The notes beneath the pieces are model-generated. The model was not told where the DNA came from and did no database searches. It worked only from the letters and a program-made list of their open reading frames with translations. Source: Phycisphaerales bacterium (GTDB taxonomy: Bacteria; Planctomycetota; Phycisphaerae; Phycisphaerales; UBA1924). From it: DNA of 64,000 nt. The position numbers were made by a program, and so were the translations under genes. Positions 1 through 64,000 of the stretch are shown here, one piece after another. Each line of letters begins with the position of its first letter. The first letter of the stretch is position 1. The stretch lies in contig JADLBU010000016.1 of NCBI GenBank assembly GCA_020847535.1, forward strand, positions 62,001-126,000, read 5' to 3'.

Positions 1-2
1 CC

Positions 3-1436
3 GATGCCCCGGCGGTTCAGCCCGATGACGCCTTGGCCGAGATGTCCTTCGAAGGCACCACGGTGACGCCGGTCCCCGACGAGCGCCAGCAGCTCTCGAT
101 CGCGATCGATGCACGCACCAACACCCTTATCGTCTCGGGCACCGAGGAGTACCTGGACCTGGTGCGCAAGCTGGTCACGGAGCTCGACAGCATCGAGGCC
201 AACGAGCGCGTGCAGTCGGTCTATCACCTGCGCAACGCCCGGGCCAAGGAGATCGAGACCACGCTCCAGTCCTATTTCCAGGGCGACAACCAGAAGTTCC
301 GCGCCACCCTGGGCCCCAATAACATCGGCTCGGTCACCCGCATGCTCGAGCAGGAAGTCACGGTGGTGGGGGATGAGAAGAGCAACCGCCTGGTGATCTC
401 GACTTCACCCAGGTACATCGAACGCGTGATGGAGATCGTCGAGGAGCTGGACTCTTCACCGCCGCAGGTGATGGTCCAGGTTCTGCTCGCCGAGGTCACC
501 ATCGACAGCTCCGACGAGTGGGCTGCCAACATCTCCGTCGGCCCCTTCGGCGGGGATGAATACAACGTCGCAAGCCTGGGCGCCAGCACCGGGGTCGCCA
601 CAGGCCTGGGCGTCCCCAACCTCAGCGTCTCCAGCGCCGATTTCAGCCTCCTCATCCGCGCCCTGGTCGCCCAAGGCAGGCTCGAGATTCTCAGCGAGCC
701 CAAGGTGATGGTCAACAACAACACGCTCGCCAAGATCCAGGTCGGCGATGACGTCGCGCTCGTAGGCAACGTCGAGATCACTCCCCAGGGCGGCACCCGC
801 TCGACCGTGACGCGCCGCGATGTGGGCATCATCCTGAACGTCACTCCCTCGATCAACGCCGACGGCTTCGTGAGGATGGAGATCTCCCCCGAGATCTCGA
901 CGCTCAGCGCGCGCACCACGGAGATCAGCGAGGACTTCAGCTCCCCCGTCATCACCAAGCGAACCCTCTCCACCAACGTGACCGTCAAGGACGGGCAGAG
1001 CGTGGTCATCGGAGGGCTTCTTCAGAGCACCGAGGAGGAGCGCAACACCAAGATTCCAGGATTGGGGGATATCCCGCTGGTCGGTGAGCTCTTCAAGAGC
1101 CGCGACAACCGCAACGTCAAGACCGAGCTCATGGTCATCGTCACGCCCCGCGTCATCCCCGGCCAGACCGGCGGAGGCATCTGGTCAAACGCGACCGCGG
1201 TCAAGCACATGAACGCCGAGCTGATCCGGGAGTTGAGCTCCCCGGCCCCGATCCGGGAGCACCTGTGGCGCAAGCAGGGCAACAGCCTGCCTCCCGAAAC
1301 GATCAAGAAACTGCCCGACGAATCCAGGCCGCGCTTCTCACCCATCGAGGAAGGGGATGAACTCCCACCCCCGGACGACACCACGACGCCCGAGATCGCA
1401 CCCAAGCCGGCGAGCAACAGATCACAACAGCCATGA
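3..1436 (+). CDS. Secretin (GspD/PilQ-type outer-membrane channel), 5' end cut by window
   Basis: The frame is open to the left window edge, so the N-terminus is missing; the TTG at 33 is only an internal candidate start. What remains is about 477 residues: short N-domain repeats (around VYHLRNARAKEIE), then the C-terminal secretin domain. The secretin hallmarks are VQVLLAEVTI, LSEPKVMVNNN, the beta-rich stretch through RRDVGIILNVTP, and GLLQSTEEERNTKIPGLGDI, followed by PLVGELFKSR and the closing ELMVIVTPRVI. Secretins form the gated outer-membrane ring of type II secretion systems or type IV pili. A charged, Pro-rich tail of about 80 residues follows the barrel. The next gene overlaps by 4 bp and encodes a lipoprotein, which might be a pilotin-like partner; that is only inferred from position. 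Whether this is GspD or PilQ cannot be decided from this fragment. Confidence 0.9.
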   Translation, partial: DAPAVQPDDALAEMSFEGTTVTPVPDERQQLSIAIDARTNTLIVSGTEEYLDLVRKLVTELDSIEANERVQSVYHLRNARAKEIETTLQSYFQGDNQKFRATLGPNNIGSVTRMLEQEVTVVGDEKSNRLVISTSPRYIERVMEIVEELDSSPPQVMVQVLLAEVTIDSSDEWAANISVGPFGGDEYNVASLGASTGVATGLGVPNLSVSSADFSLLIRALVAQGRLEILSEPKVMVNNNTLAKIQVGDDVALVGNVEITPQGGTRSTVTRRDVGIILNVTPSINADGFVRMEISPEISTLSARTTEISEDFSSPVITKRTLSTNVTVKDGQSVVIGGLLQSTEEERNTKIPGLGDIPLVGELFKSRDNRNVKTELMVIVTPRVIPGQTGGGIWSNATAVKHMNAELIRELSSPAPIREHLWRKQGNSLPPETIKKLPDESRPRFSPIEEGDELPPPDDTTTPEIAPKPASNRSQQP

Positions 1437-1969
1437 ATATCCACGCACAACATCACATGGTGTCGGGCCCGGTTGCGGCACGGCGAGCGCTGATCTGTAT
1501 CGCGGCGTGCGCCCTGCTGGGAGCGTGCGTCTCGGACGACAAGAAGATCGCCCCGCTCACGGATCAGCCCCAATGGGTCCGGCCCACCAACGTCATCCTG
1601 AACGTCGAGCAGCCCGAGGACCGCAACTCCGACGGCTACGACGACACCATCTTCGTGACGATCTACGTCTTCGATGCCGACTTCCGTGCCCAATCGATCA
1701 AGATCGATTGCAGCTACGACTTCTCGCTGGTGGATTCCAACGGCGCGCCGGCGATGGAATGGCAGGTTCCGCGCGAGGTGGTCAACGCCGCGTATCGCCG
1801 CGAAGCCCCGGGCCCCATGGTCCGCCTCCGGCTCTCGATTCCCCAAGACCGTGCCATCGCTCTAGGGGGTAAACCCTACACGCTCCTCGGCAGGCTGATT
1901 TCGCCCGAGGGCGAGGCGGTCGAAAGCAGCGGTGGGTCATCATTCACGCTGCGTCAGAAGGGCCGCTAG
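1433..1969 (+). CDS. Putative lipoprotein downstream of secretin
   Basis: A 178-residue protein starting at an ATG that overlaps the secretin stop (ATGA), so the two are probably translationally coupled. The N-terminus has Arg17-Arg18, a hydrophobic stretch, and a lipobox LLGAC with Cys32 as the likely lipidated residue. The mature part (NVILNVEQPEDRNSDGYDD, then a beta-rich segment) shows no family I recognise. The NSDGYDDTIFV stretch resembles an acidic calcium-loop-like turn, but this is weak. Its position suggests an accessory lipoprotein of the same secretion or pilus apparatus. Confidence 0.75.
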   Translation: MNIHAQHHMVSGPVAARRALICIAACALLGACVSDDKKIAPLTDQPQWVRPTNVILNVEQPEDRNSDGYDDTIFVTIYVFDADFRAQSIKIDCSYDFSLVDSNGAPAMEWQVPREVVNAAYRREAPGPMVRLRLSIPQDRAIALGGKPYTLLGRLISPEGEAVESSGGSSFTLRQKGR

Positions 1970-2124
1970 ACCCGTTCCAGGGTGTGTGCCCGCGACGGCG
2001 ATCGGTCTTAGCGCGATCTGAATCACCGGGACGCTCAGGACCGGACACCGACTCTCTACCCTGATCCCATCGGATGGAAGTCGCCGGATGCACCGGCATG
2101 TTTGGTAATTACTAAGGAATACTC

Positions 2125-3180
2125 ATGGCTGCTCTGCGATCCTGTCTCGCGTCCGTTCTGATGTCGGCGCTGGTTTGCACCGTTGGTCTCGCACCCACCG
2201 CCGCGGCTCAGGACAAGGTTGTCAAGATCGATGGGTCGAGCACCGTGTTCCCCGTGACCGAGGCCGTCGCCGAGGAGTTCCAGGCCGCCCAGAAGGGCGC
2301 TGTCAAGGTGACGGTCGGCATCTCCGGAACCGGCGGAGGCTTCAAGAAATTTGTTCGCGGCGAGATCGACATCGCCGATGCCTCGCGGCCGATCTCGGCC
2401 GAGGAGATGCTCGCCGCCAAGGAAGGCGGCATCGAGTACATCGAACTGCCGATCTGCTTTGACGCCCTCACCGTCGCGATCAACCCCCGGAACACCTGGT
2501 GCGACTCGATGACCGTCGAGGAGCTCAAGAAGCTCTGGGAGCCCGGTGCCCAAGGCAAGGTCACCAAGTGGAGCCAGATCCGCGCGGGCTGGCCCGATGA
2601 GAAGATCGAACTCTTCGGCGCTGGGACCGATTCGGGCACCTTCGATTACTTCACCGAGGCCGTGGTCGGCAAGGCCAAGAGCAGCCGCGGGGATTACACC
2701 GCGTCCGAGGACGACAACGTCCTGGTCCGGGGTATCGAGGGCAACAGGTTTGCCCTCGGCTACATCCCATATGCGTACTTCGCCCCGCACGCCAAGCGGA
2801 TGAAGGCTGTCAAGGTTGACTGGGAGAAGGATGCGCTCCCCGCCATGGAGCCGTCCATGGACAACGTGATCGCCGGCAAGTACAACCCGCTGTCCCGGCC
2901 CCTGTTCATCTACATCAACAAGAAGGCCCTCGTCACCAAGCCGGAGGTCAAGGCATTCGCGGAGTTCTACGTTCAGAACGTCGCCGAGCTCGCCGAGGAG
3001 GTCAAGTACCTGCCGCTGCCCAGCATGGCGTACCAGACCTGCGGCGATCGCCTGGCGTCGCTCAAGACTGGCACCGCCTTCGGCGGTCACACCGAGGTCG
3101 GGCTCCCCGTCGAAGAGATCATGAAGCGCGAGCCTGTCAACGAGCCCCGCAAGGCTCCCAAGCAGGAAGAGAAGAAGTAG
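2125..3180 (+). CDS. pstS: Phosphate ABC transporter substrate-binding protein PstS
   Basis: A 351-residue periplasmic protein. Residues 1 to about 28 form a Sec signal peptide ending in AAAQ. The mature N-terminus IDGSSTVFPVTEAVAEEF and the segment GISGTGGGFKKFVRGEIDIA are the phosphate-binding loops of the PstS family (the SST and SGTGGG turns contact phosphate), and GAGTDSGTFDYF is the second lobe signature. The C-terminal 15 residues are charged and Lys/Glu-rich. It is the first gene of pstSCAB and is separated from pstC by a strong hairpin, which usually lets the binding protein be made in excess over the membrane parts. I could not confirm a Pho box upstream of the ATG. No phoU or phoBR lies in the window. 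Confidence 0.95.
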   Translation: MAALRSCLASVLMSALVCTVGLAPTAAAQDKVVKIDGSSTVFPVTEAVAEEFQAAQKGAVKVTVGISGTGGGFKKFVRGEIDIADASRPISAEEMLAAKEGGIEYIELPICFDALTVAINPRNTWCDSMTVEELKKLWEPGAQGKVTKWSQIRAGWPDEKIELFGAGTDSGTFDYFTEAVVGKAKSSRGDYTASEDDNVLVRGIEGNRFALGYIPYAYFAPHAKRMKAVKVDWEKDALPAMEPSMDNVIAGKYNPLSRPLFIYINKKALVTKPEVKAFAEFYVQNVAELAEEVKYLPLPSMAYQTCGDRLASLKTGTAFGGHTEVGLPVEEIMKREPVNEPRKAPKQEEKK

Positions 3181-3192
3181 AATGCAGACCCG

Positions 3193-3218
3193 CCCGGCCT
3201 TCCGACAGGAAGGCCGGG
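3193..3218 (+). terminator. pstS-pstC intergenic stem-loop (attenuator or mRNA stabiliser)
   Basis: A perfect 11-bp stem, CCCGGCCTTCC (3193-3203) with GGAAGGCCGGG (3208-3218), closes a 4-base loop GACA. It begins 13 bases after the pstS stop and ends 16 bases before the pstC ATG. The T-run after it is weak (AACTTTGACTT), so it is more likely a leaky terminator or 3'-end protector than a full stop. Confidence 0.7.
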
Positions 3219-3234
3219 AACTTTGACTTCGCAC

Positions 3235-4203
3235 ATGTCCACGATTCTGTCCGATAATCCCGTCAGCGGCGGAATCGCGGGCTCTCGCAACGGCGGCCTG
3301 CTGCCGCCGCTGCGTTCGCGGTCCCTTCTGGGACGACTGGCGGAACGCTTCATCGAATCCGGTCTGCTGCTCGCCGCGGCATTCTCCGTCCTGATTACCG
3401 GTGGCATCGTCTTTGTCCTCGTCAGCGAGTCGCTCCCGTTCTTCCGACATGTCTCAGCCCGTGAGTTTCTCACCGATCGCCTGTGGACCCCGATGTTCGC
3501 CGATCCCCACCACGGGATCATGCCGCTCGTTGCCGGCACTCTCACAACCACGGCGGTCGCCCTGCTCGTCGCGATGCCGGTCGGCACCCTGATCGCCGTC
3601 TGGCTGAGCGAGTTTGCCCCCTCTCGCCTCCGCGAAGTACTGAAGCCCGCCCTCGAGCTGCTCGCGGCGGTTCCCACCGTCGTCTACGGCTACTTCGCGG
3701 TGGACTTCGTCACGCCGGCGCTGCAGGCCTTCATCCCCGATCTCCCGACATTCAACATGCTCGGGCCCGGGATCGTCATGGGGGTCATGATCATCCCCTA
3801 CGTGAGCTCCCTGAGCGAGGATGCCATCCGCGCGGTGCCCATGCTGCTCCGGGAAGGGTCCTATGCCCTCGGCGCCGGCAAGTTCACGACCGCGATGCGT
3901 GTCGTCTATCCTGCCGCCTTCTCCGGGATCGCATCCGCGTACGTCTTGGCGATCTCGCGGGCAGTCGGCGAGACGATGATTGTCGCGATCGCCGCGGGGC
4001 AGCAGCCCAACCTGTCGTTCAATCCTCTCGACCCGGCGGCGACCATCACCGCGTTCATCGTTCAGGTGAGCCTCGGGGACCTGCCGCACGGGAGCATCGG
4101 ATACCAGTCGATCTTCGCCGCGGGCGTCACGTTGTTCGTGATGACGCTGGGGTTCAATATCATCGGTGCCGTGATGCGGCGCCGGTATCGGCAGGCGTAC
4201 TAA
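3235..4203 (+). CDS. pstC: Phosphate ABC transporter permease PstC
   Basis: A 322-residue inner-membrane permease. The ATG at 3235 is preferred; a TTG at 3223 in the same frame would add four residues. The first membrane helix lies near residues 35-60. The family signature runs through PHHGIMPLVAGTLTTTAVALLVAMPVG, and the EAA-type coupling loop around REGSYALGAGKFTTAMRVVYPAAFSGI contacts the ATPase. ISRAVGETMIVAIAAGQQPN is typical of PstC. With PstA it forms the membrane channel of the high-affinity phosphate importer. pstA starts 3 bases after its stop. Confidence 0.93.
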   Translation: MSTILSDNPVSGGIAGSRNGGLLPPLRSRSLLGRLAERFIESGLLLAAAFSVLITGGIVFVLVSESLPFFRHVSAREFLTDRLWTPMFADPHHGIMPLVAGTLTTTAVALLVAMPVGTLIAVWLSEFAPSRLREVLKPALELLAAVPTVVYGYFAVDFVTPALQAFIPDLPTFNMLGPGIVMGVMIIPYVSSLSEDAIRAVPMLLREGSYALGAGKFTTAMRVVYPAAFSGIASAYVLAISRAVGETMIVAIAAGQQPNLSFNPLDPAATITAFIVQVSLGDLPHGSIGYQSIFAAGVTLFVMTLGFNIIGAVMRRRYRQAY

Positions 4204-4206
4204 CGC

Positions 4207-5121
4207 ATGATCGTCACCGATCGATTCATCGCCAGGACGCGGCTTCAGGACCGGGCTTTCTCGGTGCTCGGGGCCACGCTGACGGTCGGCGCCATGCTCT
4301 TCCTGGGCATCCTGCTCTTTGACCTGGCCCGGGATGGGCTGTCGCGCATCGATTGGCAGTTCCTTACATCCTTCCCATCGCGCCGGCCCGGGATGGCGGG
4401 CGTTCTCTCCGCGTGGGTCGGTTCGCTCCTCATCATGCTCGTCACGGCCGTGACGGCGATCCCTCTGGGGATCGCGGCCGGCGTCTATCTCGAGGAGTAC
4501 GCCCGCAAGAACTGGTTCGCGACGGCGATCGAGATCAACATCACCAACCTGGCGGGTGTTCCCTCGATCATCTTCGGGCTGATGGCCCTGGGCCTGTTCG
4601 TGTTCCGGTTCAATTTCGGCCAGAGCATCCTTGCCGGCGGCCTGACGCTCGGCTGCCTCATCTTGCCGATCGTCATTGTCTCGACTCGCGAGGCGCTGCG
4701 GACCATCCCACGCGGCATGCGCGAGGCCGCCTACGCACTCGGCGCCACGCGCTGGCAGGTCGCTCGCCATCACCTTCTCCCCTATTCGCTGCCGGGGATC
4801 GCGACGGGTGTCATCATCGCGATCTCGCGCGCCATCGGGGAGACCGCGCCCCTCATCACCATCGGTGCGCTCACCTTCATCGCCTTCCTCCCGCCCGCGC
4901 CCGTCACTCTCGACCCCGAGTTTGCCGTCCAGCCGCTGAAGTGGGTGTGGTCCCCGTTCACCGTGCTTCCGATCCAGATGTTCAACTGGGTTTCTCGACC
5001 TGGTGATGACTTCCTGCGGAACGCCGCCGCGACCGGCATCATCCTGATTGGCCTCACGCTTACCATGAACGCCGTCGCCGTGGTTCTCAGGTACCGGATG
5101 CGCAGGAGAATCAAATGGTGA
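4207..5121 (+). CDS. pstA: Phosphate ABC transporter permease PstA
   Basis: A 304-residue permease with about six membrane helices. The PstA signatures are [44 protein letters not shown], and the coupling loop [28 protein letters not shown] followed by [16 protein letters not shown]. It pairs with PstC in the phosphate importer. The gene sits 3 bases after pstC, and its TGA stop overlaps the pstB start (ATGGTGA), which implies coupled translation. Confidence 0.94.
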
Positions 5122-6008
5122 CCAGCGCAGCACCCCGACACGCCGCGCCTCCAGTCCACGCCGGACCAGCACGCATGACCGCCACTCCACCGCCCATCCC
5201 GACGTTGCTGGACTCCGACGTTGTTCGACCAGCGCCGCCGGCCTCCCGCGCGATCAAGGCCCAGGTCGAGAACTTCAGCTTCTTCTACAGCACGGTGCAG
5301 GCGCTCGCCGACGTCAGCCTCCCCTTCCGGGAGCGGGCGATCACTGCGTTGATCGGCCCCTCGGGCTGCGGAAAGACGACGCTGCTGCGGTGCTTCAACC
5401 GCATGCACGATCTCTACCCCGGCAACCGCTACGTCGGCCGGATCCTGCTCCACCCCGACAATCTCAACATCGTCGCCCGCGAGGTCGATCCGATCTCGCT
5501 GCGGATGCGCATCAGCATGGTGTTCCAGAAGCCCAATCCCTTCCCGAAGTCCATCTTCGAGAATGTCGCGTACGGGCTCCGCCTTCGCGGCATCCGCTCC
5601 CGATCCGAGCTTGAAGGCCGCATCCAGGTCGCTCTTGAGGATGCCGCGCTGTGGGGCGAGGTGAAGGACCGCCTCCGCAAGCCGGCGTATGACCTCTCCG
5701 GCGGACAGCAGCAGCGGCTGTGCATCGCCCGCGCGCTTGCCAACGAGCCCGAGGTGCTGCTGCTCGATGAACCGACCTCAGCCCTCGATCCGATCGCCAC
5801 CTCGCGCATCGAAGACCTCATCGTCGAGCTCAAGGAACGCGTCACGATCGCGATCGTCACCCACAACATGCAGCAGGCCGCCCGAATCAGCGACTACACC
5901 GCGTTCATGTACCTGGGCAAGCTGATCGAGTACGGGGCGACCGCGGAGGTCTTCCAGAATCCCAAGTGCAAGGAAACGGAAGACTATGTGACGGGTCGTT
6001 TTGGATAG
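5115..6008 (+). CDS. pstB: Phosphate ABC transporter ATPase PstB
   Basis: A 297-residue ABC ATPase. Walker [10 protein letters not shown] lies near residues 81-89, PstB-specific RCFNRMHDL follows, then the signature [16 protein letters not shown], Walker [13 protein letters not shown] and H-loop [10 protein letters not shown]. It energises phosphate import through PstCA. The start overlaps pstA by 7 bp. An extra stretch of about 40 Ala/Pro-rich residues precedes the ABC fold, so the ATG at 5175 is a possible alternative. The operon stops here without phoU, unlike the common pstSCAB-phoU arrangement. Confidence 0.95.
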
Positions 6009-6158
6009 GCAGCGAAACAACGCGACACGTGGTGACAAACTCCGAATCTCACCCGGCCCATAAGTCGATTTGCCTATCATCCCGCCCGCGCGAGAGGCAA
6101 TTCCGCTCCTTTATATTCGGGATCCTTTCGGTATCGCGGGCCAGGGGTTGATCCGTCC

Positions 6159-9038
6159 ATGACCACCGCGCCACGAGCCATCTCACCCGCAGTCAACGGC
6201 TGGAACGCCGAGTACCTCGATGAGCAGTACGCCCGCTTCCGGGCCGATCCTGCCTCCGTCTCGGCCGACCTGAAGGCCTTCTTCCAGGGGTTCGACCTGG
6301 GCGTCTCCATGCCCTCGGCCAACGGCGCTGCCGCCCCCGCCAAGCAGGCGACCGGAACCGCCTCGAACTTCCAAGCCAACGTCGATTCGCTGATCTCGGC
6401 CTATCGCCACCTCGGCCACATCGCCGCCCACCTCGATCCCTTCGGCCGGGAGCCCGAGCGCCCCGAGCAGTTCTCCCTCGAGTACCACGGCCTTTCAAAG
6501 GCTGATCTCTCTCGCGATGTCAGCGCCTCGCTCATGGGCATGGATGGCACGGTCACGCTGGGTGAACTCGTGGACCGGCTAGAGAAGACCTACTGCCGCA
6601 CCATCGGCTTGGAATTCACCCACATCCCCGACGCCAAGGAGCGTCAGTGGTTCATCGACAACTTCGAACGCACCCAGGGCCAGACGCCCCTCTCGCGCGA
6701 GCAGCGCCTCGGCGTCCTGGAGCAACTGATCGCCTCCGAAGGCTTCGAGCGTTTCATGCAGAAGCGCTACCCCGGCGATAAGCGATTCAGCCTGGAAGGC
6801 GGGGAGACCACCATCCCGCTCATCAACTTCATGCTCGAGTCGGCGACCGGCATGGGCGTCGATGAGGTCGTGATCGGCATGGCCCATCGCGGACGGCTCA
6901 ACGTCCTCAACAACGTGATGGGCAAGACCTACGAGCAGATCTTCACCGAGTTCGAGGACAACTGGGAAGAGGGGTTCGCCGACGGCGGGGGTGATGTCAA
7001 GTACCACCGCGGCTACTCCGGAGAACGCACCTTCCCCAGCGGCAAGAAGCTCCACCTCGCGCTCTCCAGCAACCCCAGCCACCTCGAGTCGGTCAACGGC
7101 GTGGTGCTCGGCCGCTGCCGCGCCAAGCAGCGTCTCCGCGGCGACACCGATCGCGTGCGCGTCATACCCCTGCTCATCCACGGGGATGCCGCACTCTCCG
7201 GCCAGGGTGTGGTCGCCGAGTGCCTGAACTACTCCCAGCTCGAAGGCTACACCGTCGGCGGCTCGGTCCATGTCGTCATCAACAACCTCATCGGCTTCAC
7301 CACCATCCCCGAGGATGCCCGCTCGACCCGCTACTGCACCGATGTCGCCAAGATGATCGATGCCCCCGTGCTGCATGTGAACGGCGATGACCCCGAGGCC
7401 GCGGCCGCCGCGGCGCTGCTGGCGATCCGGTATCGCCAGCAGTTCAAGAAGGATGTCTTCATCGACCTGGTCTGCTTCCGCAAGTACGGCCACAACGAGC
7501 AGGACGAGCAGAGCTTCACCCAGCCCATCCTGGCGAACCTGATCAAGCAGCACCCCGGCGTGCTCGCCCGCTTCAAGGAGCGGCTGGTCGCCGAGGGTCT
7601 GGTCACTCAGGCCGATGTCGATGCGATCACAGAGCGTCTCAACAAGTCCCTCGAAGATGCCCAGGCCAAGGCCAAGAGCCGTCCGCACGATCCCACGATC
7701 GACCCCGCCGGCCAGCGCTGGAAGGGGATCACCAGCCGCTACACCTTCGAGCCCGCCAAGACCGGCGTCAGCATGGAGGCGCTTGAAGAAGTCTGCCAGG
7801 CGATGGCCCGGACCCCCGATGGTTTCAACGTCAACCCCAAGCTCAAGGGCCTCATCGAGCAGCGCGGCTCGCTGACCAAGCCCAAGGATGCGGGCCTCAA
7901 TATTGCCCATGCCGATGCCGAGCAACTGGCGATCGGAACGCTGCTCATCGAGGGCGTCCCCGTGCGCCTCTCGGGCCAGGACTGCCGCCGCGGCACGTTC
8001 ACGCAGCGCCACGCCGTGCTCCGTGACTTCATCACCGGCAGGCCCTACATCCCGCTCAACAACCTGCGCGAGATGGGCCTGCCCGGAAGCGGTGAATCCG
8101 AGCCCGGCACGATCGCCGCCGATGGCAAGGCCCGCCAGGCCCGCTACTGCGTCTACGACAGCCCGCTGAGCGAATACTCCGTGCTCGCCTACGACTACGG
8201 CTACTCGCTCGCCGACCCGAACATGCTCGTGATGTGGGAGGCCCAGTTCGGCGATTTCGACAACGGGGCCCAGGTCATCATCGATCAGTACCTGGCCGCC
8301 GGCGAGATCAAGTGGGACCGCTGGTCGGGCCTGGTCATGCTCCTGCCCCACGGCTACGAGGGCGCGGGTCCCGAGCACTCCTCCAGCCGCCTGGAGCGAT
8401 TCCTGCTGCTGTGCGCCCAGGACAACATGCAAGTCGCCCATCCCTCGACCGCCGCGCAGATGTTCCACCTCCTGCGCCGGCAGGTGAAGCGCAACTTCCG
8501 CAAGCCCCTGATCGTCGCCACGCCCAAGAAGATGCTCCGCGACTTCACCAGCCGCATCGAGGAGCTGGTCGATGGCCGCTTCCACGAGATCCTCGACGAT
8601 CCGATGTTCACGGCGGGTTCTAACGGCGCGAAATCCAAGACGCCAGACCGCAAGGGCGTCAAGCGAGTGATCCTCTGCTCCGGCAAGCTCTACCACGAGC
8701 TCGCCGAGCGCCGCACGCTGCTCTCCAAGATCGACATAGCGCTCGTCCGCATCGAGCAGCTCTACCCGCTGCACACCAAGCGCCTCGCTGAGGTACTGGG
8801 GAGCTATCCCAAGTCCGCCGAACGGGTCTGGGTGCAGGAGGAACCGCGCAACGCCGGCGCCTGGTCATTCATGTACGAGACCGTCCGCCAGAAGCTGGGA
8901 GTCGAACTGCCCTACATCGGCCGCGAGGCCAGCGCCAGCCCCGCGACCGGCTCCAAGCACCTGCACTACGTCCAGCAGGAGGCGATCCTGACCGCGGCGA
9001 TCGGCGCCAAGCCCAAGGGCGCCAAGTCCGATCACTGA
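6159..9038 (+). CDS. sucA: 2-oxoglutarate dehydrogenase E1 component
   Basis: A 959-residue thiamine-diphosphate enzyme that decarboxylates 2-oxoglutarate in the TCA cycle. The N-terminal segment NAEYLDEQYARFRADP with AFFQGF is typical of bacterial SucA. Core motifs are GMAHRGRLNVL, HGDAALSGQGVVAE, FTQPILANLIKQHPGVL, the transketolase-like C-half with RLSGQDCRRGTF, and LPHGYEGAGPEHSSSRLERF. The C-terminal RVWVQEEPRNAGAW is also characteristic. It is followed 51 bases later by the E2 gene sucB. No E3 (dihydrolipoamide dehydrogenase) gene lies in the window, so E3 is presumably elsewhere and shared with other complexes. Confidence 0.96.
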   Translation: MTTAPRAISPAVNGWNAEYLDEQYARFRADPASVSADLKAFFQGFDLGVSMPSANGAAAPAKQATGTASNFQANVDSLISAYRHLGHIAAHLDPFGREPERPEQFSLEYHGLSKADLSRDVSASLMGMDGTVTLGELVDRLEKTYCRTIGLEFTHIPDAKERQWFIDNFERTQGQTPLSREQRLGVLEQLIASEGFERFMQKRYPGDKRFSLEGGETTIPLINFMLESATGMGVDEVVIGMAHRGRLNVLNNVMGKTYEQIFTEFEDNWEEGFADGGGDVKYHRGYSGERTFPSGKKLHLALSSNPSHLESVNGVVLGRCRAKQRLRGDTDRVRVIPLLIHGDAALSGQGVVAECLNYSQLEGYTVGGSVHVVINNLIGFTTIPEDARSTRYCTDVAKMIDAPVLHVNGDDPEAAAAAALLAIRYRQQFKKDVFIDLVCFRKYGHNEQDEQSFTQPILANLIKQHPGVLARFKERLVAEGLVTQADVDAITERLNKSLEDAQAKAKSRPHDPTIDPAGQRWKGITSRYTFEPAKTGVSMEALEEVCQAMARTPDGFNVNPKLKGLIEQRGSLTKPKDAGLNIAHADAEQLAIGTLLIEGVPVRLSGQDCRRGTFTQRHAVLRDFITGRPYIPLNNLREMGLPGSGESEPGTIAADGKARQARYCVYDSPLSEYSVLAYDYGYSLADPNMLVMWEAQFGDFDNGAQVIIDQYLAAGEIKWDRWSGLVMLLPHGYEGAGPEHSSSRLERFLLLCAQDNMQVAHPSTAAQMFHLLRRQVKRNFRKPLIVATPKKMLRDFTSRIEELVDGRFHEILDDPMFTAGSNGAKSKTPDRKGVKRVILCSGKLYHELAERRTLLSKIDIALVRIEQLYPLHTKRLAEVLGSYPKSAERVWVQEEPRNAGAWSFMYETVRQKLGVELPYIGREASASPATGSKHLHYVQQEAILTAAIGAKPKGAKSDH

Positions 9039-9089
9039 ACCGAACCGATCGCGGCCGCACGCCGCGCCTGACCGACGACGAGACTACCC

Positions 9090-10373
9090 ATGCCCCCGAC
9101 ACCCGTTGACATCGTGATCCCGACCATCGGTGATTCCATCAACACCGGCGTGATCGCCGCGTGGCGCAAGAAGGACGGTGAGGCCGTCCAGCGCGATGAG
9201 ACCGTCCTCGATCTCGAGACCGACAAGGTCACGATGGAGATCCCCGCCCCCGCCGCAGGCGTCGTCAAGCGGATCGCCAAGGAAGGGGACACCGTCTCCG
9301 TGGGAGCTGTCGTCGGAACCGTGGACACCGCCGGAGTCGCGACAGCCGCCGCGGCATCACCCGCGCCAGAGGCCGCGGCCGCAGCGCCCGCCGCTGTCGC
9401 GCCCGGCAAGGCCGAGCCCGCTCCCGCCAAGGCCGCAAGTAAGGCCGCAACCCCCACGCCCGCCGAGTCCGATGCCCACGCAACCCCGCTCGCCAAAAAG
9501 ACCGCCGAGGAGCACGGTGTCGATCTTTCAAAGGTCAAGGGCACGTTCGCCGGCGGACGGATCCGCGAGAAGGATGTGCTTGAAGCTCTTTCGACGCCCG
9601 TTTCTACCCCCGCCCCCTCCGCCAAGGCCCCGTCCGCGGCCGCCGATACAGCACGCGGCATCACGCGCGAGCGCATGACTCCGCTCCGCCAGCGGATCGC
9701 CTCGCGCCTGGTACAGGCCCAGCACACCGCGGCGATGCTGACGACCTTCAACGAGTGCGACATGGGCGCGGTGATGGACCTGCGCAAGCAGCACAAGGAG
9801 GAGTTCGAGAAGCGCCACGGCATCGGCCTGGGCTTCATGGGCTTCTTCGTCAAGGCCGCCGTCCAGGCCCTCAAGGCCTTCCCGCTCGTCAATGCCTCCG
9901 TCGTCGATGATGAGGGCAGCCCGGCGATCGAGAAGCACGACTACTGCGACATTGCGGTCGCCGTCTCCACACCCAAGGGCCTGGTCGTCCCCGTTCTCCG
10001 CAACTGCGAGAAGCTCTCGCTCGCCAGGATCGAGCTGGGGATCAAGGATCTGGCGACCCGTGCGAAGGATGGCAAGCTCGCCCTCGACGACATGCAGGGC
10101 GGCACCTTCACCATCACCAACGGCGGCGTCTTCGGCTCCCTGATGTCGACGCCGATCCTCAACCCGCCGCAGTCGGGGATCCTGGGGATGCACGCGATCA
10201 AGAACCGGGCGATCGAGTTCCCCGCCGGCAGCGGGCAGGTGGCGATCCGGCCGATGATGTACCTGGCCCTCAGCTACGACCACCGCATCATCGACGGTGC
10301 GGCGGCGGTGCAGTTCCTGGTCAAGATCAAGAACTGCATCGAGGATCCGGCGAGGCTCCTCCTCGACCTGTAG
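9090..10373 (+). CDS. sucB: Dihydrolipoyllysine-residue succinyltransferase (2-oxoglutarate dehydrogenase E2)
   Basis: A 427-residue E2 subunit in the usual order. The lipoyl domain is at residues 1-80 with the lipoylated Lys46 in LETDKVTME. An Ala/Pro-rich linker follows, then the E3-binding domain ([19 protein letters not shown]), a second linker, and the acyltransferase domain from about residue 195. The catalytic His398 and Asp402 lie in [22 protein letters not shown] and [14 protein letters not shown] are standard for SucB. It transfers succinyl groups to CoA. It ends at a strong hairpin shared with the convergent gene. Confidence 0.95.
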
Positions 10374-10380
10374 CGGTAAA

Positions 10381-10434
10381 GCAGCAAAGCTCAAATATGA
10401 CCCTGGATCGAAGGCTCTATTTGAGCTTTGCTGC
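10381..10434 (+). terminator. Bidirectional 17-bp hairpin between convergent sucB and the CvpA-family gene
   Basis: A perfect 17-bp stem pairs GCAGCAAAGCTCAAATA (10381-10397) with its complement at 10418-10434 around a 20-base loop. It lies between two convergent genes, where it could terminate both. The right arm continues as CTTTGAGCTTTGAG, so it is also a copy of the CTTTGAGC repeat family found before purM (17426) and before the acetyltransferase at 29360. Confidence 0.7.
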
Positions 10435-10454
10435 TTTGAGCTTTGAGTTTTCTC

Positions 10455-12215
10455 TTACCTGTCCACCGTCGGCATCGGCGGCTTGAACGTGTGGAGCGTC
10501 GTGGATCCGACGCGGAACTGGGCGAGCTTGACGCCCTTGCTGACATCGAAGATGAGCTTGAGCTTCTGGTCCTGCCGTGTCTGGCTGAGCATCGGGATGT
10601 CGGTGATGTTGCGCAGCGGCTGACTGCGGTTGAAGTGTACGGTGATGTGCCTCTCGTGCTCCTCGTAGACGTACCCGATCGGCTCGTAGGCCTGGCCGTC
10701 GGTGTCCACGAGCTGGGCGGCCATCTGCGAGTTGCTGGCGATCGACACCTTCCCGACCCAGCTCAGCGGCTGCCCATTGGTGACATCGATCTGCACGATG
10801 ACGATGTCGGGCTTGGTCTGGTACTTCTCGATCCTGAGTTCCTTCGGCGCTCCGGAGCCCTTGGCGATCAGGGACTTCTCGTAGATCTCGTGTCCCTCGA
10901 CGACATTGCTTCCATCGACGCGCATCGACCGCTCGATGCCGCTTTGGATGACAAAGCCCATCTGGGCCGTGATCCGCACACCCAGCTCATCCTCGCTGAT
11001 CTGGGCATTGGCAGCGCCGCGGGGCTTGTTGTGCTCGGTGATCGAGCTTCCCTCGGAGGGCTCCCGGAAGATCGCGCCCCCGTCAACGGCCTGGTCACGC
11101 TCCGCAGCGCTCGCGAACACCGTCGGCTTCTTGTCCGCCGGGATCGCCACCCGGGAGTTCTTGACGTACAGCGCGATCGGCTCGTACCCAGGGGGCACCG
11201 GGAACTCAAAGCCCATCTGCGTCTCGGAGGCGCCGCCCACCGAGGAGATGAACGTCTCGGGGGCATCGAAGCGGAACCGGGCGTACATGCGCTTTTCGGT
11301 CGCCGCCTGGCTCAGGATCGTGATCGGGTAGACCGTCTTGTACTCGGGCTCCTCGCCCGCCTTTTCCAGCAGCAGGCGTACCTGGCCGTTGCCGATCACG
11401 ACCGAGCCCGATCGCTCACGGGCGCTGGGCTGGAAGTTGAGCACGAACCCCTCCAGCCGCGTGCCGGACGGGAAGGCCTCGCCCTCCGTGTCCTTCACAT
11501 CCTGCGGCTGCCTGTTCCACTCATCGGCGAGCAGGTCTCGGAACTGGGTGTCCTTGCCGCCCACCGTGAAGCGAGTCCAGACGTCAAAGTCCTTGATGTT
11601 GATCGTGTTGCGGGCCTTGCCATCTCCGTAGCTGATCCGCATCGTCCCCGGCACGTAGACCAGGTCGGGATACCAGCGGGCCAGCGGATCGGCGCTCGCC
11701 AGTGTGCCGTTGCTGACGAACTTGTACAGCCCGGCCGTCATCTTGTCGACCGGGAACATCAGTGACGACTCGACCTGCAAGGTGCCGTTGGCCTGCTGCT
11801 CGATGGGTGTGTAGCCCAGGAAGTCGCGATCCACGCGCAGGAAGCCCATGCTGATGATCAGGATCCCTGCCGTGATGATCCCCGACATTGCCCCACACAC
11901 ACCGCCGCCCACGGCGTTGGTGACGGCGTCGAACTTCACGTTCGCGGGGGTGCACTTATCCACGATCGCCCGCAGGATCGCCATCGACACCGCAAACGGC
12001 AGCGCCAGTGAGAAAGCCCACGTGGCGCTCCCCCAGGCATCGTTGCCGTTGAGCTTGCCCAGCACCAGATAGGCGATCGGCTCCCAGACCGCAAACGCGA
12101 TCGCCCCGGCGGCGATGCAGCAGATCAGGTTGAGGAACGCGGAGAAGAAGCCGCGAGCAAGCCAGACCCAGCCCAGGAGGGCGACGATGGCCAAGGCGAT
12201 TCCGCTGACGATCAT
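10455..12215 (-). CDS. CvpA-family membrane protein with large C-terminal extension
   Basis: A 586-residue protein. The first 165 residues carry about four membrane helices and read like the CvpA (colicin V production) family: LLGWVWLARGFFSAFLNLICC, then FDAVTNAVGGGVCGAMSGIITAGILI. The remaining 420 residues are soluble, beta-rich and not recognised (for example FVLNFQPSARERSGSVVIGNG and GYVYEEHERHITVHFN). CvpA proteins link envelope stress and export in other bacteria, but the role of this fused form is unknown. It is the last gene of a minus-strand set with pilT and a GspE-like gene. A second, smaller CvpA-like gene lies at 24597. Confidence 0.7.
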   Translation of the reverse strand: MIVSGIALAIVALLGWVWLARGFFSAFLNLICCIAAGAIAFAVWEPIAYLVLGKLNGNDAWGSATWAFSLALPFAVSMAILRAIVDKCTPANVKFDAVTNAVGGGVCGAMSGIITAGILIISMGFLRVDRDFLGYTPIEQQANGTLQVESSLMFPVDKMTAGLYKFVSNGTLASADPLARWYPDLVYVPGTMRISYGDGKARNTINIKDFDVWTRFTVGGKDTQFRDLLADEWNRQPQDVKDTEGEAFPSGTRLEGFVLNFQPSARERSGSVVIGNGQVRLLLEKAGEEPEYKTVYPITILSQAATEKRMYARFRFDAPETFISSVGGASETQMGFEFPVPPGYEPIALYVKNSRVAIPADKKPTVFASAAERDQAVDGGAIFREPSEGSSITEHNKPRGAANAQISEDELGVRITAQMGFVIQSGIERSMRVDGSNVVEGHEIYEKSLIAKGSGAPKELRIEKYQTKPDIVIVQIDVTNGQPLSWVGKVSIASNSQMAAQLVDTDGQAYEPIGYVYEEHERHITVHFNRSQPLRNITDIPMLSQTRQDQKLKLIFDVSKGVKLAQFRVGSTTLHTFKPPMPTVDR

Positions 12216-12308
12216 GATTCAGCTCCGATCCAAACATCCGCGCGAGCACGTTTCCGCCGACCACCAGGAGAGACCAACCGTTGCCTGACCTGCCAACCAA
12301 CCCCCATC

Positions 12309-12345
12309 AACCCCATCTGTGGTACCGCCGAGACCGGATGGGGTT
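12309..12345. repeat. Inverted repeat between GspE-like and CvpA-family genes
   Basis: AACCCCATC (12309-12317) pairs with GATGGGGTT (12337-12345) over a 19-base spacer. It lies in the 133-base gap between two minus-strand genes. On the minus strand it is not followed by a T-run, so an mRNA processing or attenuation stem is as likely as a terminator. Confidence 0.45.
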
Positions 12346-12348
12346 TCC

Positions 12349-14268
12349 TTATCCGCCCTTGCCCGCCGCCGGGGCCGCCTGCTTCGGGGTTGCCGCCTGA
12401 GGCTTGCCGCCTGCCGGGTTGGCTCCGGGGCCCGGCTTGGCACCGCCCCCCCCGCCGCCTCCTGCCCCGCCACCGGGGCCGGGCTTGCCGCCCTGAGGCC
12501 CGCCGGCTCCGCCTCCGCCACCCCCACCGGCCGCAGGAGCGCCGCCCGGAGCCCCCGCCGGAGCCTGGCCGTCGGTGGTTGCCCGCACCACCTCTTCGAT
12601 GCTCGTGATGCCATCCAGGGCGTGCCGGAGGGCGGCCTGCTGCAAGGTGGGGAGCTGCTTCTTCTTGAACTCGGCCTTGACGGCGTTCCAGTCTCCCTTC
12701 TTCAGGAGATCCCGCATCGCCGCATCGATCTGGTAGAGCTCGAAGAACCCGATCTGGCCGACATAGCCCACGCCCGAGCACATGCCGCAGGTCTGCTCCT
12801 TGTCCTTGACCAGGACCACGCCGCCTTTCTTGTAGAGCTGCTTGACCTTGTCCGCGGGCAAGCCGAACTTCTTGAGCATGTCCGGCGCCGGCACGTACGC
12901 CTGCCGGCACTGGGTGCATAGCCTGCGCATCACGCGACCCGTCACCACGCCGCGGACCCCCGGCATCGCCGTCTCAAGGTCCCCGACGAGCTTGGCCCAT
13001 CCCTGCAGAGCGCCGATCGCGTTGTCGGCCTTGAACGATGGATAGATCCGGCTGCGCTCCTGATCGGCGCGGCAGATCTCCTTGCAGGTGTTCTGGTCGG
13101 GGATCTCGGCGACCCCGACGACATCGGGATCTCGCCGCAGGATCGAGCGCACCAGCGTGGAGAACTCCGGTCCCTCGGCGAACGGATCCCACTTGTTCTG
13201 GCGGATGCCTTCGAGGTCGTCCTGCTGATCGATCTCGATGCTCTGCACGTTGTTGGTGTAGGCATCGTGCATCTTGAGGAGGGTGTAGAAGATCGTCGTG
13301 CGGCCGCCATCGGGTGGCGTGCATACCAGCACGGTGCCCTTCTTCTCCTCGACGATCGCCTTGAGTTCATCGAGCTGCTTGTCCACCAGGCCCAGGTCCT
13401 CGGGCTTGCGACGGACGGCCTTTTCAGGGTCAAACAGCAGCGTCAGACGCATGCCGCCCTGGACGCCGGCGGCAATCACGCGGAGCTTCTTCTTGAGCTC
13501 CCCCTTCTCGATGTTGATGTCGGCGGTGAGCTTCTTGCGGCGATCGGCGATGTCGAGCTTGCCTGCGGCCTTCCAGAAATCGACGATCTTGATCGCATCG
13601 GGTGCCGGGTGCGTCTGGGCGACCTGCTTGACGCCGTCGACGACCAAGACCTCGCCGTAGGCGTTGTCCTTGCCCGTGGGCGCCAGATCGACCTGCGATC
13701 CGCGGGCGACGACGCTGCGCAGCACCAGCCCCTCGGCCGCGACCCGCACCGCCAGTTCCGGGCTCTCGGCGGCCGGCGCGGCGATGACCGCCTTGTCCGG
13801 TCCCTTGATCGTGAGCTCGGCCTTGCCGGTCTGGGACAGATCCTTCTTCTGCTTCTTGGCCTCGGCCGATCGCCCGAAGATCTCCTTGCCCAGGTTCAAA
13901 CGCAGGGTCTCGGGCACCAGCTCGCTCTTGTTCGCCGAGCTGACAAACCAGAAGATATCGATCGACAGGATCGCCATCACGGCCGTCAGCCCTGCCCAGA
14001 ACGCAAGCTCACCCCGCAGCGGCATGAGCAGCCCCACGGCAAGCGCGACCATGCCGAAGACGAGGTGAATCATGTTCCACTGCTCGCGCTTGAGGTAGAA
14101 GCGGGCGGCGAACTTGTCGAAGATCGTCGAGACCATCCACGCCCAGAAGACGATCGGGATGAGCAGGACGACGGGCTTCCAGAACGAAACCAGGATGAGG
14201 CCCTCGGCAAGCTGCAGCGAGGGCACGCCCGGAATGGGCTGGTAGGAGTCGAGCACGCGGATCTCCAC
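12349..14268 (-). CDS. Membrane-anchored GspE/PilB-like protein with degenerate nucleotide site
   Basis: A 639-residue protein starting at GTG. Residues about 24-110 contain three or four membrane helices, unusual for a secretion ATPase. From about residue 270 the sequence follows the GspE/PulE fold: MRLTLLFDPE, then a Walker A position reading TPPDGGRTT (about 314-322) where active members have GPTGSGKTT, a Walker B-like DPDVVGVAEIPDQNT, and a switch region lacking the usual GH. The zinc-type pair CTQC...CGMC (about 450-496) and the domain end TLQQAALRHALDGITSIEEVVRAT are kept. The last 70 residues are Gly/Pro/Ala-rich. Fold and context with pilT suggest a pilus or type II secretion part, probably a non-hydrolysing relative; loss of activity is inferred. 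Confidence 0.75.
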   Translation of the reverse strand: MEIRVLDSYQPIPGVPSLQLAEGLILVSFWKPVVLLIPIVFWAWMVSTIFDKFAARFYLKREQWNMIHLVFGMVALAVGLLMPLRGELAFWAGLTAVMAILSIDIFWFVSSANKSELVPETLRLNLGKEIFGRSAEAKKQKKDLSQTGKAELTIKGPDKAVIAAPAAESPELAVRVAAEGLVLRSVVARGSQVDLAPTGKDNAYGEVLVVDGVKQVAQTHPAPDAIKIVDFWKAAGKLDIADRRKKLTADINIEKGELKKKLRVIAAGVQGGMRLTLLFDPEKAVRRKPEDLGLVDKQLDELKAIVEEKKGTVLVCTPPDGGRTTIFYTLLKMHDAYTNNVQSIEIDQQDDLEGIRQNKWDPFAEGPEFSTLVRSILRRDPDVVGVAEIPDQNTCKEICRADQERSRIYPSFKADNAIGALQGWAKLVGDLETAMPGVRGVVTGRVMRRLCTQCRQAYVPAPDMLKKFGLPADKVKQLYKKGGVVLVKDKEQTCGMCSGVGYVGQIGFFELYQIDAAMRDLLKKGDWNAVKAEFKKKQLPTLQQAALRHALDGITSIEEVVRATTDGQAPAGAPGGAPAAGGGGGGGAGGPQGGKPGPGGGAGGGGGGGAKPGPGANPAGGKPQAATPKQAAPAAGKGG

Positions 14269-14486
14269 AAATCAATGGGGCGCGCCCGGCACCTCCCCGG
14301 ATCTATGGCCGGGGCCGGCAGCGGAGCGATCACCCTTCGAGCACCGCCCGGACCCGGACACGTGGGTCGTAGGAGAGCGGGGAAGGGATGTTAGCATATC
14401 TGGCGGGTATCCCGCACCTGCCCCCCACGGCGGTCCGGACCCGGACTGAGACCAAACAACCAGTCTTGAGGCCATCGGCCCGGGAC

Positions 14487-15644
14487 TCAGCCCAGCTTCT
14501 TGAGCTTCATCATCAGTTCATCGACGTTGGGAGACGACTCGATCGCCGTCCGCATGTGGATGAACTCGGTCTCGACCAGGTTCACCAGGCTCTCGTTGAA
14601 GTCGATCATGCCCGTCTGGCGAGCCTCGATGCTCTTGAGGTACTCGCGAAGCTCACCCTCCTTGCCTTCGAGGATGTGCTTGCGGACGACGGTGTTGTTG
14701 ATGAGGATCTCCAGGGCCGGGATACGCGCGATGTTCGCGTGCAGTGTCGGCAGCAGCTTCTGGTAGACGAACCCGCGCATCTGGTAGCCCAGGATTCGCC
14801 GGACCTGATCGACTTCCTCGGCCTCGAACAGTCCGTAGATACGGCTGAACGTCTGCGTCGTTGATGAGGCGTGGATGGTTCCGTACACAAGGTGGCCCGT
14901 CTCGGCGGCGTGCAGGGCGGCCTCGAACGTCTCCTTGTCGCGCATTTCACCGACCAGCACGACGTCGGGGTTCTCTCGCACCAGGGCACGCAGGGCGATC
15001 TTGAAGTCCAGGCAGTCGATACCGATCTCGCGCTGGTTGATGGTCGCCTTCTTGTCCTTGAACAGGTACTCGATCGGATCTTCGATCGTCACGATATGCA
15101 CGGGCTTGCGTTCGTTCACGTAATCGAGCATGGCCGCGATCGTGGTGGACTTGCCCGACCCCGTGACGCCGCAGAGCAGCACGATGCCCTGGGGCTGCAT
15201 GGCGATCTCCGCCATGCTCTGGGGCAGGTACAGCTCCTCGAACTTTCGGATCTTGGATGAGATCAGTCGGGCCGCGACAGAGAGCTTGCCCTTGGCCATG
15301 AACAGGTTCACGCGGAAGCGCGTGTTGTCATCGAAGTCGTAGGCGAAGTCGCAGGAGCCGAACTTGTGCAGATCCTCGAGCTGCTCCTCGGAGAGGATCG
15401 CCCGGGCGATCTCCCAGAACTCATCCGAGGTCACCGGCTCGCAGTCCAGCGGCTTGAGAGCGCCGCGCAGACGCAGCTTGGGCTGCGTCTCGGATTTCAT
15501 GATGAGGTCGGAGGCATCGAGCTTGATGCTCGCCTGGAGGAACTTACCCCAGCGAGTATCGAAGGGATCGCCCTTCCTCTTGGTGGGCAACGCAACATGG
15601 CCGACATGCTTTGCATCAGATTGGACATCGGTATCGACGCTCAT
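14487..15644 (-). CDS. pilT: Type IV pilus retraction / twitching ATPase PilT
   Basis: 385 residues from the ATG at 15644, a normal PilT length. A same-frame ATG at 15788 would add 48 low-complexity residues rich in Ser, Ala, Pro and Thr and looks less likely. Motifs are Walker A CGVTGSGKST, the Asp box VTIEDPIEYLF, Walker B NPDVVLVGEMRD, the His box TGHLVYGTIHASS, and the PilT-type end YLKSIEARQTGMIDFNESL. PilT is a cytoplasmic hexamer that powers pilus retraction. It is followed on the same strand, after 218 bases, by the degenerate GspE-like gene and then the CvpA-family gene. Confidence 0.92.
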   Translation of the reverse strand: MSVDTDVQSDAKHVGHVALPTKRKGDPFDTRWGKFLQASIKLDASDLIMKSETQPKLRLRGALKPLDCEPVTSDEFWEIARAILSEEQLEDLHKFGSCDFAYDFDDNTRFRVNLFMAKGKLSVAARLISSKIRKFEELYLPQSMAEIAMQPQGIVLLCGVTGSGKSTTIAAMLDYVNERKPVHIVTIEDPIEYLFKDKKATINQREIGIDCLDFKIALRALVRENPDVVLVGEMRDKETFEAALHAAETGHLVYGTIHASSTTQTFSRIYGLFEAEEVDQVRRILGYQMRGFVYQKLLPTLHANIARIPALEILINNTVVRKHILEGKEGELREYLKSIEARQTGMIDFNESLVNLVETEFIHMRTAIESSPNVDELMMKLKKLG

Positions 15645-15941
15645 GTTCTTCCGGCCCTCCCGGGAGACGGTCGGACCCGTCCCCGCCGAAGCGCTCGCGG
15701 ACGGACCCGAGGATGTGGGGGATGCATTAGAGGCGGTCGCTGGAGTCACAGAATAACCTCTGGGGGAGGGTTTGGCGAGCGGATTCACGGGGCCAGGGAC
15801 GATGCACCACCGGGGCGAGGTTGCTCACCCTGGCGGACGGATCGCAAACACGGCGTGCCCGCGGTTGGACGGGCGTATCGGATAATACGGCTGTGAATCC
15901 CCGGTGTTCCGAGGGGCGGGGGACATGGCCGATAATGGGAC

Positions 15942-16526
15942 TTACTGGACTACGCGAACGGGGTCGGTCGGGCTTGAACCAGCGCTGAACTCATGCCGCA
16001 GAACCCCATACATCACCATGTCCTGCCACTGATCCCACTTCTGGATGTGCTGCCGCAGCGTCCCCTCGTACTTCATCCCGATCTTCTCCAGGATCCGGCA
16101 GCTTGCGGGGTTGGTCCCGAAGGCGTGCGCGTGTACCCGGTGCAGGCCTAGTTGGCCGAATGAGAACTCGAGGATCCCCCGCGATGCCTCGGTCGCGTAC
16201 CCGTTCCCCCAGTGCGGCAGCCCGATCCAGTACCCAAGCTCGGCGTGGTTGTTCTTGAGATCGAGCTTGAGGCCGATCGAACCCACCAGCTCCCCACTGT
16301 CGGTTCCCGTAATCGCGAACACCGCCATCGTGTCACCCAGCCACCCCGCAGCCGCCTTCTCGATCCACTCCTCGGCCATGGGCGGCTCGTAGGGGTGCGG
16401 GATCATGAGAGTCATCGCGGCGATCTCACGGGCACCGGCGAGCCTGACAAGATCGGGGGCATCGCTCTTGCGTTGCGGGCGCAGCGTCAGGCGCGCCGTG
16501 GTCAACGTAGGTTGTGGACCCTCCAT
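15942..16526 (-). CDS. GNAT N-acetyltransferase, RimJ/RimL type
   Basis: 194 residues. TARLTLRPQRKSDAPDLVRLA is the usual start of the RimJ/RimL branch. The acetyl-CoA-binding region is GYWIGLPHWGNGYATEASRGILEFSF, and LGLHRVHAHAFGTNPASCRILEKIGMKYEGTLR is the classical C-terminal half. Such enzymes acetylate protein N-termini, ribosomal proteins or small amines; the substrate here is unknown. The gene starts 6 bases after the stop of the minus-strand esterase, so the two are probably co-transcribed. Confidence 0.88.
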   Translation of the reverse strand: MEGPQPTLTTARLTLRPQRKSDAPDLVRLAGAREIAAMTLMIPHPYEPPMAEEWIEKAAAGWLGDTMAVFAITGTDSGELVGSIGLKLDLKNNHAELGYWIGLPHWGNGYATEASRGILEFSFGQLGLHRVHAHAFGTNPASCRILEKIGMKYEGTLRQHIQKWDQWQDMVMYGVLRHEFSAGSSPTDPVRVVQ

Positions 16527-16532
16527 CGCCTC

Positions 16533-17366
16533 CTACCTCCCCGCTCCCGGCTCCCAGGTCGCCGCTCGCCTCTGCGCCAACAGCCATTTGGGGAACTCCT
16601 TATCCCGGTACGCCGCATCCCAGCTGTTGTGATCGGCGTTGGGGAATTCCGTGTACTTGGGGGTCGCCCCGAGCGCCTTGATCGCGTCGATGATCGCCTG
16701 GCTCTGCTGCGGCGGCACCACGTTGTCCTTGGCCCCGTGGAAGGCCCACACCGGGATCTTGCTCACACCGCTGGCGATCTGGCTCGCGGGCACCTGGCGA
16801 TGAAACCCGCACACGGGCGCGATCGCCGACCAGAACTCGGGGTGTTTGGAGGCGAGCATCCAGGTGCCGTTGCCACCCTGGGAGAGCCCGGTGAGCGACA
16901 TCCGAGTCTCATCAACCGGCACCTCGGCGATCACGGACTTGATCTCGGCAAGCACGACATCAAACTGTGTCGGCCACAGCGGATCGAACTCCGGTTTCTG
17001 GGGGGCCAGCACGATGCACGGCCAGCGCTCGGGAGCGTTCAAGATCGCCGGTATCAGCCCCACCGAGGACTGCTTGACGCCGTCGGTACCGCTCTCCCCG
17101 TAGCCGTGCAGGAAGACGACCATGGGGTAGGGGGGCTTGGCGATCTCGGCGGGCGGGATGTACAGGGTGTACTTATGCACACCCGCCGCATCGGACCACT
17201 GGCGGAAATGCAGGCCAGGCGTGGGCAAGGGTGGGGGCGATGGGGGCGGTGGGAGTGAGGGTGGCGGTGGGGGAGTTTTCGCGGTGTCTGAAGCCATGTT
17301 CCCGGTGCCGAATGCGGCAAGCATCAACGTTGCAACAACCACAGCAGAGGTAATCATCCGGTGCAT
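16533..17366 (-). CDS. Secreted alpha/beta-hydrolase (esterase / PHB-depolymerase-like)
   Basis: 277 residues with an N-terminal signal peptide (about residues 1-26), then a Pro-rich linker of about 25 residues and an alpha/beta-hydrolase domain. Visible motifs are PMVVFLHGYGESGTDG (oxyanion region), the nucleophile elbow GLSQGGNGT, the acid in HGAKDNVVPP, and the terminal His in NADHNSWDAAY. This looks like the family often annotated as a dienelactone-hydrolase-like or prolyl-oligopeptidase-type phospholipase or esterase. The substrate is unknown. The Pro-rich linker is encoded by a degenerate GGTGGGGGC-type tract near 17221-17275. Confidence 0.82.
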   Translation of the reverse strand: MHRMITSAVVVATLMLAAFGTGNMASDTAKTPPPPPSLPPPPSPPPLPTPGLHFRQWSDAAGVHKYTLYIPPAEIAKPPYPMVVFLHGYGESGTDGVKQSSVGLIPAILNAPERWPCIVLAPQKPEFDPLWPTQFDVVLAEIKSVIAEVPVDETRMSLTGLSQGGNGTWMLASKHPEFWSAIAPVCGFHRQVPASQIASGVSKIPVWAFHGAKDNVVPPQQSQAIIDAIKALGATPKYTEFPNADHNSWDAAYRDKEFPKWLLAQRRAATWEPGAGR

Positions 17367-17425
17367 CCCCCCAGCCTATCACCCCGAACGCCGTTGCGCC
17401 GCCGTGTTGCACCCGCGCACGCCCC

Positions 17426-17462
17426 ATTTGAGCTTTGCCCCTTTGAGCAGTGCCCTTTGACC
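17426..17462 (+). repeat. CTTTGAGC-type heptamer repeat in the purM leader
   Basis: The stretch begins ATTTGAGCTTTGCCCC, continues CTTTGAGCAGTGCCC and ends CTTTGACC. It is about 15 bases upstream of the purM ATG. It shares ATTTGAGCTTTGC with the copies at 10419 and 29323, and mixes CTTTG and AGTGCCC units. Confidence 0.65.
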
Positions 17463-17476
17463 TCTACCCTCCGGCC

Positions 17477-18625
17477 ATGTCCACTACGTCCCCCCGTCCC
17501 CCCCGCCTTACCTACGCCGCTGCCGGCGTTGACATCGACAAGAAGGATGCCTTTACCGAGTCACTCTCCTCGATGATGCGGCGAACCTTCACACCCCGCG
17601 TCATCGACAACCCCGGCGGGTTCGCTGGGCTCTTCCGCCTCGATTTCAAGCAGAAGCTGTTCGCCCGCAACTACCGCGAGCCCGTCCTGGTCTCCTGCTG
17701 CGATGGCGTCGGCACCAAGGTCAAGCTGGCGAGCGAGCTTGGGATCTTCGACACCGTCGGCATCGACCTGGTCGCGATGAACGTCAACGACCTGATCGTC
17801 CAGGGCGCTGAACCGCTCTTCTTCCTCGATTACATCGCCGTCCCCAGCGTCGACACCGTCATGCTCAACGCCCTGGTCCGCGGGATCGCCGAGGGCTGCA
17901 AAATGTCCGGCTCGGCCCTCCTCGGCGGGGAGACGGCGAACATGCCGGATGTGTATGCGCCGGGTGAATTCGACCTTGCGGGCTTCTCCGTGGGGGTCGT
18001 CGAGCTCAAACGCATCATCAAGCCCGATCGCGTGCGTCCGGGAGATGTCATCCTCGGCATGGCGTCACATGGCATCCACAGCAACGGGTATTCGCTGGTG
18101 CGGCGTGTCGTGAAAGAAGCGGGGCTGGATCTGAACCGTGTGTACGACGAACTGACGAACGGGAAAGGGCCGAAGGGCCAAAGAGCCAAAGCACCGAAGA
18201 CGAACGGCAAGAGCGGTGGGGGGGCCAAGACGCTGGGCCAGGTCCTTCTGACCCCGACGCGCATCTACGCCGAATCCATCATCAAGCTCCAGCGCACCTA
18301 TCGCGTCAAGAACGTGATTTCCGGCATGGCCCACATCACCGGCAGCGGGCTCGCCGAGAACCTCGTGCGATCGATCCCCTCCAACTGTGATGCCATCATC
18401 GACCGCTCCACCTGGCCGGTGCTGCCGGTCTTCAAGTTCCTCCAGCAGCACGGGAACATCGAGGATGAAGAGATGAAGCGGGTCTTCAACCTGGGAATTG
18501 GCTACTGCGTGATCGTCAAGCCCGCGTTCGCGGATGCGATCAAGGATCGGCTCAAGCGTCTCGGCGAAACTGTCTACGTCATCGGCGAAGTCGTGAAGGG
18601 CAAGGGCAAGGTAAAAGAAAAATAG
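17477..18625 (+). CDS. purM: Phosphoribosylformylglycinamidine cyclo-ligase (AIR synthetase)
   Basis: 382 residues from the ATG at 17477; a GTG at 17450 in frame lies inside a repeat and is unlikely. PurM closes the imidazole ring of AIR in purine synthesis using ATP. Motifs are YAAAGVDIDKKDAF, SCCDGVGTKVKLA, DLVAMNVNDLIVQGAEPLFFLDYIA, LLGGETANMP and GMASHGIHSNGYSLVR, then LLTPTRIYAESI and HITGSGLAENLVR. Residues about 229-241 (GKGPKGQRAKAPK) and neighbours form a Lys-rich insertion of about 25 residues between helix LNRVYDEL and GQVLLTPTRIY, where the family normally has a short loop. The insertion matches the dispersed heptamer repeat. Confidence 0.95.
   Translation: MSTTSPRPPRLTYAAAGVDIDKKDAFTESLSSMMRRTFTPRVIDNPGGFAGLFRLDFKQKLFARNYREPVLVSCCDGVGTKVKLASELGIFDTVGIDLVAMNVNDLIVQGAEPLFFLDYIAVPSVDTVMLNALVRGIAEGCKMSGSALLGGETANMPDVYAPGEFDLAGFSVGVVELKRIIKPDRVRPGDVILGMASHGIHSNGYSLVRRVVKEAGLDLNRVYDELTNGKGPKGQRAKAPKTNGKSGGGAKTLGQVLLTPTRIYAESIIKLQRTYRVKNVISGMAHITGSGLAENLVRSIPSNCDAIIDRSTWPVLPVFKFLQQHGNIEDEEMKRVFNLGIGYCVIVKPAFADAIKDRLKRLGETVYVIGEVVKGKGKVKEK
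18161..18199 (+). repeat. In-frame heptamer-type repeat inside purM
   Basis: Tandem-like units GGGAAAGGGCCGAAGGGCC, AAAGAGCC and AAAGCACCG encode the Lys-rich loop GKGPKGQRAKAPK. Read on the other strand, this is GCTTTGGCTCTTTGGCCC and so on, close to the CTTTGCCC tracts inside the mutase and decarboxylase genes. Confidence 0.55.
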
Positions 18626-18638
18626 CCCTGCATGAGTC

Positions 18639-19589
18639 TCACCCCCGCGGCGTTGAGCCCGAAGCCCGCTTCGCCAGCAGCGCCTCGCGATCCAGCCACC
18701 GCAGGATCTCAGTCCCCAGCGGTGTCAGCTCAAAGCTCACCTGCCAGTGCATCCGCCGCCGGGCATCGGACGATTGCAGCAGGCCCATTGTCTCCAGCCC
18801 CCACAGATCCTCGATCAGGGCCTCGGAGTTCTCGAAGCTCCCCAGATTGATCACATCCCCGACCGAGGCCTGAGATGCGAACACTCCGCCGAAGCGGGAG
18901 AAGATGCTCAGCAGTGTGCCGTCGTCTGCCGAAGCCCGAATCGTACCAAGCTCTTCGACAAGAGCCTGCCGTCGGGCCGCGCCGGGATCCGTGCTCGCCA
19001 GCGTCGCGTTCTCCCGCCGCAGCTTCTCGTTGTCCTGGCTCAGCCGCGCCAGCTCCTCCGAAACCTTCGCGCTCGCCGCCTCGCTCGCCGGCACCCACCC
19101 CGGCCGCGGATTGCTCGCGAACGCCTTGGTCAGCGCAATCGCAAACTCCCCACGCAGCTCGCTCGCCGTCTTCCAGAACGTCACCATCCGCGACTGGGCC
19201 TTGTTCCGGAACGCCGCGAGCCGCGTGATCTTCGTCGGATCGCTCTCGCGCCGATCTCCCGGCCACATCGCCGCCCGATCCAGCACGAACCCCAGCACCG
19301 GCACCCCGCGTTCCAGTGCGTAGTCGTATTCCTTCTCCGTGTAGCTGATCCCACCCTCCTCGGGGATCGTCGATCCGTACCGGTCGGCGAGCAGCAGCAC
19401 GTAATAGTCGCACTCATCGATCGTCCGGCGGATCACGTTCCACTGCGCAGAATCCCCAGCGCTGAACATCTCCATCCCGATCGGGATGTGACCCATCTCC
19501 AGGCACGCCATCACGATGTCCTGGCGTTCATCCTTGAGGTCTTCGTAAGTGCTGCTGATGAAGATCTGGAACTTGGTGCGTACCGCCAT
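18639..19589 (-). CDS. DUF4062 domain protein (TIR-like fold)
   Basis: 316 residues. The N-terminal 90 residues match DUF4062: KFQIFISSTYEDLKDERQDI, then MGHIPIGMEMFSAGDSAQW, IDECDYYVLLLADRYGS and GISYTEKEYDYALERGVPVLGF. The middle part (about 175-205) is predicted coiled coil, and the C-terminal 90 residues look like a winged-helix-type segment. DUF4062 is distantly related to TIR-like domains and is often joined to NTPase or effector modules in bacterial conflict proteins. Whether this copy acts in defence or signalling is unknown. It converges with purM, with a 13-base gap, and is divergent from the methyltransferase at 19676. Confidence 0.8.
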   Translation of the reverse strand: MAVRTKFQIFISSTYEDLKDERQDIVMACLEMGHIPIGMEMFSAGDSAQWNVIRRTIDECDYYVLLLADRYGSTIPEEGGISYTEKEYDYALERGVPVLGFVLDRAAMWPGDRRESDPTKITRLAAFRNKAQSRMVTFWKTASELRGEFAIALTKAFASNPRPGWVPASEAASAKVSEELARLSQDNEKLRRENATLASTDPGAARRQALVEELGTIRASADDGTLLSIFSRFGGVFASQASVGDVINLGSFENSEALIEDLWGLETMGLLQSSDARRRMHWQVSFELTPLGTEILRWLDREALLAKRASGSTPRG

Positions 19590-19675
19590 GATCGTTCATC
19601 CTACCACCCGTTCCCGGCGTCATCCCGCCCGCCCCCGATCCCTCAGCCCGCAACCAACCCCCGCTACACTCGCGC

Positions 19676-20470
19676 ATGACCACCGCCTACTCCCGCGAGT
19701 TCTTCGCCGGGCACGCCGAAGGGTCTCTCACCTCCGCGCGGCGAGTCCTGCCGCTTGTTCGCGAGCTGGTTAATCCACACAGCATCGCCGACATCGGCTG
19801 CGGCATCGGCACGTGGCTCAATGTCTGGACCGAGCTGGGCATCTCCGAGGTCACCGGCATCGATGGCAGTTATATCAATAGAGACCAGCTTCTTGTCCCC
19901 TCTGAGTCCTTCATCCAGGCAGATCTCTCACAGATCGCCGATCCCGCCACACGACCCAGCATTCCACATTCGACCCGTGCCAGTCGCCGCCACCGCTTCG
20001 ATCTGGCGATGTCCCTCGAAGTCGCCGAGCATCTCCCCTCATCCGCCGCCGAGCACCTGGTCTCATTTCTCTGCGAGTTGGCCCCGGTTGTCCTCTTCTC
20101 CGCGGCGATCCCTTACCAGGGCGGCACCGAGCACATCAACGAGAAGCTCGCATCCTGGTGGGCCCAGCTGTTCGCCAACCGCGGCTACGCCGCGATCGAT
20201 GCGATCCGGCCGGCGATCTGGCACGACCGCGATGTCGAGTGGTGGTATCGCCAGAACACCCTGCTCTACGCCTCTCCCGAAGCGCTCGCCGCGAATTCGA
20301 AGCTCCGCACTGCGCGTGAACGCACGCACGATGGGGCCCTGGATCTCATCCATCCCGCCCACTACCGGCGCCTGGTCCGCTGGGCGATCGCCGGCGGCAA
20401 GGGTGAGGGCAGCCCGGATGCCCTGGACGCGATCCAGCAGGGTGCTCCGCGGCTTGCGAATCAGCCCTGA
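19676..20470 (+). CDS. Class I SAM-dependent methyltransferase
   Basis: 264 residues. The SAM-binding motif I is SIADIGCGIGTWLNVW, followed by motif II near EVTGIDGSYINRDQL. The acidic loop FDLAMSLEVAEHLPSSAAEHLV is motif IV. SAAIPYQGGTEHINEKLASWW resembles methyltransferases near glycan or polysaccharide genes, but the substrate cannot be named. The gene starts at the ATG at 19676 and is followed after 16 bases by the DNA polymerase IV gene, so the two may form a unit. Confidence 0.83.
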   Translation: MTTAYSREFFAGHAEGSLTSARRVLPLVRELVNPHSIADIGCGIGTWLNVWTELGISEVTGIDGSYINRDQLLVPSESFIQADLSQIADPATRPSIPHSTRASRRHRFDLAMSLEVAEHLPSSAAEHLVSFLCELAPVVLFSAAIPYQGGTEHINEKLASWWAQLFANRGYAAIDAIRPAIWHDRDVEWWYRQNTLLYASPEALAANSKLRTARERTHDGALDLIHPAHYRRLVRWAIAGGKGEGSPDALDAIQQGAPRLANQP

Positions 20471-20486
20471 CCGTTCCAACGTATAG

Positions 20487-21743
20487 TTGATCGCCGTGCC
20501 GCTGTCGACCATCTACATCGACATGAACTCGTACTTCGCCTCCATCGAGCAACAGGCCCACCCCGAGCTGCGCGGGAAGCCGGTAGCCGTCGTGCCCCTG
20601 CTCTCCGATGCCACCTGTTGCATCGCCGCCAGCTACGAAGCCAAGAGATTCGGCATCCGTACCGGCACCAACGTCGGCGAGGCCAAGCGCCTATGCCCGG
20701 GCCTTATCTGCGTCACCGGCAACTTCGAGCTCTACGTCCAGCAGCACCACCAGATCATCGCCGCGATCGACACCCAGATCCCGGTGCAGGGTGTCCACTC
20801 GATCGATGAGATGTCCGCCCGCCTCATGGGGGATGAGAAAGAGCCCGCCAAGGCGATCGCGATCGCCAAGGGGATCAAGAAGGCGATCCGAGAGAAGATC
20901 GGTGCCTACGCGACCTGTTCGATCGGGATCGCGCCCAATCGCTTCCTGGCCAAGATCGCCGCCGACATGCACAAGCCCGATGGCCTCACCGTCATCGAGC
21001 CTCACGAGCTCCCCCACAAGCTCTTCACGCTCGACCTCATCGACCTCCCCGGCATCGGCCGCAAGATGAAGCCACGGCTCGAAGCCGCCGGCATCACCAG
21101 CGTCGAAATCCTCTGCACCGCCGATGAGGACACGCTCGCCAAGGCCTGGGGAAGCATCGTCGGCCGCGAGTGGTACATGCGGCTCCGCGGACACGATGCC
21201 AAGGAAGTCAAGATCCCCCCGCGCACCATCGGCCACTCGCATGTCCTTGGCATGGAGAGACGCAACGAAGAGGGCGCCCGCGCTGTCGGCATCCGACTCG
21301 CCAACAAGGTTGCCGCCCGCGCCCGCCACCTCGGTTACATCGCCGAGCACCTCTCTCTCTTCATCCGCTACCGGGATCCGATCCGCGCCCTCCAGCGCGA
21401 GGGAACCAAGTCCTGGGATGCCCGCTTGGCCCTCGGAGCGGTCAACGACACCACCACCATCGTCAACGCCTTCACGCAGATGTGGTCCCGGCGCCCCCCT
21501 GGCGTGCCGGTTCAGCTCGGCGTCACCCTCACGGACCTCACCACCACCGAGGCCTACGTCGGCCCCCTCTTCACTGAGCAGAACAAGCTCGCCGATCTCT
21601 CCAAAGCGATGGATGCCATCAGCAGGAAGTTCGGCGCCGATGCCATCTACCAGGCCTCCATGCAGGAAGCCAAGAAGTCTGCCCCGCGCCGGATCGCCTT
21701 CGGCAATATCCCGGATCTGGATCTCCCCGACATCCAGTCGTGA
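20487..21743 (+). CDS. dinB: DNA polymerase IV (Y-family translesion polymerase)
   Basis: 418 residues, starting at a TTG (20487) or GTG (20496); no ATG lies in the right place. Y-family motifs are IYIDMNSYFASIEQQ (catalytic Asp), CCIAASYEAKRFGIRTGTNV, the second acidic site VHSIDEMSA (usually SIDE), CSIGIAPNRFLAKIAADMHKPDG, the helix-hairpin-helix LPGIGRKMKPRLEAAGI and a little-finger domain. It copies damaged DNA with low fidelity. The C-terminal end DLDLPDIQS could serve as a clamp-binding peptide, but this is only a guess. No lexA box was recognised upstream. Confidence 0.93.
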   Translation: MIAVPLSTIYIDMNSYFASIEQQAHPELRGKPVAVVPLLSDATCCIAASYEAKRFGIRTGTNVGEAKRLCPGLICVTGNFELYVQQHHQIIAAIDTQIPVQGVHSIDEMSARLMGDEKEPAKAIAIAKGIKKAIREKIGAYATCSIGIAPNRFLAKIAADMHKPDGLTVIEPHELPHKLFTLDLIDLPGIGRKMKPRLEAAGITSVEILCTADEDTLAKAWGSIVGREWYMRLRGHDAKEVKIPPRTIGHSHVLGMERRNEEGARAVGIRLANKVAARARHLGYIAEHLSLFIRYRDPIRALQREGTKSWDARLALGAVNDTTTIVNAFTQMWSRRPPGVPVQLGVTLTDLTTTEAYVGPLFTEQNKLADLSKAMDAISRKFGADAIYQASMQEAKKSAPRRIAFGNIPDLDLPDIQS

Positions 21744-21832
21744 TCGGGCGGTTTCGGCGCTACCCAGTGGCTCTTATCGAACCGCTCTTCTCCGTGTCAT
21801 CTGTGCTTCGCTGGTGACTCTACTTCCAGCAC

Positions 21833-23416
21833 CTAGATCAGCCCCTCGCCCCTGCTGTAATCCGGATGCTCCGGGAACGGGTACACGATATACCCGCCCG
21901 GCCCGAACGAGCGGTTCAGGAACGAGCAGAACATCGGATGCACGATGCACTGATCCCGCTCGTTGATCCGCAGCTCGTGATCCATGTTGTGCTGGAAATC
22001 CGCCTCGACGATCCGCGCCTCGTTGTCCTGCCGCCGGATCCGCCCGATCACCCCAAGCTGCACCAGCATGTCGATGAACTGCCGGTGATCGAAGTCCGGA
22101 TCCTCCGGGATGAACGCCCGGGCCCGGTTGAAGGCGATGTGCAGCTCGTTGCCCTGCATGAACGGCGTTCCCCCCGTCAGGCAGTTGATCATCAGCGATG
22201 CCTTCGGGAAGATCGTACGGTACGAGTTGATGATCTCCTTGGCCAGCGCGATCTCCGCCTCCTGCACCCCGAACCGGATCGAATCCCCGCTGAAGTTCTT
22301 GAGACCCTGCACGTCATCCTCGCACTGATCGATGCTCGCCTGCGCAATCCGGTTGCACAGCACGATCATCTGACGCGGCCGCAGCTGCGTGTGCCGGAGG
22401 ATGTACGAGAACGTCCGCTCGGTGTTTCCCGATCGCGACAGCACCTTCTCCCCGAAATGCTCGCTCCAGAACCGCTCGTAGATGCTCGACGGCCGCGTCC
22501 AGTCGATGCTCTGCTTGTCGTACACCGGCGAATACCCGTACTCGCTCTTGAAACTCAAGAGCCGCCACGCCGCCAGCCGCAGCAGCTCCTTGGGTCGCCA
22601 GCGGATCTTCACCGGGTTGCGCACGTGCTTGGAGGTGTTCGAGACGTACGCGACCTCCAGCTTGGGGAAGATCTCCTCCGCGAAGAACAGCTTGATGTAG
22701 AACCCGCGCTCCGCGAGCGCCTCCTCGATGTGCGATCCCGCCTCGATCAGCCCCGCCAGCGCGTACATCACATCGTCCGATCGCGTGTCGTACTGCTCGG
22801 AGGTATCCACGATCAGCGTGATGGGCGATTGCATCATGCGCCGCGCTGCCAGCTCCCGTGCCTTCTCAAAGTGCGGATCCTTCAGCAGCGATTCGCACCA
22901 GTCGAACCACGCCTGGTCGTCGGACTCTTGGTCCGGCAGGGGGATCCGCAGGGCGCCGGTCCGGGGCTGAAAGATCTCCCACGAGCCCACCCTCGGCCGG
23001 CACAGGCTCGCCAGTTCGATCCGCAGCTCCGCCGGCGGATCGGGGATCGCCCCCATCGCGATGCTCCACAGCAGCACGCGCCAGACGTTGGAGATCCGGG
23101 GAAGCATCTCCGCCGGCCGGGCATCGCACCCCGCCCCGATGCGACGCAGGTGCCGGACAGTCAGGGCATCTTGGTCGACGTAAATCGAGCCCTTGGGGTT
23201 GCTGGGCGGGGCCACCGAGAGGTACTGGGCCAAGGCGGTCTTGCCCGCCCCGCGCCGGCCGGGCATGAGATAAACGTGCGGTGATGCCGCCCGCGTGATG
23301 AACTCGGCCGCCGGCTGATACAGCTTGTCGAGGTATTCATCCTTCCCGACCGCCGCGAGCTCCTTCTCGCACGCAGGCTTGCCGAAAGGATCGATGCTGA
23401 ACGGATCGACTGCCAT
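21833..23416 (-). CDS. P-loop ATPase of unknown role (possibly Sll1717-like family)
   Basis: 527 residues. The N-terminus DPFSIDPFGKPACEKELAA is followed by Walker A PGRRGAGKTALAQYLSV (about residues 52-60) and a Walker B-like ITLIVDTSEQYD near residue 200. The rest is helical, with RPRQMIVLCNRIA and a C-terminal winged-helix-like segment (IDMLVQLGVIGRIRR). This layout resembles a family of single-protein P-loop ATPases often labelled Sll1717 type; I am not certain of that. It has no transport or DNA-repair signature. It is convergent with dinB and divergent from adk. Confidence 0.65.
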   Translation of the reverse strand: MAVDPFSIDPFGKPACEKELAAVGKDEYLDKLYQPAAEFITRAASPHVYLMPGRRGAGKTALAQYLSVAPPSNPKGSIYVDQDALTVRHLRRIGAGCDARPAEMLPRISNVWRVLLWSIAMGAIPDPPAELRIELASLCRPRVGSWEIFQPRTGALRIPLPDQESDDQAWFDWCESLLKDPHFEKARELAARRMMQSPITLIVDTSEQYDTRSDDVMYALAGLIEAGSHIEEALAERGFYIKLFFAEEIFPKLEVAYVSNTSKHVRNPVKIRWRPKELLRLAAWRLLSFKSEYGYSPVYDKQSIDWTRPSSIYERFWSEHFGEKVLSRSGNTERTFSYILRHTQLRPRQMIVLCNRIAQASIDQCEDDVQGLKNFSGDSIRFGVQEAEIALAKEIINSYRTIFPKASLMINCLTGGTPFMQGNELHIAFNRARAFIPEDPDFDHRQFIDMLVQLGVIGRIRRQDNEARIVEADFQHNMDHELRINERDQCIVHPMFCSFLNRSFGPGGYIVYPFPEHPDYSRGEGLI

Positions 23417-23775
23417 TCCAGACCCCCTTGCCGGGCGAGCCTAACCGGATGGTGGGGGATCCACAAGCCGCCCGGGGCGTTGCGATCTTGAACCTCCCGC
23501 ACAATCTCCCGAACCGGAGAACCGAACCACCCGTTGTAGCGGTTACAGGGACTTGAGATCCCCCGATGGCCTGCCGATTCCCTTGCCTCTAGAGTCTCTG
23601 CCCTTTACCGTGGTGGGGCGTCCGATAGCCCGGGATATCAGGTGGTTCGGCGATGGCCGTCCGGTGATCGCCCGATTCGAGGATGGCGGGTGTTCGGCGT
23701 CCCTCGGTGTGGACAGGGTGGTGGGTTATTGGCGGGGGTTGATCGTGACGGGTGTAGTTCTTCGGAGTGGTGGCC
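23417..23775. other. Divergent intergenic region upstream of adk and the P-loop ATPase gene
   Basis: About 360 bases between divergently transcribed genes. It should hold both promoters. I see a Shine-Dalgarno-like CGGAG at 23763-23767 serving the adk ATG, but no confident -35/-10 pair, and no RNA gene. Confidence 0.5.
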
Positions 23776-24540
23776 ATGACGCAGCGATACCAGACCATTC
23801 TGCTCTTCGGCGCTCCGGGCGCGGGCAAGGGCACGCAGGGCAAGATCCTGGGGCAGATCCCGGGGTTCTATCACCTCTCATGCGGGGAGGTCTTCCGCAC
23901 GCTGGATGTCAGCTCGCGTCTGGGCAGGATCTTCCAGGAATACTCCTCGCGCGGGGAGCTTGTCCCCGACGATGTCACCGTCGACATGTGGTGCGAGAAC
24001 ATGCACGCCCGCACCATCCTCAGCGAGTACAAGCCGTACGTTGATCTGCTCGTCCTCGACGGCATCCCGCGCAACGTCAAGCAGGCCAAGCTCCTCGAGA
24101 AGCACATCCAGGTTCTCAAGGTCGTCCATCTCGTCTGCCCCGACAAGGAGGCGATGATCCAGCGCCTCCGCCGCCGGGCTCTTAAGGAAAACCGAGTCGA
24201 CGATGCCAAGGAAGATGTCATCCGCCGGCGCTGGGACATCTACGAGAAGGAGACCGCCCCGGTGCTCGCCTACTACGACAAGTTCATCGTCAGGACCGTC
24301 GATGCCATGGGCTCACCTGCCTCCGTCCTTCAGCACATCCTCGAAGTCGTCGTACCGGTCCAAGAGCAGCATTTCCGCAACCCGCTCGCCGGCGCTGCCG
24401 ATGCCAAGGTCCGGGCCGCCAAATCTCCACCCGCGGAAAGCGCCAAATCCAACGGCAAGACCAACGGCAAGACCAACGGCAAATCACACCCGCCCGCCGG
24501 CGCTCGCCTGACCAAGGGCAAGGCTTCCTCACGCGACTGA
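23776..24540 (+). CDS. adk: Adenylate kinase-like nucleoside monophosphate kinase with C-terminal tail
   Basis: 254 residues from the ATG at 23776, preceded by CGGAG at good spacing; in-frame GTGs lie just upstream. The P-loop is LLFGAPGAGKGTQGKIL. The AMP-binding region LSCGEVFRTL and DGIPRNVKQAKLLE (commonly DGFPR) follow. The LID and Arg finger region is RRRALKENRVDDAKEDVIRRRWDIYEKETAPVLAYY. It converts AMP plus ATP to 2 ADP. The LID is short and has no Zn cysteines. The last 40 residues are a Lys/Asn/Gly-rich tail with three KTNGK-type repeats encoded by 12-base tandem units near 24451-24485, absent from ordinary adenylate kinases. Confidence 0.9.
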   Translation: MTQRYQTILLFGAPGAGKGTQGKILGQIPGFYHLSCGEVFRTLDVSSRLGRIFQEYSSRGELVPDDVTVDMWCENMHARTILSEYKPYVDLLVLDGIPRNVKQAKLLEKHIQVLKVVHLVCPDKEAMIQRLRRRALKENRVDDAKEDVIRRRWDIYEKETAPVLAYYDKFIVRTVDAMGSPASVLQHILEVVVPVQEQHFRNPLAGAADAKVRAAKSPPAESAKSNGKTNGKTNGKSHPPAGARLTKGKASSRD

Positions 24541-24596
24541 TCCTCCCCGGCGCTGTGCTGGTTGCTCCCCGCGCACGCCGCAGATAGCCTGTCCTC

Positions 24597-25649
24597 ATGC
24601 CCGCCGGCAGCGCCGCAACACCAGCGCCATCCGCGGCCGACACCGCGAAGCGATCACGCCTGCCACTCATGCTCGCCGGCGCTGGCCTCCTGCTCGCCGC
24701 CCTCGCCGGGATGCTCGATGGCTGGACCAGCGGCCTGGCGATCTGCATGATCGCCGGTTGCACCATCCAGGGCCTGCGCCTGGGCGCCATCGAACTGGCG
24801 GGACTCTTCCTCGGCACGCTCCTCTCCCTCCTGCTCGCCGGCCCCATCGGCCGATCGATCGAGGATGGCATCTCCGGACTCTGCGGCACCCACGGTCTGG
24901 TTAATTGCGCCCTGAGCATCGGGATCGTCGGCATCGGCATCGTCGCGATCGCAGGGGTCGCCGGAAGGCTCATCCTGCGGGCGATCACGCCCGAGCAGTC
25001 CGCATGGCGGAAACGCAACTCGCTCGCCGGCGCGATCCTGGGATTCTTTGAAGGGCTCGCACTCGCGCTGGCGCTCATGTGGATCGTGCTGGCGATCCAG
25101 CCGATCGCCGCCGCCAGGCTCGCATCTACCACCGCCCCCGATGCAGCCACGCGCGAGAGTTATCAACGAAGGCGAGAAGCCATCTCCCAGGCCGTGGTTG
25201 ATCTGGCCAAGCAACTCCGCGGCACAGCCTTCGGCGGCCTCGCTGACCACACCAACCCGCTCCCCGGCGCCCGCATCTTCGCGCTCGCCCAGGCGTTCGC
25301 CGAGGTCTCACGGGATCCCTACGCGATGCACCACCTGCTCGCCAGCGATGCCATCACCCAGATCCGAAGGCTCGAAAGCTACAACATCGCCCTCACGCTC
25401 GCCAACCGCGACAACGAGCTGATGCATTTCTTCACCGATGAAGGCGTCGAGGCGATCACCCTCCAGGCCCTGGTCTCCAACGACACCATCCTCCGGATCA
25501 TGGATGAGACCACGATCGTCAAGGACATCGAACCGCATGCCGAGGCGCTGCAACAGGCGATCTACGCCGCCCGGGATCAGATCGGAAAGGTCCCCGCCGA
25601 ACTTCCCGAGCCGCCTGTCATCGACGAGCCAACACCCGGCGAGCGCTGA
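24597..25649 (+). CDS. CvpA-like membrane protein
   Basis: 350 residues. Four hydrophobic helices lie within residues 20-170 (LPLMLAGAGLLLAALAGML, ASICMIAGC-like region, ELAGLFLGTLLSLLLAGPI, IVGIGIVAIAGVAGRLIL), followed by AGAILGFFEGLALALALMWIVL, which is the pattern of CvpA-type proteins. The C-terminal half is helical and soluble (LAQAFAEVSRDPYAMHHLLAS and on) with no known domain. It follows adk after 56 bases on the same strand and converges with fabF. Together with the gene at 10455 it gives two CvpA-like proteins in this window. Confidence 0.6.
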   Translation: MPAGSAATPAPSAADTAKRSRLPLMLAGAGLLLAALAGMLDGWTSGLAICMIAGCTIQGLRLGAIELAGLFLGTLLSLLLAGPIGRSIEDGISGLCGTHGLVNCALSIGIVGIGIVAIAGVAGRLILRAITPEQSAWRKRNSLAGAILGFFEGLALALALMWIVLAIQPIAAARLASTTAPDAATRESYQRRREAISQAVVDLAKQLRGTAFGGLADHTNPLPGARIFALAQAFAEVSRDPYAMHHLLASDAITQIRRLESYNIALTLANRDNELMHFFTDEGVEAITLQALVSNDTILRIMDETTIVKDIEPHAEALQQAIYAARDQIGKVPAELPEPPVIDEPTPGER

Positions 25650-25684
25650 TGCTCCACTTGTCATCGCTTTGTTGTCTCATTTCA

Positions 25685-26986
25685 TCAGCCGTCATAACGC
25701 CCGACCACCAGCGTCACGTTGTGACCGCCGAAGCCGAACGTGTTGTTCATCGCGTAGCGCACGCGACGCTCGCGGGCGGTGTGCGGGATCAGGTCCAGCC
25801 CATCGAACTCCGGATCCGCGTTGTCGAGGTTGATGGTGGGTGGGATGATGCCATCCCGAACGGCGTGGATGCAGGCGATCAGCTCGACAGCGCCCGATGC
25901 ACCCAGGCAGTGCCCGTGCATCGACTTGGTTGAGCTCATCATCAGGTGGCCCTTGGAGGATGCCTTGGAGTGCTCCCCGAAGACGCGCATCACGGCGGCG
26001 ACCTCCGCCTTGTCGCCCAGCGGGGTTGATGTCCCGTGGGCGTTGACGTACTCGATCTGGTCGGAATTCAGCTTGGCATCCCGCAGCGCCCACCGCATCG
26101 AGCGGGCCGCCCCCGAGCCCTCGGGATCTGGCGCGGTGATGTGCGAGGCATCCGAGCTGTTGGCGGTCCCGACAAGCTCGGCGTAGATCGTCGCCCCGCG
26201 CTTCTTGGCGTGCTCCTCGGTCTCCAGCACGAACATCGCCGCGCCCTCGGAGAGCACGAATCCGTCGCGATCCTTGTCGAACGGCCGGCTCGCCTTGGTC
26301 GGGGCATCGTTGCGGGCGCTCAGGGCACGCATCGTCATGAACGAGGCGATGCACAGCGCCGTGCATGCAGCCTCCGCGCCGCCCGCGAGCATGATGTCCG
26401 CCTCGCCGCGGCGCAGGACATGCATCGCATCGCCGATCGCGTGCCCCGAGCTGGCGCACGCGGTCGCGTGCGTGCTCGCCGGCCCGCGCAGGTTGTACTT
26501 GATCGAGATATTGCCCGCCGCGGCGTTGGCCATCAGGCGCGGCACCGTGAACGGGCTGATGCGCTCGGGCCCGCGCTCGATCAGCACCCACATCCCATCC
26601 TCGATGGTCTTGATTCCGCCGATGCCCGATCCGATGATCACCCCGCAGCGGTCCGGATCAATCTTCGAGAAATCAAGCCCCGAGTGCTTGAACGCCTCAT
26701 CCGCCGCACCGAGCCCCAATAGCGAGAAGCGATCCGTGCGGCGAGCCTCGCGGGTGTCGCAGATCCCGGCAGCGACCGGATCCCAGCCCCGGATCTGACC
26801 GGCGATCTTGACATCCCAGTGCCCGCTGTGGCGGGCGAATTCCTCGCCTTCGAGGGTGCCGATTCCCGAGCGGCCTTCGCGCATGCCCGCCCAGGTCGGG
26901 CCTGCGCCGACGCCAAGGTTGGTGACAGCGCCCATCCCGGTGATGACGATGCGGGACGCGTTGGAGGGGCCGACGGGCAAGCTCAT
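25685..26986 (-). CDS. fabF: 3-oxoacyl-ACP synthase II (KAS II)
   Basis: 433 residues. RIVITGMGAVTNLGVG is the classical start. The Cys-His-His triad is Cys177 in ATACASSGHAI, His317 in NAHGTSTPLGD and His359 in MHGHCLGASGA. KMGCG-like GVIIGSGIGGIKTIE and NNTFGFGGHNVTLV complete the fold. It condenses malonyl-ACP with acyl-ACP in fatty acid elongation. It lies downstream of acpP on the same strand, the common acpP-fabF order. The start has AAGGAA upstream at modest spacing. Confidence 0.96.
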   Translation of the reverse strand: MSLPVGPSNASRIVITGMGAVTNLGVGAGPTWAGMREGRSGIGTLEGEEFARHSGHWDVKIAGQIRGWDPVAAGICDTREARRTDRFSLLGLGAADEAFKHSGLDFSKIDPDRCGVIIGSGIGGIKTIEDGMWVLIERGPERISPFTVPRLMANAAAGNISIKYNLRGPASTHATACASSGHAIGDAMHVLRRGEADIMLAGGAEAACTALCIASFMTMRALSARNDAPTKASRPFDKDRDGFVLSEGAAMFVLETEEHAKKRGATIYAELVGTANSSDASHITAPDPEGSGAARSMRWALRDAKLNSDQIEYVNAHGTSTPLGDKAEVAAVMRVFGEHSKASSKGHLMMSSTKSMHGHCLGASGAVELIACIHAVRDGIIPPTINLDNADPEFDGLDLIPHTARERRVRYAMNNTFGFGGHNVTLVVGRYDG

Positions 26987-27154
26987 GCGGATCCAGTTCC
27001 TTCAGTCTGAAGAGATGGCGCTGTCGTGCCGGTGTCGGCAGATGCTCAAGCCCGCGGTCCACGACCCGTGCGCCGGCCTGCGACTATAAGACGATCATCG
27101 GAATCTGGTTGGATCGGGCGACGAGACATCCCCGCGCCGATCCAAGCCGCTGGA

Positions 27155-27403
27155 TCACTCAGCGCCGGTGGCCTGCTTGATGTACTCGATCGCCTCGCCG
27201 ACGGTCTTGATCTTCTCCGCCGCCTCGTCAGGGATCGAGGTGTCGAACTCATCCTCGAATTCCATGACCAGCTCGACGGTGTCGAGGCTGTCGGCGTTCA
27301 GATCCTCCTGGAAGCTCGTGTTCCGAGAGATCTTGGCCTTGTCGGTGTTCATCTGCTCGGCCACGATCGCGATGACCTTCGCCTCGATTTCCTGCTCGGT
27401 CAC
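27155..27403 (-). CDS. acpP: Acyl carrier protein
   Basis: 82 residues, highly acidic. The phosphopantetheine site is Ser39 in [16 protein letters not shown]. It starts at GTG, fixed by a strong GGAGG 6 bases upstream. It carries acyl chains for FabF and other fatty acid and lipid enzymes. The 168-base gap to fabF suggests one transcript. A good -10 (TATAAT) lies about 135 bases upstream. Confidence 0.97.
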
Positions 27404-27831
27404 GGTGTACCTCCGTCACTACATCTCTGCGAGCGGTGCCCCCGCCCTGCCACCCTAACGATTCGCCGCCCCCGTACGCACATCCATCCGAAGGCCAATG
27501 CCGGGGTCGAATAAATACCGGACGGCGTCCGGGAGGCGATTATACCCGATCATACCACGTTGCCCACCCCCGAGGGGATCGAGAAGGCCCCCAGCGGACA
27601 CCGTACCTGCTGCCAGCCCCCAAACCCCCCCGCGTGAGGTCCGCGAACCCGCCCGCGTTCCGGTTGTAGGGGGAGGGAAGAGACCGCCTCAACCGCAGGG
27701 CTCAGCGCCGCGTATGGACTCGTCGATAGGTCTCGCGGGTGGCCCGTCGTATGCCGCCGTGGGATCGGCACGCAGGAAGCGTGCTCAAGGCCGCGGCGGG
27801 GCCACCCGAGCCAAAGAAGGGATCCGTTGCC
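27404..27831. other. Divergent intergenic region acpP / DUF1444 gene
   Basis: About 430 bases without a gene. It contains the proposed acpP promoter (27539-27566), a short palindrome CCGGACGGCGTCCGG at 27518-27532 next to the predicted transcription start, and a C-rich stretch 27560-27700 with no recognised RNA. An AGAAGGGA at 27815-27822 serves the ATG at 27832. Confidence 0.5.
27539..27566 (-). promoter_or_regulatory. Probable sigma-70 promoter of acpP-fabF
   Basis: On the minus strand a perfect TATAAT occupies 27539-27544, with a weak -35 (TGGGCA, 27561-27566) 16 bases away. This predicts a leader of about 125 bases before the acpP GTG, with a small hairpin at its 5' end. The -10 is convincing; the -35 is poor. 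Confidence 0.4.
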
Positions 27832-28641
27832 ATGGCCGGCATGCCCCGCGAACCAGAAGCCTTTGCAGAAGCCGTCGCCGACATGCTCCGGAAACTCCAG
27901 CCGGCCTATGGCATCGAGCTGGTCGGGCCCCGGGAGCTCCTGGTCAACGGCCGGCGACTGGACCTCGAAAACCTCCACAGGATGGTCACCCACGAGCCGG
28001 GCCGCGGCCGGGAGATCGTCGAGCACTACCTCGACCAGCTGTTCGCCGGGGATGCCTTCCAGAGCCTCTGCGCCTCCATCGACTTCGCCAAGCCCCGCAT
28101 CATGCCCCGCATCCAGCCCCTGCGCATCTTCGAGCACCTCTCCCGCGAGATGGTCGCCCACGTCCCCTTCGTCAACGACACGGTCATTGTCTTCGTCACC
28201 GATCTGCCCCACATGACCGTCAGCATCACCACCGAGCAGTGCGTCCAGTGGAAGCTCTGCTCCGAGGAACTCGAGCTGATCGCCCGTGAAAACCTCGACC
28301 GCTACGCCCCCGAGCTCGAGATCCAGTTCGTCGAGAGCAAGGAAGGCGGAAAGGCCGCGATCGTCTGCGAGCACGATGGCTACGACGCCGCCCGGCTCCT
28401 CCTCAGCGACCTCCACCGCAAGCTCGCCCCGCGCCTCGGCGGCGATTTCTACGTCGCCACACCCGCCCGCGACATGTTCGTCGCCATGACCCCCGGCCCC
28501 GAGCCCTTCCTCGATCGCCTGCGCGACCGCATCATGCAGGACTATCGCCGCCTGCCGTACCCGATCAGCTCCGAGCTGTTCCTGGTGACGCGCGATGGCG
28601 TCGCGGGGACCGAGCCGATCAAGGGGCAGGAAGCGGCCTGA
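27832..28641 (+). CDS. DUF1444-like conserved protein
   Basis: 269 residues from the ATG at 27832, chosen because AGAAGGGA sits just upstream. An in-frame ATG at 27739 would add 31 unlikely residues. The sequence has no signal peptide or membrane segment. It reads like the DUF1444 (YtpQ) family: a start with AYGIELVGPRELLVNGRRLDLENLHRMV, then PFVNDTVIVFVTDLPHMTVSITTEQC and IVCEHDGYDAARLLL, then FVAMTPGPEPFLDRLRDRI. Function unknown. It stands alone on its strand between acpP and a transposase relic. Confidence 0.65.
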   Translation: MAGMPREPEAFAEAVADMLRKLQPAYGIELVGPRELLVNGRRLDLENLHRMVTHEPGRGREIVEHYLDQLFAGDAFQSLCASIDFAKPRIMPRIQPLRIFEHLSREMVAHVPFVNDTVIVFVTDLPHMTVSITTEQCVQWKLCSEELELIARENLDRYAPELEIQFVESKEGGKAAIVCEHDGYDAARLLLSDLHRKLAPRLGGDFYVATPARDMFVAMTPGPEPFLDRLRDRIMQDYRRLPYPISSELFLVTRDGVAGTEPIKGQEAA

Positions 28642-28652
28642 GATTCACAAAA

Positions 28653-28874
28653 CTAGTCGAGGAATGACAGCGAAACCAGCTTCGTCACTCCGGCTGCCGT
28701 TTCGACTTGCTCAGTCCAGAAGCCTGGTATCGACCGCAGGCACGCGAAGAGCTGGGGCTGGGTGAACTTCTTCGGCGCGTTGACGTGCGCGTACTCCGAG
28801 AGGTGCCTGCGTCCGAGCTTGAGCGCCAGCCGCACCGTCCGGACCAGTTCCTGGTCCCGCGCGTCCACGATCAC
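28653..28874 (-). pseudogene. Truncated N-terminal remnant of an IS transposase
   Basis: The protein starts near a GTG at 28874 and reads VDARDQELVRTVRLALKLG, then RRHLSEYAHVNAPKKFTQPQLFACL. The KKFTQPQLFACL motif and the basic helix before it resemble the N-terminus of a planctomycete transposase group (IS4/ISNCY-like), where VLK and a catalytic domain should follow. Instead the frame runs into an unrelated 30-residue tail and stops. There is no DDE domain and no visible terminal inverted repeat. It is therefore a relic, not an active element. Family assignment is from memory of the motif. Confidence 0.5.
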
Positions 28875-28946
28875 CCTCGCTCCCACCCCCCACGATAGAC
28901 TGCATCCTCCGTGAGCCATGACACCGCTCGCCAAGGATGCCCCCTC

Positions 28947-29222
28947 ATGCCCCTCTTCGGCGGCCCATCCAGATCCGACCTGCTCGCCCTCTCCCGCCGG
29001 CTCGCCAACGTCGAAGCCAAGATCGATGCCATCATGCAGTCACTCGGTATCGAGCTGTCCGCCTCAACCAGCGATGGCAACGATGACATCCGCCAGCTCG
29101 TGCTCGCCAACGAGAAAATCAACGCGATCAAGCTCTATCGCCAGCGCACCGGCCTGGGCCTCAAGGAAGCCAAGGATGCCATTGATGCCTTCGAACGCGG
29201 CGAAGGCCCACTCGCGATCTGA
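28947..29222 (+). CDS. Small protein with ribosomal bL12 C-terminal-like domain
   Basis: 91 residues from the ATG at 28947. Residues 1-40 are an amphipathic helix region (LLALSRRLANVEAKIDAIMQS). The C-terminal 40 residues, IRQLVLANEKINAIKLYRQRTGLGLKEAKDAIDAF, follow the L7/L12 C-terminal pattern (INxIKxxRxxTGLGLKEAKD). Such free-standing L12-like proteins occur in several phyla; their role is unknown. This is not the ribosomal stalk protein itself, which is about 125 residues. Confidence 0.7.
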   Translation: MPLFGGPSRSDLLALSRRLANVEAKIDAIMQSLGIELSASTSDGNDDIRQLVLANEKINAIKLYRQRTGLGLKEAKDAIDAFERGEGPLAI

Positions 29223-29322
29223 TACCGCCCGTTACTCTCACGACCGCCTACATACTGGATTCCACGTTCCCCGTCCCCCGCTCCCCATCCCCCAATCACC
29301 CCACCACGTACTCCCCCTCCCG

Positions 29323-29353
29323 ATTTGAGCTTTGCCTCTTTGAGCCTTGAGCT
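29323..29353 (+). repeat. CTTTGAGC-type repeat before the acetyltransferase
   Basis: It begins ATTTGAGCTTTGCCTC, then CTTTGAGCCTTGAGC. It ends 6 bases before the start codon at 29360 and occupies the place where a ribosome binding site would be. It matches the copies at 10419-10446 and 17426-17462. Confidence 0.65.
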
Positions 29354-29359
29354 TCCCCC

Positions 29360-30226
29360 ATGCCCATCTCCATCATCCCCGTCAAACCCGACCACATCCC
29401 CGCACTCGGCGAGATCTGCCACCTTGCCTTCAGCGCCCTCCAGGATCGCCACGGCGTCGAGCGCGATTTCGACACCGTTGAGATCGGACAGATGGTTATC
29501 TCCCTCTTCGCAACCCGGCCCGATATCGCCGGGTTCGCGGCGATCGACACCGACACCGGCAAGCTCCTGGGCTCCAACTTCCTGGCCTACTCCGATCCGG
29601 TCGCCGGCGTCGGCCCCATCACCATCCACCCCGATGAGCAATCCCGCGGCATCGGCCGGCTCCTCATGCTCGCCGTGATGGAAGAAGCTGAGCGCCGCGG
29701 GATCGCCCACGTCCGCCTCTTCCAGGAAACCATCAACACCTGCTCACTGTCCCTCTACACCAAGCTCGGCTTCGACTGGCGCGATGCCGCTTCGCTGATC
29801 AGGATCAATCCAGCCCCGAAGGATGATCCGCGCATCCGCCCCCTCACGACCGCCGATCTCCCCCTCGTCGATGAGATCTCGAAGCGCCACTACCACTCCA
29901 CCCGCATCAAAGAGGTCGCCGACATGCTCCGACTGGGCTTCCCCGGCTTCGTGCTCGCCGATCGCCACCTCATCACCGGCTATTTCTTCCCAGGCCTCCT
30001 CGGCCACGGGTTCGCCGTCACCGATGAAGGGCTCGCCAGCCTTGTCACCCACTCCGCTCGCCACGCGCCGCCGCAGTTCCACAAGGCGATCCTGCCGCTG
30101 AGCGAGAACAACCTCCACCGCGAACTGATGGCTCGCGGCTGCCGAAGCATCAAGATGTTCAACTACATGACCTTGGGCCCCTGGCAGCCCCCAGCAGGCG
30201 CCTGGATGCCCTGCATCGGGATGTAG
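29360..30226 (+). CDS. Tandem-domain GNAT acetyltransferase
   Basis: 288 residues. The N-terminal GNAT domain has the acetyl-CoA loop VGPITIHPDEQSRGIGRLLM and ETINTCSLSLYTKLGF. The C-terminal half (from about residue 155: IRPLTTADLPLVDEISKRHY) is a second, weaker GNAT-like domain lacking a clear glycine loop. The substrate is unknown. The start codon sits directly after a heptamer repeat, with no usual Shine-Dalgarno, so translation may be inefficient or leaderless. Confidence 0.8.
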   Translation: MPISIIPVKPDHIPALGEICHLAFSALQDRHGVERDFDTVEIGQMVISLFATRPDIAGFAAIDTDTGKLLGSNFLAYSDPVAGVGPITIHPDEQSRGIGRLLMLAVMEEAERRGIAHVRLFQETINTCSLSLYTKLGFDWRDAASLIRINPAPKDDPRIRPLTTADLPLVDEISKRHYHSTRIKEVADMLRLGFPGFVLADRHLITGYFFPGLLGHGFAVTDEGLASLVTHSARHAPPQFHKAILPLSENNLHRELMARGCRSIKMFNYMTLGPWQPPAGAWMPCIGM

Positions 30227-30301
30227 ATCCACGTGCGATTACGGCGCGTGTACCGCCGTCCTGCTGCCCGTTCCTCGCTCCCGTTCGCCGTTCGCCCCTC
30301 T

Positions 30302-30862
30302 TCACTTCCCTGGCCACATCCACATGAACACCAGCCCCGTGATCACGCCATACGCGATCCCATCCACGATGTTCGCCACGATCGTCCGCCGGTAGGCTCC
30401 GAACCAGATCATGTTCGGGATGAACGAGAAGCAGTACGTCAGGGTCCCCGCGGTCGCCACGATCCGGAACACGTGCATTCCCTCGGGCGAACCCGTGATC
30501 GCGATCGATGCCAGGTACCCGATCCCCGCCGAAGCGCACAGGAAGACCAGGAAGGTCGCGAACATCTTTCCACCCATCGACATGGGTGTCTTCCACACGT
30601 ACAGCATCCCCATCGGCCCGTGCTGCCAGGCCTCCTTCATCTCGGGCGAGTTGCGTTTCTCCGGCGTCTTGCAGTCCGGGAACCCATACACACCCGCCGG
30701 GATGTTCTGCGACTTCAGGAACGCCGTAAACCCCTTCTCATCGGGGAGTTCGATGTAGTCCTTCTTATGGTGCGGCATCGCCATCCACACGATCGCCGAG
30801 GCGATCCACACCGCCACCGCCGAAACCAGAATCGGAAGCCACAACGCCATGAATTCGGCCAT
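30302..30862 (-). CDS. Conserved membrane protein of unknown function
   Basis: 186 residues with four predicted membrane helices: about 6-28, 103-122, 133-152 and 162-182. The loop between helices 1 and 2 is soluble (KKDYIELPDEKGFTAFLKSQ and on). A good AAGGAG precedes the ATG. I do not recognise a family. It lies upstream of the pseudopilin-like gene on the opposite side of a short C-rich spacer, without clear coupling. Confidence 0.6.
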   Translation of the reverse strand: MAEFMALWLPILVSAVAVWIASAIVWMAMPHHKKDYIELPDEKGFTAFLKSQNIPAGVYGFPDCKTPEKRNSPEMKEAWQHGPMGMLYVWKTPMSMGGKMFATFLVFLCASAGIGYLASIAITGSPEGMHVFRIVATAGTLTYCFSFIPNMIWFGAYRRTIVANIVDGIAYGVITGLVFMWMWPGK

Positions 30863-30950
30863 GGAATGACTCCTTCACTACATCCCATCGGCAGAGCGGT
30901 CAAGGATCAAACAACAATTGCCTGTCTCGCACCCGCGTTTCTTCACCAGC

Positions 30951-30979
30951 GCCCAGTGCCCAGTGCCTGATGCCCAGTG
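30951..30979 (+). repeat. Tandem AGTGCCC / GATGCCC heptamer tract
   Basis: GCCCAGTGCCCAGTGCC followed by TGATGCCCAGTG. It lies 5 bases beyond the stop of the minus-strand pseudopilin-like gene. The same kind of unit recurs at 63468-63551. Confidence 0.6.
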
Positions 30980-30983
30980 TCTT

Positions 30984-31394
30984 CTAATACGGCAACGTAT
31001 CCGTGTACTTCTTGTCATCCTCGGTCTTGACCTCCCCATCCGGCCCCGCCGAGTGGTAGGTCACGACCGTCTTGCCGTTCTTCTCTTCGAAGGAGAGCGT
31101 CATCTCCTTCCCCCAAGGATCGTTGAACGCCCCCGGCGATTCCATGTCCGCCGGTTCCTTCGGCAGCTTCTTGTTGCTCTCGCGATACATCGCGATCAGC
31201 ATCGACATCTGCCCGACCTGGATCTCGCGCGCCATCTCCTGCCCGCGATCCTTGGTCCTCTTGACCTCCCCCATGTACGCCTTGCCGCCCCCCATGTTGC
31301 CGAACATGAGGTACAAGGCGATCGCCAAGGCGATCAGGATGACGAGGATCAGGATGCCGTTGCCGCGGCGGGTGGGTAGGGAGAAATGAACCAT
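30984..31394 (-). CDS. GspG-like pseudopilin-related protein
   Basis: 136 residues from the ATG at 31394 (another ATG at 31412). An N-terminal helix (GILILVILIALAIALYLMF) follows a short basic segment. The C-terminal half contains NDPWGKEMTLSFE and VVTYHSAGPDGE, the pattern of the GspG major pseudopilin's calcium-binding end. It lacks the usual prepilin GFTLIE cleavage site, so it is a pseudopilin relative rather than a standard pilin. It could interact with the secretin or GspE-like parts found elsewhere in the window. Confidence 0.55.
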   Translation of the reverse strand: MVHFSLPTRRGNGILILVILIALAIALYLMFGNMGGGKAYMGEVKRTKDRGQEMAREIQVGQMSMLIAMYRESNKKLPKEPADMESPGAFNDPWGKEMTLSFEEKNGKTVVTYHSAGPDGEVKTEDDKKYTDTLPY

Positions 31395-31418
31395 GTCCAA
31401 AGTATAACGCATCCCCGA

Positions 31419-31443
31419 ACGAGCCCGCAGCGCAAGCAAGGGC
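31419..31443 (+). repeat. REP-type 25-bp repeat, left of transposase
   Basis: It begins ACGAGCCCG and ends GCGCAAGCAAGGGC. It matches, in inverse orientation, the repeat at 32178-32202 in 22 of 25 positions. It lies 157 bases upstream of the transposase start codon at 31600. Confidence 0.7.
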
Positions 31444-31599
31444 ATTCCCGCCCCCGCAAGTCACGTGCATCCGCTACGAGGATTTCGGCCCTCGTGCGAA
31501 AAGGAGAAAGAGCCCTCTTGCCCCCACCGCACATCCATCAGTTCACCGCACCGACCGCGACCATTCTTCGGTATGATTTCTCCCGAATTCGGGGGTCGA

Positions 31600-32073
31600 A
31601 TGTCCGCACCTGCCTACTTCCTGACATGGTCCTGCTACGGCACATGGCTCCACGGCGACGCCCGCGGCTCGGTCGATTCAGGCTCCAACCAGCGCGGCAC
31701 GCCGCCTCTTTCCCCCGATTCCCGCCGTAGACAATCTGAATCCGAGCGGATGCGATACCCGCATGTCCTGCGCTCCGCGGAAGCACGCATCTTGATCGCC
31801 AAAACCATCGAGGCCCACTGCCAGGTCCGCAAGTGGACCCTGCTCGCCGTCAATGTCCGCTCAAGTCACGTTCATGTGGTCGTCGACTGCCACGAATCCG
31901 CCCCGCCCGAACGAGCCATGGAGCAATTCAAATCCTGGTCAACCCGCTGCCTCCGCGAAGCAGGTTACGCACTCCCCGATCAGAAGTCCTGGACCGAGCA
32001 CGGCAGCACGCGATGAATCAACCACGCGGCCGGGCTGGAGGCGGCAATCAGGTACGTGAACGAAGCGCAGTAG
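31600..32073 (+). pseudogene. REP-associated tyrosine transposase (RAYT, IS200/Y1 superfamily) with internal stop
   Basis: The ATG at 31600 (alternatively 31573) opens a 139-residue frame starting APAYFLTWSCYGTWLHGD, the usual start of planctomycete RAYTs. His90 and His92 in SSHVHVVV are the metal-binding HxH pair of single-strand HUH-type transposases. A Tyr in REAGYALPD is a candidate catalytic residue. A TGA at 32014-32016 follows HGSTR, yet the same frame goes on as INHAAGLEAAIRYVNEAQ before TAG at 32071. Relatives have HGSTRW here, so a TGG to TGA change cut off the last 19 residues. The gene is flanked by inverted 25-bp repeats. The enzyme may be inactive or merely shortened. Confidence 0.8.
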
Positions 32074-32086
32074 ACACCTCTTCGCA

Positions 32087-32111
32087 ACGAGCACGACGTG
32101 CAAGCAAAAGC
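32087..32111 (+). repeat. REP-type repeat, degenerate, just downstream of the transposase
   Basis: It begins ACGAGCACGACGTGCAAGC and matches the consensus of the flanking repeats in about 20 of 25 positions, in the same orientation as the left copy. It pairs with the inverted copy at 32178 as a head-to-head unit. Confidence 0.5.
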
Positions 32112-32177
32112 ACATGCCTTCGGCGAGTTGTCGCCGACCGCATCCCGATTCGACTCCCATCAGCGACGAGCCCCAAC

Positions 32178-32202
32178 GCCCTCGCTTGCGCGTCGGGCTC
32201 GT
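32178..32202 (-). repeat. REP-type 25-bp repeat, right of transposase, inverted
   Basis: Read on the minus strand it begins ACGAGCCCGACGCGCAAGC and ends GAGGGC. With the left copy it brackets the transposase. An ACGAGCCC at 32166-32173 can also pair with GGGCTCGT at 32195-32202 as a hairpin. Confidence 0.7.
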
Positions 32203-32212
32203 TCCATCTCCA

Positions 32213-34141
32213 CTACCACTCAGGCCCCCCCGAGTACCTCCCATAAATATCCGCCATCGCCTGCACCATCTCCCCAAGCGTGCAGTTCGCCAACGACCCC
32301 TCCACCAGCGCCGGCATCACGTTGGTCGCGTGCAACCCCCACGATGCCGGGTTGCTCGTGGCGGGCGCATGATCCTTCCCGCCCGGTCCCCCGATCGCCA
32401 ATAGCCCCAGAGAGTGCCGCGGCGCCTTCCCTTGGCAGACATCCCGGATGTTGTCCAAGGCCTTCGCAACCACACCCGCATCCCGCCGCTGCTTGAACGC
32501 GGCGAGCCGGGAGCACTGATCCGTCTCGACCTCGTGCGAGATCTGCAGGATCTCGATCGGCCGCTTCTCATCGTTATCCACGTACGCGTTAACCCCGACG
32601 ATGATCCGGTCCCCCGCCTCGCACTCCTCGCTGAAGCGGTACGAAGCCTCGGCGATCTGGCGGCGGAAGTACCCGCGATTGATCCCGTTGATGCACGACC
32701 TCCCGAACGATGATCGCGGTTCATACGCCGGATGCTTGCTGAGATCGGCGATCTCTTCCTGCTTTCCCCTTTGCCCTTTGCCCGTTTGCCCTTTGTACTC
32801 ACCCATCCGATCGATCTCATCAATGTAGTTGAGCGCCTCCCGCTCCATCGTGTCCGTCAGCTGCTCGATGAACCACGAGCCCCCGAGCGGATCGGCGACC
32901 CGTGTGATCCCCGTCTCGTGCGCCAGGATCTGCTGCGTCCGCAGCGCCACAGTCACCGCCTGCTCCGTCGGCAGCCCCAGCGTCTCATCCATCGAGTCCG
33001 TGTGCAGCGACTGGCACCCGCCCAGCGCGGCCGACATCGCCTGGAACGCGACCCGCACGATGTTGTTCAAAGGCTGCTGCTCCGTGAGCGAGCACCCCGC
33101 CGTCTGCACATGCGTCTTCATGAACCAGGAGCGATCGCTCTTGGCCCCGTATCGCCCGCGCATCATCCGCGCCCAGATCCGCCGCGCTGCCCGCAGCTTG
33201 CACAGCTCCTCGAAGAACTCGTTGTGGCTGTTGAAGAAGAACGAGAGCCGCGGCGCAAAGCTGTCGAGATCCAGCCCCCGCTCCACGCACGCCTCGACGT
33301 ACTCCATCCCATCACGCAGCGTGAACGCCAGCTCCTGGGTCGCCGTCGATCCCGCCTCGCGGATGTGATACCCCGAGATCGAAACGCTGTTCCACCTGGG
33401 AACGAACCGGCTCTGGAACTCGATGGTGTCCACCACCAATTTCACGCTCGGCTCAGGAGGGTAAATGAACTCGTTCTGCGAGTGGAACTCCTTGAGAATG
33501 TCGTTCTGCAGCGTCCCGCCCAGCGTGTCCCACGAAATCCCCCGCTGGATCGCGTGCCCCAGGTACATCGCCCAGATCACCGCCGCCGGTCCGTTGATCG
33601 TCTGCGAGACCGTCACCTGGCCGACGGGAATATCCGCATAAAGCCGGTGCATGTCCTCGATCGTGTCGATCGCCACCCCGCACCGCCCCACCTCACCCAC
33701 CGACAACTCATCATCCGAATCGCGCCCCATCAACGTCGGCAGGTCGAACGCCGTCGAGAGCCCCGTGTTCGCCTTCGTCCCCTTGGCCGCCTCCAGCAGG
33801 TACTTGAACCGCCGATTGGTGTCATCCGCCGATCCAAACCCCGCGAACTGCCGCATCGTCCATAGTCGAGTCCGGTATCCCTCCGGAAATAGCCCCCGCG
33901 TGTACGGATATTGCCCCGGCGGCGGCACATCCCGGTCCAGGTTCCCCGACTTCAGCGATTCGGGCGTCGGATACGCCGCGGACGAACCCGCCGGCTTCTG
34001 CGTCTCAGGCCCGTAAGAAGGGTTCAGCACCAGCCCCGAGATCGTGACGGCGTTGGGATCAACCACCGGCGCTGGCCCGCGATGGGCAGAAGTCGTAATC
34101 GCGGGTTCAGTAGACGTCGGACGACTGGATGTGGTGGACAT
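32213..34141 (-). CDS. Methylmalonyl-CoA mutase large subunit (catalytic domain)
   Basis: 642 residues from the ATG at 34141, fixed by TTGGAGG 7 bases upstream. An in-frame start at 34258 is unlikely. Motifs are YPYTRGLFPEGYRTRLWTMR and QFAGFGSADDTNRRFKYLL, then TGLSTAFDLPTLMG, SQTINGPAAVIWAMYL, ISGYHIREAGSTATQELAF, VQTAGCSLTEQQPLNNIVR and LHTDSMDETLGLPTEQAV. It isomerises methylmalonyl-CoA and succinyl-CoA with adenosylcobalamin. There is no B12-binding domain, so a separate small subunit must be encoded elsewhere. Residues about 447-495 form an insertion between IDRMG and GINRGYFRRQIAE, including YKGQTGKGQRGKQEE encoded by heptamer repeats. A related acyl-CoA mutase (isobutyryl- or ethylmalonyl-) cannot be excluded. 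Confidence 0.9.
   Translation of the reverse strand: MSTTSSRPTSTEPAITTSAHRGPAPVVDPNAVTISGLVLNPSYGPETQKPAGSSAAYPTPESLKSGNLDRDVPPPGQYPYTRGLFPEGYRTRLWTMRQFAGFGSADDTNRRFKYLLEAAKGTKANTGLSTAFDLPTLMGRDSDDELSVGEVGRCGVAIDTIEDMHRLYADIPVGQVTVSQTINGPAAVIWAMYLGHAIQRGISWDTLGGTLQNDILKEFHSQNEFIYPPEPSVKLVVDTIEFQSRFVPRWNSVSISGYHIREAGSTATQELAFTLRDGMEYVEACVERGLDLDSFAPRLSFFFNSHNEFFEELCKLRAARRIWARMMRGRYGAKSDRSWFMKTHVQTAGCSLTEQQPLNNIVRVAFQAMSAALGGCQSLHTDSMDETLGLPTEQAVTVALRTQQILAHETGITRVADPLGGSWFIEQLTDTMEREALNYIDEIDRMGEYKGQTGKGQRGKQEEIADLSKHPAYEPRSSFGRSCINGINRGYFRRQIAEASYRFSEECEAGDRIIVGVNAYVDNDEKRPIEILQISHEVETDQCSRLAAFKQRRDAGVVAKALDNIRDVCQGKAPRHSLGLLAIGGPGGKDHAPATSNPASWGLHATNVMPALVEGSLANCTLGEMVQAMADIYGRYSGGPEW
32752..32796 (+). 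repeat. In-frame TTTGCCC heptamer tract inside the mutase gene
   Basis: TCTTCCTGCTTTCCC, then CTTTGCCCTTTGCCC, then GTTTGCCCTTTG. Read on the coding strand it gives YKGQTGKGQRGKQEE. It matches, base for base over most of its length, the tract at 36780-36829 in the decarboxylase, and in the same reading frame. Confidence 0.85.
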
Positions 34142-34313
34142 ACAGAGCCTCCAAGGCGCAAAGGCCGGAATCAAGACCAAGCAACGGCATCCGCCGTGCG
34201 ATTGCAGAACGGAGCCCTCAGCCCTGTAGTTTATTCGGGTGGCCCCCCCAAAGAGCACCCCGCCCCCCAGCCATCCCTCTCCGTCTCAAAAATGGTCCGG
34301 ACGCGATGCAGCC

Positions 34314-35594
34314 CTAGCAACCGGCCTCGAATGCAAGTACGAACGAAGTGAAGTCCTCGATGTCCACAAACCCCGACTCGTCAAAATCCGCCTCGTCGAT
34401 TCCGGCCTCGAACGCGAGCACGAATGCCGTGTAGTCCTCGATGTCAACGAACCCCGAGCCGTCGAAATCGGAAGGGCAACCGGCGGGAAGCCGGATGATC
34501 CAGCCTACGAACACCTGCCCGAATTCTTCGTGGAACCGTTCTGCTTCGCCTGCGATGACCGCCCCGTCCGCCGAGATGCTCGGCGTTCCCAGGTAGTAGA
34601 CCTGATTGCTGATGTCGATGCCGTAGTCGGTGAGCAGCAACTCCGGAATCGAGCGCATGCCGCTCGACGCCGTCCAAAGAAATGTCTCGTGGTAGTTAGA
34701 GGGTCGAGTCGTCGTTCCAACGACCACGCCGTTCTCACTGATGTCGGTCGCAGTCCCGTACTGGCCACCCATGTTCCCGAGCACCTCAAAGCCCAAGGCG
34801 GCGGTCCAGACGAACGGCTCATAGGAGCCGTCCGACTTGCTCAAACTTCCCACGATGACGGACCCGTCACCATTCGTCGCTCGGGCATGGCCGCTCACGT
34901 ACCCCGGAGGAAGCGGTCCAAGCGCTTGCATCCCGTTCGCGGCGGTCCATCGGATCGGCATCCTTCCACCTGACGAAGCAGATGAACCGACAATGACCAG
35001 TCCGTCGGCGCTGACGCCCGATGCCGAGGACGTTGACCCACCGGAAAGGAAACCGAGATTGACCATCCCGGTCGCCGCGGTCCAGCGAAAAGCCTTTGCC
35101 AACTCGCCCGTGTTCGTACCGTACGTTGTGCCGACGATCACCGCGCCGGACGCGTCCACGCCCTGTGCCACACCTTGCACCTGACCGGCGGGTAGTATGC
35201 CCAGGTCGACGATGCCGGCCGACGGCGTCCAGCGCAGCGGCCTCGCCCAACCGATGTGAGCCGCTCGATAACTCCCGACAAGGACGGAGCCATCACGATT
35301 TGACGCCGAGAACGAGGTCGGTCCACCGGGATCTCCCGCCCAGGACCCGTGTGCTTGTAATCCGCCGGAAGAGGTCCAACTCACCGCCTCGTCCTGAAAA
35401 TCATGGTTGATGTATTGACCGAAACACACGAGCCCATCCTTCGACACTCCTTGAAAATACAAAAAAGGAAATGGCATCTCTTCAGGGGCGCCGATCACCT
35501 CGAACGACTGCGCCGCCGCGCGTTCTGGCCACAATGTGATGCAGCAAAGGCAAACCGCCGCCATCAAAGTCAGACGATGCTGGCCGAAGTACAT
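34314..35594 (-). CDS. Secreted HAF-repeat protein with GC-type dockerin
   Basis: 426 residues from the ATG at 35594, with AAGGAGG upstream; a GTG at 35600 overlaps the Shine-Dalgarno. A signal peptide ends near AAAQS (about residue 29). The body has about seven HAF-type repeats (FRWTAATGMVNLGFL, VSADGLVIVGSSAS and similar), each a beta-rich unit seen in secreted planctomycete proteins. The end, CPSDFDGSGFVDIEDY then DEADFDESGFVDIEDF and EAGC, has two calcium-loop-like halves between two cysteines and ends on the last residue, which is the GC-type dockerin pattern. Probably a surface or matrix protein; ligand unknown. A very good promoter precedes it. Confidence 0.8.
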   Translation of the reverse strand: MYFGQHRLTLMAAVCLCCITLWPERAAAQSFEVIGAPEEMPFPFLYFQGVSKDGLVCFGQYINHDFQDEAVSWTSSGGLQAHGSWAGDPGGPTSFSASNRDGSVLVGSYRAAHIGWARPLRWTPSAGIVDLGILPAGQVQGVAQGVDASGAVIVGTTYGTNTGELAKAFRWTAATGMVNLGFLSGGSTSSASGVSADGLVIVGSSASSGGRMPIRWTAANGMQALGPLPPGYVSGHARATNGDGSVIVGSLSKSDGSYEPFVWTAALGFEVLGNMGGQYGTATDISENGVVVGTTTRPSNYHETFLWTASSGMRSIPELLLTDYGIDISNQVYYLGTPSISADGAVIAGEAERFHEEFGQVFVGWIIRLPAGCPSDFDGSGFVDIEDYTAFVLAFEAGIDEADFDESGFVDIEDFTSFVLAFEAGC

Positions 35595-35624
35595 ACCCAC
35601 CTCCTTCGCGATCTTGCAGTATGC

Positions 35625-35652
35625 AGTATATTGATCGTTGCGACTGCGTCAA
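35625..35652 (-). promoter_or_regulatory. Strong sigma-70-type promoter of the HAF-repeat gene
   Basis: On the minus strand TTGACG (35647-35652) and TATACT (35625-35630) are 16 bases apart. Transcription would start near 35618, about 24 bases before the start codon, leaving room for the AAGGAGG. It lies in the 70-base gap after the decarboxylase stop. Confidence 0.6.
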
Positions 35653-35663
35653 CCCGACCGTAC

Positions 35664-37289
35664 TCAGCGCTCGCTGTCGCAGATTGCGTTCCATGCCTGC
35701 CGGACATGCTTCTCGGTGGTTCTGACAGCCCCTATGGCCATCCGGAGCACCACCATCGACTCGCCCACCGCCCTTGCTCCGTCTTGCCACACCGGCAGCG
35801 AGGTGTGGGTGAGATACAGCCTGCCGCTGGCGTTGAGCCTGTTCATCAGTTCTCGGTTGCGAGCATCAGTGGCCGCAGCCGATTCACCCGCCAACGGCCG
35901 CAGCCGGAAGCACACCAGGTTCACGGTTCTCGGTGCGCACGTTTCAAACCGATCATCACCCTTCACCAGCTCCTCAAACAAGCTCGCCAGCCGCACATGC
36001 TCCCGGATGTGCGCCCGCAACCCCTCGATCCCGTAGTGCCGCATCACCAGCCACAGCTTCAGCGACCGGAACCGTCGCCCCAGCGGCACCTGCCAATCCC
36101 GGAAATCCACCACTTCCCCCGACTCGCTCGCCGCGTTCCGCAGGTACTCCGGCGTCACGCTCATCGCATCCACGATCGCGCGATGGTCCCGCACCCAGAA
36201 GCAGTTGCAATCAAAGTTCGTGAGAAGCCACTTATGCGGGTTGAAGCAGAACGAATCCGCCTCGGCGATCCCATCGATCATCCAGCGGAACTCCGGACAG
36301 ATGCACGCCGCCCCCGCATGCGCTGCATCCACATGCAGCCAGATGCTCCCTTCCCCTACCCCATCTCGTGGCACAGGCATCCTGCCTGTATCTACCTCCT
36401 CTACCGCCCTGATCGCCCCCGCAACCCCCGAGATCGAATCCACCGCCGTCGATCCCGTCGTCCCCACCGAAGCACACACAAAGAAAGGAACGCGCCCGCG
36501 AGCCAGATCCTCACGCATCATCCGATCCAACTCCCCCACATCGATCGCATGCTCCGGTCCCGTCGGAACCAGCCGCAGCCCCTCGCGATCCGATGCATCC
36601 AGGCACACGCCGCAGATGATCCCCGCCTTCAGGATCGATGAGTGCGCCTGCTCGCTCGCGTACGCAACAAGCTGCGTTCCCCGCGCACGCGCCCCCACCC
36701 GCCTCTTCGCCGCAATCATCGCCACCAACGCCGCCTCGCTCGCAGTCCCCTGAATCACACCTCCGCCTCTCTGTGCCGGCTCCTCCTGATGTGCCCTTTG
36801 CCCTTTGCCAATTTGCCCCTTTCGGCCCGACAAAAACACCTCCGGCAACCCAACCGCCCCCCCCATCCAATCCAAAACCCTGATCTCCAACTCAGTGCAT
36901 GCCGGGCTCGTCTGCCACAGCATCCCCTGCACACCAAGCCCCGCGCTCAAGAGCTCACCCAGCACCCCCGGCCCCGAGACATTCGACGGGACGTACGCGT
37001 AGAAGTTCGGCGATTGCCAGTTCGTCAGCCCCGGCACGATCAATCGGTCCAGCTCCCCGAACACCCCATCCCACCCCGCCGCATCCATCCCATCCGCAGG
37101 CGCATGCTCGGGCAATCGTGAGAGCAGGTCCCCCGGCTTGGCCTGCGACATCACAGGCAGCAAATCGACCTGCTGCCAGTAGTCGGCGATCCAGTCGATG
37201 AAGCGATGACCCAGCCTGCGGAACTCATCCCGCGACATGTGCGGTTGTAGCGCCGAGCTTGTATTGTCGTCGGGCGGTGGTATCGTCAC
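35664..37289 (-). CDS. PLP-dependent group II decarboxylase (aromatic amino acid decarboxylase type)
   Basis: 541 residues starting at GTG 37289 (an ATG at 37238 is possible). MSRDEFRRLGHRFIDWIADY, PNFYAYVPSN, GGVIQGTASEAALVAMIAAK, HVDAAHAGAACICPEFRW and the PLP lysine Lys353 in CFNPHKWLLTNF place it with tyrosine, tryptophan or aspartate-type decarboxylases. The substrate is unknown. Two odd insertions interrupt normal loops. Residues about 154-170 (KGQIGKGQRAHQEE) come from TTTGCCC heptamers, and about 298-312 (VDTGRMPVPRDGVGEG) come from a palindromic repeat. Both keep the frame and avoid catalytic motifs. Confidence 0.87.
   Translation of the reverse strand: MTIPPPDDNTSSALQPHMSRDEFRRLGHRFIDWIADYWQQVDLLPVMSQAKPGDLLSRLPEHAPADGMDAAGWDGVFGELDRLIVPGLTNWQSPNFYAYVPSNVSGPGVLGELLSAGLGVQGMLWQTSPACTELEIRVLDWMGGAVGLPEVFLSGRKGQIGKGQRAHQEEPAQRGGGVIQGTASEAALVAMIAAKRRVGARARGTQLVAYASEQAHSSILKAGIICGVCLDASDREGLRLVPTGPEHAIDVGELDRMMREDLARGRVPFFVCASVGTTGSTAVDSISGVAGAIRAVEEVDTGRMPVPRDGVGEGSIWLHVDAAHAGAACICPEFRWMIDGIAEADSFCFNPHKWLLTNFDCNCFWVRDHRAIVDAMSVTPEYLRNAASESGEVVDFRDWQVPLGRRFRSLKLWLVMRHYGIEGLRAHIREHVRLASLFEELVKGDDRFETCAPRTVNLVCFRLRPLAGESAAATDARNRELMNRLNASGRLYLTHTSLPVWQDGARAVGESMVVLRMAIGAVRTTEKHVRQAWNAICDSER
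36354..36396 (+). repeat. REP-like palindromic repeat, copy 1, in frame inside the decarboxylase
   Basis: It runs CCCTACCCCATCTCGTGGC, then the palindrome ACAGGCATCCTGCCTGT (36373-36389), then ATCTACC. It matches the copy at 59145-59188 (minus strand) over 36 consecutive bases. On the coding strand it gives VDTGRMPVPRDGVGEG. Confidence 0.85.
36780..36829 (+). repeat. In-frame TTTGCCC heptamer tract inside the decarboxylase
   Basis: CTCCTCCTGATGTGCCC, then TTTGCCCTTTGCC, then AATTTGCCCCTTTCGGCCC. On the coding strand it gives KGQIGKGQRAHQEE, nearly the same peptide as in the mutase. Confidence 0.85.
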
Positions 37290-37364
37290 GGCGGCAGTCT
37301 ACGCGATCGCGTTGCATCACGATCCTCCCGGATGCGGCGCGCCACAGCGCTGCTCTTGGAGATG

Positions 37365-38057
37365 TCAGCGTCGCCGCCGCAAGACGATGATGCCCGTGAT
37401 TCCGACCGCCAGCGCCCCGGGGGTTGGGATGGGAATCTGGATGGGCGTGTTGGGCGTCGTCTCGTACGCCCACATGAGCGGGTTGGTCCAGTTCTCGTAG
37501 AGGATCCAGCCGTAGTTGTAGGAAGCGGGGCCCGTTTTGATCCTGACACCGAGGTAGGCGAGCGGGGCGATCAGGGGGGTTCCGCCGTTCATTTCGAAGG
37601 AGAAGGGCAGGGCGAGATAATGTAGGCCATAGCGCTTCCATGTGTACGACGAATCAACAAATTCGCCCGGTGCGAATTCATTCAGCGGGATCGTCGTGAG
37701 AGGCCCTCCATTCCAGAAATACGTCTTGAAGTCTTCGTTCCATGCGAGTTCAGTTCCTGGGTCGCCTATCAACTCGAAATTGCCTGGACTTGAGCCGGTG
37801 AATCCGTACGAAAACCAATTCAGCAGCTTGCCAGGGCCGGCATCGCCGGTCTGGAGTGGCGATTGTCGGATATCAAGGTATGTGCCGTAGAGGGGATTAC
37901 CGTCTCCGAGATAGATCGTCCGCGTCCATTGGAAAGTGCCATCGCGGTTATCAGAGACTACGACTTCAGCCCGGGCAGCCCCAGCCGACAGTAGAATCGC
38001 AGCACCCGCCACCGCTGCGGCCTGACACGTCGGCAGTTTTCGGCCTTTGTTGAGCAT
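37365..38057 (-). CDS. PEP-CTERM-like exported protein
   Basis: 230 residues from the ATG at 38057. A signal peptide ends near AARAE (about residue 32). The middle is an unrecognised beta-rich domain (DNRDGTFQWTRTIYLGDGN). The end, IPTPGALAVGITGIIVLRRRR, is a PEP-like motif (TPG here), a short membrane helix and an Arg cluster, which is the PEP-CTERM sorting signal cleaved by exosortase. No exosortase lies in the window. It is probably attached to or released from the cell surface or a matrix. Confidence 0.75.
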   Translation of the reverse strand: MLNKGRKLPTCQAAAVAGAAILLSAGAARAEVVVSDNRDGTFQWTRTIYLGDGNPLYGTYLDIRQSPLQTGDAGPGKLLNWFSYGFTGSSPGNFELIGDPGTELAWNEDFKTYFWNGGPLTTIPLNEFAPGEFVDSSYTWKRYGLHYLALPFSFEMNGGTPLIAPLAYLGVRIKTGPASYNYGWILYENWTNPLMWAYETTPNTPIQIPIPTPGALAVGITGIIVLRRRR

Positions 38058-38074
38058 TGACACCTCGCACACTC

Positions 38075-38103
38075 ATTCTGCCACACGACGCCACGTCAGA
38101 CAA
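38075..38103 (-). promoter_or_regulatory. Possible promoter of the PEP-CTERM gene
   Basis: On the minus strand TTGTCT (38098-38103) and CAGAAT (38075-38080) are 17 bases apart, about 18 bases before the start codon. Both boxes are imperfect; this is a weak call. Confidence 0.3.
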
Positions 38104-38119
38104 CGGAATCTGAACCGAA

Positions 38120-39619
38120 TTACGGACAACCGGGCTCTTCGCTGCGGGTGAGTGCATCCATGGCCTCCGCGTCGGTGCATGGACCCAAATCAAGGCTTCC
38201 GGCCATGAAGTAGTAGCCTGTGAATTTCTGATGGTCTCGGATGTCGACATCGTTGTCCTGATCCATGTCGCCGTGGGCGTAGTTACATCCGCTCGTGAGC
38301 CCGTTGTGACAGTTGTACTGGGCGGTGAAGTCGGTCAGATCCTGCGAGTTCACGACGCCGTCGCCGTTGAAATCGCCTCGCTGGATGATGCCGAAGTCAT
38401 AGACTCGCTTGACACGTTCCATGACTTTCATGCTCTCGGCGTTGTTTGGATTGACGACATATGCAACGAAGCCGCGCTGAGTCCAGTCGAGCACGCCACG
38501 AACCGTCTCGGTTTCCATATACGCGCGGAACGGGTCGAGGACAACCGCAAGTTCGGTACTTGAGGCGACATTTGAGACATCCCATGTCTTGGTAGGGTCT
38601 CGGTCGAAGAGCACGTTACCAAACGCGATCGCAGGCGCCTGAGTCGCGCGATCCATGTCGATCATCCCGGGGCCCTCCGGACCGCCGCCCAAGTCGACGG
38701 ATGGGATCGACTCCATTCCCAGGAAGTGAGGAGTGCCCGGTCCGCTTCGATAGAGGGGGCAGTAGGCGAGTTCGATGAAGTCGCCGAAGAAGTTGTTGGG
38801 TGAGATCTGCGCAGCCGAATCGAGCCAGTAGCGCTTGATGCCCAGATCCTGCCAGGGCTTGATCGTCGCATCGAAGGTGCACACATCGGTCAGGCTGAAC
38901 GGGGATGGCGAGTGGACTTCGCAAGCGGCGTAGGGGCACCCGGCGATCTTGGACCCGGCGGGGCTGAGGCAGTTCGCAGTCGCCTGCACGGTGTCGTAGG
39001 GAAAGTAATTGTCGGGGTATCCCTGGCTGGGGCCCAGGCAGCGGGTCGTGGGGTTGTTCATCGTGGGGAACGAGCCGTAGATCTCGATCCAAGCATCGGG
39101 GTGCTGGCCCAGCCACTCGCCGATCAGGGTTTCCAGCTCTTCACGCTTGTCCTCTTGCATGGTCGCCCACTGCGAGCTGGCGAGGAATTCCTGGCCTGCA
39201 TCGGAACCATCAGTCAATCTGCCGCCCCAGATGGATCCGGCGGGCGCGTAGAGGATGAAGCGTCGGAAGCCGGCGGCCCAGGCATCGTTGAGATGGCCCG
39301 AGAGCACACCGACGCCCGTGAGCCCGTTCTCAAGGGCGCAGTTGGGATCGTCGATGGGATCGCACCAGTATTCGTTAAGGCCGCGATAGTTGGATTCGTT
39401 GATGTTGGAGCAGTAGCTGCCGTTGAACAGCATGAAAACGACGCCTGGGAGGCGGTTGGGCGTCCAGTCGGGGTTGACGATCCACGACGTGTTGGGTTGC
39501 AAGTACGGAATGCCATCGCATGGGGTGTGGGGGATGGCGCATTGCTGGCCGAGAGCGAGCGGCGCGGGAAGTAGAGAGGATAGTGCGATGCTGGCTCGGG
39601 AGATGGTGGGGCGATTCAT
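38120..39619 (-). CDS. Secreted protein with dockerin-type calcium repeats
   Basis: 499 residues from the ATG at 39619, with GGAGG 5 bases upstream. A signal peptide ends near LALGQ (about residue 24). The first 380 residues form an unrecognised domain with several cysteines (CAIPHTPCDGIPYLQPN, LGIKRYWLDSAAQIS). Residues about 400-470 carry two EF-hand-like dockerin loops (GDFNGDGVVNSQDL and GDMDQDNDVDIRDH) joined through CHNGLTSGCNYA. The protein ends EEPGCP. Likely extracellular and calcium-binding; no enzyme signature was found. Confidence 0.65.
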   Translation of the reverse strand: MNRPTISRASIALSSLLPAPLALGQQCAIPHTPCDGIPYLQPNTSWIVNPDWTPNRLPGVVFMLFNGSYCSNINESNYRGLNEYWCDPIDDPNCALENGLTGVGVLSGHLNDAWAAGFRRFILYAPAGSIWGGRLTDGSDAGQEFLASSQWATMQEDKREELETLIGEWLGQHPDAWIEIYGSFPTMNNPTTRCLGPSQGYPDNYFPYDTVQATANCLSPAGSKIAGCPYAACEVHSPSPFSLTDVCTFDATIKPWQDLGIKRYWLDSAAQISPNNFFGDFIELAYCPLYRSGPGTPHFLGMESIPSVDLGGGPEGPGMIDMDRATQAPAIAFGNVLFDRDPTKTWDVSNVASSTELAVVLDPFRAYMETETVRGVLDWTQRGFVAYVVNPNNAESMKVMERVKRVYDFGIIQRGDFNGDGVVNSQDLTDFTAQYNCHNGLTSGCNYAHGDMDQDNDVDIRDHQKFTGYYFMAGSLDLGPCTDAEAMDALTRSEEPGCP

Positions 39620-39978
39620 GGGGATCCTCCACATGAGCTGGCGCGCGAAGCCACGAACGCGACCCCGAGGCCGACTCGTTGGTTCATCGATGCGCGGGAT
39701 GAGTGCTTGCGAAGAAGCAGTTGGGCTGGTTCAAGATTGGAAGGCACCCCCCGTTGAACTGACGGACCTGTCGGACGCGCGAAAGAACATCGCGAGCCAC
39801 ACCTGTTCATACAGCCGCGAGCCAGTCGAGGTTGCACAGGAAGTTGGAGATTAATCGGCGCGTGATTCACTCTGCCTGGATCGCATGACGTAATTTCGCT
39901 CGCCCGAGACGCTTCTCGCGTGCGCAACCTCTTTGCTTCCTCCCTACCGTGCGACTTATCACATCCACACCGATCACC
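39620..39978. other. Divergent intergenic region before plsY
   Basis: About 360 bases between the secreted protein gene (minus) and plsY (plus). Frames here are short and unconvincing. I see no RNA gene, palindrome or clear promoter. Confidence 0.5.
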
Positions 39979-40728
39979 ATGCCCACAGCCCACCTCAACA
40001 CCCAATCCTGGCTTCTCCTCATCCTCGCCGGCTACCTCATCGGTTCCATCCCCTGGGGCCTCCTGATCGCCCGCGCCAACGGCATCGACATCCGCAAGCA
40101 CGGATCCGGCAACATCGGCGCCACCAACGTCGGTCGCGTCGTCGGCCGCAAGTGGGGCCTCCTCTGCTTCTTCCTCGACATGCTCAAGGGCGCCATCCCT
40201 GTCCTGCTCGCCGGCTACTTCTCAGGCCTCCTCGGCAACGTCCTCATCCCACCCGACCAAGCCGCCTGGTGGCTCGCTGTCATGGCCTCACCCATCCTCG
40301 GCCACATCCTCAACCCCTGGCTCCGCTTCAAGGGCGGCAAGGGTGTCGCCACATCACTCGGCGCGCTCCTGGGCATGTATCCAGTCCTCACCATCCCCGG
40401 ACTGCTCGCGTTCGCGACCTGGCTCGCCGCCGCGATCAAGTGGCGATACGTCAGCCTCGCCTCATTGCTCGCCGCCGCCGCCCTCCCCCTCCTGGTCGCC
40501 GCCTACCTACTCCTCAAGCTCCGCCCCGCCTCCGAAAGCCTCCCACCCCTCGATCACTACATCCGTCACGCCGGCCTCCTGATCGCCCTTGCGATCGTCC
40601 TCTGCGCGCTGGTCTTCTGGACCCACCGCACCAACATCCAGCGCCTCCGTGCCGGCACCGAGAACCGCATCGGCCACAGCCGCGCCAAGAAGCACGCCGA
40701 GGCCGGCGCCTCAGCCGACGCCCGATAA
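39979..40728 (+). CDS. plsY: Acyl-phosphate:glycerol-3-phosphate acyltransferase PlsY
   Basis: 249 residues from the ATG at 39979; a GTG at 39949 is in frame but less likely. The PlsY motifs are GYLIGSIPWGLLIARANGIDIRKHGSGNIGATNVGR (motif 1), LDMLKGAIPVL, then PILGHILNPWLRFKGGKGVATSLG (motif 2 with the catalytic region) and HRTNIQRLRAGTENRIG (motif 3). It has about six membrane helices. It makes lysophosphatidate from acyl-phosphate and glycerol-3-phosphate in phospholipid synthesis. The partner gene plsX is not in the window. Confidence 0.93.
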   Translation: MPTAHLNTQSWLLLILAGYLIGSIPWGLLIARANGIDIRKHGSGNIGATNVGRVVGRKWGLLCFFLDMLKGAIPVLLAGYFSGLLGNVLIPPDQAAWWLAVMASPILGHILNPWLRFKGGKGVATSLGALLGMYPVLTIPGLLAFATWLAAAIKWRYVSLASLLAAAALPLLVAAYLLLKLRPASESLPPLDHYIRHAGLLIALAIVLCALVFWTHRTNIQRLRAGTENRIGHSRAKKHAEAGASADAR

Positions 40729-40883
40729 CACATCGCACCAGCCCTCCCCCCCAGCACCTTCCGCAGCCCCTGCGCGATTCCGGTCCCACGCGCGAACCTT
40801 CCCCCACTCGCCCTCAACGCAAGCCCCCGCGTGTCCGATCCTTGTGTTAGCCCTCCCTACGGGCATCACGCGAAGGGACTCGC

Positions 40884-41183
40884 ATGAGCTTCAGGATTAC
40901 GGATGGAAGTTGGGGTCGGGAAGAAAGTGTCGCCGCCGCGCCAAGCTCCTTGGAGGACATGCGCGACCGTCTCCCATTCCCCACAGAGGCCTGGCGCCGC
41001 ATGCTGAGCCCCGGTCGCCAGGACTCCCGCTCCGCATCCAATCGCAAGCCTCACCCCGCCGAGCTCGCCCTTGCCGATGTCGAGCGCCACTTCGCCCGCG
41101 CGGTGATCTCGATCAACGAGCTCATGGACAGCCAGGCCCGGGAACTCGACGCACCCGACGACTGGCGCCCCCGCGCAGCCTGA
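40884..41183 (+). CDS. Small hypothetical protein
   Basis: 99 residues, charged, no membrane segment. The second half, PAELALADVERHFARAVISINELMDSQARELD, is likely a helical pair. I recognise no family. Codon use matches the neighbours and it is cleanly spaced between plsY and panB on the same strand, which supports it as a real gene. Confidence 0.5.
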   Translation: MSFRITDGSWGREESVAAAPSSLEDMRDRLPFPTEAWRRMLSPGRQDSRSASNRKPHPAELALADVERHFARAVISINELMDSQARELDAPDDWRPRAA

Positions 41184-41297
41184 TTCCTCCCCGGCCCGCA
41201 CGATATCGACGCCTTGGAACCCGTCGTCGGAGCCACGGCCCCAGCGACCATATACTCACGTTCCCGGATCGCCCCCAGCCGGCGAACCGAGGCACGC

Positions 41298-42305
41298 ATG
41301 AGCAACGCCACCCCACAACAGGGCCTCGTGACGCTCAAGACCATCCGCGCGATGGCCCAGGCCGGTGAACCGTTCGCCTGCCTCACCTGCTACGACGCCA
41401 CTACCGCCCGCCTTCTCGAAAAAGCCGGCGTGCCCCTCCTCCTCGTCGGTGACACCGCTGCCGAAGTCATCCTCGGCTTCACGCGCACCATCGACATGCC
41501 TCTGGATGTCCTGCTCGCTCTGACCGCCGCCGTCAAACGCGGCGCTCCGCGCACCGTCGTCATGGGCGATATGCCGTTCATGAGTTATCAGGCCGATGAT
41601 GCCGAGGGCATCCGCAACGCCGGTCGCTTCCTCACCGAAGGGCTCGCCGACATCGTCAAGGTCGAGGCCGATTCCTCCACCGCGCCCTTGGTCGAAAAAA
41701 TGGTCCGCGCCGGCATTCCCATCTGCGGCCACGTCGGCAGCCGACCCCAGCGCGCAGCCATCTCCGCCGGATATGCCAGCGCCGGCCGCACCGCCGATGA
41801 AGCCCGACAGATCGTCGCCGATGCGATCGCCCTCGAACAGGCCGGTTGCGGCATGCTCCTGGTCGAAGCCGTCCCCGATGAGGTCACCGATGCCATCATG
41901 CGCGCCACCACCGCGCCGCTCATCGGCATCGGCGCCGGCACCGCCTGCCACGGGCAGGTTCTCGTCCTCCAGGATGCACTGGGCCTTTCCCAGCACGCGC
42001 CCAGGTTCGTTGATCCGGTCGCCCAGCTTTCCGACCACGTGATCGCCGCCGGCCGCGAGTGGATCCGCCGAGTTCAGGCAAGAGATCTCGGAGGACACCG
42101 TTACACCATGAAGCCCGGCGAATCGACTCGATTCGAAGAGACGGATGGCAGTAGTGGTGGGGAGGATGCTGGGGCAAGTGGGGTGAGCGGGGGTAGTGAT
42201 TCGGGTAGCGCCGGTCCCGGGGCTGCACACGCACCCCAGATTCGACCGGCGATCCAAGTCCGATCGACGATCGCGGAAACGCGCATCACCGACCGGCATG
42301 CCTGA
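41298..42305 (+). CDS. panB: 3-methyl-2-oxobutanoate hydroxymethyltransferase
   Basis: 335 residues from the ATG at 41298. It makes ketopantoate for pantothenate and CoA. Motifs are FACLTCYDATTARLLEKAG, LLVGDTAAEVILGF (metal-binding Asp), VVMGDMPFMSYQ, CGHVGSRPQRAAISAGY, and IGIGAGTACHGQVLVLQDALG. The last 60 residues are Gly/Ser-rich and not part of the fold (GGEDAGASGVSGGSDSG). panC is not next to it; htrA follows 12 bases later, probably in one transcript. Confidence 0.88.
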   Translation: MSNATPQQGLVTLKTIRAMAQAGEPFACLTCYDATTARLLEKAGVPLLLVGDTAAEVILGFTRTIDMPLDVLLALTAAVKRGAPRTVVMGDMPFMSYQADDAEGIRNAGRFLTEGLADIVKVEADSSTAPLVEKMVRAGIPICGHVGSRPQRAAISAGYASAGRTADEARQIVADAIALEQAGCGMLLVEAVPDEVTDAIMRATTAPLIGIGAGTACHGQVLVLQDALGLSQHAPRFVDPVAQLSDHVIAAGREWIRRVQARDLGGHRYTMKPGESTRFEETDGSSGGEDAGASGVSGGSDSGSAGPGAAHAPQIRPAIQVRSTIAETRITDRHA

Positions 42306-42317
42306 CAGGAACGGCAC

Positions 42318-43736
42318 ATGAGGCGATTCGTCGCGTTCGGACCCGCGTTGGTGGTGCTGCTGGCGACCGCGGTCGCCGTCTTTGCCGTTCCCGCGATGGT
42401 CCGGCGAATCGGTGCTGCACAGACCGCCGTCCAGATCGAGCTCGCCCGCCAGACCATCGACCAGGATGACATCCTCGAGCGCATCAGCCGCGCCACCCGA
42501 GCGATCGCCGACAACGTCGAGCCCAGCGTCGTCCACATCGAGGTCATCTCGCCCACCGATGAAGGCCGACGCGTCTCCTCCAACGGCTCGGGCTGGGTCT
42601 ACGACACCACCGGCAACATCATCACCAACGCCCACGTCGTCCGAAACGCCCTGACCCTCCAGATCCAGTTCTACGACGGACGAGTCGCCGATGCCCAGGT
42701 CATCGGCGCGGATCCCTTCACCGATATCGCCGTCATCCGCCCAGCCGATGTCGGCGAGGTGTTCCCCGCACGCCGCGCCACCGGCGAGCGCCCCCAGCGT
42801 GGGGATCGCGTCTACTCCTTCGGCTCACCCTTCGGCTTCAAGTTCTCCATGTCCGAGGGCATCGTCTCGGCCCTGGGCCGCAGCCCCAACTCCGGCGCAG
42901 ATTTCGGCGGCTTCACCAACTTCATCCAGACCGACGCCGCCGTCAACCCCGGAAACTCCGGCGGACCGCTCGTCGATTCCAAGGGCCGCGTCATCGGCAT
43001 GAACGTCGCGATCGCCAACGCACGCACCACGCGCGGCGAAGAGAACGAGGGTCAGTCCGCCGGCATCAGCTTCGCCATCCCCCTCGCCACCATCGAGTCG
43101 ATCGCCGAGCAGCTCATCAAGACCGGCGAGGTTTCGCGCGGCTACCTCGGCCTCCGGTTCGCTCCAGCCCCCCATCGCGTCGGCCCGGCGGGACGGTTTT
43201 CCGGCGTCGGCCTCCTGGTCGAACAGGTCACCCCCGGCGGACCCGCCGATCTGGCCGGCATCAAGGAGACCGACATCGTCGTCTCGGTCGCAGGTGAACC
43301 CGTCGATGAGACCCTCCGCCTCAGGTCCATCACCAGCAGCCACCAGCCCGGCGACAAGCTGACCCTGCACGTCTGGCGTGGCGAGGCCTTCATCGATGTC
43401 GATGTCACCCTCGGACGCATGCCCTTCCACGTGCTGACAGGCGTCTCACCCTCGCGATTCCTCCAGGAAGTCCTCGCGACGGTCGCCACCGATTCGGCCG
43501 GTGCGGTGCGCCTCCGCTACGTCGATGAGGAAGGCCCCGCCTACGAAGCCGGCCTCCGCGTCGGAGATGAAGTCTCAAGGGTCGCCGGCCGCTCGATTTC
43601 CACGGTCGAGGGCTTTGCCGAATCGCTCATCGACGAAGGCATGCTCGCCGGCAGCGCCGTCAAGATCACCGTAAAGGGCGCCACCCCTGCCGAAGATCGC
43701 CAGGTCGTCCTGAGCATTTCACCCGTCAGGGAATAG
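42318..43736 (+). CDS. HtrA/DegP-type serine protease with two PDZ domains
   Basis: 472 residues. An N-terminal anchor (FGPALVVLLATAVAVFAVP) suggests a membrane-tethered periplasmic protein. The catalytic triad is His106 (TNAHVV), Asp136 (FTDIAVIRP) and Ser214 (NPGNSGGPLV). Two PDZ domains follow: one about residues 275-365 (GYLGLRFAPAP, TDIVVSVAGEPV) and one about 395-470 (AYEAGLRVGDEVSRVAGRS). It degrades or refolds misfolded envelope proteins. It follows panB by 12 bases and ends at an octamer repeat array. Confidence 0.92.
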   Translation: MRRFVAFGPALVVLLATAVAVFAVPAMVRRIGAAQTAVQIELARQTIDQDDILERISRATRAIADNVEPSVVHIEVISPTDEGRRVSSNGSGWVYDTTGNIITNAHVVRNALTLQIQFYDGRVADAQVIGADPFTDIAVIRPADVGEVFPARRATGERPQRGDRVYSFGSPFGFKFSMSEGIVSALGRSPNSGADFGGFTNFIQTDAAVNPGNSGGPLVDSKGRVIGMNVAIANARTTRGEENEGQSAGISFAIPLATIESIAEQLIKTGEVSRGYLGLRFAPAPHRVGPAGRFSGVGLLVEQVTPGGPADLAGIKETDIVVSVAGEPVDETLRLRSITSSHQPGDKLTLHVWRGEAFIDVDVTLGRMPFHVLTGVSPSRFLQEVLATVATDSAGAVRLRYVDEEGPAYEAGLRVGDEVSRVAGRSISTVEGFAESLIDEGMLAGSAVKITVKGATPAEDRQVVLSISPVRE

Positions 43737-43790
43737 CCCCGCGATCGCAGCGTTCTCTTTGATCCAAGAGTCATGTTTGTACGATCGACG

Positions 43791-43886
43791 CGTCCCCGCG
43801 TCCCCGCGTCCCCGCGTCCCCGCGTCCCCGCGTCCCCGCGTCCCCGCGTCCCCGCGTCCCCGCGTCCCCGCGTCCCCACGTCCCCG
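43791..43886 (+). repeat. Twelve-copy CGTCCCCG tandem array
   Basis: Twelve consecutive 8-base units; the eleventh has A for G (CGTCCCCA). The array ends exactly at the complement of the TAG stop of the minus-strand coiled-coil gene (43887-43889). Being 8 bases long, the unit would shift frame, which explains why it lies outside coding sequence. Confidence 0.95.
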
Positions 43887-46355
43887 CTACCTCCGCACCG
43901 GCAGGTTCCACCGACGCGTATCCAGCGCTGCATCGACCCCCGCCGACCCCTCAAAGGTCGCCTTCGCGTTCGCGAGCTTCCGCCAGATCAGCACCGAGAA
44001 CCCGAAACACACAATCAGCGAGCCGCCCCACACCGCGCCGGCAATCATCCGGTACTCCTTGTCCAGCCGCTCGCTCCCCGCCGCCGCCGGCTGCCGGACC
44101 TCGGTCGATGCTCCATCCGCCCGCCGCTCCCGCGCTGCATTCGCCTGGCTTGCGAGCGCCGTCACCAGCGTGTCGAGGATCCGAAGCGTGCTCTCGGATC
44201 CCTCCCCGTGCCACTCGAGCTTCAGCTCGCCGGGCTTGGCCGAGGCGTACGACAGGTGCTTCTTGGCCGCCGCCGCCAGGTCGCTCCCCCGCGACAGCTC
44301 TGTGATCCCGCGACGCTCCATCCGCTCGGCCGCCACATCGATGAAGCGCGGATCGGCGATCATCTTCTCGTGGAATGCCTGCCATTCCTGGTAGTCCCCC
44401 TCCGTCAACGGCCGCCCGCGCGGATCCGCCGAAAGGATCGCGTGTGCTGCGTACTGCCCGGGAATCACCGCCTGCGTGCCGAACCAGCTCAACACCCCCA
44501 GGATCGCCGCCGCCGCCGTCCCGTAGAAGATCAGCGCTGCCGTCCGTCCGCTCGCCCGCTTGCGCTCCGATTTCTTGTGCGCTGCCGTGATCGCCTCGCG
44601 GGCATCCGCCAGCTCCTGGCGCATCCCCAGGATCCGCTCGGCCTGCTCGAATCGGGTTGCCAGTGCATCCTCGGCCTTCTTGACCTTCTGCACCCGCTCA
44701 CGGCTCAACGCCTTGGCGAGGGTCAGTCGCTCCCGTCGCCGCCGGATCTCCGCCGGATGAGCCTCCCGGCCCTTCCCGGTCGAGGCCGACCGCAGATCCT
44801 GGATCGTCGCGCGTGCCTTCTGCAGCTCGGCCTCGAGCTTCTTGGATGAGCTCTCCATCTCCTTTCGCTCATCACGCATCTGCACCAGCGTCTCACACGC
44901 CTTCCGCAGCCGGTCCGCCAGCGCTGCGTGCTCGGCATCATTCATCGCCGGCGCCGGCCGGCTCGCCAGCTCCTCCAGCTCTTCCCGCGTCTTCTTCAAC
45001 TCCTCCCGGGCCTGATCGAGCTGTTTCTGCCACGCGGCCGATTTCTCCTCGGATGCCGCAAGCGCTGCCTCAGTCTCGGCGATCTGCGATTCAAGCTCCT
45101 TGACCCGCCCCGATGCCGCTTTGGCGCCCGCGTTCGCCTCGGCATGCTGGCGTTCAAGCTCCGCGATCCGGCTCGAACCACCCTTGCTCGCCTTGGAAGT
45201 CTCCCCGAGCTGTCGCTCCAGCTCCGCGATCCGTCCCGCGCTCGCTTCACTCGCCGCAACCGCCTCGCCCAACTGCCGCTCAAGCTCGGCGATCCTGCCG
45301 TTGAGCGCAGCGTTCGCCGCCTGCGCTTCCTTGCTCTTGGTCTGTGAGGCCCCCGCCTGCTCCTGCGCTGCTCGGCGGGCTTCCTCAAGCTGCCGCGCCA
45401 GATCCTGGCACTTGGCCGAGAGCTGCTCCGCCGCGACATCACCAGCCTTGGCGGTGCGAGCCCGGTCTTCGAGCTCCCGAGCCTGCGAATCAAGCTGCGC
45501 CCGCTGCCGATCGTTCTCGGCCTGGCGATCATCCAGCTCGTGCCGCAGCTTCTGGAGATCCAGCCGGCTCTGCTCCAGCGTCTGCCGATCCCGATCGATG
45601 TCGCCCCCCAGTTGCCTCAGCCGCGCCTGCTGGGAATCCAGCTCCCCGCGCTGGGCATCAAGCTGCCGGCGCTGGCCCTCGATCGCCTCGCGCTGCGATG
45701 CCATCTCGGCGTTCTTGCGCTCGATCCCCTGACGCTGTTCCTCTAGCGCTCGCCGATCCTCCTCAAGCTTGGCTGCGGCGCTGGCGATCCCGGTCTTGCG
45801 AGCCTCGAAATCCGCAGATCCGCGTGTGAAGGATTCCCGCTGGGCCTCCAGCGCATTGGAGCGTGCATCAAGCTCCGCGGCATGTGCGTTGAGCTCCGCC
45901 GTGCGGCGCTCGGCCTGCCGCGTTGCATCATCCAGCTTGGCCTGGAGCTGCGCCTGGAGTTGGCTCGCCGCGTTCTCGCGAGCTGCGAGCGTCGAGAGCC
46001 GCTCATCAAGCTGCCCCTTGGCCTTCTCAAGCTCCGCTTGACGCTCATCCAGCCGCTTCCAGCGATCACCCAGCGAGGCGGTCGCCTGCGTGACCTCCCG
46101 CTCCCGCGCTGCCAGCTCTTCCCGGCGTGTCTGAAGCTCGGCCTCCGCCGACGCCATCTGTTCGGTTCGCCGCTTGAGCTCATCCGTCAGCGCCTGCCGC
46201 TGCGCGTGCAGCTTCTTCAGGCTGTCCAGCCCGACCTCAAACTCCTCCAGCACCGAAAGCACATCATCCCCCGGCGCCGGACCACCCGCCTCGGGGCTTC
46301 CCGGTGGGGAACCCGCGGCGGGCCGCGTGCCTGGCTTTGGGGAAGACTCACTCAT
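43887..46355 (-). CDS. Long coiled-coil membrane protein
   Basis: 822 residues from the ATG at 46355; the frame extends upstream to 46529 but that part is Arg/Pro-rich and lacks a good start. Residues about 30-560 are almost continuous coiled coil with dense Glu/Gln/Ala/Leu/Arg heptads (for example RIAELERQLGEA repeated). Two membrane helices follow, one about residue 600 (TAALIFYGTAAAAILGVLSWF) and one near 780 (AGAVWGGSLIVCFGFSVLIW), with a 150-residue periplasmic-type loop between. The hairpin-loop layout recalls chain-length or Wzz-type proteins, though no Wzz motif is visible. Function unknown. Confidence 0.7.
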   Translation of the reverse strand: MSESSPKPGTRPAAGSPPGSPEAGGPAPGDDVLSVLEEFEVGLDSLKKLHAQRQALTDELKRRTEQMASAEAELQTRREELAAREREVTQATASLGDRWKRLDERQAELEKAKGQLDERLSTLAARENAASQLQAQLQAKLDDATRQAERRTAELNAHAAELDARSNALEAQRESFTRGSADFEARKTGIASAAAKLEEDRRALEEQRQGIERKNAEMASQREAIEGQRRQLDAQRGELDSQQARLRQLGGDIDRDRQTLEQSRLDLQKLRHELDDRQAENDRQRAQLDSQARELEDRARTAKAGDVAAEQLSAKCQDLARQLEEARRAAQEQAGASQTKSKEAQAANAALNGRIAELERQLGEAVAASEASAGRIAELERQLGETSKASKGGSSRIAELERQHAEANAGAKAASGRVKELESQIAETEAALAASEEKSAAWQKQLDQAREELKKTREELEELASRPAPAMNDAEHAALADRLRKACETLVQMRDERKEMESSSKKLEAELQKARATIQDLRSASTGKGREAHPAEIRRRRERLTLAKALSRERVQKVKKAEDALATRFEQAERILGMRQELADAREAITAAHKKSERKRASGRTAALIFYGTAAAAILGVLSWFGTQAVIPGQYAAHAILSADPRGRPLTEGDYQEWQAFHEKMIADPRFIDVAAERMERRGITELSRGSDLAAAAKKHLSYASAKPGELKLEWHGEGSESTLRILDTLVTALASQANAARERRADGASTEVRQPAAAGSERLDKEYRMIAGAVWGGSLIVCFGFSVLIWRKLANAKATFEGSAGVDAALDTRRWNLPVRR

Positions 46356-46542
46356 CGCGGCGACCACGGTCCGCGGGCGCACGGGCACCACGGGCCGACG
46401 ACGGACCGGGATTGCACGCCGTCCAGGGCGGACACAACGAAGTATCGGCCCTCCGGAATCCGGTCTGAATCCGGGGCTTGCGCGAGGTTTCCCTTGAGGT
46501 AAATAGCCCGTCCAATAACCCCATTCCAACCCGAGTATTCCG

Positions 46543-46574
46543 CCGCTGTGCCGCTGTGCCGCTGTGCCAGTGTC
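46543..46574 (+). repeat. CCGCTGTG octamer repeat
   Basis: Three perfect CCGCTGTG units (46543-46566) and a degenerate fourth (CCAGTGTC). They lie in the 278-base gap between the divergent coiled-coil and aldose epimerase genes, about 60 bases before the epimerase start. Confidence 0.8.
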
Positions 46575-46633
46575 TGGCTCTGGCGCTGGTCGTCGATGTG
46601 AACCACCCTCAACCCTGATAACGTTCCCGGACC

Positions 46634-47563
46634 ATGCCCCCCCAGCGCTGCCTCCTCGAAAATGACCTGCTCCGCGCCGAGATCGATCCGGCGGTGGGGG
46701 CCTGCATCACAGACCTGGCGATCCGGGGGCCTCGCGCCCACGGATGGCCCATCCTCCGCCGCTCTCCGGGGATCGTGAACCGCGGCGAGGACACCGCCTG
46801 CTATCTGCTTTCACCCTGGAGCAACCGCATCCGGGATGCCGCCTTCCGCTTCAACGGCCGCGACATACGGCTCCGCCCCAACTGGCCTGATGGCACCGCG
46901 ATCCACGGAGATGTCCGGGATCGCCCCTGGCGCATCCTCGACCGCTCCCCCGTCTCCGCCCGACTCCTCTTCGACAGCCGTGCGCACGACAACATCAACT
47001 GGCCCTGGTCGTTCACCACACAGGCACGCTTTGAACTCACCGAGCAGGGCCTGGAATGCGACCTCTCGATCACCAACACCGATGAATCCGTCATGCCCGC
47101 CGGCGGCGGCTTTCACCCCTTCTTCAGCCGCACGCTGTGGGATGTCCGAGATGAGATCCAAGTGCGAGCCGCCGTCACCGGCCGCTACCCGTGCGAGCGC
47201 ATCATGCCCACCGGCCCCGCGAGCATGGATGATCTTTGCGAGCGACTGAACCGCGGCACATCCCTCGACATGCCGCTTGATGATGTCTTCGACTGCCCAA
47301 CAGGTCGCGCCGAACTCCGGTGGACCAGGAGCGGCGTGCGGGCATCGTTCGATTCCTCTTCGAACTTCGGGCACCTGGTCATCTTCTCACCCATCGCGGG
47401 CAACGGCTCCCCATACCCCTTCTTCTGCGTCGAGCCGGTGAGCATGGTGAACGATGGGTTCAACCTGATGGCCTCGGGCCAGGTCCGGAGCCACGGCGTG
47501 CAGGTGCTCCAGCCCGGGGAGCGCCTCGACCTCTCATGGCGGATGCGGATCTCGATCGACTGA
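46634..47563 (+). CDS. Aldose 1-epimerase family protein
   Basis: 309 residues. The N-terminus LLRAEIDPAVGACITDLAI, the segment CYLLSPWSNRIRDAAFRFNGRDI (Asn-Arg pair), DGTAIHGDVRDRPWRIL (catalytic His equivalent), and NTDESVMPAGGGFHPFFSR (second His) fit the mutarotase fold. Near the end, FFCVEPVSMVNDGFNL carries the catalytic Glu. These enzymes interconvert alpha and beta anomers of sugars; the sugar here is unknown. It stands alone before the DUF1801 pair. Confidence 0.85.
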   Translation: MPPQRCLLENDLLRAEIDPAVGACITDLAIRGPRAHGWPILRRSPGIVNRGEDTACYLLSPWSNRIRDAAFRFNGRDIRLRPNWPDGTAIHGDVRDRPWRILDRSPVSARLLFDSRAHDNINWPWSFTTQARFELTEQGLECDLSITNTDESVMPAGGGFHPFFSRTLWDVRDEIQVRAAVTGRYPCERIMPTGPASMDDLCERLNRGTSLDMPLDDVFDCPTGRAELRWTRSGVRASFDSSSNFGHLVIFSPIAGNGSPYPFFCVEPVSMVNDGFNLMASGQVRSHGVQVLQPGERLDLSWRMRISID

Positions 47564-47608
47564 TGCCCTTGACCTCCCAGCGCTGCCCTCTGGTAGACTG
47601 TCCCCGCC

Positions 47609-48232
47609 ATGCAGAGCAAAGCCGCCACCGTCGAGCAATACATCGCCGAGCTGCCCGAAGATCGCAGAGGAGCTATCCAGGCGATCCGGGATGTGATCCG
47701 CAAGAACCTGGACAAGGGCTACGAAGAAGGCATGTCCTACGGGATGATCGTGTACTGCATCCCGCACAGCATCTACCCCCACGGGTACCACTGCACTCCC
47801 AAGCAGGCCTTGCCGTTCACGGGGCTGGCATCGCAGAAGCAGTACATCTCGATGTACCTGGGATCGGTGGACTGCTGGTGCGATCAGGAAGAGCCCAGCG
47901 AGGAAGGCAAGTGGTTCAAGCAAGCCTGGCTCAAGACCGGCCGCAAGCTGGACATGGGCAAGTCGTGCATCCGCGTCAAGACGCTCGCGGATGTCCCGCT
48001 GGAAGTGGTGGGGGAGTCGATCCGGCGCATGCCCGTCAAGAAGTTCATCGAGTACTACGAAGCCAGCCTCCGGAGAATCGGAAAAACGCCCGATGGAAAA
48101 CGCATCCCAGCGGTGCCCAGCCCCAAGTCACGGGCGATCGCCGAGGGGCGATTGAAGCCGGGAAAAAAGAAGGCAGTGAAGAAGCAACCGGTGAAGAAGA
48201 ACGCCGTGAAAAAGCCCGCGAAGAAGAAGTGA
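47609..48232 (+). CDS. DUF1801 protein with Lys-rich tail, copy 1
   Basis: 207 residues. The DUF1801 core is VEQYIAELPEDRRGAIQAIRDVI, MSYGMIVYCIPHSIYPHG and LDMGKSCIRVKTLADVPLEVV. The last 40 residues are mostly Lys, Ala, Pro and Val (KAVKKQPVKKNAVKKPAKKK), like a histone-H1-type tail. Function unknown; the fold is related to small stress or DNA-associated proteins. It is followed 40 bases later by a close paralogue. Confidence 0.8.
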   Translation: MQSKAATVEQYIAELPEDRRGAIQAIRDVIRKNLDKGYEEGMSYGMIVYCIPHSIYPHGYHCTPKQALPFTGLASQKQYISMYLGSVDCWCDQEEPSEEGKWFKQAWLKTGRKLDMGKSCIRVKTLADVPLEVVGESIRRMPVKKFIEYYEASLRRIGKTPDGKRIPAVPSPKSRAIAEGRLKPGKKKAVKKQPVKKNAVKKPAKKK

Positions 48233-48272
48233 GGCCCCATTCGCAGCACCGGTCATGTAGAATGGCCGGATC

Positions 48273-48908
48273 ATGCAAAGCAAAGCCACCACCGTCGAGC
48301 AATACATCGCGGAGCTTCCCGCGGATCGGCGAGCGGCGATCCAGGCGGTGCGCGAGGTCATACTCAAAAACCTCGACAAGGGATACGTCGAGCGGATGTC
48401 GTACGGGATGATCGGGTACGCGATCCCGCACAGCATCTATCCGCACGGGTATCACTGCGATCCGAAGCAGCCGCTGCCGTTCGCGGGGCTTGCATCGCAG
48501 AAACAGCACATGTCGATGCACCTGATGTCACTGTACGAAGGATGGAATGAGCAGGATGCGGCGGGAAAGCACACCAGGTGGTTCAAGGAGGCCTGGGCAA
48601 AGGCCGGCAAGAAGCTGGATATGGGAAAGGCGTGTATCCGCTTCAAGCAGCTCGACGATGTCCCGCTGGAGGTCGTCGGCGAGGCGATCCGCAGAACCCC
48701 CGTCAAGACCTACATCGAGTTCTACGAAGCCGCGCTGCGGGACATGGGCAAGACCCCCGACGGCAAGAAAATCCCGGGAGGCAAGCCCGCATCAGCTCGA
48801 CCCCGCTCGGCCAAGGCCGATGCCGCAAAGCCGACCCGCGCCAAGAAGAAGATCGCCAAGAAAGCCGCGAAAAAGACCGCCAAAAAGACCCGCACCCGTT
48901 CCCGCTGA
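48273..48908 (+). CDS. DUF1801 protein with Lys-rich tail, copy 2
   Basis: 211 residues, clearly a tandem duplicate of the preceding gene: most of the first 160 positions agree (MQSKATTVEQYIAELPADR against MQSKAATVEQYIAELPEDR). The tail is again Lys/Ala/Thr-rich (KKIAKKAAKKTAKK) but different in sequence. The spacer is 40 bases. The main difference in the core is at VDCWCDQEE versus LYEGWNEQD. Confidence 0.8.
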   Translation: MQSKATTVEQYIAELPADRRAAIQAVREVILKNLDKGYVERMSYGMIGYAIPHSIYPHGYHCDPKQPLPFAGLASQKQHMSMHLMSLYEGWNEQDAAGKHTRWFKEAWAKAGKKLDMGKACIRFKQLDDVPLEVVGEAIRRTPVKTYIEFYEAALRDMGKTPDGKKIPGGKPASARPRSAKADAAKPTRAKKKIAKKAAKKTAKKTRTRSR

Positions 48909-49148
48909 ACCAACTCCGATCCTGCCCCCGCAATTCCTCCCCGCGCCCCTCTGCGCTCTCCGCGACCTCATTCAATGAGATCGGCGATGTTGTAACGTAC
49001 GGATCGGATCTCCGCGTTCCAATTCCGAATCGCCATCACCTCCCGCCACGCATACCTCATGCAAACGGCGGCCAGGGGTCGATATGTCCCAATTGTGGGC
49101 AGTCGTGGGGCCCGTGGGGGCTCGTCGGGCACTCTGGAGGCTCATTAC

Positions 49149-49607
49149 ATGCTTCGAGCGATCGCCAGCGTCATCCTCGGCTACATCGTCATGGCCGTCA
49201 TCGTCTTTGGCGGCCTCACCGCCGCATACCTCGCCATGGGCACCGACAAGGCCTTCAAGCCCAACTCGTTCGATGTCTCGACGATCTGGATCATCGTGGC
49301 GTTCATCGTCGGAATGATCGCCGCGCTCCTCGGCGGCCTGGTCAGCCGGAAGATCGCCCGCACCGGCACGCCCCCCAAGGTGCTCGCCGGCATCGTCCTG
49401 GTCCTGGGCCTCCTCATGGCGTTCGGAGCGATGAACGCCACGGCTCCCACCGAGCCCCGCCCCGCGACCATGTCCAACATCGATGCGATGCAAAAGGCCC
49501 AGACCCCCGCCTGGATCCAGTGCGCCAACGGCGTGATCGGCTGCGTCGGCGTCCTCATCGGCGCCGGCCTCGTCAAGTCCCGCCCCGCTGTCTCACCCGC
49601 GGCCTGA
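49149..49607 (+). CDS. Small membrane protein of unknown function
   Basis: 152 residues from the ATG at 49149, set by GGAGG 8 bases upstream. Four hydrophobic helices are visible: IASVILGYIVMAVIVFGGL, STIWIIVAFIVGMIAALLGG, VLAGIVLVLGLLMAFGA and CANGVIGCVGVLIGAGLV. No family recognised. It lies 240 bases after the DUF1801 pair; that gap holds nothing I recognise. Confidence 0.65.
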   Translation: MLRAIASVILGYIVMAVIVFGGLTAAYLAMGTDKAFKPNSFDVSTIWIIVAFIVGMIAALLGGLVSRKIARTGTPPKVLAGIVLVLGLLMAFGAMNATAPTEPRPATMSNIDAMQKAQTPAWIQCANGVIGCVGVLIGAGLVKSRPAVSPAA

Positions 49608-49674
49608 TCAGCCCACCTCGGAATCACACTCCCCGATTCCTGATCCGCGTCATCCGCGAAATCCGCGGCCGTCT

Positions 49675-50046
49675 TCATCTGTAGTGCGACACCGACCGCA
49701 CGATCCTCCCCGCCCCGTTGAGAAAGAAGACCTCCGCCGCTATCTCGCCCGACATCCGGCGATACACCAGGATCACGCTCTCCTGCCCCGTCATCACGTG
49801 CATCGGGCTGAACCGCACGACCCCCGCCGGAGTTGGGTTCCGCTCAAACGCCCGCCGGAAGTACTCCCGGACCACCGCGATCCCTCGAAGCGTGTGATCG
49901 TCCGTCCCGTTGAACCTGGCGATGAACGGCGAGCTGTGCTCGATCGCATCGTCATAGCACGCCATGATCCCATCGAGATCCCCCGCGTTCCACGCGGCGT
50001 ACCAGCGGTCTGCGAAGGACGCTGCATCGGCAGGTGTCAGGGCCAT
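49675..50046 (-). CDS. SnoaL-like / nuclear transport factor 2-like protein
   Basis: 123 residues from the ATG at 50046. ADRWYAAWNAGDLDGIMACYDDAIEHSSPF is the usual opening of the SnoaL/NTF2 cone fold, followed by GIAVVREYFRRAFE and a beta-rich end. Members include small isomerases and polyketide cyclases, but many have no known role. It is convergent with the membrane protein gene at 49149. Confidence 0.75.
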   Translation of the reverse strand: MALTPADAASFADRWYAAWNAGDLDGIMACYDDAIEHSSPFIARFNGTDDHTLRGIAVVREYFRRAFERNPTPAGVVRFSPMHVMTGQESVILVYRRMSGEIAAEVFFLNGAGRIVRSVSHYR

Positions 50047-50278
50047 GCCACAAGGTACCCGGCCTGTCAAGGCCGGGGCAGGTCACAGCCAGGCCGGTCC
50101 GCCCCTGCCCCAATCGACCCAATATGCCAGGGCACGCCCGAACGGTGCGCCGGCCGATCCACGGCCAGCATTCCTTCCGTCTTGCAGAAAGGCCGTGTCA
50201 CGCGAGCACCAAAGTTGTAGACTGATCACTCCTGTGTTCCATCGACACTTCGTACCCCTCCGTCGTGAGGACCACGCC

Positions 50279-52708
50279 ATGGCTGGCCGTGCGGTGCCCT
50301 CCTGTCTTGCCTGTTTGGCCACACTCACCGTGGCTGGCTGTCTTTCCACCTCTGAACTCGAGGCTCGGCACGATGGAGATGAGATGGAGACCCCCGGTGC
50401 GCCGCGAGAGGCGTACATCTGGCGCCGCAAGGCATGGGTCGATGAGCAAGGCCAGATCGCACCAGGCGCCTACGCCGCGGCCCTGAAGCAGCGAGACGCG
50501 ATGCTCGCCGCAACCGCCACCACACGCGGCGGCGGCATCAACTCCCTCTCCTGGACCAGCCGAGGTCCTGACAACATCGGCGGGCGCACGCGATCGCTCC
50601 TGATTCATCCCGTACAGACCAACCGTCTCTGGGCGGGAGCCGTCGGCGGTGGGATCTGGTCAAGCATCGACGGTGGCTTGCACTGGACGGCGATCAACGA
50701 CCGAGAGGCCAATCTCGCGATCTGCTCGATGGCGATGGCGCCCTCTGATCCGGCGATCATGTACGCCGGGACCGGCGAACAACACATCGCCGGCGATGGG
50801 GTGCATGGAATCGGTATCTACAAATCGACCGACACCGGCGCAACATGGACCCTCCTGCCCGCGACCGAGACCTGGGCCGGCCACAATGTCGTCTCGATCG
50901 CGGTCAGCCCCGGTAATCCGAACTCGATCCTCGTCGGCCGGATCAACGGCGGTGTCTACCGGTCCACCAACGGCGGTGCGACCTGGAGCAACCCGTACTC
51001 CGCTCGCGGCGCCCACTGTGTCGCCATCGACCCCACCAACCCAAACAACTGCATCGCCGCCATTCTCGATTACAGCCTGATCTACGGCGGCTGGTTTAAC
51101 CGCTGCGTGTACAGCACCAACGCCGGCCTTTCGTGGAGCGTCTGCACGGGTCTGAACGCCAAGCCCGGATACGGCCGCATCCAGCTCGCCTACGCCCCAA
51201 GCTCACCCAACATCGTCTACGCGACGTACACCGACGGCAAGGTGTACAAGAGCACCGACGGCGGCAAGAGCTATGCACCCGTTACGACCGAGGGCTCTAC
51301 CCGCATCGACACATGGGCCGCCCCTCTGTGGGTCGATCCCACCAACCCCGATTTCATCGTCACAGGGACTGGAACCGCCCATGTGGCGAGATCCACCGAT
51401 GGCGGTGTCACAATCCAGCAGATCAGCAACGGCTACATCAACACGATCGATCCGCACCCCGACATCCAGAGCGTCGTCGCCGATCCCGGCTTCAACGGCA
51501 CCACCAACACGCGTGTCTACGTCACTACCGACGGAGCCACCTACCGCACGGACAACATCTACACCGCCGCGATGGGGTCGGGATGGACGCGGCTGGACAA
51601 GACCAACCGCACCACGCAGTTCTACAGCGCGGTCGGCGATGGACCCACCGGCCGTCTTTACGGCGGAACGCAGGACAACGGATGCCTGCTGCTGAAGCCC
51701 GGCTCCGACAATGCGACGTTTCCCTTCGGCGGCGATGGAGGCTTCTCGGCGATCGATTCGCTCAACCCCAACTACATCTACGGCGAGTTCATCTACCTCA
51801 TGATCCACCGGGCGATCGGCTCCGGCGGCGGGCAGTACATGGTCAAAGATCTTGCCGATGCTGGCAACGCCGCCAACTTCATCGCGCCGTTCATCCTCGA
51901 TCCCAACAACCCGCTCACGATGCTCGCCGGTGGCAACAGCCTCTGGCGGAACACCAACGCCCGAAACGGCGCGCTCTCTCCCTGGAAATCCATCCGACCG
52001 GGCACGGGCCAGTACATCTCCGCGATCGCGATCGCCAAGGGTGACTCGGCGACGATCTGGATTGCCCAGAACGATGCCAAGATCTACCGAACCACCACCG
52101 GCACGGCGACTTCCCCCACATGGCTAACCGTGGATGACAACGGCGCCACAAACCCCCTTCCCGCTCGCTACGTCTCCCGAATCCTCATCGACCCCGCCGA
52201 CAAGCAGACCGTCTATGTCTGCCTCGGCGGCTTCAGCCCGGACAATCTCTGGAAGACCACCGATGGTGGCGCCACTTGGGCCGATATCACGGGTGAAAAC
52301 ACCACCGGTCTCCCCAGCGCTCCCATCAGGGGGATCGCCCGCCACCCCCACCACGCCGGCTGGCTCTACGTCGCCACCGAAGTCGGCATCTTCACCACCA
52401 CCGATGGCGGCGCCCACTGGTCCACCACCAACGATGGCCCCGCGAACGTCTCGGTCGATGAAATCAACTTCCTCAACAACTCCACCGACACCCTGATCGC
52501 CGGCACCCACGGCCGCGGCCTCTTCACCGCCATGGTCATCGACTGCCTCTCCGACACCGACCACAACGGCTTTGTCGACACCGATGACTTCGATGCGTTC
52601 GTCGCCTTCTTCTCGGCCGGCGATCCCCGAGCCGATGTCGATGAATCCGGATTCGTCGATCTCAATGACTTCACGCTCTTTGTGCAGAGATTTGAGGCGG
52701 GCTGCTGA
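50279..52708 (+). CDS. BNR/sortilin-type beta-propeller lipoprotein with GC-type dockerin
   Basis: 809 residues from the ATG at 50279, with GAGG upstream; the frame is open further left but has no signal there. The signal peptide ends in the lipobox LTVAGC (Cys21). The body consists of many BNR repeats (GGIWSSIDGGLHWTAI, GIYKSTDTGATWTLL, GVYRSTNGGATWSN, LWKTTDGGATWADI), as in Asp-box propellers. The C-terminus, CLSDTDHNGFVDTDDF then RADVDESGFVDLNDF and ending EAGC, is a GC-type dockerin like that of the HAF protein. The enzyme activity, if any, is unknown. It is likely surface-attached. Confidence 0.83.
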   Translation: MAGRAVPSCLACLATLTVAGCLSTSELEARHDGDEMETPGAPREAYIWRRKAWVDEQGQIAPGAYAAALKQRDAMLAATATTRGGGINSLSWTSRGPDNIGGRTRSLLIHPVQTNRLWAGAVGGGIWSSIDGGLHWTAINDREANLAICSMAMAPSDPAIMYAGTGEQHIAGDGVHGIGIYKSTDTGATWTLLPATETWAGHNVVSIAVSPGNPNSILVGRINGGVYRSTNGGATWSNPYSARGAHCVAIDPTNPNNCIAAILDYSLIYGGWFNRCVYSTNAGLSWSVCTGLNAKPGYGRIQLAYAPSSPNIVYATYTDGKVYKSTDGGKSYAPVTTEGSTRIDTWAAPLWVDPTNPDFIVTGTGTAHVARSTDGGVTIQQISNGYINTIDPHPDIQSVVADPGFNGTTNTRVYVTTDGATYRTDNIYTAAMGSGWTRLDKTNRTTQFYSAVGDGPTGRLYGGTQDNGCLLLKPGSDNATFPFGGDGGFSAIDSLNPNYIYGEFIYLMIHRAIGSGGGQYMVKDLADAGNAANFIAPFILDPNNPLTMLAGGNSLWRNTNARNGALSPWKSIRPGTGQYISAIAIAKGDSATIWIAQNDAKIYRTTTGTATSPTWLTVDDNGATNPLPARYVSRILIDPADKQTVYVCLGGFSPDNLWKTTDGGATWADITGENTTGLPSAPIRGIARHPHHAGWLYVATEVGIFTTTDGGAHWSTTNDGPANVSVDEINFLNNSTDTLIAGTHGRGLFTAMVIDCLSDTDHNGFVDTDDFDAFVAFFSAGDPRADVDESGFVDLNDFTLFVQRFEAGC

Positions 52709-52743
52709 AGACGACTCCGTGGTCGTGTCGTCGTGCTCGTCTG

Positions 52744-52781
52744 CCGCTTCTCGCGGCACAGGCATCCTGCCTGCGGCTTCC
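52744..52781 (+). repeat. REP-like palindromic repeat, copy 2
   Basis: Core ACAGGCATCCTGCCTGC at 52758-52774, preceded by TTCTCGCGGC. One mismatch to the palindrome. It lies in the convergent gap between the BNR lipoprotein and the methyltransferase. Confidence 0.75.
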
Positions 52782-52802
52782 TCATCCACGCGTAGAACCC
52801 GT

Positions 52803-53618
52803 TCAACCCACCGACCCCGCACTCACCACGATCGCCCGCATCGTCGCCGAGCAAGGCCGATCCCCGTACCGCTCCGCGAGCTTGCGGCTCGCCGCCTCGC
52901 GATACGGCGTCGGATCCGTCACCCCGCGCTCCATCAACCCTGCGAGAAGTGGCGTCCCCTCGATGAACCCCCGCGCAGCATCCTCGGCTTTCGGAGCCAC
53001 GCTCGGGAACCCCACCGTCTCGATCTCGCATCGCGTGAATCCGCCGGCGAGCACCACGCGCTGGATCTCGGCGTGGTCAAACCACCCGTACGGCATCTTC
53101 GCCAGGAACATCGGCGGGTTCTCGGTGAACATCCCCGCCACCGTCTCCTGCACGATCCGCGGGATCGGGTTGTGCTCCAGCGAATCCCACACGCTAAAGA
53201 TGTATCGCCCGCCGGGCTTCAGCACCCGCCGAGCTTCCTGCATCGCCTTGACCTTGTCGGGGAAGAACATGACACCGTACTGACACGCGATCGCATCGAA
53301 CGAGCGGTCGGGGAACGGCAAGTTGCAGGCATCCGCGGGCTGGTACGTGAGGCGGTGATCATCCCCCATGAGCCCCTTGCCGACGTTGAGCATCGGCTCG
53401 CTGATATCCGTCACGGTAAGCCGCGCGGATGCGGGCATCGCGCGGGCGATCTCCTTGGTCACGATGCAGGTGCCGGCGGCGAGCTCGAGGATCTGCTCAT
53501 TCTCGCGTGGCTTGAGGCGGCCGGCGATGTCCCTGGCGTAGTCGCTGAAAATGAGCGGTCCGAGGAAGTTGTGGTAGGTCTTGGGAACGGACCCGGAGAA
53601 GGCAGGTTGCTGTGACAT
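52803..53618 (-). CDS. Class I SAM-dependent methyltransferase (Methyltransf_11/25 type)
   Basis: 271 residues. SAM motif I is QILELAAGTCIVTKEIARAMP and motif II ARLTVTDISEPMLNVGK. The acidic and post regions are CNLPFPDRSFDAIACQYGVMFFPDKVKAMQEARRVLKPGGRYIFSVWDSL. Similar enzymes act on quinones or small molecules; the substrate is unknown. It starts 135 bases from the next gene on the same strand. Confidence 0.85.
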   Translation of the reverse strand: MSQQPAFSGSVPKTYHNFLGPLIFSDYARDIAGRLKPRENEQILELAAGTCIVTKEIARAMPASARLTVTDISEPMLNVGKGLMGDDHRLTYQPADACNLPFPDRSFDAIACQYGVMFFPDKVKAMQEARRVLKPGGRYIFSVWDSLEHNPIPRIVQETVAGMFTENPPMFLAKMPYGWFDHAEIQRVVLAGGFTRCEIETVGFPSVAPKAEDAARGFIEGTPLLAGLMERGVTDPTPYREAASRKLAERYGDRPCSATMRAIVVSAGSVG

Positions 53619-53753
53619 GTCAAGTACCCCTTGGCGCGTGTGACGGTTGCGAAGCGAGCCTCAGAAGCATATTGGCTTGTTGGCTCCGGTGCGAGAATGC
53701 CGGTAACTCATCGCCGGCAGGCTGCATGTTGCGGGACGACTCGGCGGCCATCG

Positions 53754-54380
53754 TCAACGACCAGATACCAGGCCGAGCTTCCCCACATCGCGATCCAACC
53801 GCGGCGGTCCCCACTGCGGAGTGCTCATGAGCAATGACGACAGATTGGTCGAGATGGAGTCCTGTGGGCCATTCTGGCACATGGAATCAGCGATTGCGGA
53901 ATGAGCAGGGAGAAGCCGCGGTTGCGGGTACTGAAGCAGCGGAAAGGGGTTGAGTTCATCCCAGATTCGGTAGTACTCGCGAATCCCGTGCCGCTGCGGC
54001 AGCTGATCCGGAGTGGTGCCGACACTGATGGCCAGTGCCGTGGAGTCTACGAGTGCGTTGCACCTTGGTGTGCGATTGGCGCTGAGCGGCTGGAGCGGAT
54101 CATCGATGTCGTAGAGCTCGAACTCCGTCGGATCTCGGTGGCGAAATACTGCAAGCGCACCATACCTCTCGGCATCGAATACTACGTTGTGTGTTGCAAG
54201 CCCTGATCGATATGCCAGAGCGAGCGCGACATCGGCCATCTGAGTCGGCGTGTCCGTGCAACACGAGCACTCCACATCAAAGCGATCACCATCGAGAAGA
54301 AGCCAAGACTTGGCCCATCCTGACTCGCTTTCAACCAGTTCGACCTGGAATGTGAGCGTGCGTGGCGATGCTTGGGACAT
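53754..54380 (-). CDS. Hypothetical protein
   Basis: 208 residues. No signal peptide or membrane segment. It has a Cys pair VECSCCTDTP near residue 36 and a helical C-terminus. I do not recognise a family. Its strand, spacing and codon use agree with the neighbours. It lies between hicB and the methyltransferase. Confidence 0.5.
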   Translation of the reverse strand: MSQASPRTLTFQVELVESESGWAKSWLLLDGDRFDVECSCCTDTPTQMADVALALAYRSGLATHNVVFDAERYGALAVFRHRDPTEFELYDIDDPLQPLSANRTPRCNALVDSTALAISVGTTPDQLPQRHGIREYYRIWDELNPFPLLQYPQPRLLPAHSAIADSMCQNGPQDSISTNLSSLLMSTPQWGPPRLDRDVGKLGLVSGR

Positions 54381-54464
54381 GGAGATGAACCCCTTGGAGG
54401 GCGGAGAGTCGTGTTGCGCTCAAAGCGAGAAGGCGATCCATCGCCCGGAGGATATCATCGACGA

Positions 54465-54686
54465 TCAGGCTGCCCGCACGACCGTCGCGGTCGATCGAGC
54501 GGGAGGCACCGGCTCGCCATGCTCCCGCAGTACATCAATATGACCCCTGATCGCTTCCACGATGTTGGCGAACGCCTCCTCGCGCGTATCTCCGCACGAT
54601 GTGCAACCGGGCAGGTCAGGAACCCAGACGCTGAAACTGCCATCATCGGCGGGCTCAATGTCGACGGTGTATTGCATCGGAGTCAT
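54465..54686 (-). CDS. hicB: HicB-family antitoxin
   Basis: 73 residues. MQYTVDIEPADDGSFSVWVPDLPGC and GDTREEAFANIVEAI form the HicB partial RNase-H-like fold. There is no C-terminal DNA-binding domain, so autoregulation may depend on another contact. Its ATG overlaps the hicA stop by 4 bases (ATGA), the standard coupling of such pairs. It neutralises HicA by direct binding. Confidence 0.88.
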   Translation of the reverse strand: MTPMQYTVDIEPADDGSFSVWVPDLPGCTSCGDTREEAFANIVEAIRGHIDVLREHGEPVPPARSTATVVRAA

Positions 54687-54877
54687 TTTAGCAGTCCTGC
54701 CTGCCGAAGGATCGAGCGCATCGTGCCGGGCGCGACATCACGGCTTTCCTTGCCGCCTCCCGGGATTGTGACCACTCCGGGCTTTGTCGGATGCTTGAAA
54801 TGCGGGTGGCTCCCGTTTGGACGGACATGCACCCAGCCGTCATCGCCAACAATCTTGATAAGGTCCCGAAACTTCAC
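54683..54877 (-). CDS. hicA: HicA-family mRNA interferase toxin
   Basis: 64 residues starting at GTG. The HicA fold has the catalytic His24 in NGSHPHFKHP and the sequence VTIPGGGKESRDVAPGTMRSILRQAGL. HicA cuts mRNA and is held inactive by HicB. The gene starts just 12 bases after the thiC stop, on the same strand, with no clear Shine-Dalgarno, so it may be made from the thiC transcript. An own promoter within thiC cannot be ruled out. Confidence 0.9.
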   Translation of the reverse strand: MKFRDLIKIVGDDGWVHVRPNGSHPHFKHPTKPGVVTIPGGGKESRDVAPGTMRSILRQAGLLK

Positions 54878-54889
54878 GCGAGGAGGATA

Positions 54890-56908
54890 TCAGATAAGGC
54901 GATCCTGCTTCGCGATCCCCAGCGCCGGCCGCACATCAACCTGCACCAGCACCTCCCGCCCCGCCTTCTCCGCCTGCATCCGCTTCGCCTCCTCCGGGTC
55001 CACGTAATCCGAATGGCACGACAGCTTCTCCTCCTCACTCGATGCCTTCTTCTCCATCGCTTTCTTGGTCTTGCTCGCCAGTTTGTGAATCTCATCCGGC
55101 GAAAGAACCCCGCGTTTCTCGAGAATTTCCCGCTGCTCCGCCGTCAGAGCATCGGACCTCTTCGCCGCGCCCGGTGTCATCCCATCCTTGCCGCCCATCC
55201 GCTCAAACCCCTCCGCCTTCCCGCTCGCGAACTCCTGGATCTCCTTCGAAATCCGCACCGAGCACCAGTCGTGTCCACACATCGCGCAGAAGTCCGTATC
55301 GACATCCAGATCCTCATCGTGATACGCCCGGGCGGTGTCCGGATCGAACGACAGCTCGAAGTGCATCTCCCAGTTGAGCGCTGCCCGCGCCTTGGTCAAC
55401 TCATCATCACGGTCCCGCGAGCCCGGGATCCCCAGCGCCACATCCGCCGCGTGCGCGGCGATCTTGTACGCGATGCACCCCTGCTTGACATCATCCTTCT
55501 TAGGAAGCCCCAGGTGCTCCTTGGGCGTCACATAGCACAGCATCGCCGCGCCGTGGTACGCGATCGCCGTCGCCCCGATGCAACTGGTAATGTGGTCATA
55601 CCCCGGGAACATGTCCGTCACCAAGGGCCCCAGCACGTAGAACGGCGCTCCATGGCACAGCCGCCGCTGGATCTTCGCGTTCCACTCGATCTGGTCGAAC
55701 GGCACGTGCCCCGGCCCCTCGATCATCACCTGCACCCCAAATCGCCACGCCCGCTCGGTCAACTCGCCAAGCGTCTCCAGCTCCGCGAGCTGGGCCTCAT
55801 CGGTCGCATCCGCCAGCCCGCCGGGCCGCAGCCCATCCCCAATCGAGAACGTGACGTCATGCTGCCGCAGGATCCGGCAGATATCATCCCAGCGCTGGTA
55901 CATGATGTTCTCTTGCCCATGCACCAGCATCCACTTGGCAAGCAGCGATCCACCACGCGACACGATCCCGATCAGCCGGTTCTTGACGAACCTCAGGTGC
56001 CCGCGACGCACCCCCGCGTGGATCGTGAAGTAGTCCACACCCTGCCGCGCCTGGTGATGCAGCGAAGCCTCGATCGTCGGCCAGTCCAGATCCTCAATCT
56101 TCTTCCCGATGATCATCGAGTAGATCGGCACCGTCCCGATCGGCACCGTGCTCTCCCGCACGATCGCCTCCCGGCACTCATCCAGATTCCCACCCGTCGA
56201 CAGATCCATCACCGTGTCGGCGCCCCACTTCTCAGCCCACTTGAGCTTCTCGACCTCCTCGTGCGTGCCGCTGGAGATCGGCGAGGCCCCCATGTTCGCG
56301 TTCACCTTCGTCAGGCTCGCCCGCCCGATGCACATCGGATCCAGCTTGTACTTGAGGTGATTCACGTTCGCCGGGATCACCATGCGACCGGCGGCGATCT
56401 CATCACGCACCTGCTCGGCGGTCAGGTGCGACTCGCGCTGCGCTACCCGCCGCATTTCCGGCGTGATGATCCCCAGCCGCGCGTGCTCGAGCTGCGTGAT
56501 CGGCACAAACCCCGCCGGCGGTGTCACGCGCCGGGTCACCCCGCGAGCATCCGTGAACACATGGGGGTTGCACGCCATGCATGGCGAGGATGCGGGCGAG
56601 GCCGCGGCCTTCGAGCCTTCAACGACCTCAACCAGCCAGTCCTCCGGCATGAAATCCCACGCCGTCTTGTCGCTGGGCGCGGGCATCCCAGGCGTATCCG
56701 GCGAGGAGAACATCAGGGGCCCGCCGATGTCGGGAGCGTTGGCGAACGAGCCGGGCGTCGTCACCGGCGATGTCACCCCCGGATTGCCCGCCCCGCGGGT
56801 CGGAACGCCGAAACGATGAATCGATGAATGAGACGAAGTCGTGATGGTGGTAGGAGGGGTCGTGGGGATCGTGGGGGTCGTGGGGGTCGTGGGGGTGGGG
56901 GGGGTCAT
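54890..56908 (-). CDS. thiC: Phosphomethylpyrimidine synthase ThiC
   Basis: 672 residues. A radical-SAM enzyme that makes HMP-P, the pyrimidine of thiamine. The C-terminal iron-sulfur motif is CAMCGHDWC (about residues 538-546). Core motifs are RMVIPANVNHLKYKLDPMCIG, then KVNANMGASPISS, DLSTGGNLDECR, PLGTVP-like VPIGTVPIYSMI, and FTIHAGVRRGHLRF, RGGSLLAKWML, EGPGHVPFDQIEWN. The start at 56908 is set by a riboswitch that carries the ribosome site. Residues 1-20 contain only Met, Thr, Pro and Ile, an unusual repeat-coded leader. It is followed by hicAB. Confidence 0.96.
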   Translation of the reverse strand: MTPPTPTTPTTPTIPTTPPTTITTSSHSSIHRFGVPTRGAGNPGVTSPVTTPGSFANAPDIGGPLMFSSPDTPGMPAPSDKTAWDFMPEDWLVEVVEGSKAAASPASSPCMACNPHVFTDARGVTRRVTPPAGFVPITQLEHARLGIITPEMRRVAQRESHLTAEQVRDEIAAGRMVIPANVNHLKYKLDPMCIGRASLTKVNANMGASPISSGTHEEVEKLKWAEKWGADTVMDLSTGGNLDECREAIVRESTVPIGTVPIYSMIIGKKIEDLDWPTIEASLHHQARQGVDYFTIHAGVRRGHLRFVKNRLIGIVSRGGSLLAKWMLVHGQENIMYQRWDDICRILRQHDVTFSIGDGLRPGGLADATDEAQLAELETLGELTERAWRFGVQVMIEGPGHVPFDQIEWNAKIQRRLCHGAPFYVLGPLVTDMFPGYDHITSCIGATAIAYHGAAMLCYVTPKEHLGLPKKDDVKQGCIAYKIAAHAADVALGIPGSRDRDDELTKARAALNWEMHFELSFDPDTARAYHDEDLDVDTDFCAMCGHDWCSVRISKEIQEFASGKAEGFERMGGKDGMTPGAAKRSDALTAEQREILEKRGVLSPDEIHKLASKTKKAMEKKASSEEEKLSCHSDYVDPEEAKRMQAEKAGREVLVQVDVRPALGIAKQDRLI

Positions 56909-56912
56909 GGAT

Positions 56913-56999
56913 CGCTTCCCTACGCCGGTGCAAACCGGATCAGGTTCAACGGGTGCTTCTCAGCGGCTCGCGGACAACCCGCGACCGCGCCCCGAGCTC
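56913..56999 (-). promoter_or_regulatory. TPP (thiamine pyrophosphate) riboswitch controlling thiC
   Basis: On the minus strand the conserved elements appear in order: the P1/P2 side, then CTGAGA, then ACCCGTTGAACCTGATC, then GCACCGGCGTAGGGAAG. These are the pyrimidine- and pyrophosphate-sensing parts of the thi box. AGGGAAG ends the element 5 bases before the thiC ATG and doubles as the Shine-Dalgarno. Binding of TPP is therefore expected to hide the ribosome site and reduce translation. Confidence 0.93.
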
Positions 57000-57021
57000 A
57001 TCGACAAGTATAGTGGCTCCA

Positions 57022-57064
57022 CCTACGCAATCTCGTGGCACAGGCATCCTGCCCGTGTGCTACC
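57022..57064 (+). repeat. REP-like palindromic repeat, copy 3, upstream of the thiC riboswitch
   Basis: CCTACGCAATCTCGTGGC, core ACAGGCATCCTGCCCGT (57040-57056), then GTGCTACC. It lies just 5' of the riboswitch in the thiC promoter region and just after the DinB stop at 57081. Confidence 0.8.
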
Positions 57065-57080
57065 GATGCTCCATCGGCCC

Positions 57081-57686
57081 CTACCTCACCCCTGGCATCT
57101 CCACCGCCGACTGCCAATCCACCACCCCCGGATCCGGCAGGTCATCGCTCAGCCCCGGCACGTTCAGGTGCCGCATCATGTTGATGCACTGCGCCCGGTG
57201 ATGCGTCCCATGCACCACGATGTGCGTCAGCACCGCCCCGCGCGTGAACGTGTAGGTCACCGGCTTGCCATCCTCACCCGGCCACTGCACCACCAGCGTC
57301 TTCTCAAGCCCATCCTCCACCAGCCCGCGCGTTACCACGACCAGGTCCGCCGCCGCCTCCTCGTGCAGCGCCAGAAGCTGATCCGGCGTCCGATCCCCGC
57401 CATCGACCGCGATATCCGGCCTCCCCGGAAACGAATTGAGCGCAGCCCGCAGCGGACGGCCCGTTAGCCGGTCCGTCCATCGCCGCACAACCCCCACGAT
57501 GTGGCTGAAGTTCTCGTGCAGCGATCCCAGCCCGATCTCGAATCGCCTGTGAAACTGCTCATGCGACATCACCCGGCACCGCTCCAGCATCGTCCGGGTC
57601 GCCCACGCGTCATACGCGAGCAGGACGTCCAGCGGATTCGATGTCAGCGTGACCCCTGCTCCCTGTGCCGTTCCCGTTAAAGCCAT
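57081..57686 (-). CDS. DinB/YfiT-family protein
   Basis: 201 residues. A four-helix metal-binding fold, with LLAYDAWATRTMLERCRVMS, HENFSHIVGVVRRWTDRLTG, and the C-terminal VLTHIVVHGTHHRAQCINMMRHL carrying the His cluster. The DinB group includes thiol transferases and damage-inducible proteins of mostly unknown role; it is unrelated to DNA polymerase IV despite the name. It lies upstream of thiC on the same strand. Confidence 0.83.
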   Translation of the reverse strand: MALTGTAQGAGVTLTSNPLDVLLAYDAWATRTMLERCRVMSHEQFHRRFEIGLGSLHENFSHIVGVVRRWTDRLTGRPLRAALNSFPGRPDIAVDGGDRTPDQLLALHEEAAADLVVVTRGLVEDGLEKTLVVQWPGEDGKPVTYTFTRGAVLTHIVVHGTHHRAQCINMMRHLNVPGLSDDLPDPGVVDWQSAVEMPGVR

Positions 57687-57795
57687 GATCTCACCCCTCT
57701 ACCGGCGAACTTCCCACCCTGCGGCAAACGCATCGTAGCGGCAACCCAATTCCCTCCATATCCCGCCATACACCACTCTCCTATATCCTCAATCC

Positions 57796-58611
57796 ATGTC
57801 CGCCCCCGCCCCACCCTCCACCCGCCAGCTCCTGCTCGCCCGCCACCTCGACCGCGTCCGCCGGCTCGCCGCTCCCTGCCGCGAGGGCCTCCTCATCCGC
57901 GAACTCCGCGCCGGCTGGATCACCCGCGCCATCGGCAAACCCCCCGCTGACTACGCCTCCGCGAGCCACGACCGCGTCTACTGGCTCGCCCTCACGCGCA
58001 AGCTCGAATCCACCGACATCGAGCAGGCCCGCAACATCGCCACCTCCATCGGCATCCAGCGCCTCTTCCTCTGGCTCGCACCCTGGGCCTCCGATGCCTC
58101 CACCGATGCCCTGCTCAACGCCGCCGGTGCATCCCGCATCCACCAAATCCAGTACATCGCCTTCTCACGCCCCGCCGGCGAGGGCAAGCCCCCGCGCCCG
58201 ACCGCGATCAAGGCCGAACCCCTCGACCCCGCCTTCGCCCAGGACATCCTCCCCCTCTGCGAGCACTGGTACAGCAAGGATGGGATCGCCACCGCCCTCC
58301 GCATGCTCCAGATCCCCTCCATCGAAGTCCACGCCGCCTTCGACGGCCCCAAGCCGATCGCCCTCGGCCTCCTCACTATCGATGGCGATTGGGCCTACAT
58401 CAGCGCTGCCGGCACCGACCCCGACCATCGCGGACAAGGCGCCCAATCCGCCCTCATCTGCTCCCGCCTCCAGGCCGCCGCCGCTCACGGCGCTGCCATG
58501 TGCGCCTGCGAAACCAACACCGCTGTCCCGATTTCCCTCCGCAACCTCAAACGCTGCGGCTTCGTCGAGGCGATCAACTGGCATGTGTACCAGTGGGATC
58601 TCCAGCGCTGA
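57796..58611 (+). CDS. GNAT acetyltransferase
   Basis: 271 residues. The C-terminal half holds the GNAT core: AYISAAGTDPDHRGQGAQSALICSRL (acetyl-CoA loop), then ACETNTAVPISLRNLKRCGFVEA. The N-terminal half (about 1-130) is helical and may be a second, degenerate acetyltransferase domain or a substrate-binding part. Substrate unknown. Confidence 0.78.
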   Translation: MSAPAPPSTRQLLLARHLDRVRRLAAPCREGLLIRELRAGWITRAIGKPPADYASASHDRVYWLALTRKLESTDIEQARNIATSIGIQRLFLWLAPWASDASTDALLNAAGASRIHQIQYIAFSRPAGEGKPPRPTAIKAEPLDPAFAQDILPLCEHWYSKDGIATALRMLQIPSIEVHAAFDGPKPIALGLLTIDGDWAYISAAGTDPDHRGQGAQSALICSRLQAAAAHGAAMCACETNTAVPISLRNLKRCGFVEAINWHVYQWDLQR

Positions 58612-58689
58612 AAAATCCGCGCACTTTGTCCGCCGATCCGATAGACTCCAATAGCGGCGGTTCTCTACCGCCCTGAAACGGAGGACACG

Positions 58690-59115
58690 ATGACCGCGTT
58701 CCGTGGTTTGTGTTTTTCTCCTGATTCGTTCGGTGGTGGAGGCGGTGGAATCGGTGGAGGTAGCAGTGGGGGTAGTGGGGGTGGAGGACTGGGCGGCTCA
58801 TCCGCCGGCACATCTACCGCCGGACTCCCCCCCGAGAACAAGCCCAAGATCCACGGCTTCGGCGGCGGTCCCAAGATCGAGCACGCCGAATCACGCTGGA
58901 AGCGGCCCCTCAATAAGAACGGCCTGGGCGCCACCCACGTCCGCACCTTCCACGGCAAGCTCACCAACCAGGGCATGGACTTCCTCGACCAGCACATCAA
59001 CGACTGGCTCGATGCCCATCCCGAGGCCGAGGTCAAGTTCTCCACCACCCAGATCGGAGAAGTCGCCACCGCCACCGGCAAGGAGCAGATCATGATCGTT
59101 CAGATCTGGATCTAA
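58690..59115 (+). CDS. Small hypothetical protein with Gly-rich start
   Basis: 141 residues. Residues 14-45 are almost only Gly and Ser. The rest reads KPKIHGFGGGPKIEHAESRWKRPLNKNGLGATHVRTFHGK, then a helix NQGMDFLDQHINDWL and a beta-rich end. I do not know a family. The Gly-rich stretch is coded by GGTGGA-type repeats. Confidence 0.5.
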   Translation: MTAFRGLCFSPDSFGGGGGGIGGGSSGGSGGGGLGGSSAGTSTAGLPPENKPKIHGFGGGPKIEHAESRWKRPLNKNGLGATHVRTFHGKLTNQGMDFLDQHINDWLDAHPEAEVKFSTTQIGEVATATGKEQIMIVQIWI

Positions 59116-59204
59116 GAGACTGTTTCAGAACTTCGTAGCAGAGCGGTAGAACACAGGCAGGATGCCTGTGCCACGAGATGGGGTAGGGTTCTGAAACAAT
59201 CTCT
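59115..59204. repeat. Nested element: 17-bp inverted termini around a REP-like copy
   Basis: AGAGACTGTTTCAGAAC (59115-59131) faces GTTCTGAAACAATCTCT (59188-59204), 16 of 17 paired. Between them lies REP-like copy 4. The layout looks like a small mobile or palindromic unit. Confidence 0.7.
59145..59188 (-). repeat. REP-like palindromic repeat, copy 4
   Basis: Minus-strand copy of the element at 36354, with 36 identical bases. Core 59153-59169. Confidence 0.88.
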
Positions 59205-59238
59205 AAGAGACGGTCATACCTTGTTGAATCCGCGTCTT

Positions 59239-59318
59239 GGCCCGGAGGGCCGGCGATCGTTTCCAGGGGCTTCAGCCCCTGGAAACAAGCCTCAAAGACA
59301 CGGCCGCCCGGAGGGCGG
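59239..59318. repeat. Palindrome cluster (GGCCCGGAGGGCC, CCAGGGGCTTCAGCCCCTGG, CCGCCCGGAGGGCGG)
   Basis: GGCCCGGAGGGCC lies at 59239-59251. A 12-bp-arm palindrome, TTTCCAGGGGCT facing AGCCCCTGGAAA, is at 59260-59285. CCGCCCGGAGGGCGG is at 59304-59318. All lie in a convergent gap. Confidence 0.85.
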
Positions 59319-59349
59319 ACGAAAAAGACAGCGACCGCTCTGCTCCCAC

Positions 59350-59363
59350 GTTCTGAAACAGTC
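59350..59363 (-). repeat. Third copy of the GACTGTTTCAGAAC terminus
   Basis: GTTCTGAAACAGTC, a perfect inverse of 59118-59131, 145 bases beyond the first nested element. It closes the repeat mosaic. Confidence 0.75.
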
Positions 59364-59394
59364 GTCCGCCAGCCACTGAGCGGACCGATCAATG

Positions 59395-59425
59395 AAAAAA
59401 CCCTGCGGGGACTTCCCCCGCAGGG
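59395..59425 (-). terminator. Rho-independent terminator of the beta-helix gene
   Basis: On the minus strand CCCTGCGGGG pairs with CCCCGCAGGG over a 5-base loop, followed by six T residues. It starts 26 bases after the gene's stop. Confidence 0.92.
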
Positions 59426-59450
59426 CGTGCGATACACCCCTTCGCCCGGC

Positions 59451-60932
59451 TCAATACTCGAAGTTCGCGTACGAGTTGCTTGTCGTGATGTCCGCCCCCG
59501 CCACACTGAAGATCGTCCCCTTGGTGTTCCCGGCGATGATGTTGAAGTTCGCCACCGAGTTCGTCGTGCATGTGTTGCGGATCACCAGGTTCGCCGAGTC
59601 CAGCACCGCGATCCCGTAGTCGTTGTCGGAGCAGTTGTTCTCCTCGATCCGGTTGTCGCTGTTGAACAGCGGGAATCCCGCATCCACGATGTTGATCCCC
59701 GCCCCGTTCCCGACCGCCGAGCCGTTGCTGTCGCACGTGTTCCCGCGCACGATGCAGTCGTCGTACACCTGGATCCCGTGCGTCGTGTTCGCCCCCGATG
59801 TGCAGTGGATGATCGACACCGACTGCCCGCCCATGATCCCGATCCCGGTATTGCTCTTGGCGGCGCACTCCGCGATCACCCCGCGATCGCTCATGTACAT
59901 CCCGTTGTTGCCGTTCAGTTCCACCATGCACCCGCGGATTGTGCCCCCCGCCGTGTAGATCCCGTAACCCGTGCTCGAGGTCACGATGCAGTCGGTGATG
60001 TTCGCCGTCGTCACCGTGCCCGCCGAGTAGAGCCTCGCGAAGATCCCGTGGTTCGAGGTCGTCGTCCCGTTCCCGTTCAAGGCGCACCGTGACACGTTCC
60101 CGCCCTTGCCCACCATGATCCCGCCCCCGTGGTTGTTATCCACGTGGCAGTTGTCCACCGATCCCCCATCCCCCACGACGATCCCATGCCCGTTGTTCAG
60201 CGTCGTCGTACACCCCGTCACCCGGCCGCCCAGCGGCACAACGATCCCGCTGCCCGCGTTCGATCCCGCCTCGCAGTTCACAAACGCCGAATCGCTCCCA
60301 GCCGCGAACCCGTGCCCCCCGTTCAGGCTCCCGAAGCAGTAGTAGAACTCCACGTGGTTGCTCGTCTGGCACCCATCCAGCCCGTTGGAATAGAAGTAGC
60401 ATCGCGTGAACACCGTCCCGCTGTTCACCGTGATCCCCGTCCCCGAGTTGCCCGCGAACTTGACCTCCTCCACGATCCACGCCCCCGCGTTGTTCGCCGT
60501 CACCCCGTGCGAACCCCACCCCGTGATCAACCCGTTCTTCAGCGTGATGTACCCCGCCGAGGTCGGGCTCCCCGGCCCCGTCCCGTTCCCATCGATCCCC
60601 GTCGTCGATCCCGCCGAGCCCCGGATCTGGAACCCCTTCATGTCCAGCGTCACGTGCGAAGCCTCGATCTCGATCCCGCTCTTCCCGCTCGCCCCCACCA
60701 CATCCCCCGTCAGGTAATACCGCCCCGGCGCTGTGATCTTGAACACGCTGTCCCCATCACCGGGCGTGTTCACAAGATTCACCGGCTTGCCCGGCTCGAT
60801 CTCGTTGAGCGTCTTGTACGTCGGCGCCACCGGCCCCGCCGGCGGATCCAAGGGCCCCGCGTGAGAGATCACCACCGCCGCCAGCACCGACCCGGCGATC
60901 GCACACGCCACGGGAACAATCTGCTTGGACAT
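59451..60932 (-). CDS. Secreted parallel beta-helix protein
   Basis: 493 residues from the ATG at 60932, with AAGGAGA upstream. A signal peptide ends near SHAGP (about residue 26). The body is a run of short beta-helix turns (GITVNSGTVFTRCYFYSNG, GGSVDNCHVDNNHGGGIMV, GYGIYTAGGTIRGCMVELNG), as in pectate-lyase-like or NosD-type right-handed beta helices. No catalytic signature is visible. It may be a polysaccharide-binding or surface protein. It ends at a strong terminator. Confidence 0.8.
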   Translation of the reverse strand: MSKQIVPVACAIAGSVLAAVVISHAGPLDPPAGPVAPTYKTLNEIEPGKPVNLVNTPGDGDSVFKITAPGRYYLTGDVVGASGKSGIEIEASHVTLDMKGFQIRGSAGSTTGIDGNGTGPGSPTSAGYITLKNGLITGWGSHGVTANNAGAWIVEEVKFAGNSGTGITVNSGTVFTRCYFYSNGLDGCQTSNHVEFYYCFGSLNGGHGFAAGSDSAFVNCEAGSNAGSGIVVPLGGRVTGCTTTLNNGHGIVVGDGGSVDNCHVDNNHGGGIMVGKGGNVSRCALNGNGTTTSNHGIFARLYSAGTVTTANITDCIVTSSTGYGIYTAGGTIRGCMVELNGNNGMYMSDRGVIAECAAKSNTGIGIMGGQSVSIIHCTSGANTTHGIQVYDDCIVRGNTCDSNGSAVGNGAGINIVDAGFPLFNSDNRIEENNCSDNDYGIAVLDSANLVIRNTCTTNSVANFNIIAGNTKGTIFSVAGADITTSNSYANFEY

Positions 60933-61273
60933 CGCTGAGTCTCCTTGGTGGTCCCGGCCTCGAATGGGCCGAGGTTTCCCTCCCACCCCCGAAAGCGGAG
61001 TCTGAGAACCAGACGGAAAGAGATTTCGCGGCCACATGCCGCCGTGATCCCGCATTGCGGTCAGGTGGATGCAAATCACAACTCCGAACCACTCGCCGTC
61101 AGGCAGGCGTTCGCAACGCAGCATCTGCGCCCACGCGACCATGTGACGCGGACCAACGCCTAACACATGAGGGGGCCATTCCCTACCCACGTATCCACTC
61201 GCCGGCCCCGTCATCCAACTGAGCATTGCCATGCCCCACAACCGCAAGACAAACGGGGCAAAGGAGTCCGCAA
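60933..61273. other. Divergent intergenic region before the pirin gene
   Basis: About 340 bases. The AAGGAG at 61261-61266 serves the pirin GTG at 61274. No RNA gene or strong palindrome was seen; promoters for both flanking genes should be here but are not clear. Confidence 0.45.
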
Positions 61274-61990
61274 GTGCTCACCATCCGCAAAGCAACAGAT
61301 CGCGGCCGCACCAACATCGGCTGGCTCGACAGCTGGCACACCTTCTCCTTCGGCGAGTACCACAATCCCAACCACATGGCCTTCCGCGAGCTCCGCGTCA
61401 TCAACGACGATATCGTCGCCCCCGGCCAGGGCTTCGGCCTCCATCCCCACCGCGACATGGAGATCATCACCGTCGTCCTCGATGGTGTCCTCCATCACCG
61501 CGACAGCCTCGGCTCGCAGGGTGAAATCCGCTCCGGCGAGGTCCAGGTCATGACCGCCGGCAGCGGCATCCGCCACAGCGAGTTCAACGGCTCCCCCGAC
61601 AAGCCCGTCCACCTCCTCCAGATCTGGATCATGCCCGAAGCCCGCAGCCTCCCGCCCGCCTATGCGCAGAAAGCCTTCACACCCCAATCCCGCAAGAACA
61701 AGCTCGCCACCGTCGCCAGCCGCGCCGGCCAAGCGGGTTCCTCCGGCCCCGGCCCCCTGAAGATCAACCAGGATGTCGATGTGATGGTGGGGGACCTGGA
61801 TGCCGGCGCCACCGTTCGTCACACCCTCCGCCCCGGCCGAGCCGCCTGGATCCAGATCGCCACCGGCTCGGCGGTCATCAACGGAACCATCCTCAACGCC
61901 GGCGATGCCGCCGCGATCGAGGATGAGGCGAGCATCCAGATCGAAGGCAAGGCGCCGGCCTCGACCGTGCTGGTCTTCGACCTGAACTGA
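61274..61990 (+). CDS. Pirin family protein
   Basis: 238 residues starting at GTG 61274, with AAGGAG at 8 bases; an ATG-type start at 61226 is less well placed. The N-terminal cupin has [19 protein letters not shown], then the metal ligands in [17 protein letters not shown] and [10 protein letters not shown]. The C-terminal cupin is weaker. Pirins are iron-binding cupins; the YhhW group degrades quercetin in vitro. The role here is unknown. It converges with the deoxyhypusine synthase-like gene. Confidence 0.88.
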
Positions 61991-62066
61991 TCCCGGTCAT
62001 CACCCTGACCGATTGCCGCGACGATCGAGCGGTCACGGCCTGCGCATTGCAAGACGGCATCTATTG

Positions 62067-62237
62067 TCGGCCCGGGATACATGTCCCGGGCCGATTGCAT
62101 TTCAGGCTGCTTCAGCGGCCTTGCCCGCTTGTACGCCACCGCTTCAGCGGTGGTCACACTCCGCACACTGCTCTCGAGTACCTTCGCTTCTCATCTCAGT
62201 CCGTTGCAACGGACTTCCTCTGATAACGGCTTCAGCC
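62067..62237. repeat. Palindrome mosaic in the convergent gap
   Basis: Four elements lie within 171 bases. 62067-62094 has TCGGCCCGGGA facing TCCCGGGCCGA. 62136-62153 has CCACCGCT, TC, AGCGGTGG. 62198-62215 is the perfect palindrome AGTCCGTTGCAACGGACT. 62228-62237 is GGCTTCAGCC. The GCTTCAGC core also occurs at 59269-59276. Confidence 0.85.
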
Positions 62238-62258
62238 ACAACAAACATCGCGAACGCC

Positions 62259-62293
62259 AAAAACAACGAACCCCGAACTCTCGTCCGGGGCTC
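62259..62293 (-). terminator. Probable terminator of the deoxyhypusine-synthase-like gene
   Basis: On the minus strand GAGCCCCGGAC faces GTTCGGGGTTC (62268-62293), 11 pairs with two G-U, then GTTG and five T residues. It is 28 bases past the stop. Confidence 0.65.
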
Positions 62294-62320
62294 GAAAAAA
62301 TCAGACCTCTCGGCTTCGCC

Positions 62321-63454
62321 TTACCGGCTCGCTGCCTTCTTCTTCCCGCTCGCGGAGTCCTTGAAACTCGGCACCCCCGCCCCCTTCTCAAACATATCCG
62401 CGAACTTGAACCCCTTGCGGCCCTTCCAGGCCTTCCGGTGATACGCATCGCTCGCCAGGATCGGCAAGAGCGAAGAGATCTCCCCGAACACCATCTGCTC
62501 GTTCACCACATCCACCTTGCCCCACGAGCACGCCTCGCGCAGCGTCGAGCCCGACAACGCCCCATCGCGAGAATCGGCGACCGTCAACTGCACCGCGTAC
62601 TTGTGCATCGTGACATCCCCGCGCGCCTTCCCGCCCCGGCGCTCCACCAAGAGCTCCGCCGCGACCACGATGTCCTGCGCGAAGTTCTTCGGCACACCGC
62701 CGCCCAGCATGAGCAGCCCCGTGTCCGCCGACTGGAACTTGATCTCCGTCAGTTCACGGAAATCCGCCCCTGAGTCGAACGCGACGAACGGCTTGCCCTC
62801 TTCCTGCTTCTCGACCTGATGCAGCACGATGCCGAACCCGGCCGAGCAGTCGCTGAACGCCGGGCAGAAGATCGGCACGCGCTTCTGGTGGCAGGCCTTC
62901 ACCAGCGAATCGTTCTTGGGATGGTTCTTGACCAGGTACGCCCCCATCGCATCGATGAACTCGCGCGATGAGTATGCCCCGGGCGCGAACGCATCGAAGA
63001 CCTTCTTGGTGGCATCATCGCACGCCCGCAGGTCATCCTCATCGATGTACGTGTCGTAGATCCGGTCGATCATCATGTTCCGCAGCGTCATGTCATCGAC
63101 CGGCGGCGCTTCCGGCGAACCCGGCGCGATGTAGTGCTGGAAACCCAGCCCCTCGAAGAAGTCCTGATCGACGATGTTCGCCCCCGTCGACACGATCGCA
63201 TCGACCATGTTGTTCTCGACCAGCGTGATCAGCGTCTTCTTGAGCCCCGCCGAGATCAAAGACCCCGCCAGCGTCACGATCACCGCGCAACCCTTGTCCG
63301 CGAGCATCATCGAGAAAATGTCCGCCGCCTTCGCCAGGGTCCGGCTCGAATACGCCATCTCCCGGTACGAATCGATGATCCCGCGCGTGTCGAACTTCGT
63401 GATGTCGATGTGCTGAATCGGGTTCTTGAGCAATTCCTGCTTGGTCCACTTCAT
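62321..63454 (-). CDS. Deoxyhypusine-synthase family protein
   Basis: 377 residues from the ATG at 63454, with GGAGA upstream. The NAD-binding and active-site segments are FSMMLADKGCAVIVTLAGSLISAGL, DAIVSTGANIVDQDFFEGLG, CPAFSDCSAGFGI, LGGGVPKNFAQD and the end STLREACSWGKVD, with Lys313 at the place of the human catalytic Lys329 in SWGK. In eukaryotes the enzyme modifies eIF5A. Bacteria have no eIF5A; related bacterial enzymes are known to make homospermidine or other polyamines, and this one may do so. No polyamine gene lies nearby except possibly the PLP decarboxylase far upstream. A hairpin repeat fills its leader. Confidence 0.9.
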   Translation of the reverse strand: MKWTKQELLKNPIQHIDITKFDTRGIIDSYREMAYSSRTLAKAADIFSMMLADKGCAVIVTLAGSLISAGLKKTLITLVENNMVDAIVSTGANIVDQDFFEGLGFQHYIAPGSPEAPPVDDMTLRNMMIDRIYDTYIDEDDLRACDDATKKVFDAFAPGAYSSREFIDAMGAYLVKNHPKNDSLVKACHQKRVPIFCPAFSDCSAGFGIVLHQVEKQEEGKPFVAFDSGADFRELTEIKFQSADTGLLMLGGGVPKNFAQDIVVAAELLVERRGGKARGDVTMHKYAVQLTVADSRDGALSGSTLREACSWGKVDVVNEQMVFGEISSLLPILASDAYHRKAWKGRKGFKFADMFEKGAGVPSFKDSASGKKKAASR

Positions 63455-63467
63455 GGCGAGTTCTCCA

Positions 63468-63551
63468 GGCATGAGGCATCGGGCATCAGGCATCAGAAAG
63501 ATCCGGCTACGGATGTCTTTCACCAATGCCCACTGCCCGATGCCCAATGCC
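63468..63551. repeat. GATGCCC/AGTGCCC heptamer inverted repeat in the leader of the synthase gene
   Basis: On the plus strand GGCATGAGGCATCGGGC continues to 63496. It faces CAATGCCCACTGCCCGATG (63524-63551), making an imperfect 28-bp stem. Inside it AAAGATCCG (63497 onward) faces CGGATGTCTTT. It is 14 bases upstream of the start codon, so it would be part of the 5' leader. Confidence 0.7.
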
Positions 63552-63677
63552 TTCTTCTTCTGGCCAAGCCCCCCTGGCCCGTGTGCGTATTCCTTGGCGG
63601 CTCGCGGGGGTGACGCAAGCCGACAGGATCATACGCACACACGCTCCCCATGTTCATCGCCCGCCGGCGATCTTCCC

Positions 63678-63914
63678 CTACTTCCACACCCGCATCGACG
63701 ATCCGCCCCTGGTCTCATCCAGGGTCGCCGGCCGCACATTCCGCTCCTCATACACCGGACCTGTCGATTCGCTCGCGCACCCGCCGATGAGCGACACAAG
63801 CCCAATCCCCCCCGCAAGCCCGGCAGCCGATCCCAGCCGCTTGACCCAGCGCACGCCGGAACTCCCGCTCGCTGCGAATCGTTCCAAATCACCGCGATGA
63901 TGAACCGTTCTCAT
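63678..63914 (-). CDS. Small putative lipoprotein
   Basis: 78 residues from the ATG at 63914. A long N-terminal segment with basic residues leads into GLAGGIGLVSLIGGC, a lipobox with Cys46. The mature part is only about 33 residues (ASESTGPVYEERNV and on). Function unknown. Its start overlaps the end of the frame at the right window edge. Confidence 0.55.
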   Translation of the reverse strand: MRTVHHRGDLERFAASGSSGVRWVKRLGSAAGLAGGIGLVSLIGGCASESTGPVYEERNVRPATLDETRGGSSMRVWK

Positions 63915-63999
63915 CCGAAACCTCCGTTCCAGTTTCCTTCGCCCGCTCAAGATCCCGCGCCCGCTCCAGCGCCTCACGCTCCGAATCCGCCGGCGGTTG
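63889..63999 (-). CDS. C-terminal end of a gene cut by the window edge
   Basis: An open frame of 36 residues running in from the right edge, ending at TGA (63889-63891). It reads PPADSEREALERARDLERA, then KETGTEVSDENGSSSR, a plausible charged helical tail. It overlaps the lipoprotein gene by 26 bases. Too short to identify. Confidence 0.35.
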   Translation of the reverse strand, partial: QPPADSEREALERARDLERAKETGTEVSDENGSSSR

Positions 64000-64000
64000 C

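Follow-up and report, generated by a model that had tools for sequence, protein, structure and literature searches.

The window analysed here, a stretch of 64,000 nucleotides from a Phycisphaerales bacterium, encodes a membrane-anchored pseudo-GspE/PilB of 639 amino acids with a T2SSE domain (12349..14268, minus strand, GTG start). As judged from sequence, its gene belongs to a conserved cassette, which consists of an intact PilT-family ATPase, an anchored GspE or pseudo-GspE and a CvpA-like protein, and the loss of its catalytic site is fixed across the class and is no local accident. We give a probability of about 0.5 to the reading that this protein descends from an active anchored GspE/PilB ancestor, is now fixed as a pseudo-ATPase and, together with the CvpA-like protein, serves as a membrane docking platform for a dedicated PilT.

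The Pfam T2SSE match covers aa 216-562 and scores 117.5 bits against a cut-off of 24.9, and is the weakest of the 14 T2SSE matches in the organism's own genome (4.94 Mb, 134 contigs). With the NCBIfam equivalog TIGR02533 the protein scores 145.2 bits, below the cut-off of 630.25, as do the active anchored relatives in loci L101, L105 and L108 (445-467 bits). The first-pass annotation had described a secretion-ATPase-like fold with its zinc motif kept, a broken Walker A, a lost His box and membrane helices at the N-terminus, and all four features were recognized again here. Walker A reads TPPDGGRTT (aa 317-325; 13294..13320, minus strand), with Arg323 in the position of the Lys, and the Asp box is EIDQQD where the canonical sequence is EDPVEY. 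In the former His box (aa 405-416; 13021..13056, minus strand) the canonical H406 and H413 are replaced by S and K, and in the Walker B region VRSILRRDPDVVGVAEIPD (aa 373-391; 13096..13152, minus strand) Glu388 is kept and the canonical Arg390 is Pro. All four cysteines of the tetracysteine zinc motif, C451-x2-C454 ... C494-x2-C497 (12778..12918, minus strand), are present.

The N-terminus contains three hydrophobic segments (aa 23-41, 66-84 and 88-106), and the structure model has three predicted transmembrane helices there (residues 30-56, 61-80 and 87-114; 13927..14181, minus strand), which replace the cytoplasmic N1 domain. Four of the five canonical GspE/PilB proteins of the same genome have no hydrophobic segment, and the fifth has one weak segment. 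The model (pLDDT 86.9) was built from an alignment of 67 rows taken from 66 of 80 named Phycisphaerales loci (L141-L220). Comparison of a predicted structure with GspE, a check proposed in the first pass, recovered the N2 domain and a C-terminal domain of the PilB/GspE type; the best matches in the structure search were PilF/PilB cores (5oiu_B, E-value 3.1e-31, target TM 0.86). On the strength of this match, the predicted fold is that of an extension-type ATPase in which a membrane anchor has taken the place of the soluble N1 domain.

Full-length orthologues were found in 57 of the 61 genomes of the same genus, family and order (the organism's own genome counted), with fragments in two more, and a match of at least 280 bits was present in 117 of the 120 genomes of the class sample. 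The set of 87 pseudo rows used below comprises 57 from the same order, 27 from other orders of the class (the loci read out of 98 matches) and three from families f88 and f97; left out were three fragments (L071-L073, of which L071 and L072 likewise have no Lys), the canonical ATPases of genomes G060 and G007 (L074 and L075) and a duplicate of L013 (L043). The P-loop Lys is absent from all 87 rows, its position being held by R (45 rows), L (17), V (8), G (4), I (3) and others. It is likewise absent from all 80 named loci (R 69, G 7, L 2, A 1 and S 1), which share 22 cores with the unnamed rows (L013-L070). Chance is excluded as an explanation, because none of the 87 orthologues has the Lys whereas it occurs in 122 of 122 rows of the neighbouring PilT.

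The erosion extends over the whole nucleotide site. When a position is called invariant if at least 93% of 15 active comparison rows share it, and lost if fewer than 85% of the pseudo rows do, 63 of the 88 invariant positions are lost (among them K323, D346, E349, R390, H406, H413 and the N2 arginines 207 and 209) and the other 25 are retained, as is the case for all four zinc Cys, the P-loop Gly322 and the Asp-box Glu345. Each zinc Cys is present in 85-86 of the 87 rows, and this retention in spite of the lost catalytic residues points to a structural role for the zinc motif in the pseudo-GspE. In PMC5061722, zinc coordination is described as essential for the activity of EpsE, and the motif as occurring in assembly, not retraction, ATPases. 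The dN/dS values of 0.04-0.18 (the 18 closest pairs listed) indicate that the pseudo-GspE is under purifying selection and not in decay. Thus the sequences support a pseudoenzyme in which the nucleotide site has eroded as a whole and the fold, the zinc domain and the anchor are maintained by selection, and the first-pass proposal of a pseudo-ATPase stands.

The view that the gene is a relic in decay, or that it reflects an error of sequencing or assembly, would have only the broken catalytic site to recommend it; against this are the open frame, the full-length orthologues and fragments counted above and the low dN/dS, which together rule it out, and we attach almost no probability to it. A second alternative is that the pseudo-GspE still binds nucleotide and serves as a sensor, or that its unusual P-loop even supports very slow ATP hydrolysis. 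Gly322 and Glu345 are kept in 87 of 87 pseudo rows, Thr/Ser324 in 86 and the Walker B Glu388 in 37, and the first three of these residues leave weak nucleotide binding possible. However, the Lys position is held by R, L, V, G, I and other residues, His413 remains in two rows and Asp346 in four, and most rows have lost the N2 arginines 207 and 209, so that we regard a sensor or slow ATPase as distinctly improbable.

Not all anchored relatives are inactive. The fusion was found both in Phycisphaerae and in further planctomycete families, in line with the search of other Planctomycetota suggested in the first pass, and 13 anchored rows in four other families (f47, f54, f71 and f68) have an intact P-loop, which rules out the proposition that every orthologue is inactive. 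In family f47 (seven rows, read from 12 matches) and family f54 (three rows), the anchored protein carries GPTGxGKS/T and EDPVEY or EDPIEY, together with GEIRD or GEVRD and the His box. The three remaining intact P-loops lie near high-scoring PilT genes (L233 and L237 in f71, and L235 in f68), and L235 has the complete cassette of PilT, active anchored GspE and CvpA-like protein; the other 17 of the 20 loci read around such PilT genes showed no anchored GspE neighbour. The phylum survey, which scored five candidates per genome, missed three anchored active GspE proteins as full-length, and all searches were confined to the window's own phylum.

In an IQ-TREE tree built without the motif columns, all anchored GspE proteins form one clade relative to five canonical ATPases of the organism's own genome (SH-aLRT 99). 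The class accounts for one clade of pseudo rows (98) and f88 with f97 for another (99), and the active forms are basal, so that the pseudo-GspE appears as a demoted ATPase; most simply, the sequences indicate descent from an active, membrane-anchored ATPase of the GspE/PilB type. At least one change of the active/pseudo label is required on this tree. The branch uniting the pseudo rows of the class with those of f88 and f97 has a support of only 39, and the alternative topology that places f47 and the class together is compatible with the data (p-AU 0.43). The FastTree supports of 0.986-0.989 for a single pseudo clade come from a weaker model in which three later active rows are absent, and carry little weight. 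The Lys may therefore have been lost once, or twice if f88 and f97 are separate from the class. The first-pass annotation had named orthologues with an intact Walker A as evidence that would overturn a pseudo-ATPase. Such orthologues do exist, but they belong to other families and show the ancestral state, and thus account for the origin of the pseudo-ATPase without speaking against it.

The gene reported as pilT in the first pass does adjoin the pseudo-GspE gene, 218 bp upstream (14487..15788, minus strand). Its product of 433 aa matches TIGR01420 with 376.4 bits (cut-off 319.1), and its catalytic motifs are all intact. Across the cassettes the Lys, the Walker B Glu, the Asp-box Glu and the His are present in 122 of 122 rows, a set that holds repeats (the 22 overlapping named and unnamed cores) and one non-cassette PilT (L121). 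The cassette PilT is a separate clade (support 0.93), to which three other PilT-like proteins of the same genome do not belong. In 58 of the 80 named loci it precedes the pseudo-GspE gene in the same orientation, at a distance of up to 500 bp in 51 and of 500-2500 bp in seven; in one it lies elsewhere in the locus, and in four a contig end cuts the upstream side short. The remaining 17 lack it although 1500 bp or more of upstream sequence is available, which counts against the platform reading. When nine genomes of the same family with no PilT in the short locus were searched, eight had a cassette-type PilT elsewhere (69-79% identity), which in two cases was on the contig of the cassette at a distance of a few kb; the search of the ninth (G034, 86% complete) gave none, which likewise counts against a platform. 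A PilT of at least 495 bits occurs in all 35 phylum-survey genomes with an anchored GspE and in about 20 of 211 others, a comparison of little weight since the profile was made partly from the same lineages. At L237 (6556-7689) the PilT gene next to an active anchored GspE is read as two neighbouring frames, owing to a frameshift, a stop or an assembly error.

The CvpA-like membrane protein encoded downstream (10455..12215, minus strand) has 586 aa, with four helices followed by a beta-rich domain. It scores 22.2 with Pfam Colicin_V, below the cut-off of 29.3, and short relatives in L108, L110 and L112 are above it. In other families the partner has about 185-235 aa (e.g. L108:4876-5433) as against about 590 aa in the same order, where the beta-rich domain is added. 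The model of the four helices and the beta-rich domain (pLDDT 91.2; alignment from 68 of 78 loci) gave no clear structural match in Foldseek, the one match with an E-value below 0.001 being to a plant vicilin (probability 0.21), and with VIA-align the best Z against solved structures was 4.6. The CvpA-like gene lies downstream in 78 of the 80 named loci, and the other two are contig ends. Among 40 far loci, scripted adjacency placed the CvpA-like gene next to the anchored GspE in 36 and PilT in 25; L138 and L139 were scored negative only because their stop-to-stop frames overlap, and in L112 a CvpA-family gene adjoins by Pfam although the script missed it. As the CvpA-like protein is the tighter neighbour, PilT may be the less essential partner.

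The first-pass suggestion that the protein belongs to a pilus or secretion system found no backing in its surroundings: clustering of the neighbours, judged from sequence, revealed no recurrent pilin, GspF/PilC or secretin gene beside the cassette among 120 loci. The other recurrent neighbours in these loci, judged by eye, are taxon-specific housekeeping genes. Elsewhere in the window are a DUF4062 protein (18639-19589, 107 bits) and two adjacent long ORFs of 464 and 578 aa (2056-5190, minus strand) with no Pfam match at an E-value of 1e-5. A single locus was seen with a further motor pair close to the cassette: in genome G126 (L117:11696-14000), a second GspE-like gene (216 bits) and a PilT-like gene after it are located some 2 kb away. 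Three loci entitled Leptolyngbya sp. PLA1, Cyanobacteria bacterium CYA and Isosphaera sp. WM.009 (L152, L187 and L192) have the cassette with identities in the Phycisphaerales range, and their titles look mislabelled.

This neighbourhood bears on three further readings. According to one, the protein is an inactive ring with a regulatory role in another machine of the cell, a type IV pilus or a type II secretion system; it might occupy GspF/PilC platforms, for instance, or signal while free of nucleotide, and the link to PilT would be incidental. Such machines are present elsewhere in the genome, where besides the T2SSE matches there are 14 T2SSF matches on seven open frames, on other contigs or more than 30 kb away on contig C16; moreover, according to PMC11656802, nucleotide-free PilB of Myxococcus is thought to signal to EPS production. 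Nevertheless, even in distant families the cassette comes with a PilT of its own clade and with its CvpA-like partner, and no pilus gene recurs beside it, so that a regulator of this kind seems unlikely. In another reading, PilT drives a membrane complex of the pseudo-GspE and the CvpA-like protein that acts on the envelope with no pilin. The three genes are indeed found together repeatedly, pilin, secretin and GspF genes are not among the recurrent neighbours, and the tightest partner has a large beta-rich domain predicted with high confidence; however, PilT could use the GspF-type platforms encoded elsewhere in the genome, and we hold this reading to be very doubtful. A more explicit version, to which we likewise give little credence, is a motor in which a PilT hexamer would work against a ring of pseudo-GspE and CvpA-like protein and move an extracytoplasmic domain, the second motor having been retired to a stator in Phycisphaerae and remaining active in other planctomycetes.

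For the docking platform, the argument is that an anchored protein which has lost its fuel-burning site, next to an intact motor, suggests from sequence a docking part rather than an engine. The pseudo-GspE, probably as a ring, and the CvpA-like protein would together make up a platform in the membrane on which the dedicated PilT-family ATPase is recruited and oriented, and all ATP hydrolysis would be carried out by PilT. GspL or PilM recruit soluble GspE/PilB, and the membrane anchor would stand in for this type of recruitment. The anchored ring may transmit the motion of PilT, either to the CvpA-like protein or to some platform whose genes lie elsewhere; what the motor moves would then be an envelope structure, by way of the CvpA-like protein, or a pilus platform. 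The closest experimental counterpart comes from V. cholerae (PMC6821130), where retraction persists through active PilU when PilT carries Walker A or B mutations, PilU requires the presence of PilT, and PilT and PilU bind one another, as the Walker mutants still do. PilT and PilU are separate homohexamers in this case, and a mixed ring thus has no precedent there. The signalling by nucleotide-free PilB in Myxococcus (PMC11656802) can be set beside it as another parallel.

The pseudo-GspE, then, represents a naturally fixed, class-wide pseudo-ATPase in the superfamily of pilus and secretion motors, with active anchored orthologues at hand for comparison. We found no earlier account of this cassette, or of a planctomycete GspE that is anchored or inactive, in the literature searched, from which subscription journals were mostly absent. 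The cassette offers a clean test case for the roles of a GspE/PilB ring apart from the burning of ATP, and for whether PilT-type motors can serve non-pilus structures. It also calls for caution, in that T2SSE matches in planctomycete genomes are not all secretion ATPases; the present protein, with its broken catalytic motifs and its NCBIfam scores below the cut-offs, should not be classed among them.

Among known systems, the CvpA family (colicin V production) resembles the downstream partner in the four-helix CvpA region, but the partner differs by about 430 extra residues, largely the beta-rich domain, and by its sub-cut-off score. With GspE/PilB the pseudo-GspE shares the N2 and C-terminal fold (5oiu and 5tsh, target TM up to 0.86), the tetracysteine zinc motif and the T2SSE domain. 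It differs from them in having three membrane helices in place of the soluble N1 domain, in the loss of the P-loop Lys, the Asp box and the His box, in scores far below the NCBIfam equivalog cut-offs and in having no GspF or pilin neighbour. The upstream partner is a member of the PilT/PilU group, in which the inactive PilT that works with an active PilU (PMC6821130) is a functional parallel. This situation is different from that of the pseudo-GspE, which belongs with PilB/GspE and has a zinc domain, and whose inactivity is natural and class-wide rather than a laboratory mutation.

Follow-up and report, generated by a model that had tools for sequence, protein, structure and literature searches.

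The window, a 64,000-nt stretch of DNA (C16:62001-126000) from a draft genome of 4.94 Mb in 134 contigs, contains a gene for a HUH/Y1 transposase enclosed by short inverted repeats (Table 1). The gene begins with the ATG at 31600, and its read-through frame ends at a natural TAG at 32071-32073. With this start, the HVH motif comprises codons 90-92 (31867-31875), so that an earlier sequence-only reading of the locus had placed the two histidines (His90 and His92) correctly, and the catalytic tyrosine is Tyr152 (32053-32055). The encoded protein matched Pfam Y1_Tnp (PF01797) above the cut-off (E 3.3e-8), and an alignment showed that its HVH and Y....Q motifs are in register with those of 20 other family members. 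The only named relative returned by the protein scan belonged to the Planctomycetota MAG UWPOB_PLANC2. Searches of 72,556 plasmids with the window protein and of Rfam with the block 31417-32204 gave no match.

Table 1. Features of the transposase block and the adjoining genes (positions in the window).
Feature	Position	Strand	Remarks
Neighbour gene, weak similarity to type II secretion protein G	30984..31394	-	Under the Pfam cut-off
Left repeat (REP-like)	31417..31446	+	Foot ACGA 31419-31422, then imperfect hairpin GCCC...GCAA...GGGC
HUH/Y1 transposase pseudogene (RAYT-like, probably Class 3 type)	31600..32073	+	157 codons if read through
Premature TGA	32014..32016	+	Context GSTR*INHAAG; close relatives L009, L040 and L071 carry Trp there
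Third repeat copy, degenerate	32087..32110	+	13 nt past the natural stop of the transposase gene, sense orientation
Partial (fourth) repeat tag ACGAGCCC	32166..32173	+	Faces the right repeat; forms perfect 8-bp inverted arms (32166-32173 / 32195-32202)
Right repeat (REP-like)	32175..32204	-	Inverted relative to the left repeat
Methylmalonyl-CoA mutase gene (PF01642)	32213..34258	-	Pfam match; neighbour

The in-frame TGA, which the sequence-only reading had overlooked, lies 19 codons ahead of the natural TAG and cuts off the C-terminal helix bearing the catalytic Tyr; the WT motif precedes it, and the motif YVNEAQ follows it in the read-through sequence. Because the TGA is upstream of the Tyr motif, the window copy is without its catalytic tyrosine, barring an assembly error. 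Past the TGA, the frame stays open up to the natural stop and keeps the conserved C-terminus of the family, which indicates that the change to a stop is recent or artefactual. The same open frame favours an alternative in which the enzyme still works, because the TGA is either an artefact of assembly or subject to readthrough, the block being otherwise as proposed below. We regard this alternative as unlikely, because no other family member examined has a stop at this codon position and recoding is no family trait. Recoding of TGA as Trp was ruled out at the family level: the apparent internal stops of relatives were mostly the natural end of the gene just past the Tyr motif.

The repeats bracketing the gene were described in the sequence-only reading as 25-bp inverted copies agreeing in 22 of 25 positions, and this description was confirmed. 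The 25-mers at 31419-31443 and 32178-32202 differ in three positions, and the full arms are 87% complementary across 30 nt. Two exact matches to the degenerate pattern ACGAGCCCGNNGCGCAAGCNAGGG are present in the window, where 0.01 matches are expected even with up to three mismatches allowed. The third copy reported in that reading is also real, with 4 mismatches among 21 specified positions; 20 mononucleotide-shuffled versions of the window gave no match at up to 4 mismatches. Two further features had escaped it, namely the partial tag facing the right repeat and the position of the right-repeat tag, which lies 10 nt past the stop codon of the methylmalonyl-CoA mutase gene on the strand of that gene. 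An internal loop interrupts the window repeats, and their weak folding (z -0.96 and -1.72) counts against the explanation proposed below.

A genome-wide search with the repeat pattern at up to three mismatches gave seven matches, five or six of them convincing; the seventh (C76, 3 mismatches) lies within a coding frame and is probably a chance match. The genome-wide count proposed in the sequence-only reading shows that the repeat is not confined to the locus, but gives only five or six clear copies for the genome. So small a number is expected of an inactive element and further weakens the case for a functional enzyme. The genome contains two more family genes, on C113 and C119, which are 55% and 28% identical to the window enzyme, respectively. 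The C113 paralogue (L009:1480-2100) has a full open frame in which the catalytic Tyr is replaced by His (AITHVSEWQ), and one repeat pair on each side whose hairpin differs from that of the window but whose start, ACGAGCC, is the same. The frame on C119 is intact, and its flanking hairpin is tagged GGAGCC.

The relationship between enzyme and repeat was examined across the family. Profile searches detected family genes in 34 of 61 relatives; in a class-wide sample of 298 genomes, 133 contained such genes. An inverted repeat pair (score at least 18) surrounded 49 of the 62 family genes that had enough flank, two of which represent one gene extracted twice, and none of 1,103 control positions (570 anchors in the window and 533 in other loci, with 0 pairs in each set). 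The remaining 13 genes, with no flanking pair above the threshold, count against the explanation favoured here. Nearly all flanking repeats start with nGAGCC, followed by a hairpin particular to each locus. Hairpin similarity tracked enzyme identity (Mantel Spearman rho 0.62, permutation p 0.0002, 39 enzyme-repeat pairs), with a signal that derives partly from deep clades in a tree whose backbone is poorly supported. The link between enzyme and repeat, which the sequence-only reading had drawn from position, therefore goes beyond position in the family, and coincidence of the inverted pairs is untenable.

The exact pairing in the window is less secure. Enzyme genes flanked by repeats very similar to that of the window occur in G090, G311, G173, G152, and G317, whereas the nearest tree relatives of the window enzyme (L071, L009, and L040) carry other hairpins, so that the repeats most like the window's adjoin less closely related enzymes. 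Either hairpins change fast or pairings shift, and the window enzyme, although presumably the mover of the window repeat, has the hairpins of these three relatives against it as an exact partner. In relatives, stems with an invariant GCGCAAGC centre (GCAA loop) keep their pairing through compensatory changes (CCCGGGC/GCCCGGG, CCCAGGC/GCCTGGG, CCCTCGC/GCGAGGG, and CCTTTGC/GCAAAGG), and perfect versions of the hairpin form stable folds in single-stranded DNA (z -5.2 and -3.7). At one locus (L191; G219:C17:87500-92000), both sides of the enzyme gene carry a ~110-nt inverted repeat of several tandem ACGAGC(C/G)GC-GAGCGCA units.

Comparison of related genomes for presence and absence of the block was informative at a sister locus. 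In G090, a repeat-gene-repeat block of ~590 bp stands behind a stop codon and is absent from the congeners G025 and G072, in which the flanking genes are syntenic; at 80-88% identity, too low to read exact borders or a target duplication, gain and loss both fit. At the window locus, no clean empty site was found in the congener G001 or in G002, since the neighbourhood is rearranged in G001, where an acetyltransferase gene occupies the corresponding interval; G002 shares the mutase side alone. This acetyltransferase gene has moved between congeners (window 29358-32213 versus L166): it adjoins the mutase gene in G001 and lies ~2 kb off in the window, with other genes between. The proposal that transposase and repeats travel together consequently stands for the family, given the paired repeats, their co-divergence with the enzymes, and the G090 block, but not for the broken window copy in its repeat-poor genome.

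The presence or absence of the G090 block as a unit, like the shared protein superfamily, would also fit an ordinary IS200/IS605-type insertion sequence that has subterminal hairpins and is excised and moved in one piece. This explanation is very improbable. Dispersed hairpins occur with no accompanying gene, which refutes it unless all solo repeats are deletion remnants; the hairpins are inverted on the two sides of the gene; and the window protein scored 28.3 bits against the NCBIfam IS200 transposase model, for which the cut-off is 55.

Nineteen of the 298 genomes sampled from the class contained the window-type repeat (at most 1 mismatch). The enzyme was present in 14 of these 19 and in 119 of the 279 others (Fisher p 0.015, uncorrected for relatedness). 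At E 1e-15, no family enzyme was found in the other repeat-bearing genomes, G161, G026, and three more; G161 contains 64 repeat copies, with variants such as ACGAGCCCCGAGCGCAAGCGAGGG. Copy numbers reached 34-70 in G011, G012, G016, and G035. The sequence-only reading had held that occurrence of the repeat in genomes without any RAYT of this family would speak against it, and taken literally this is what we found, as G035 and G026 are rich in the repeat and have no detectable family enzyme. G035 carries 49 copies at up to two mismatches, and its sole Y1 gene is unrelated and accompanied by other repeats. Movement of the window-type repeat by another enzyme was rejected for both genomes, because the only Y1 genes there have unrelated flanking repeats. 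These genomes are best read as cases of enzyme loss after the spread of the repeat, and they show that the repeat does not need the continued presence of the enzyme. At L112 (G035:C32:15344-15598), an apparent rdgB/HAM1-type pyrophosphatase frame (family judged by eye) contains a Y1 transposase in the same frame, the fused frame being 404 aa long and associated with GCCGGTTTCCAACCGG repeats.

Solo repeats showed a directional placement. We surveyed 45 copies from the source genome, G035, G011, and G012, with 34 scored as intergenic on the basis of genes called by a simple codon-composition rule, which may be wrong in single cases. Twenty-eight of the 34 lie at most 60 bp downstream of a same-strand stop codon with the tag towards the gene, and two show the mirror arrangement (28 versus 2, sign test p 9e-7). 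In L003, L006, and L230, the first tag base is shared with the TAA stop, and the right and third copies in the window likewise follow stop codons. REPs are described in PMC3733652 as lying mainly downstream of coding regions, and no preference for one orientation with respect to the preceding gene is mentioned in the passages considered; it is the one-sided orientation, rather than the downstream position, that stands out in our data.

This placement, including that of the window copies, and the existence of repeats in genomes without the enzyme would be expected if the repeats were primarily mRNA 3'-end hairpins, terminator-like or stabilising, under selection, with a pair of them enclosing the transposase gene mostly by chance. 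Such a coincidence is irreconcilable with inverted pairs at 49 of 62 family enzymes and at none of the controls, each with its own hairpin, and we consider this account distinctly improbable. A 3'-end function of the repeats may well be compatible with enzyme-driven spread. The sense RNA of the repeat would present the GCAA loop, and it is conceivable, although we put it forward tentatively and with more doubt than belief, that the family's hairpin repeats were co-opted as directional mRNA 3'-end elements, standing in one orientation after stops, exposing a stem that ends in a GCAA (GNRA) loop, and outlasting the breakage or loss of the enzyme. The one-orientation placement permits a direct test of target choice by the enzyme versus selection on mRNA 3' ends.

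Taken together, the block 31417-32204 is very probably a decayed REPtron-like element, in which an IS200-related HUH single-strand DNA nuclease, probably of the planctomycete Class 3 type, is bracketed by inverted copies of its probable cognate hairpin repeat with the foot ACGA. Intact members of the family would bind the single-stranded foot and hairpin, cut beside the hairpin by means of the C-terminal tyrosine, and rejoin the strands, by which single repeats or repeat-gene-repeat blocks could be duplicated into, or relocated to, other intergenic sites. In the source genome, the nonsense mutation ahead of the tyrosine would leave the element unable to act for itself now, and a handful of repeats are left.

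Class 3 TnpA_Y1 proteins are among the known systems closest to the block in the features described for them. This small class (24 proteins, in 0.3% of species) occurs mainly in Planctomycetes, Acidobacteria, and Proteobacteria and is characterized by Y....Q, W[TA], N-terminal conservation, NHVH, and flanking atypical hairpins with the foot CnGA, which reach high copy numbers in some genomes (Quentin et al., 2018; PMC6006769). The window gene shares with it a planctomycete IS200-like HUH protein, N-terminal conservation, W[TA], and Y....Q, as well as atypical flanking hairpins with a 5' tetranucleotide foot and genome-dispersed repeats. In contrast to the class, the window foot is ACGA (CCGA or CGGA in the relatives L010, L101, L189, and L190), and the HUH motif is SHVH (NHVH or THVH in most relatives). 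Because of these two departures, we assign the window gene to Class 3 as probable. Compared with the 24 published proteins, family relatives occurred in 133 of 298 genomes here, and the window gene is nonsense-inactivated.

Proteobacterial RAYT/REP systems (PMC2817692, PMC3116915) have in common with the window a gene between two inverted palindromic repeats, a repeat dispersed elsewhere, and enzyme-repeat co-divergence, and the single-stranded repeat is cut and joined by the enzymes of E. coli, Stenotrophomonas, and Marinomonas (PMC8266576). However, the proteobacterial foot GT[AG]G (GTAG) and Y..NP-type motif differ from the ACGA and YVNEAQ of the window, and the window protein scored 20 bits against NCBIfam REP_Tyr_transpos (cut-off 80). 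The window gene is therefore not a GTAG-type RAYT, nor is it a standard IS200 element. TIRYT/TIRtrons (PMC3733652) likewise comprise RAYT-like genes that lack GTAG REPs and lie between inverted repeats of another kind, with repeats downstream of coding regions and planctomycete examples mentioned; the tags of the GTAG/CGTC-tagged repeats described there are unlike the ACGAG of the window.

In the broad sense of REPtron, the block combines a Y1/HUH transposase, two inverted palindromic flanks, and the same repeat dispersed mostly in intergenic positions, at low number in the source genome. Judged by its sequence features, it is REPtron-type in each broad respect tested, and it represents an ordinary but clear case of an element type already known, albeit decayed. 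More is learned from the pairing of enzyme and repeat across the family and from the orientation bias of the solo repeats than from the window locus itself. The family survey contributes numerous planctomycete members, with enzymes and repeats matched to one another, to a sparsely sampled RAYT branch considered intermediate between insertion sequences and domesticated REP enzymes.
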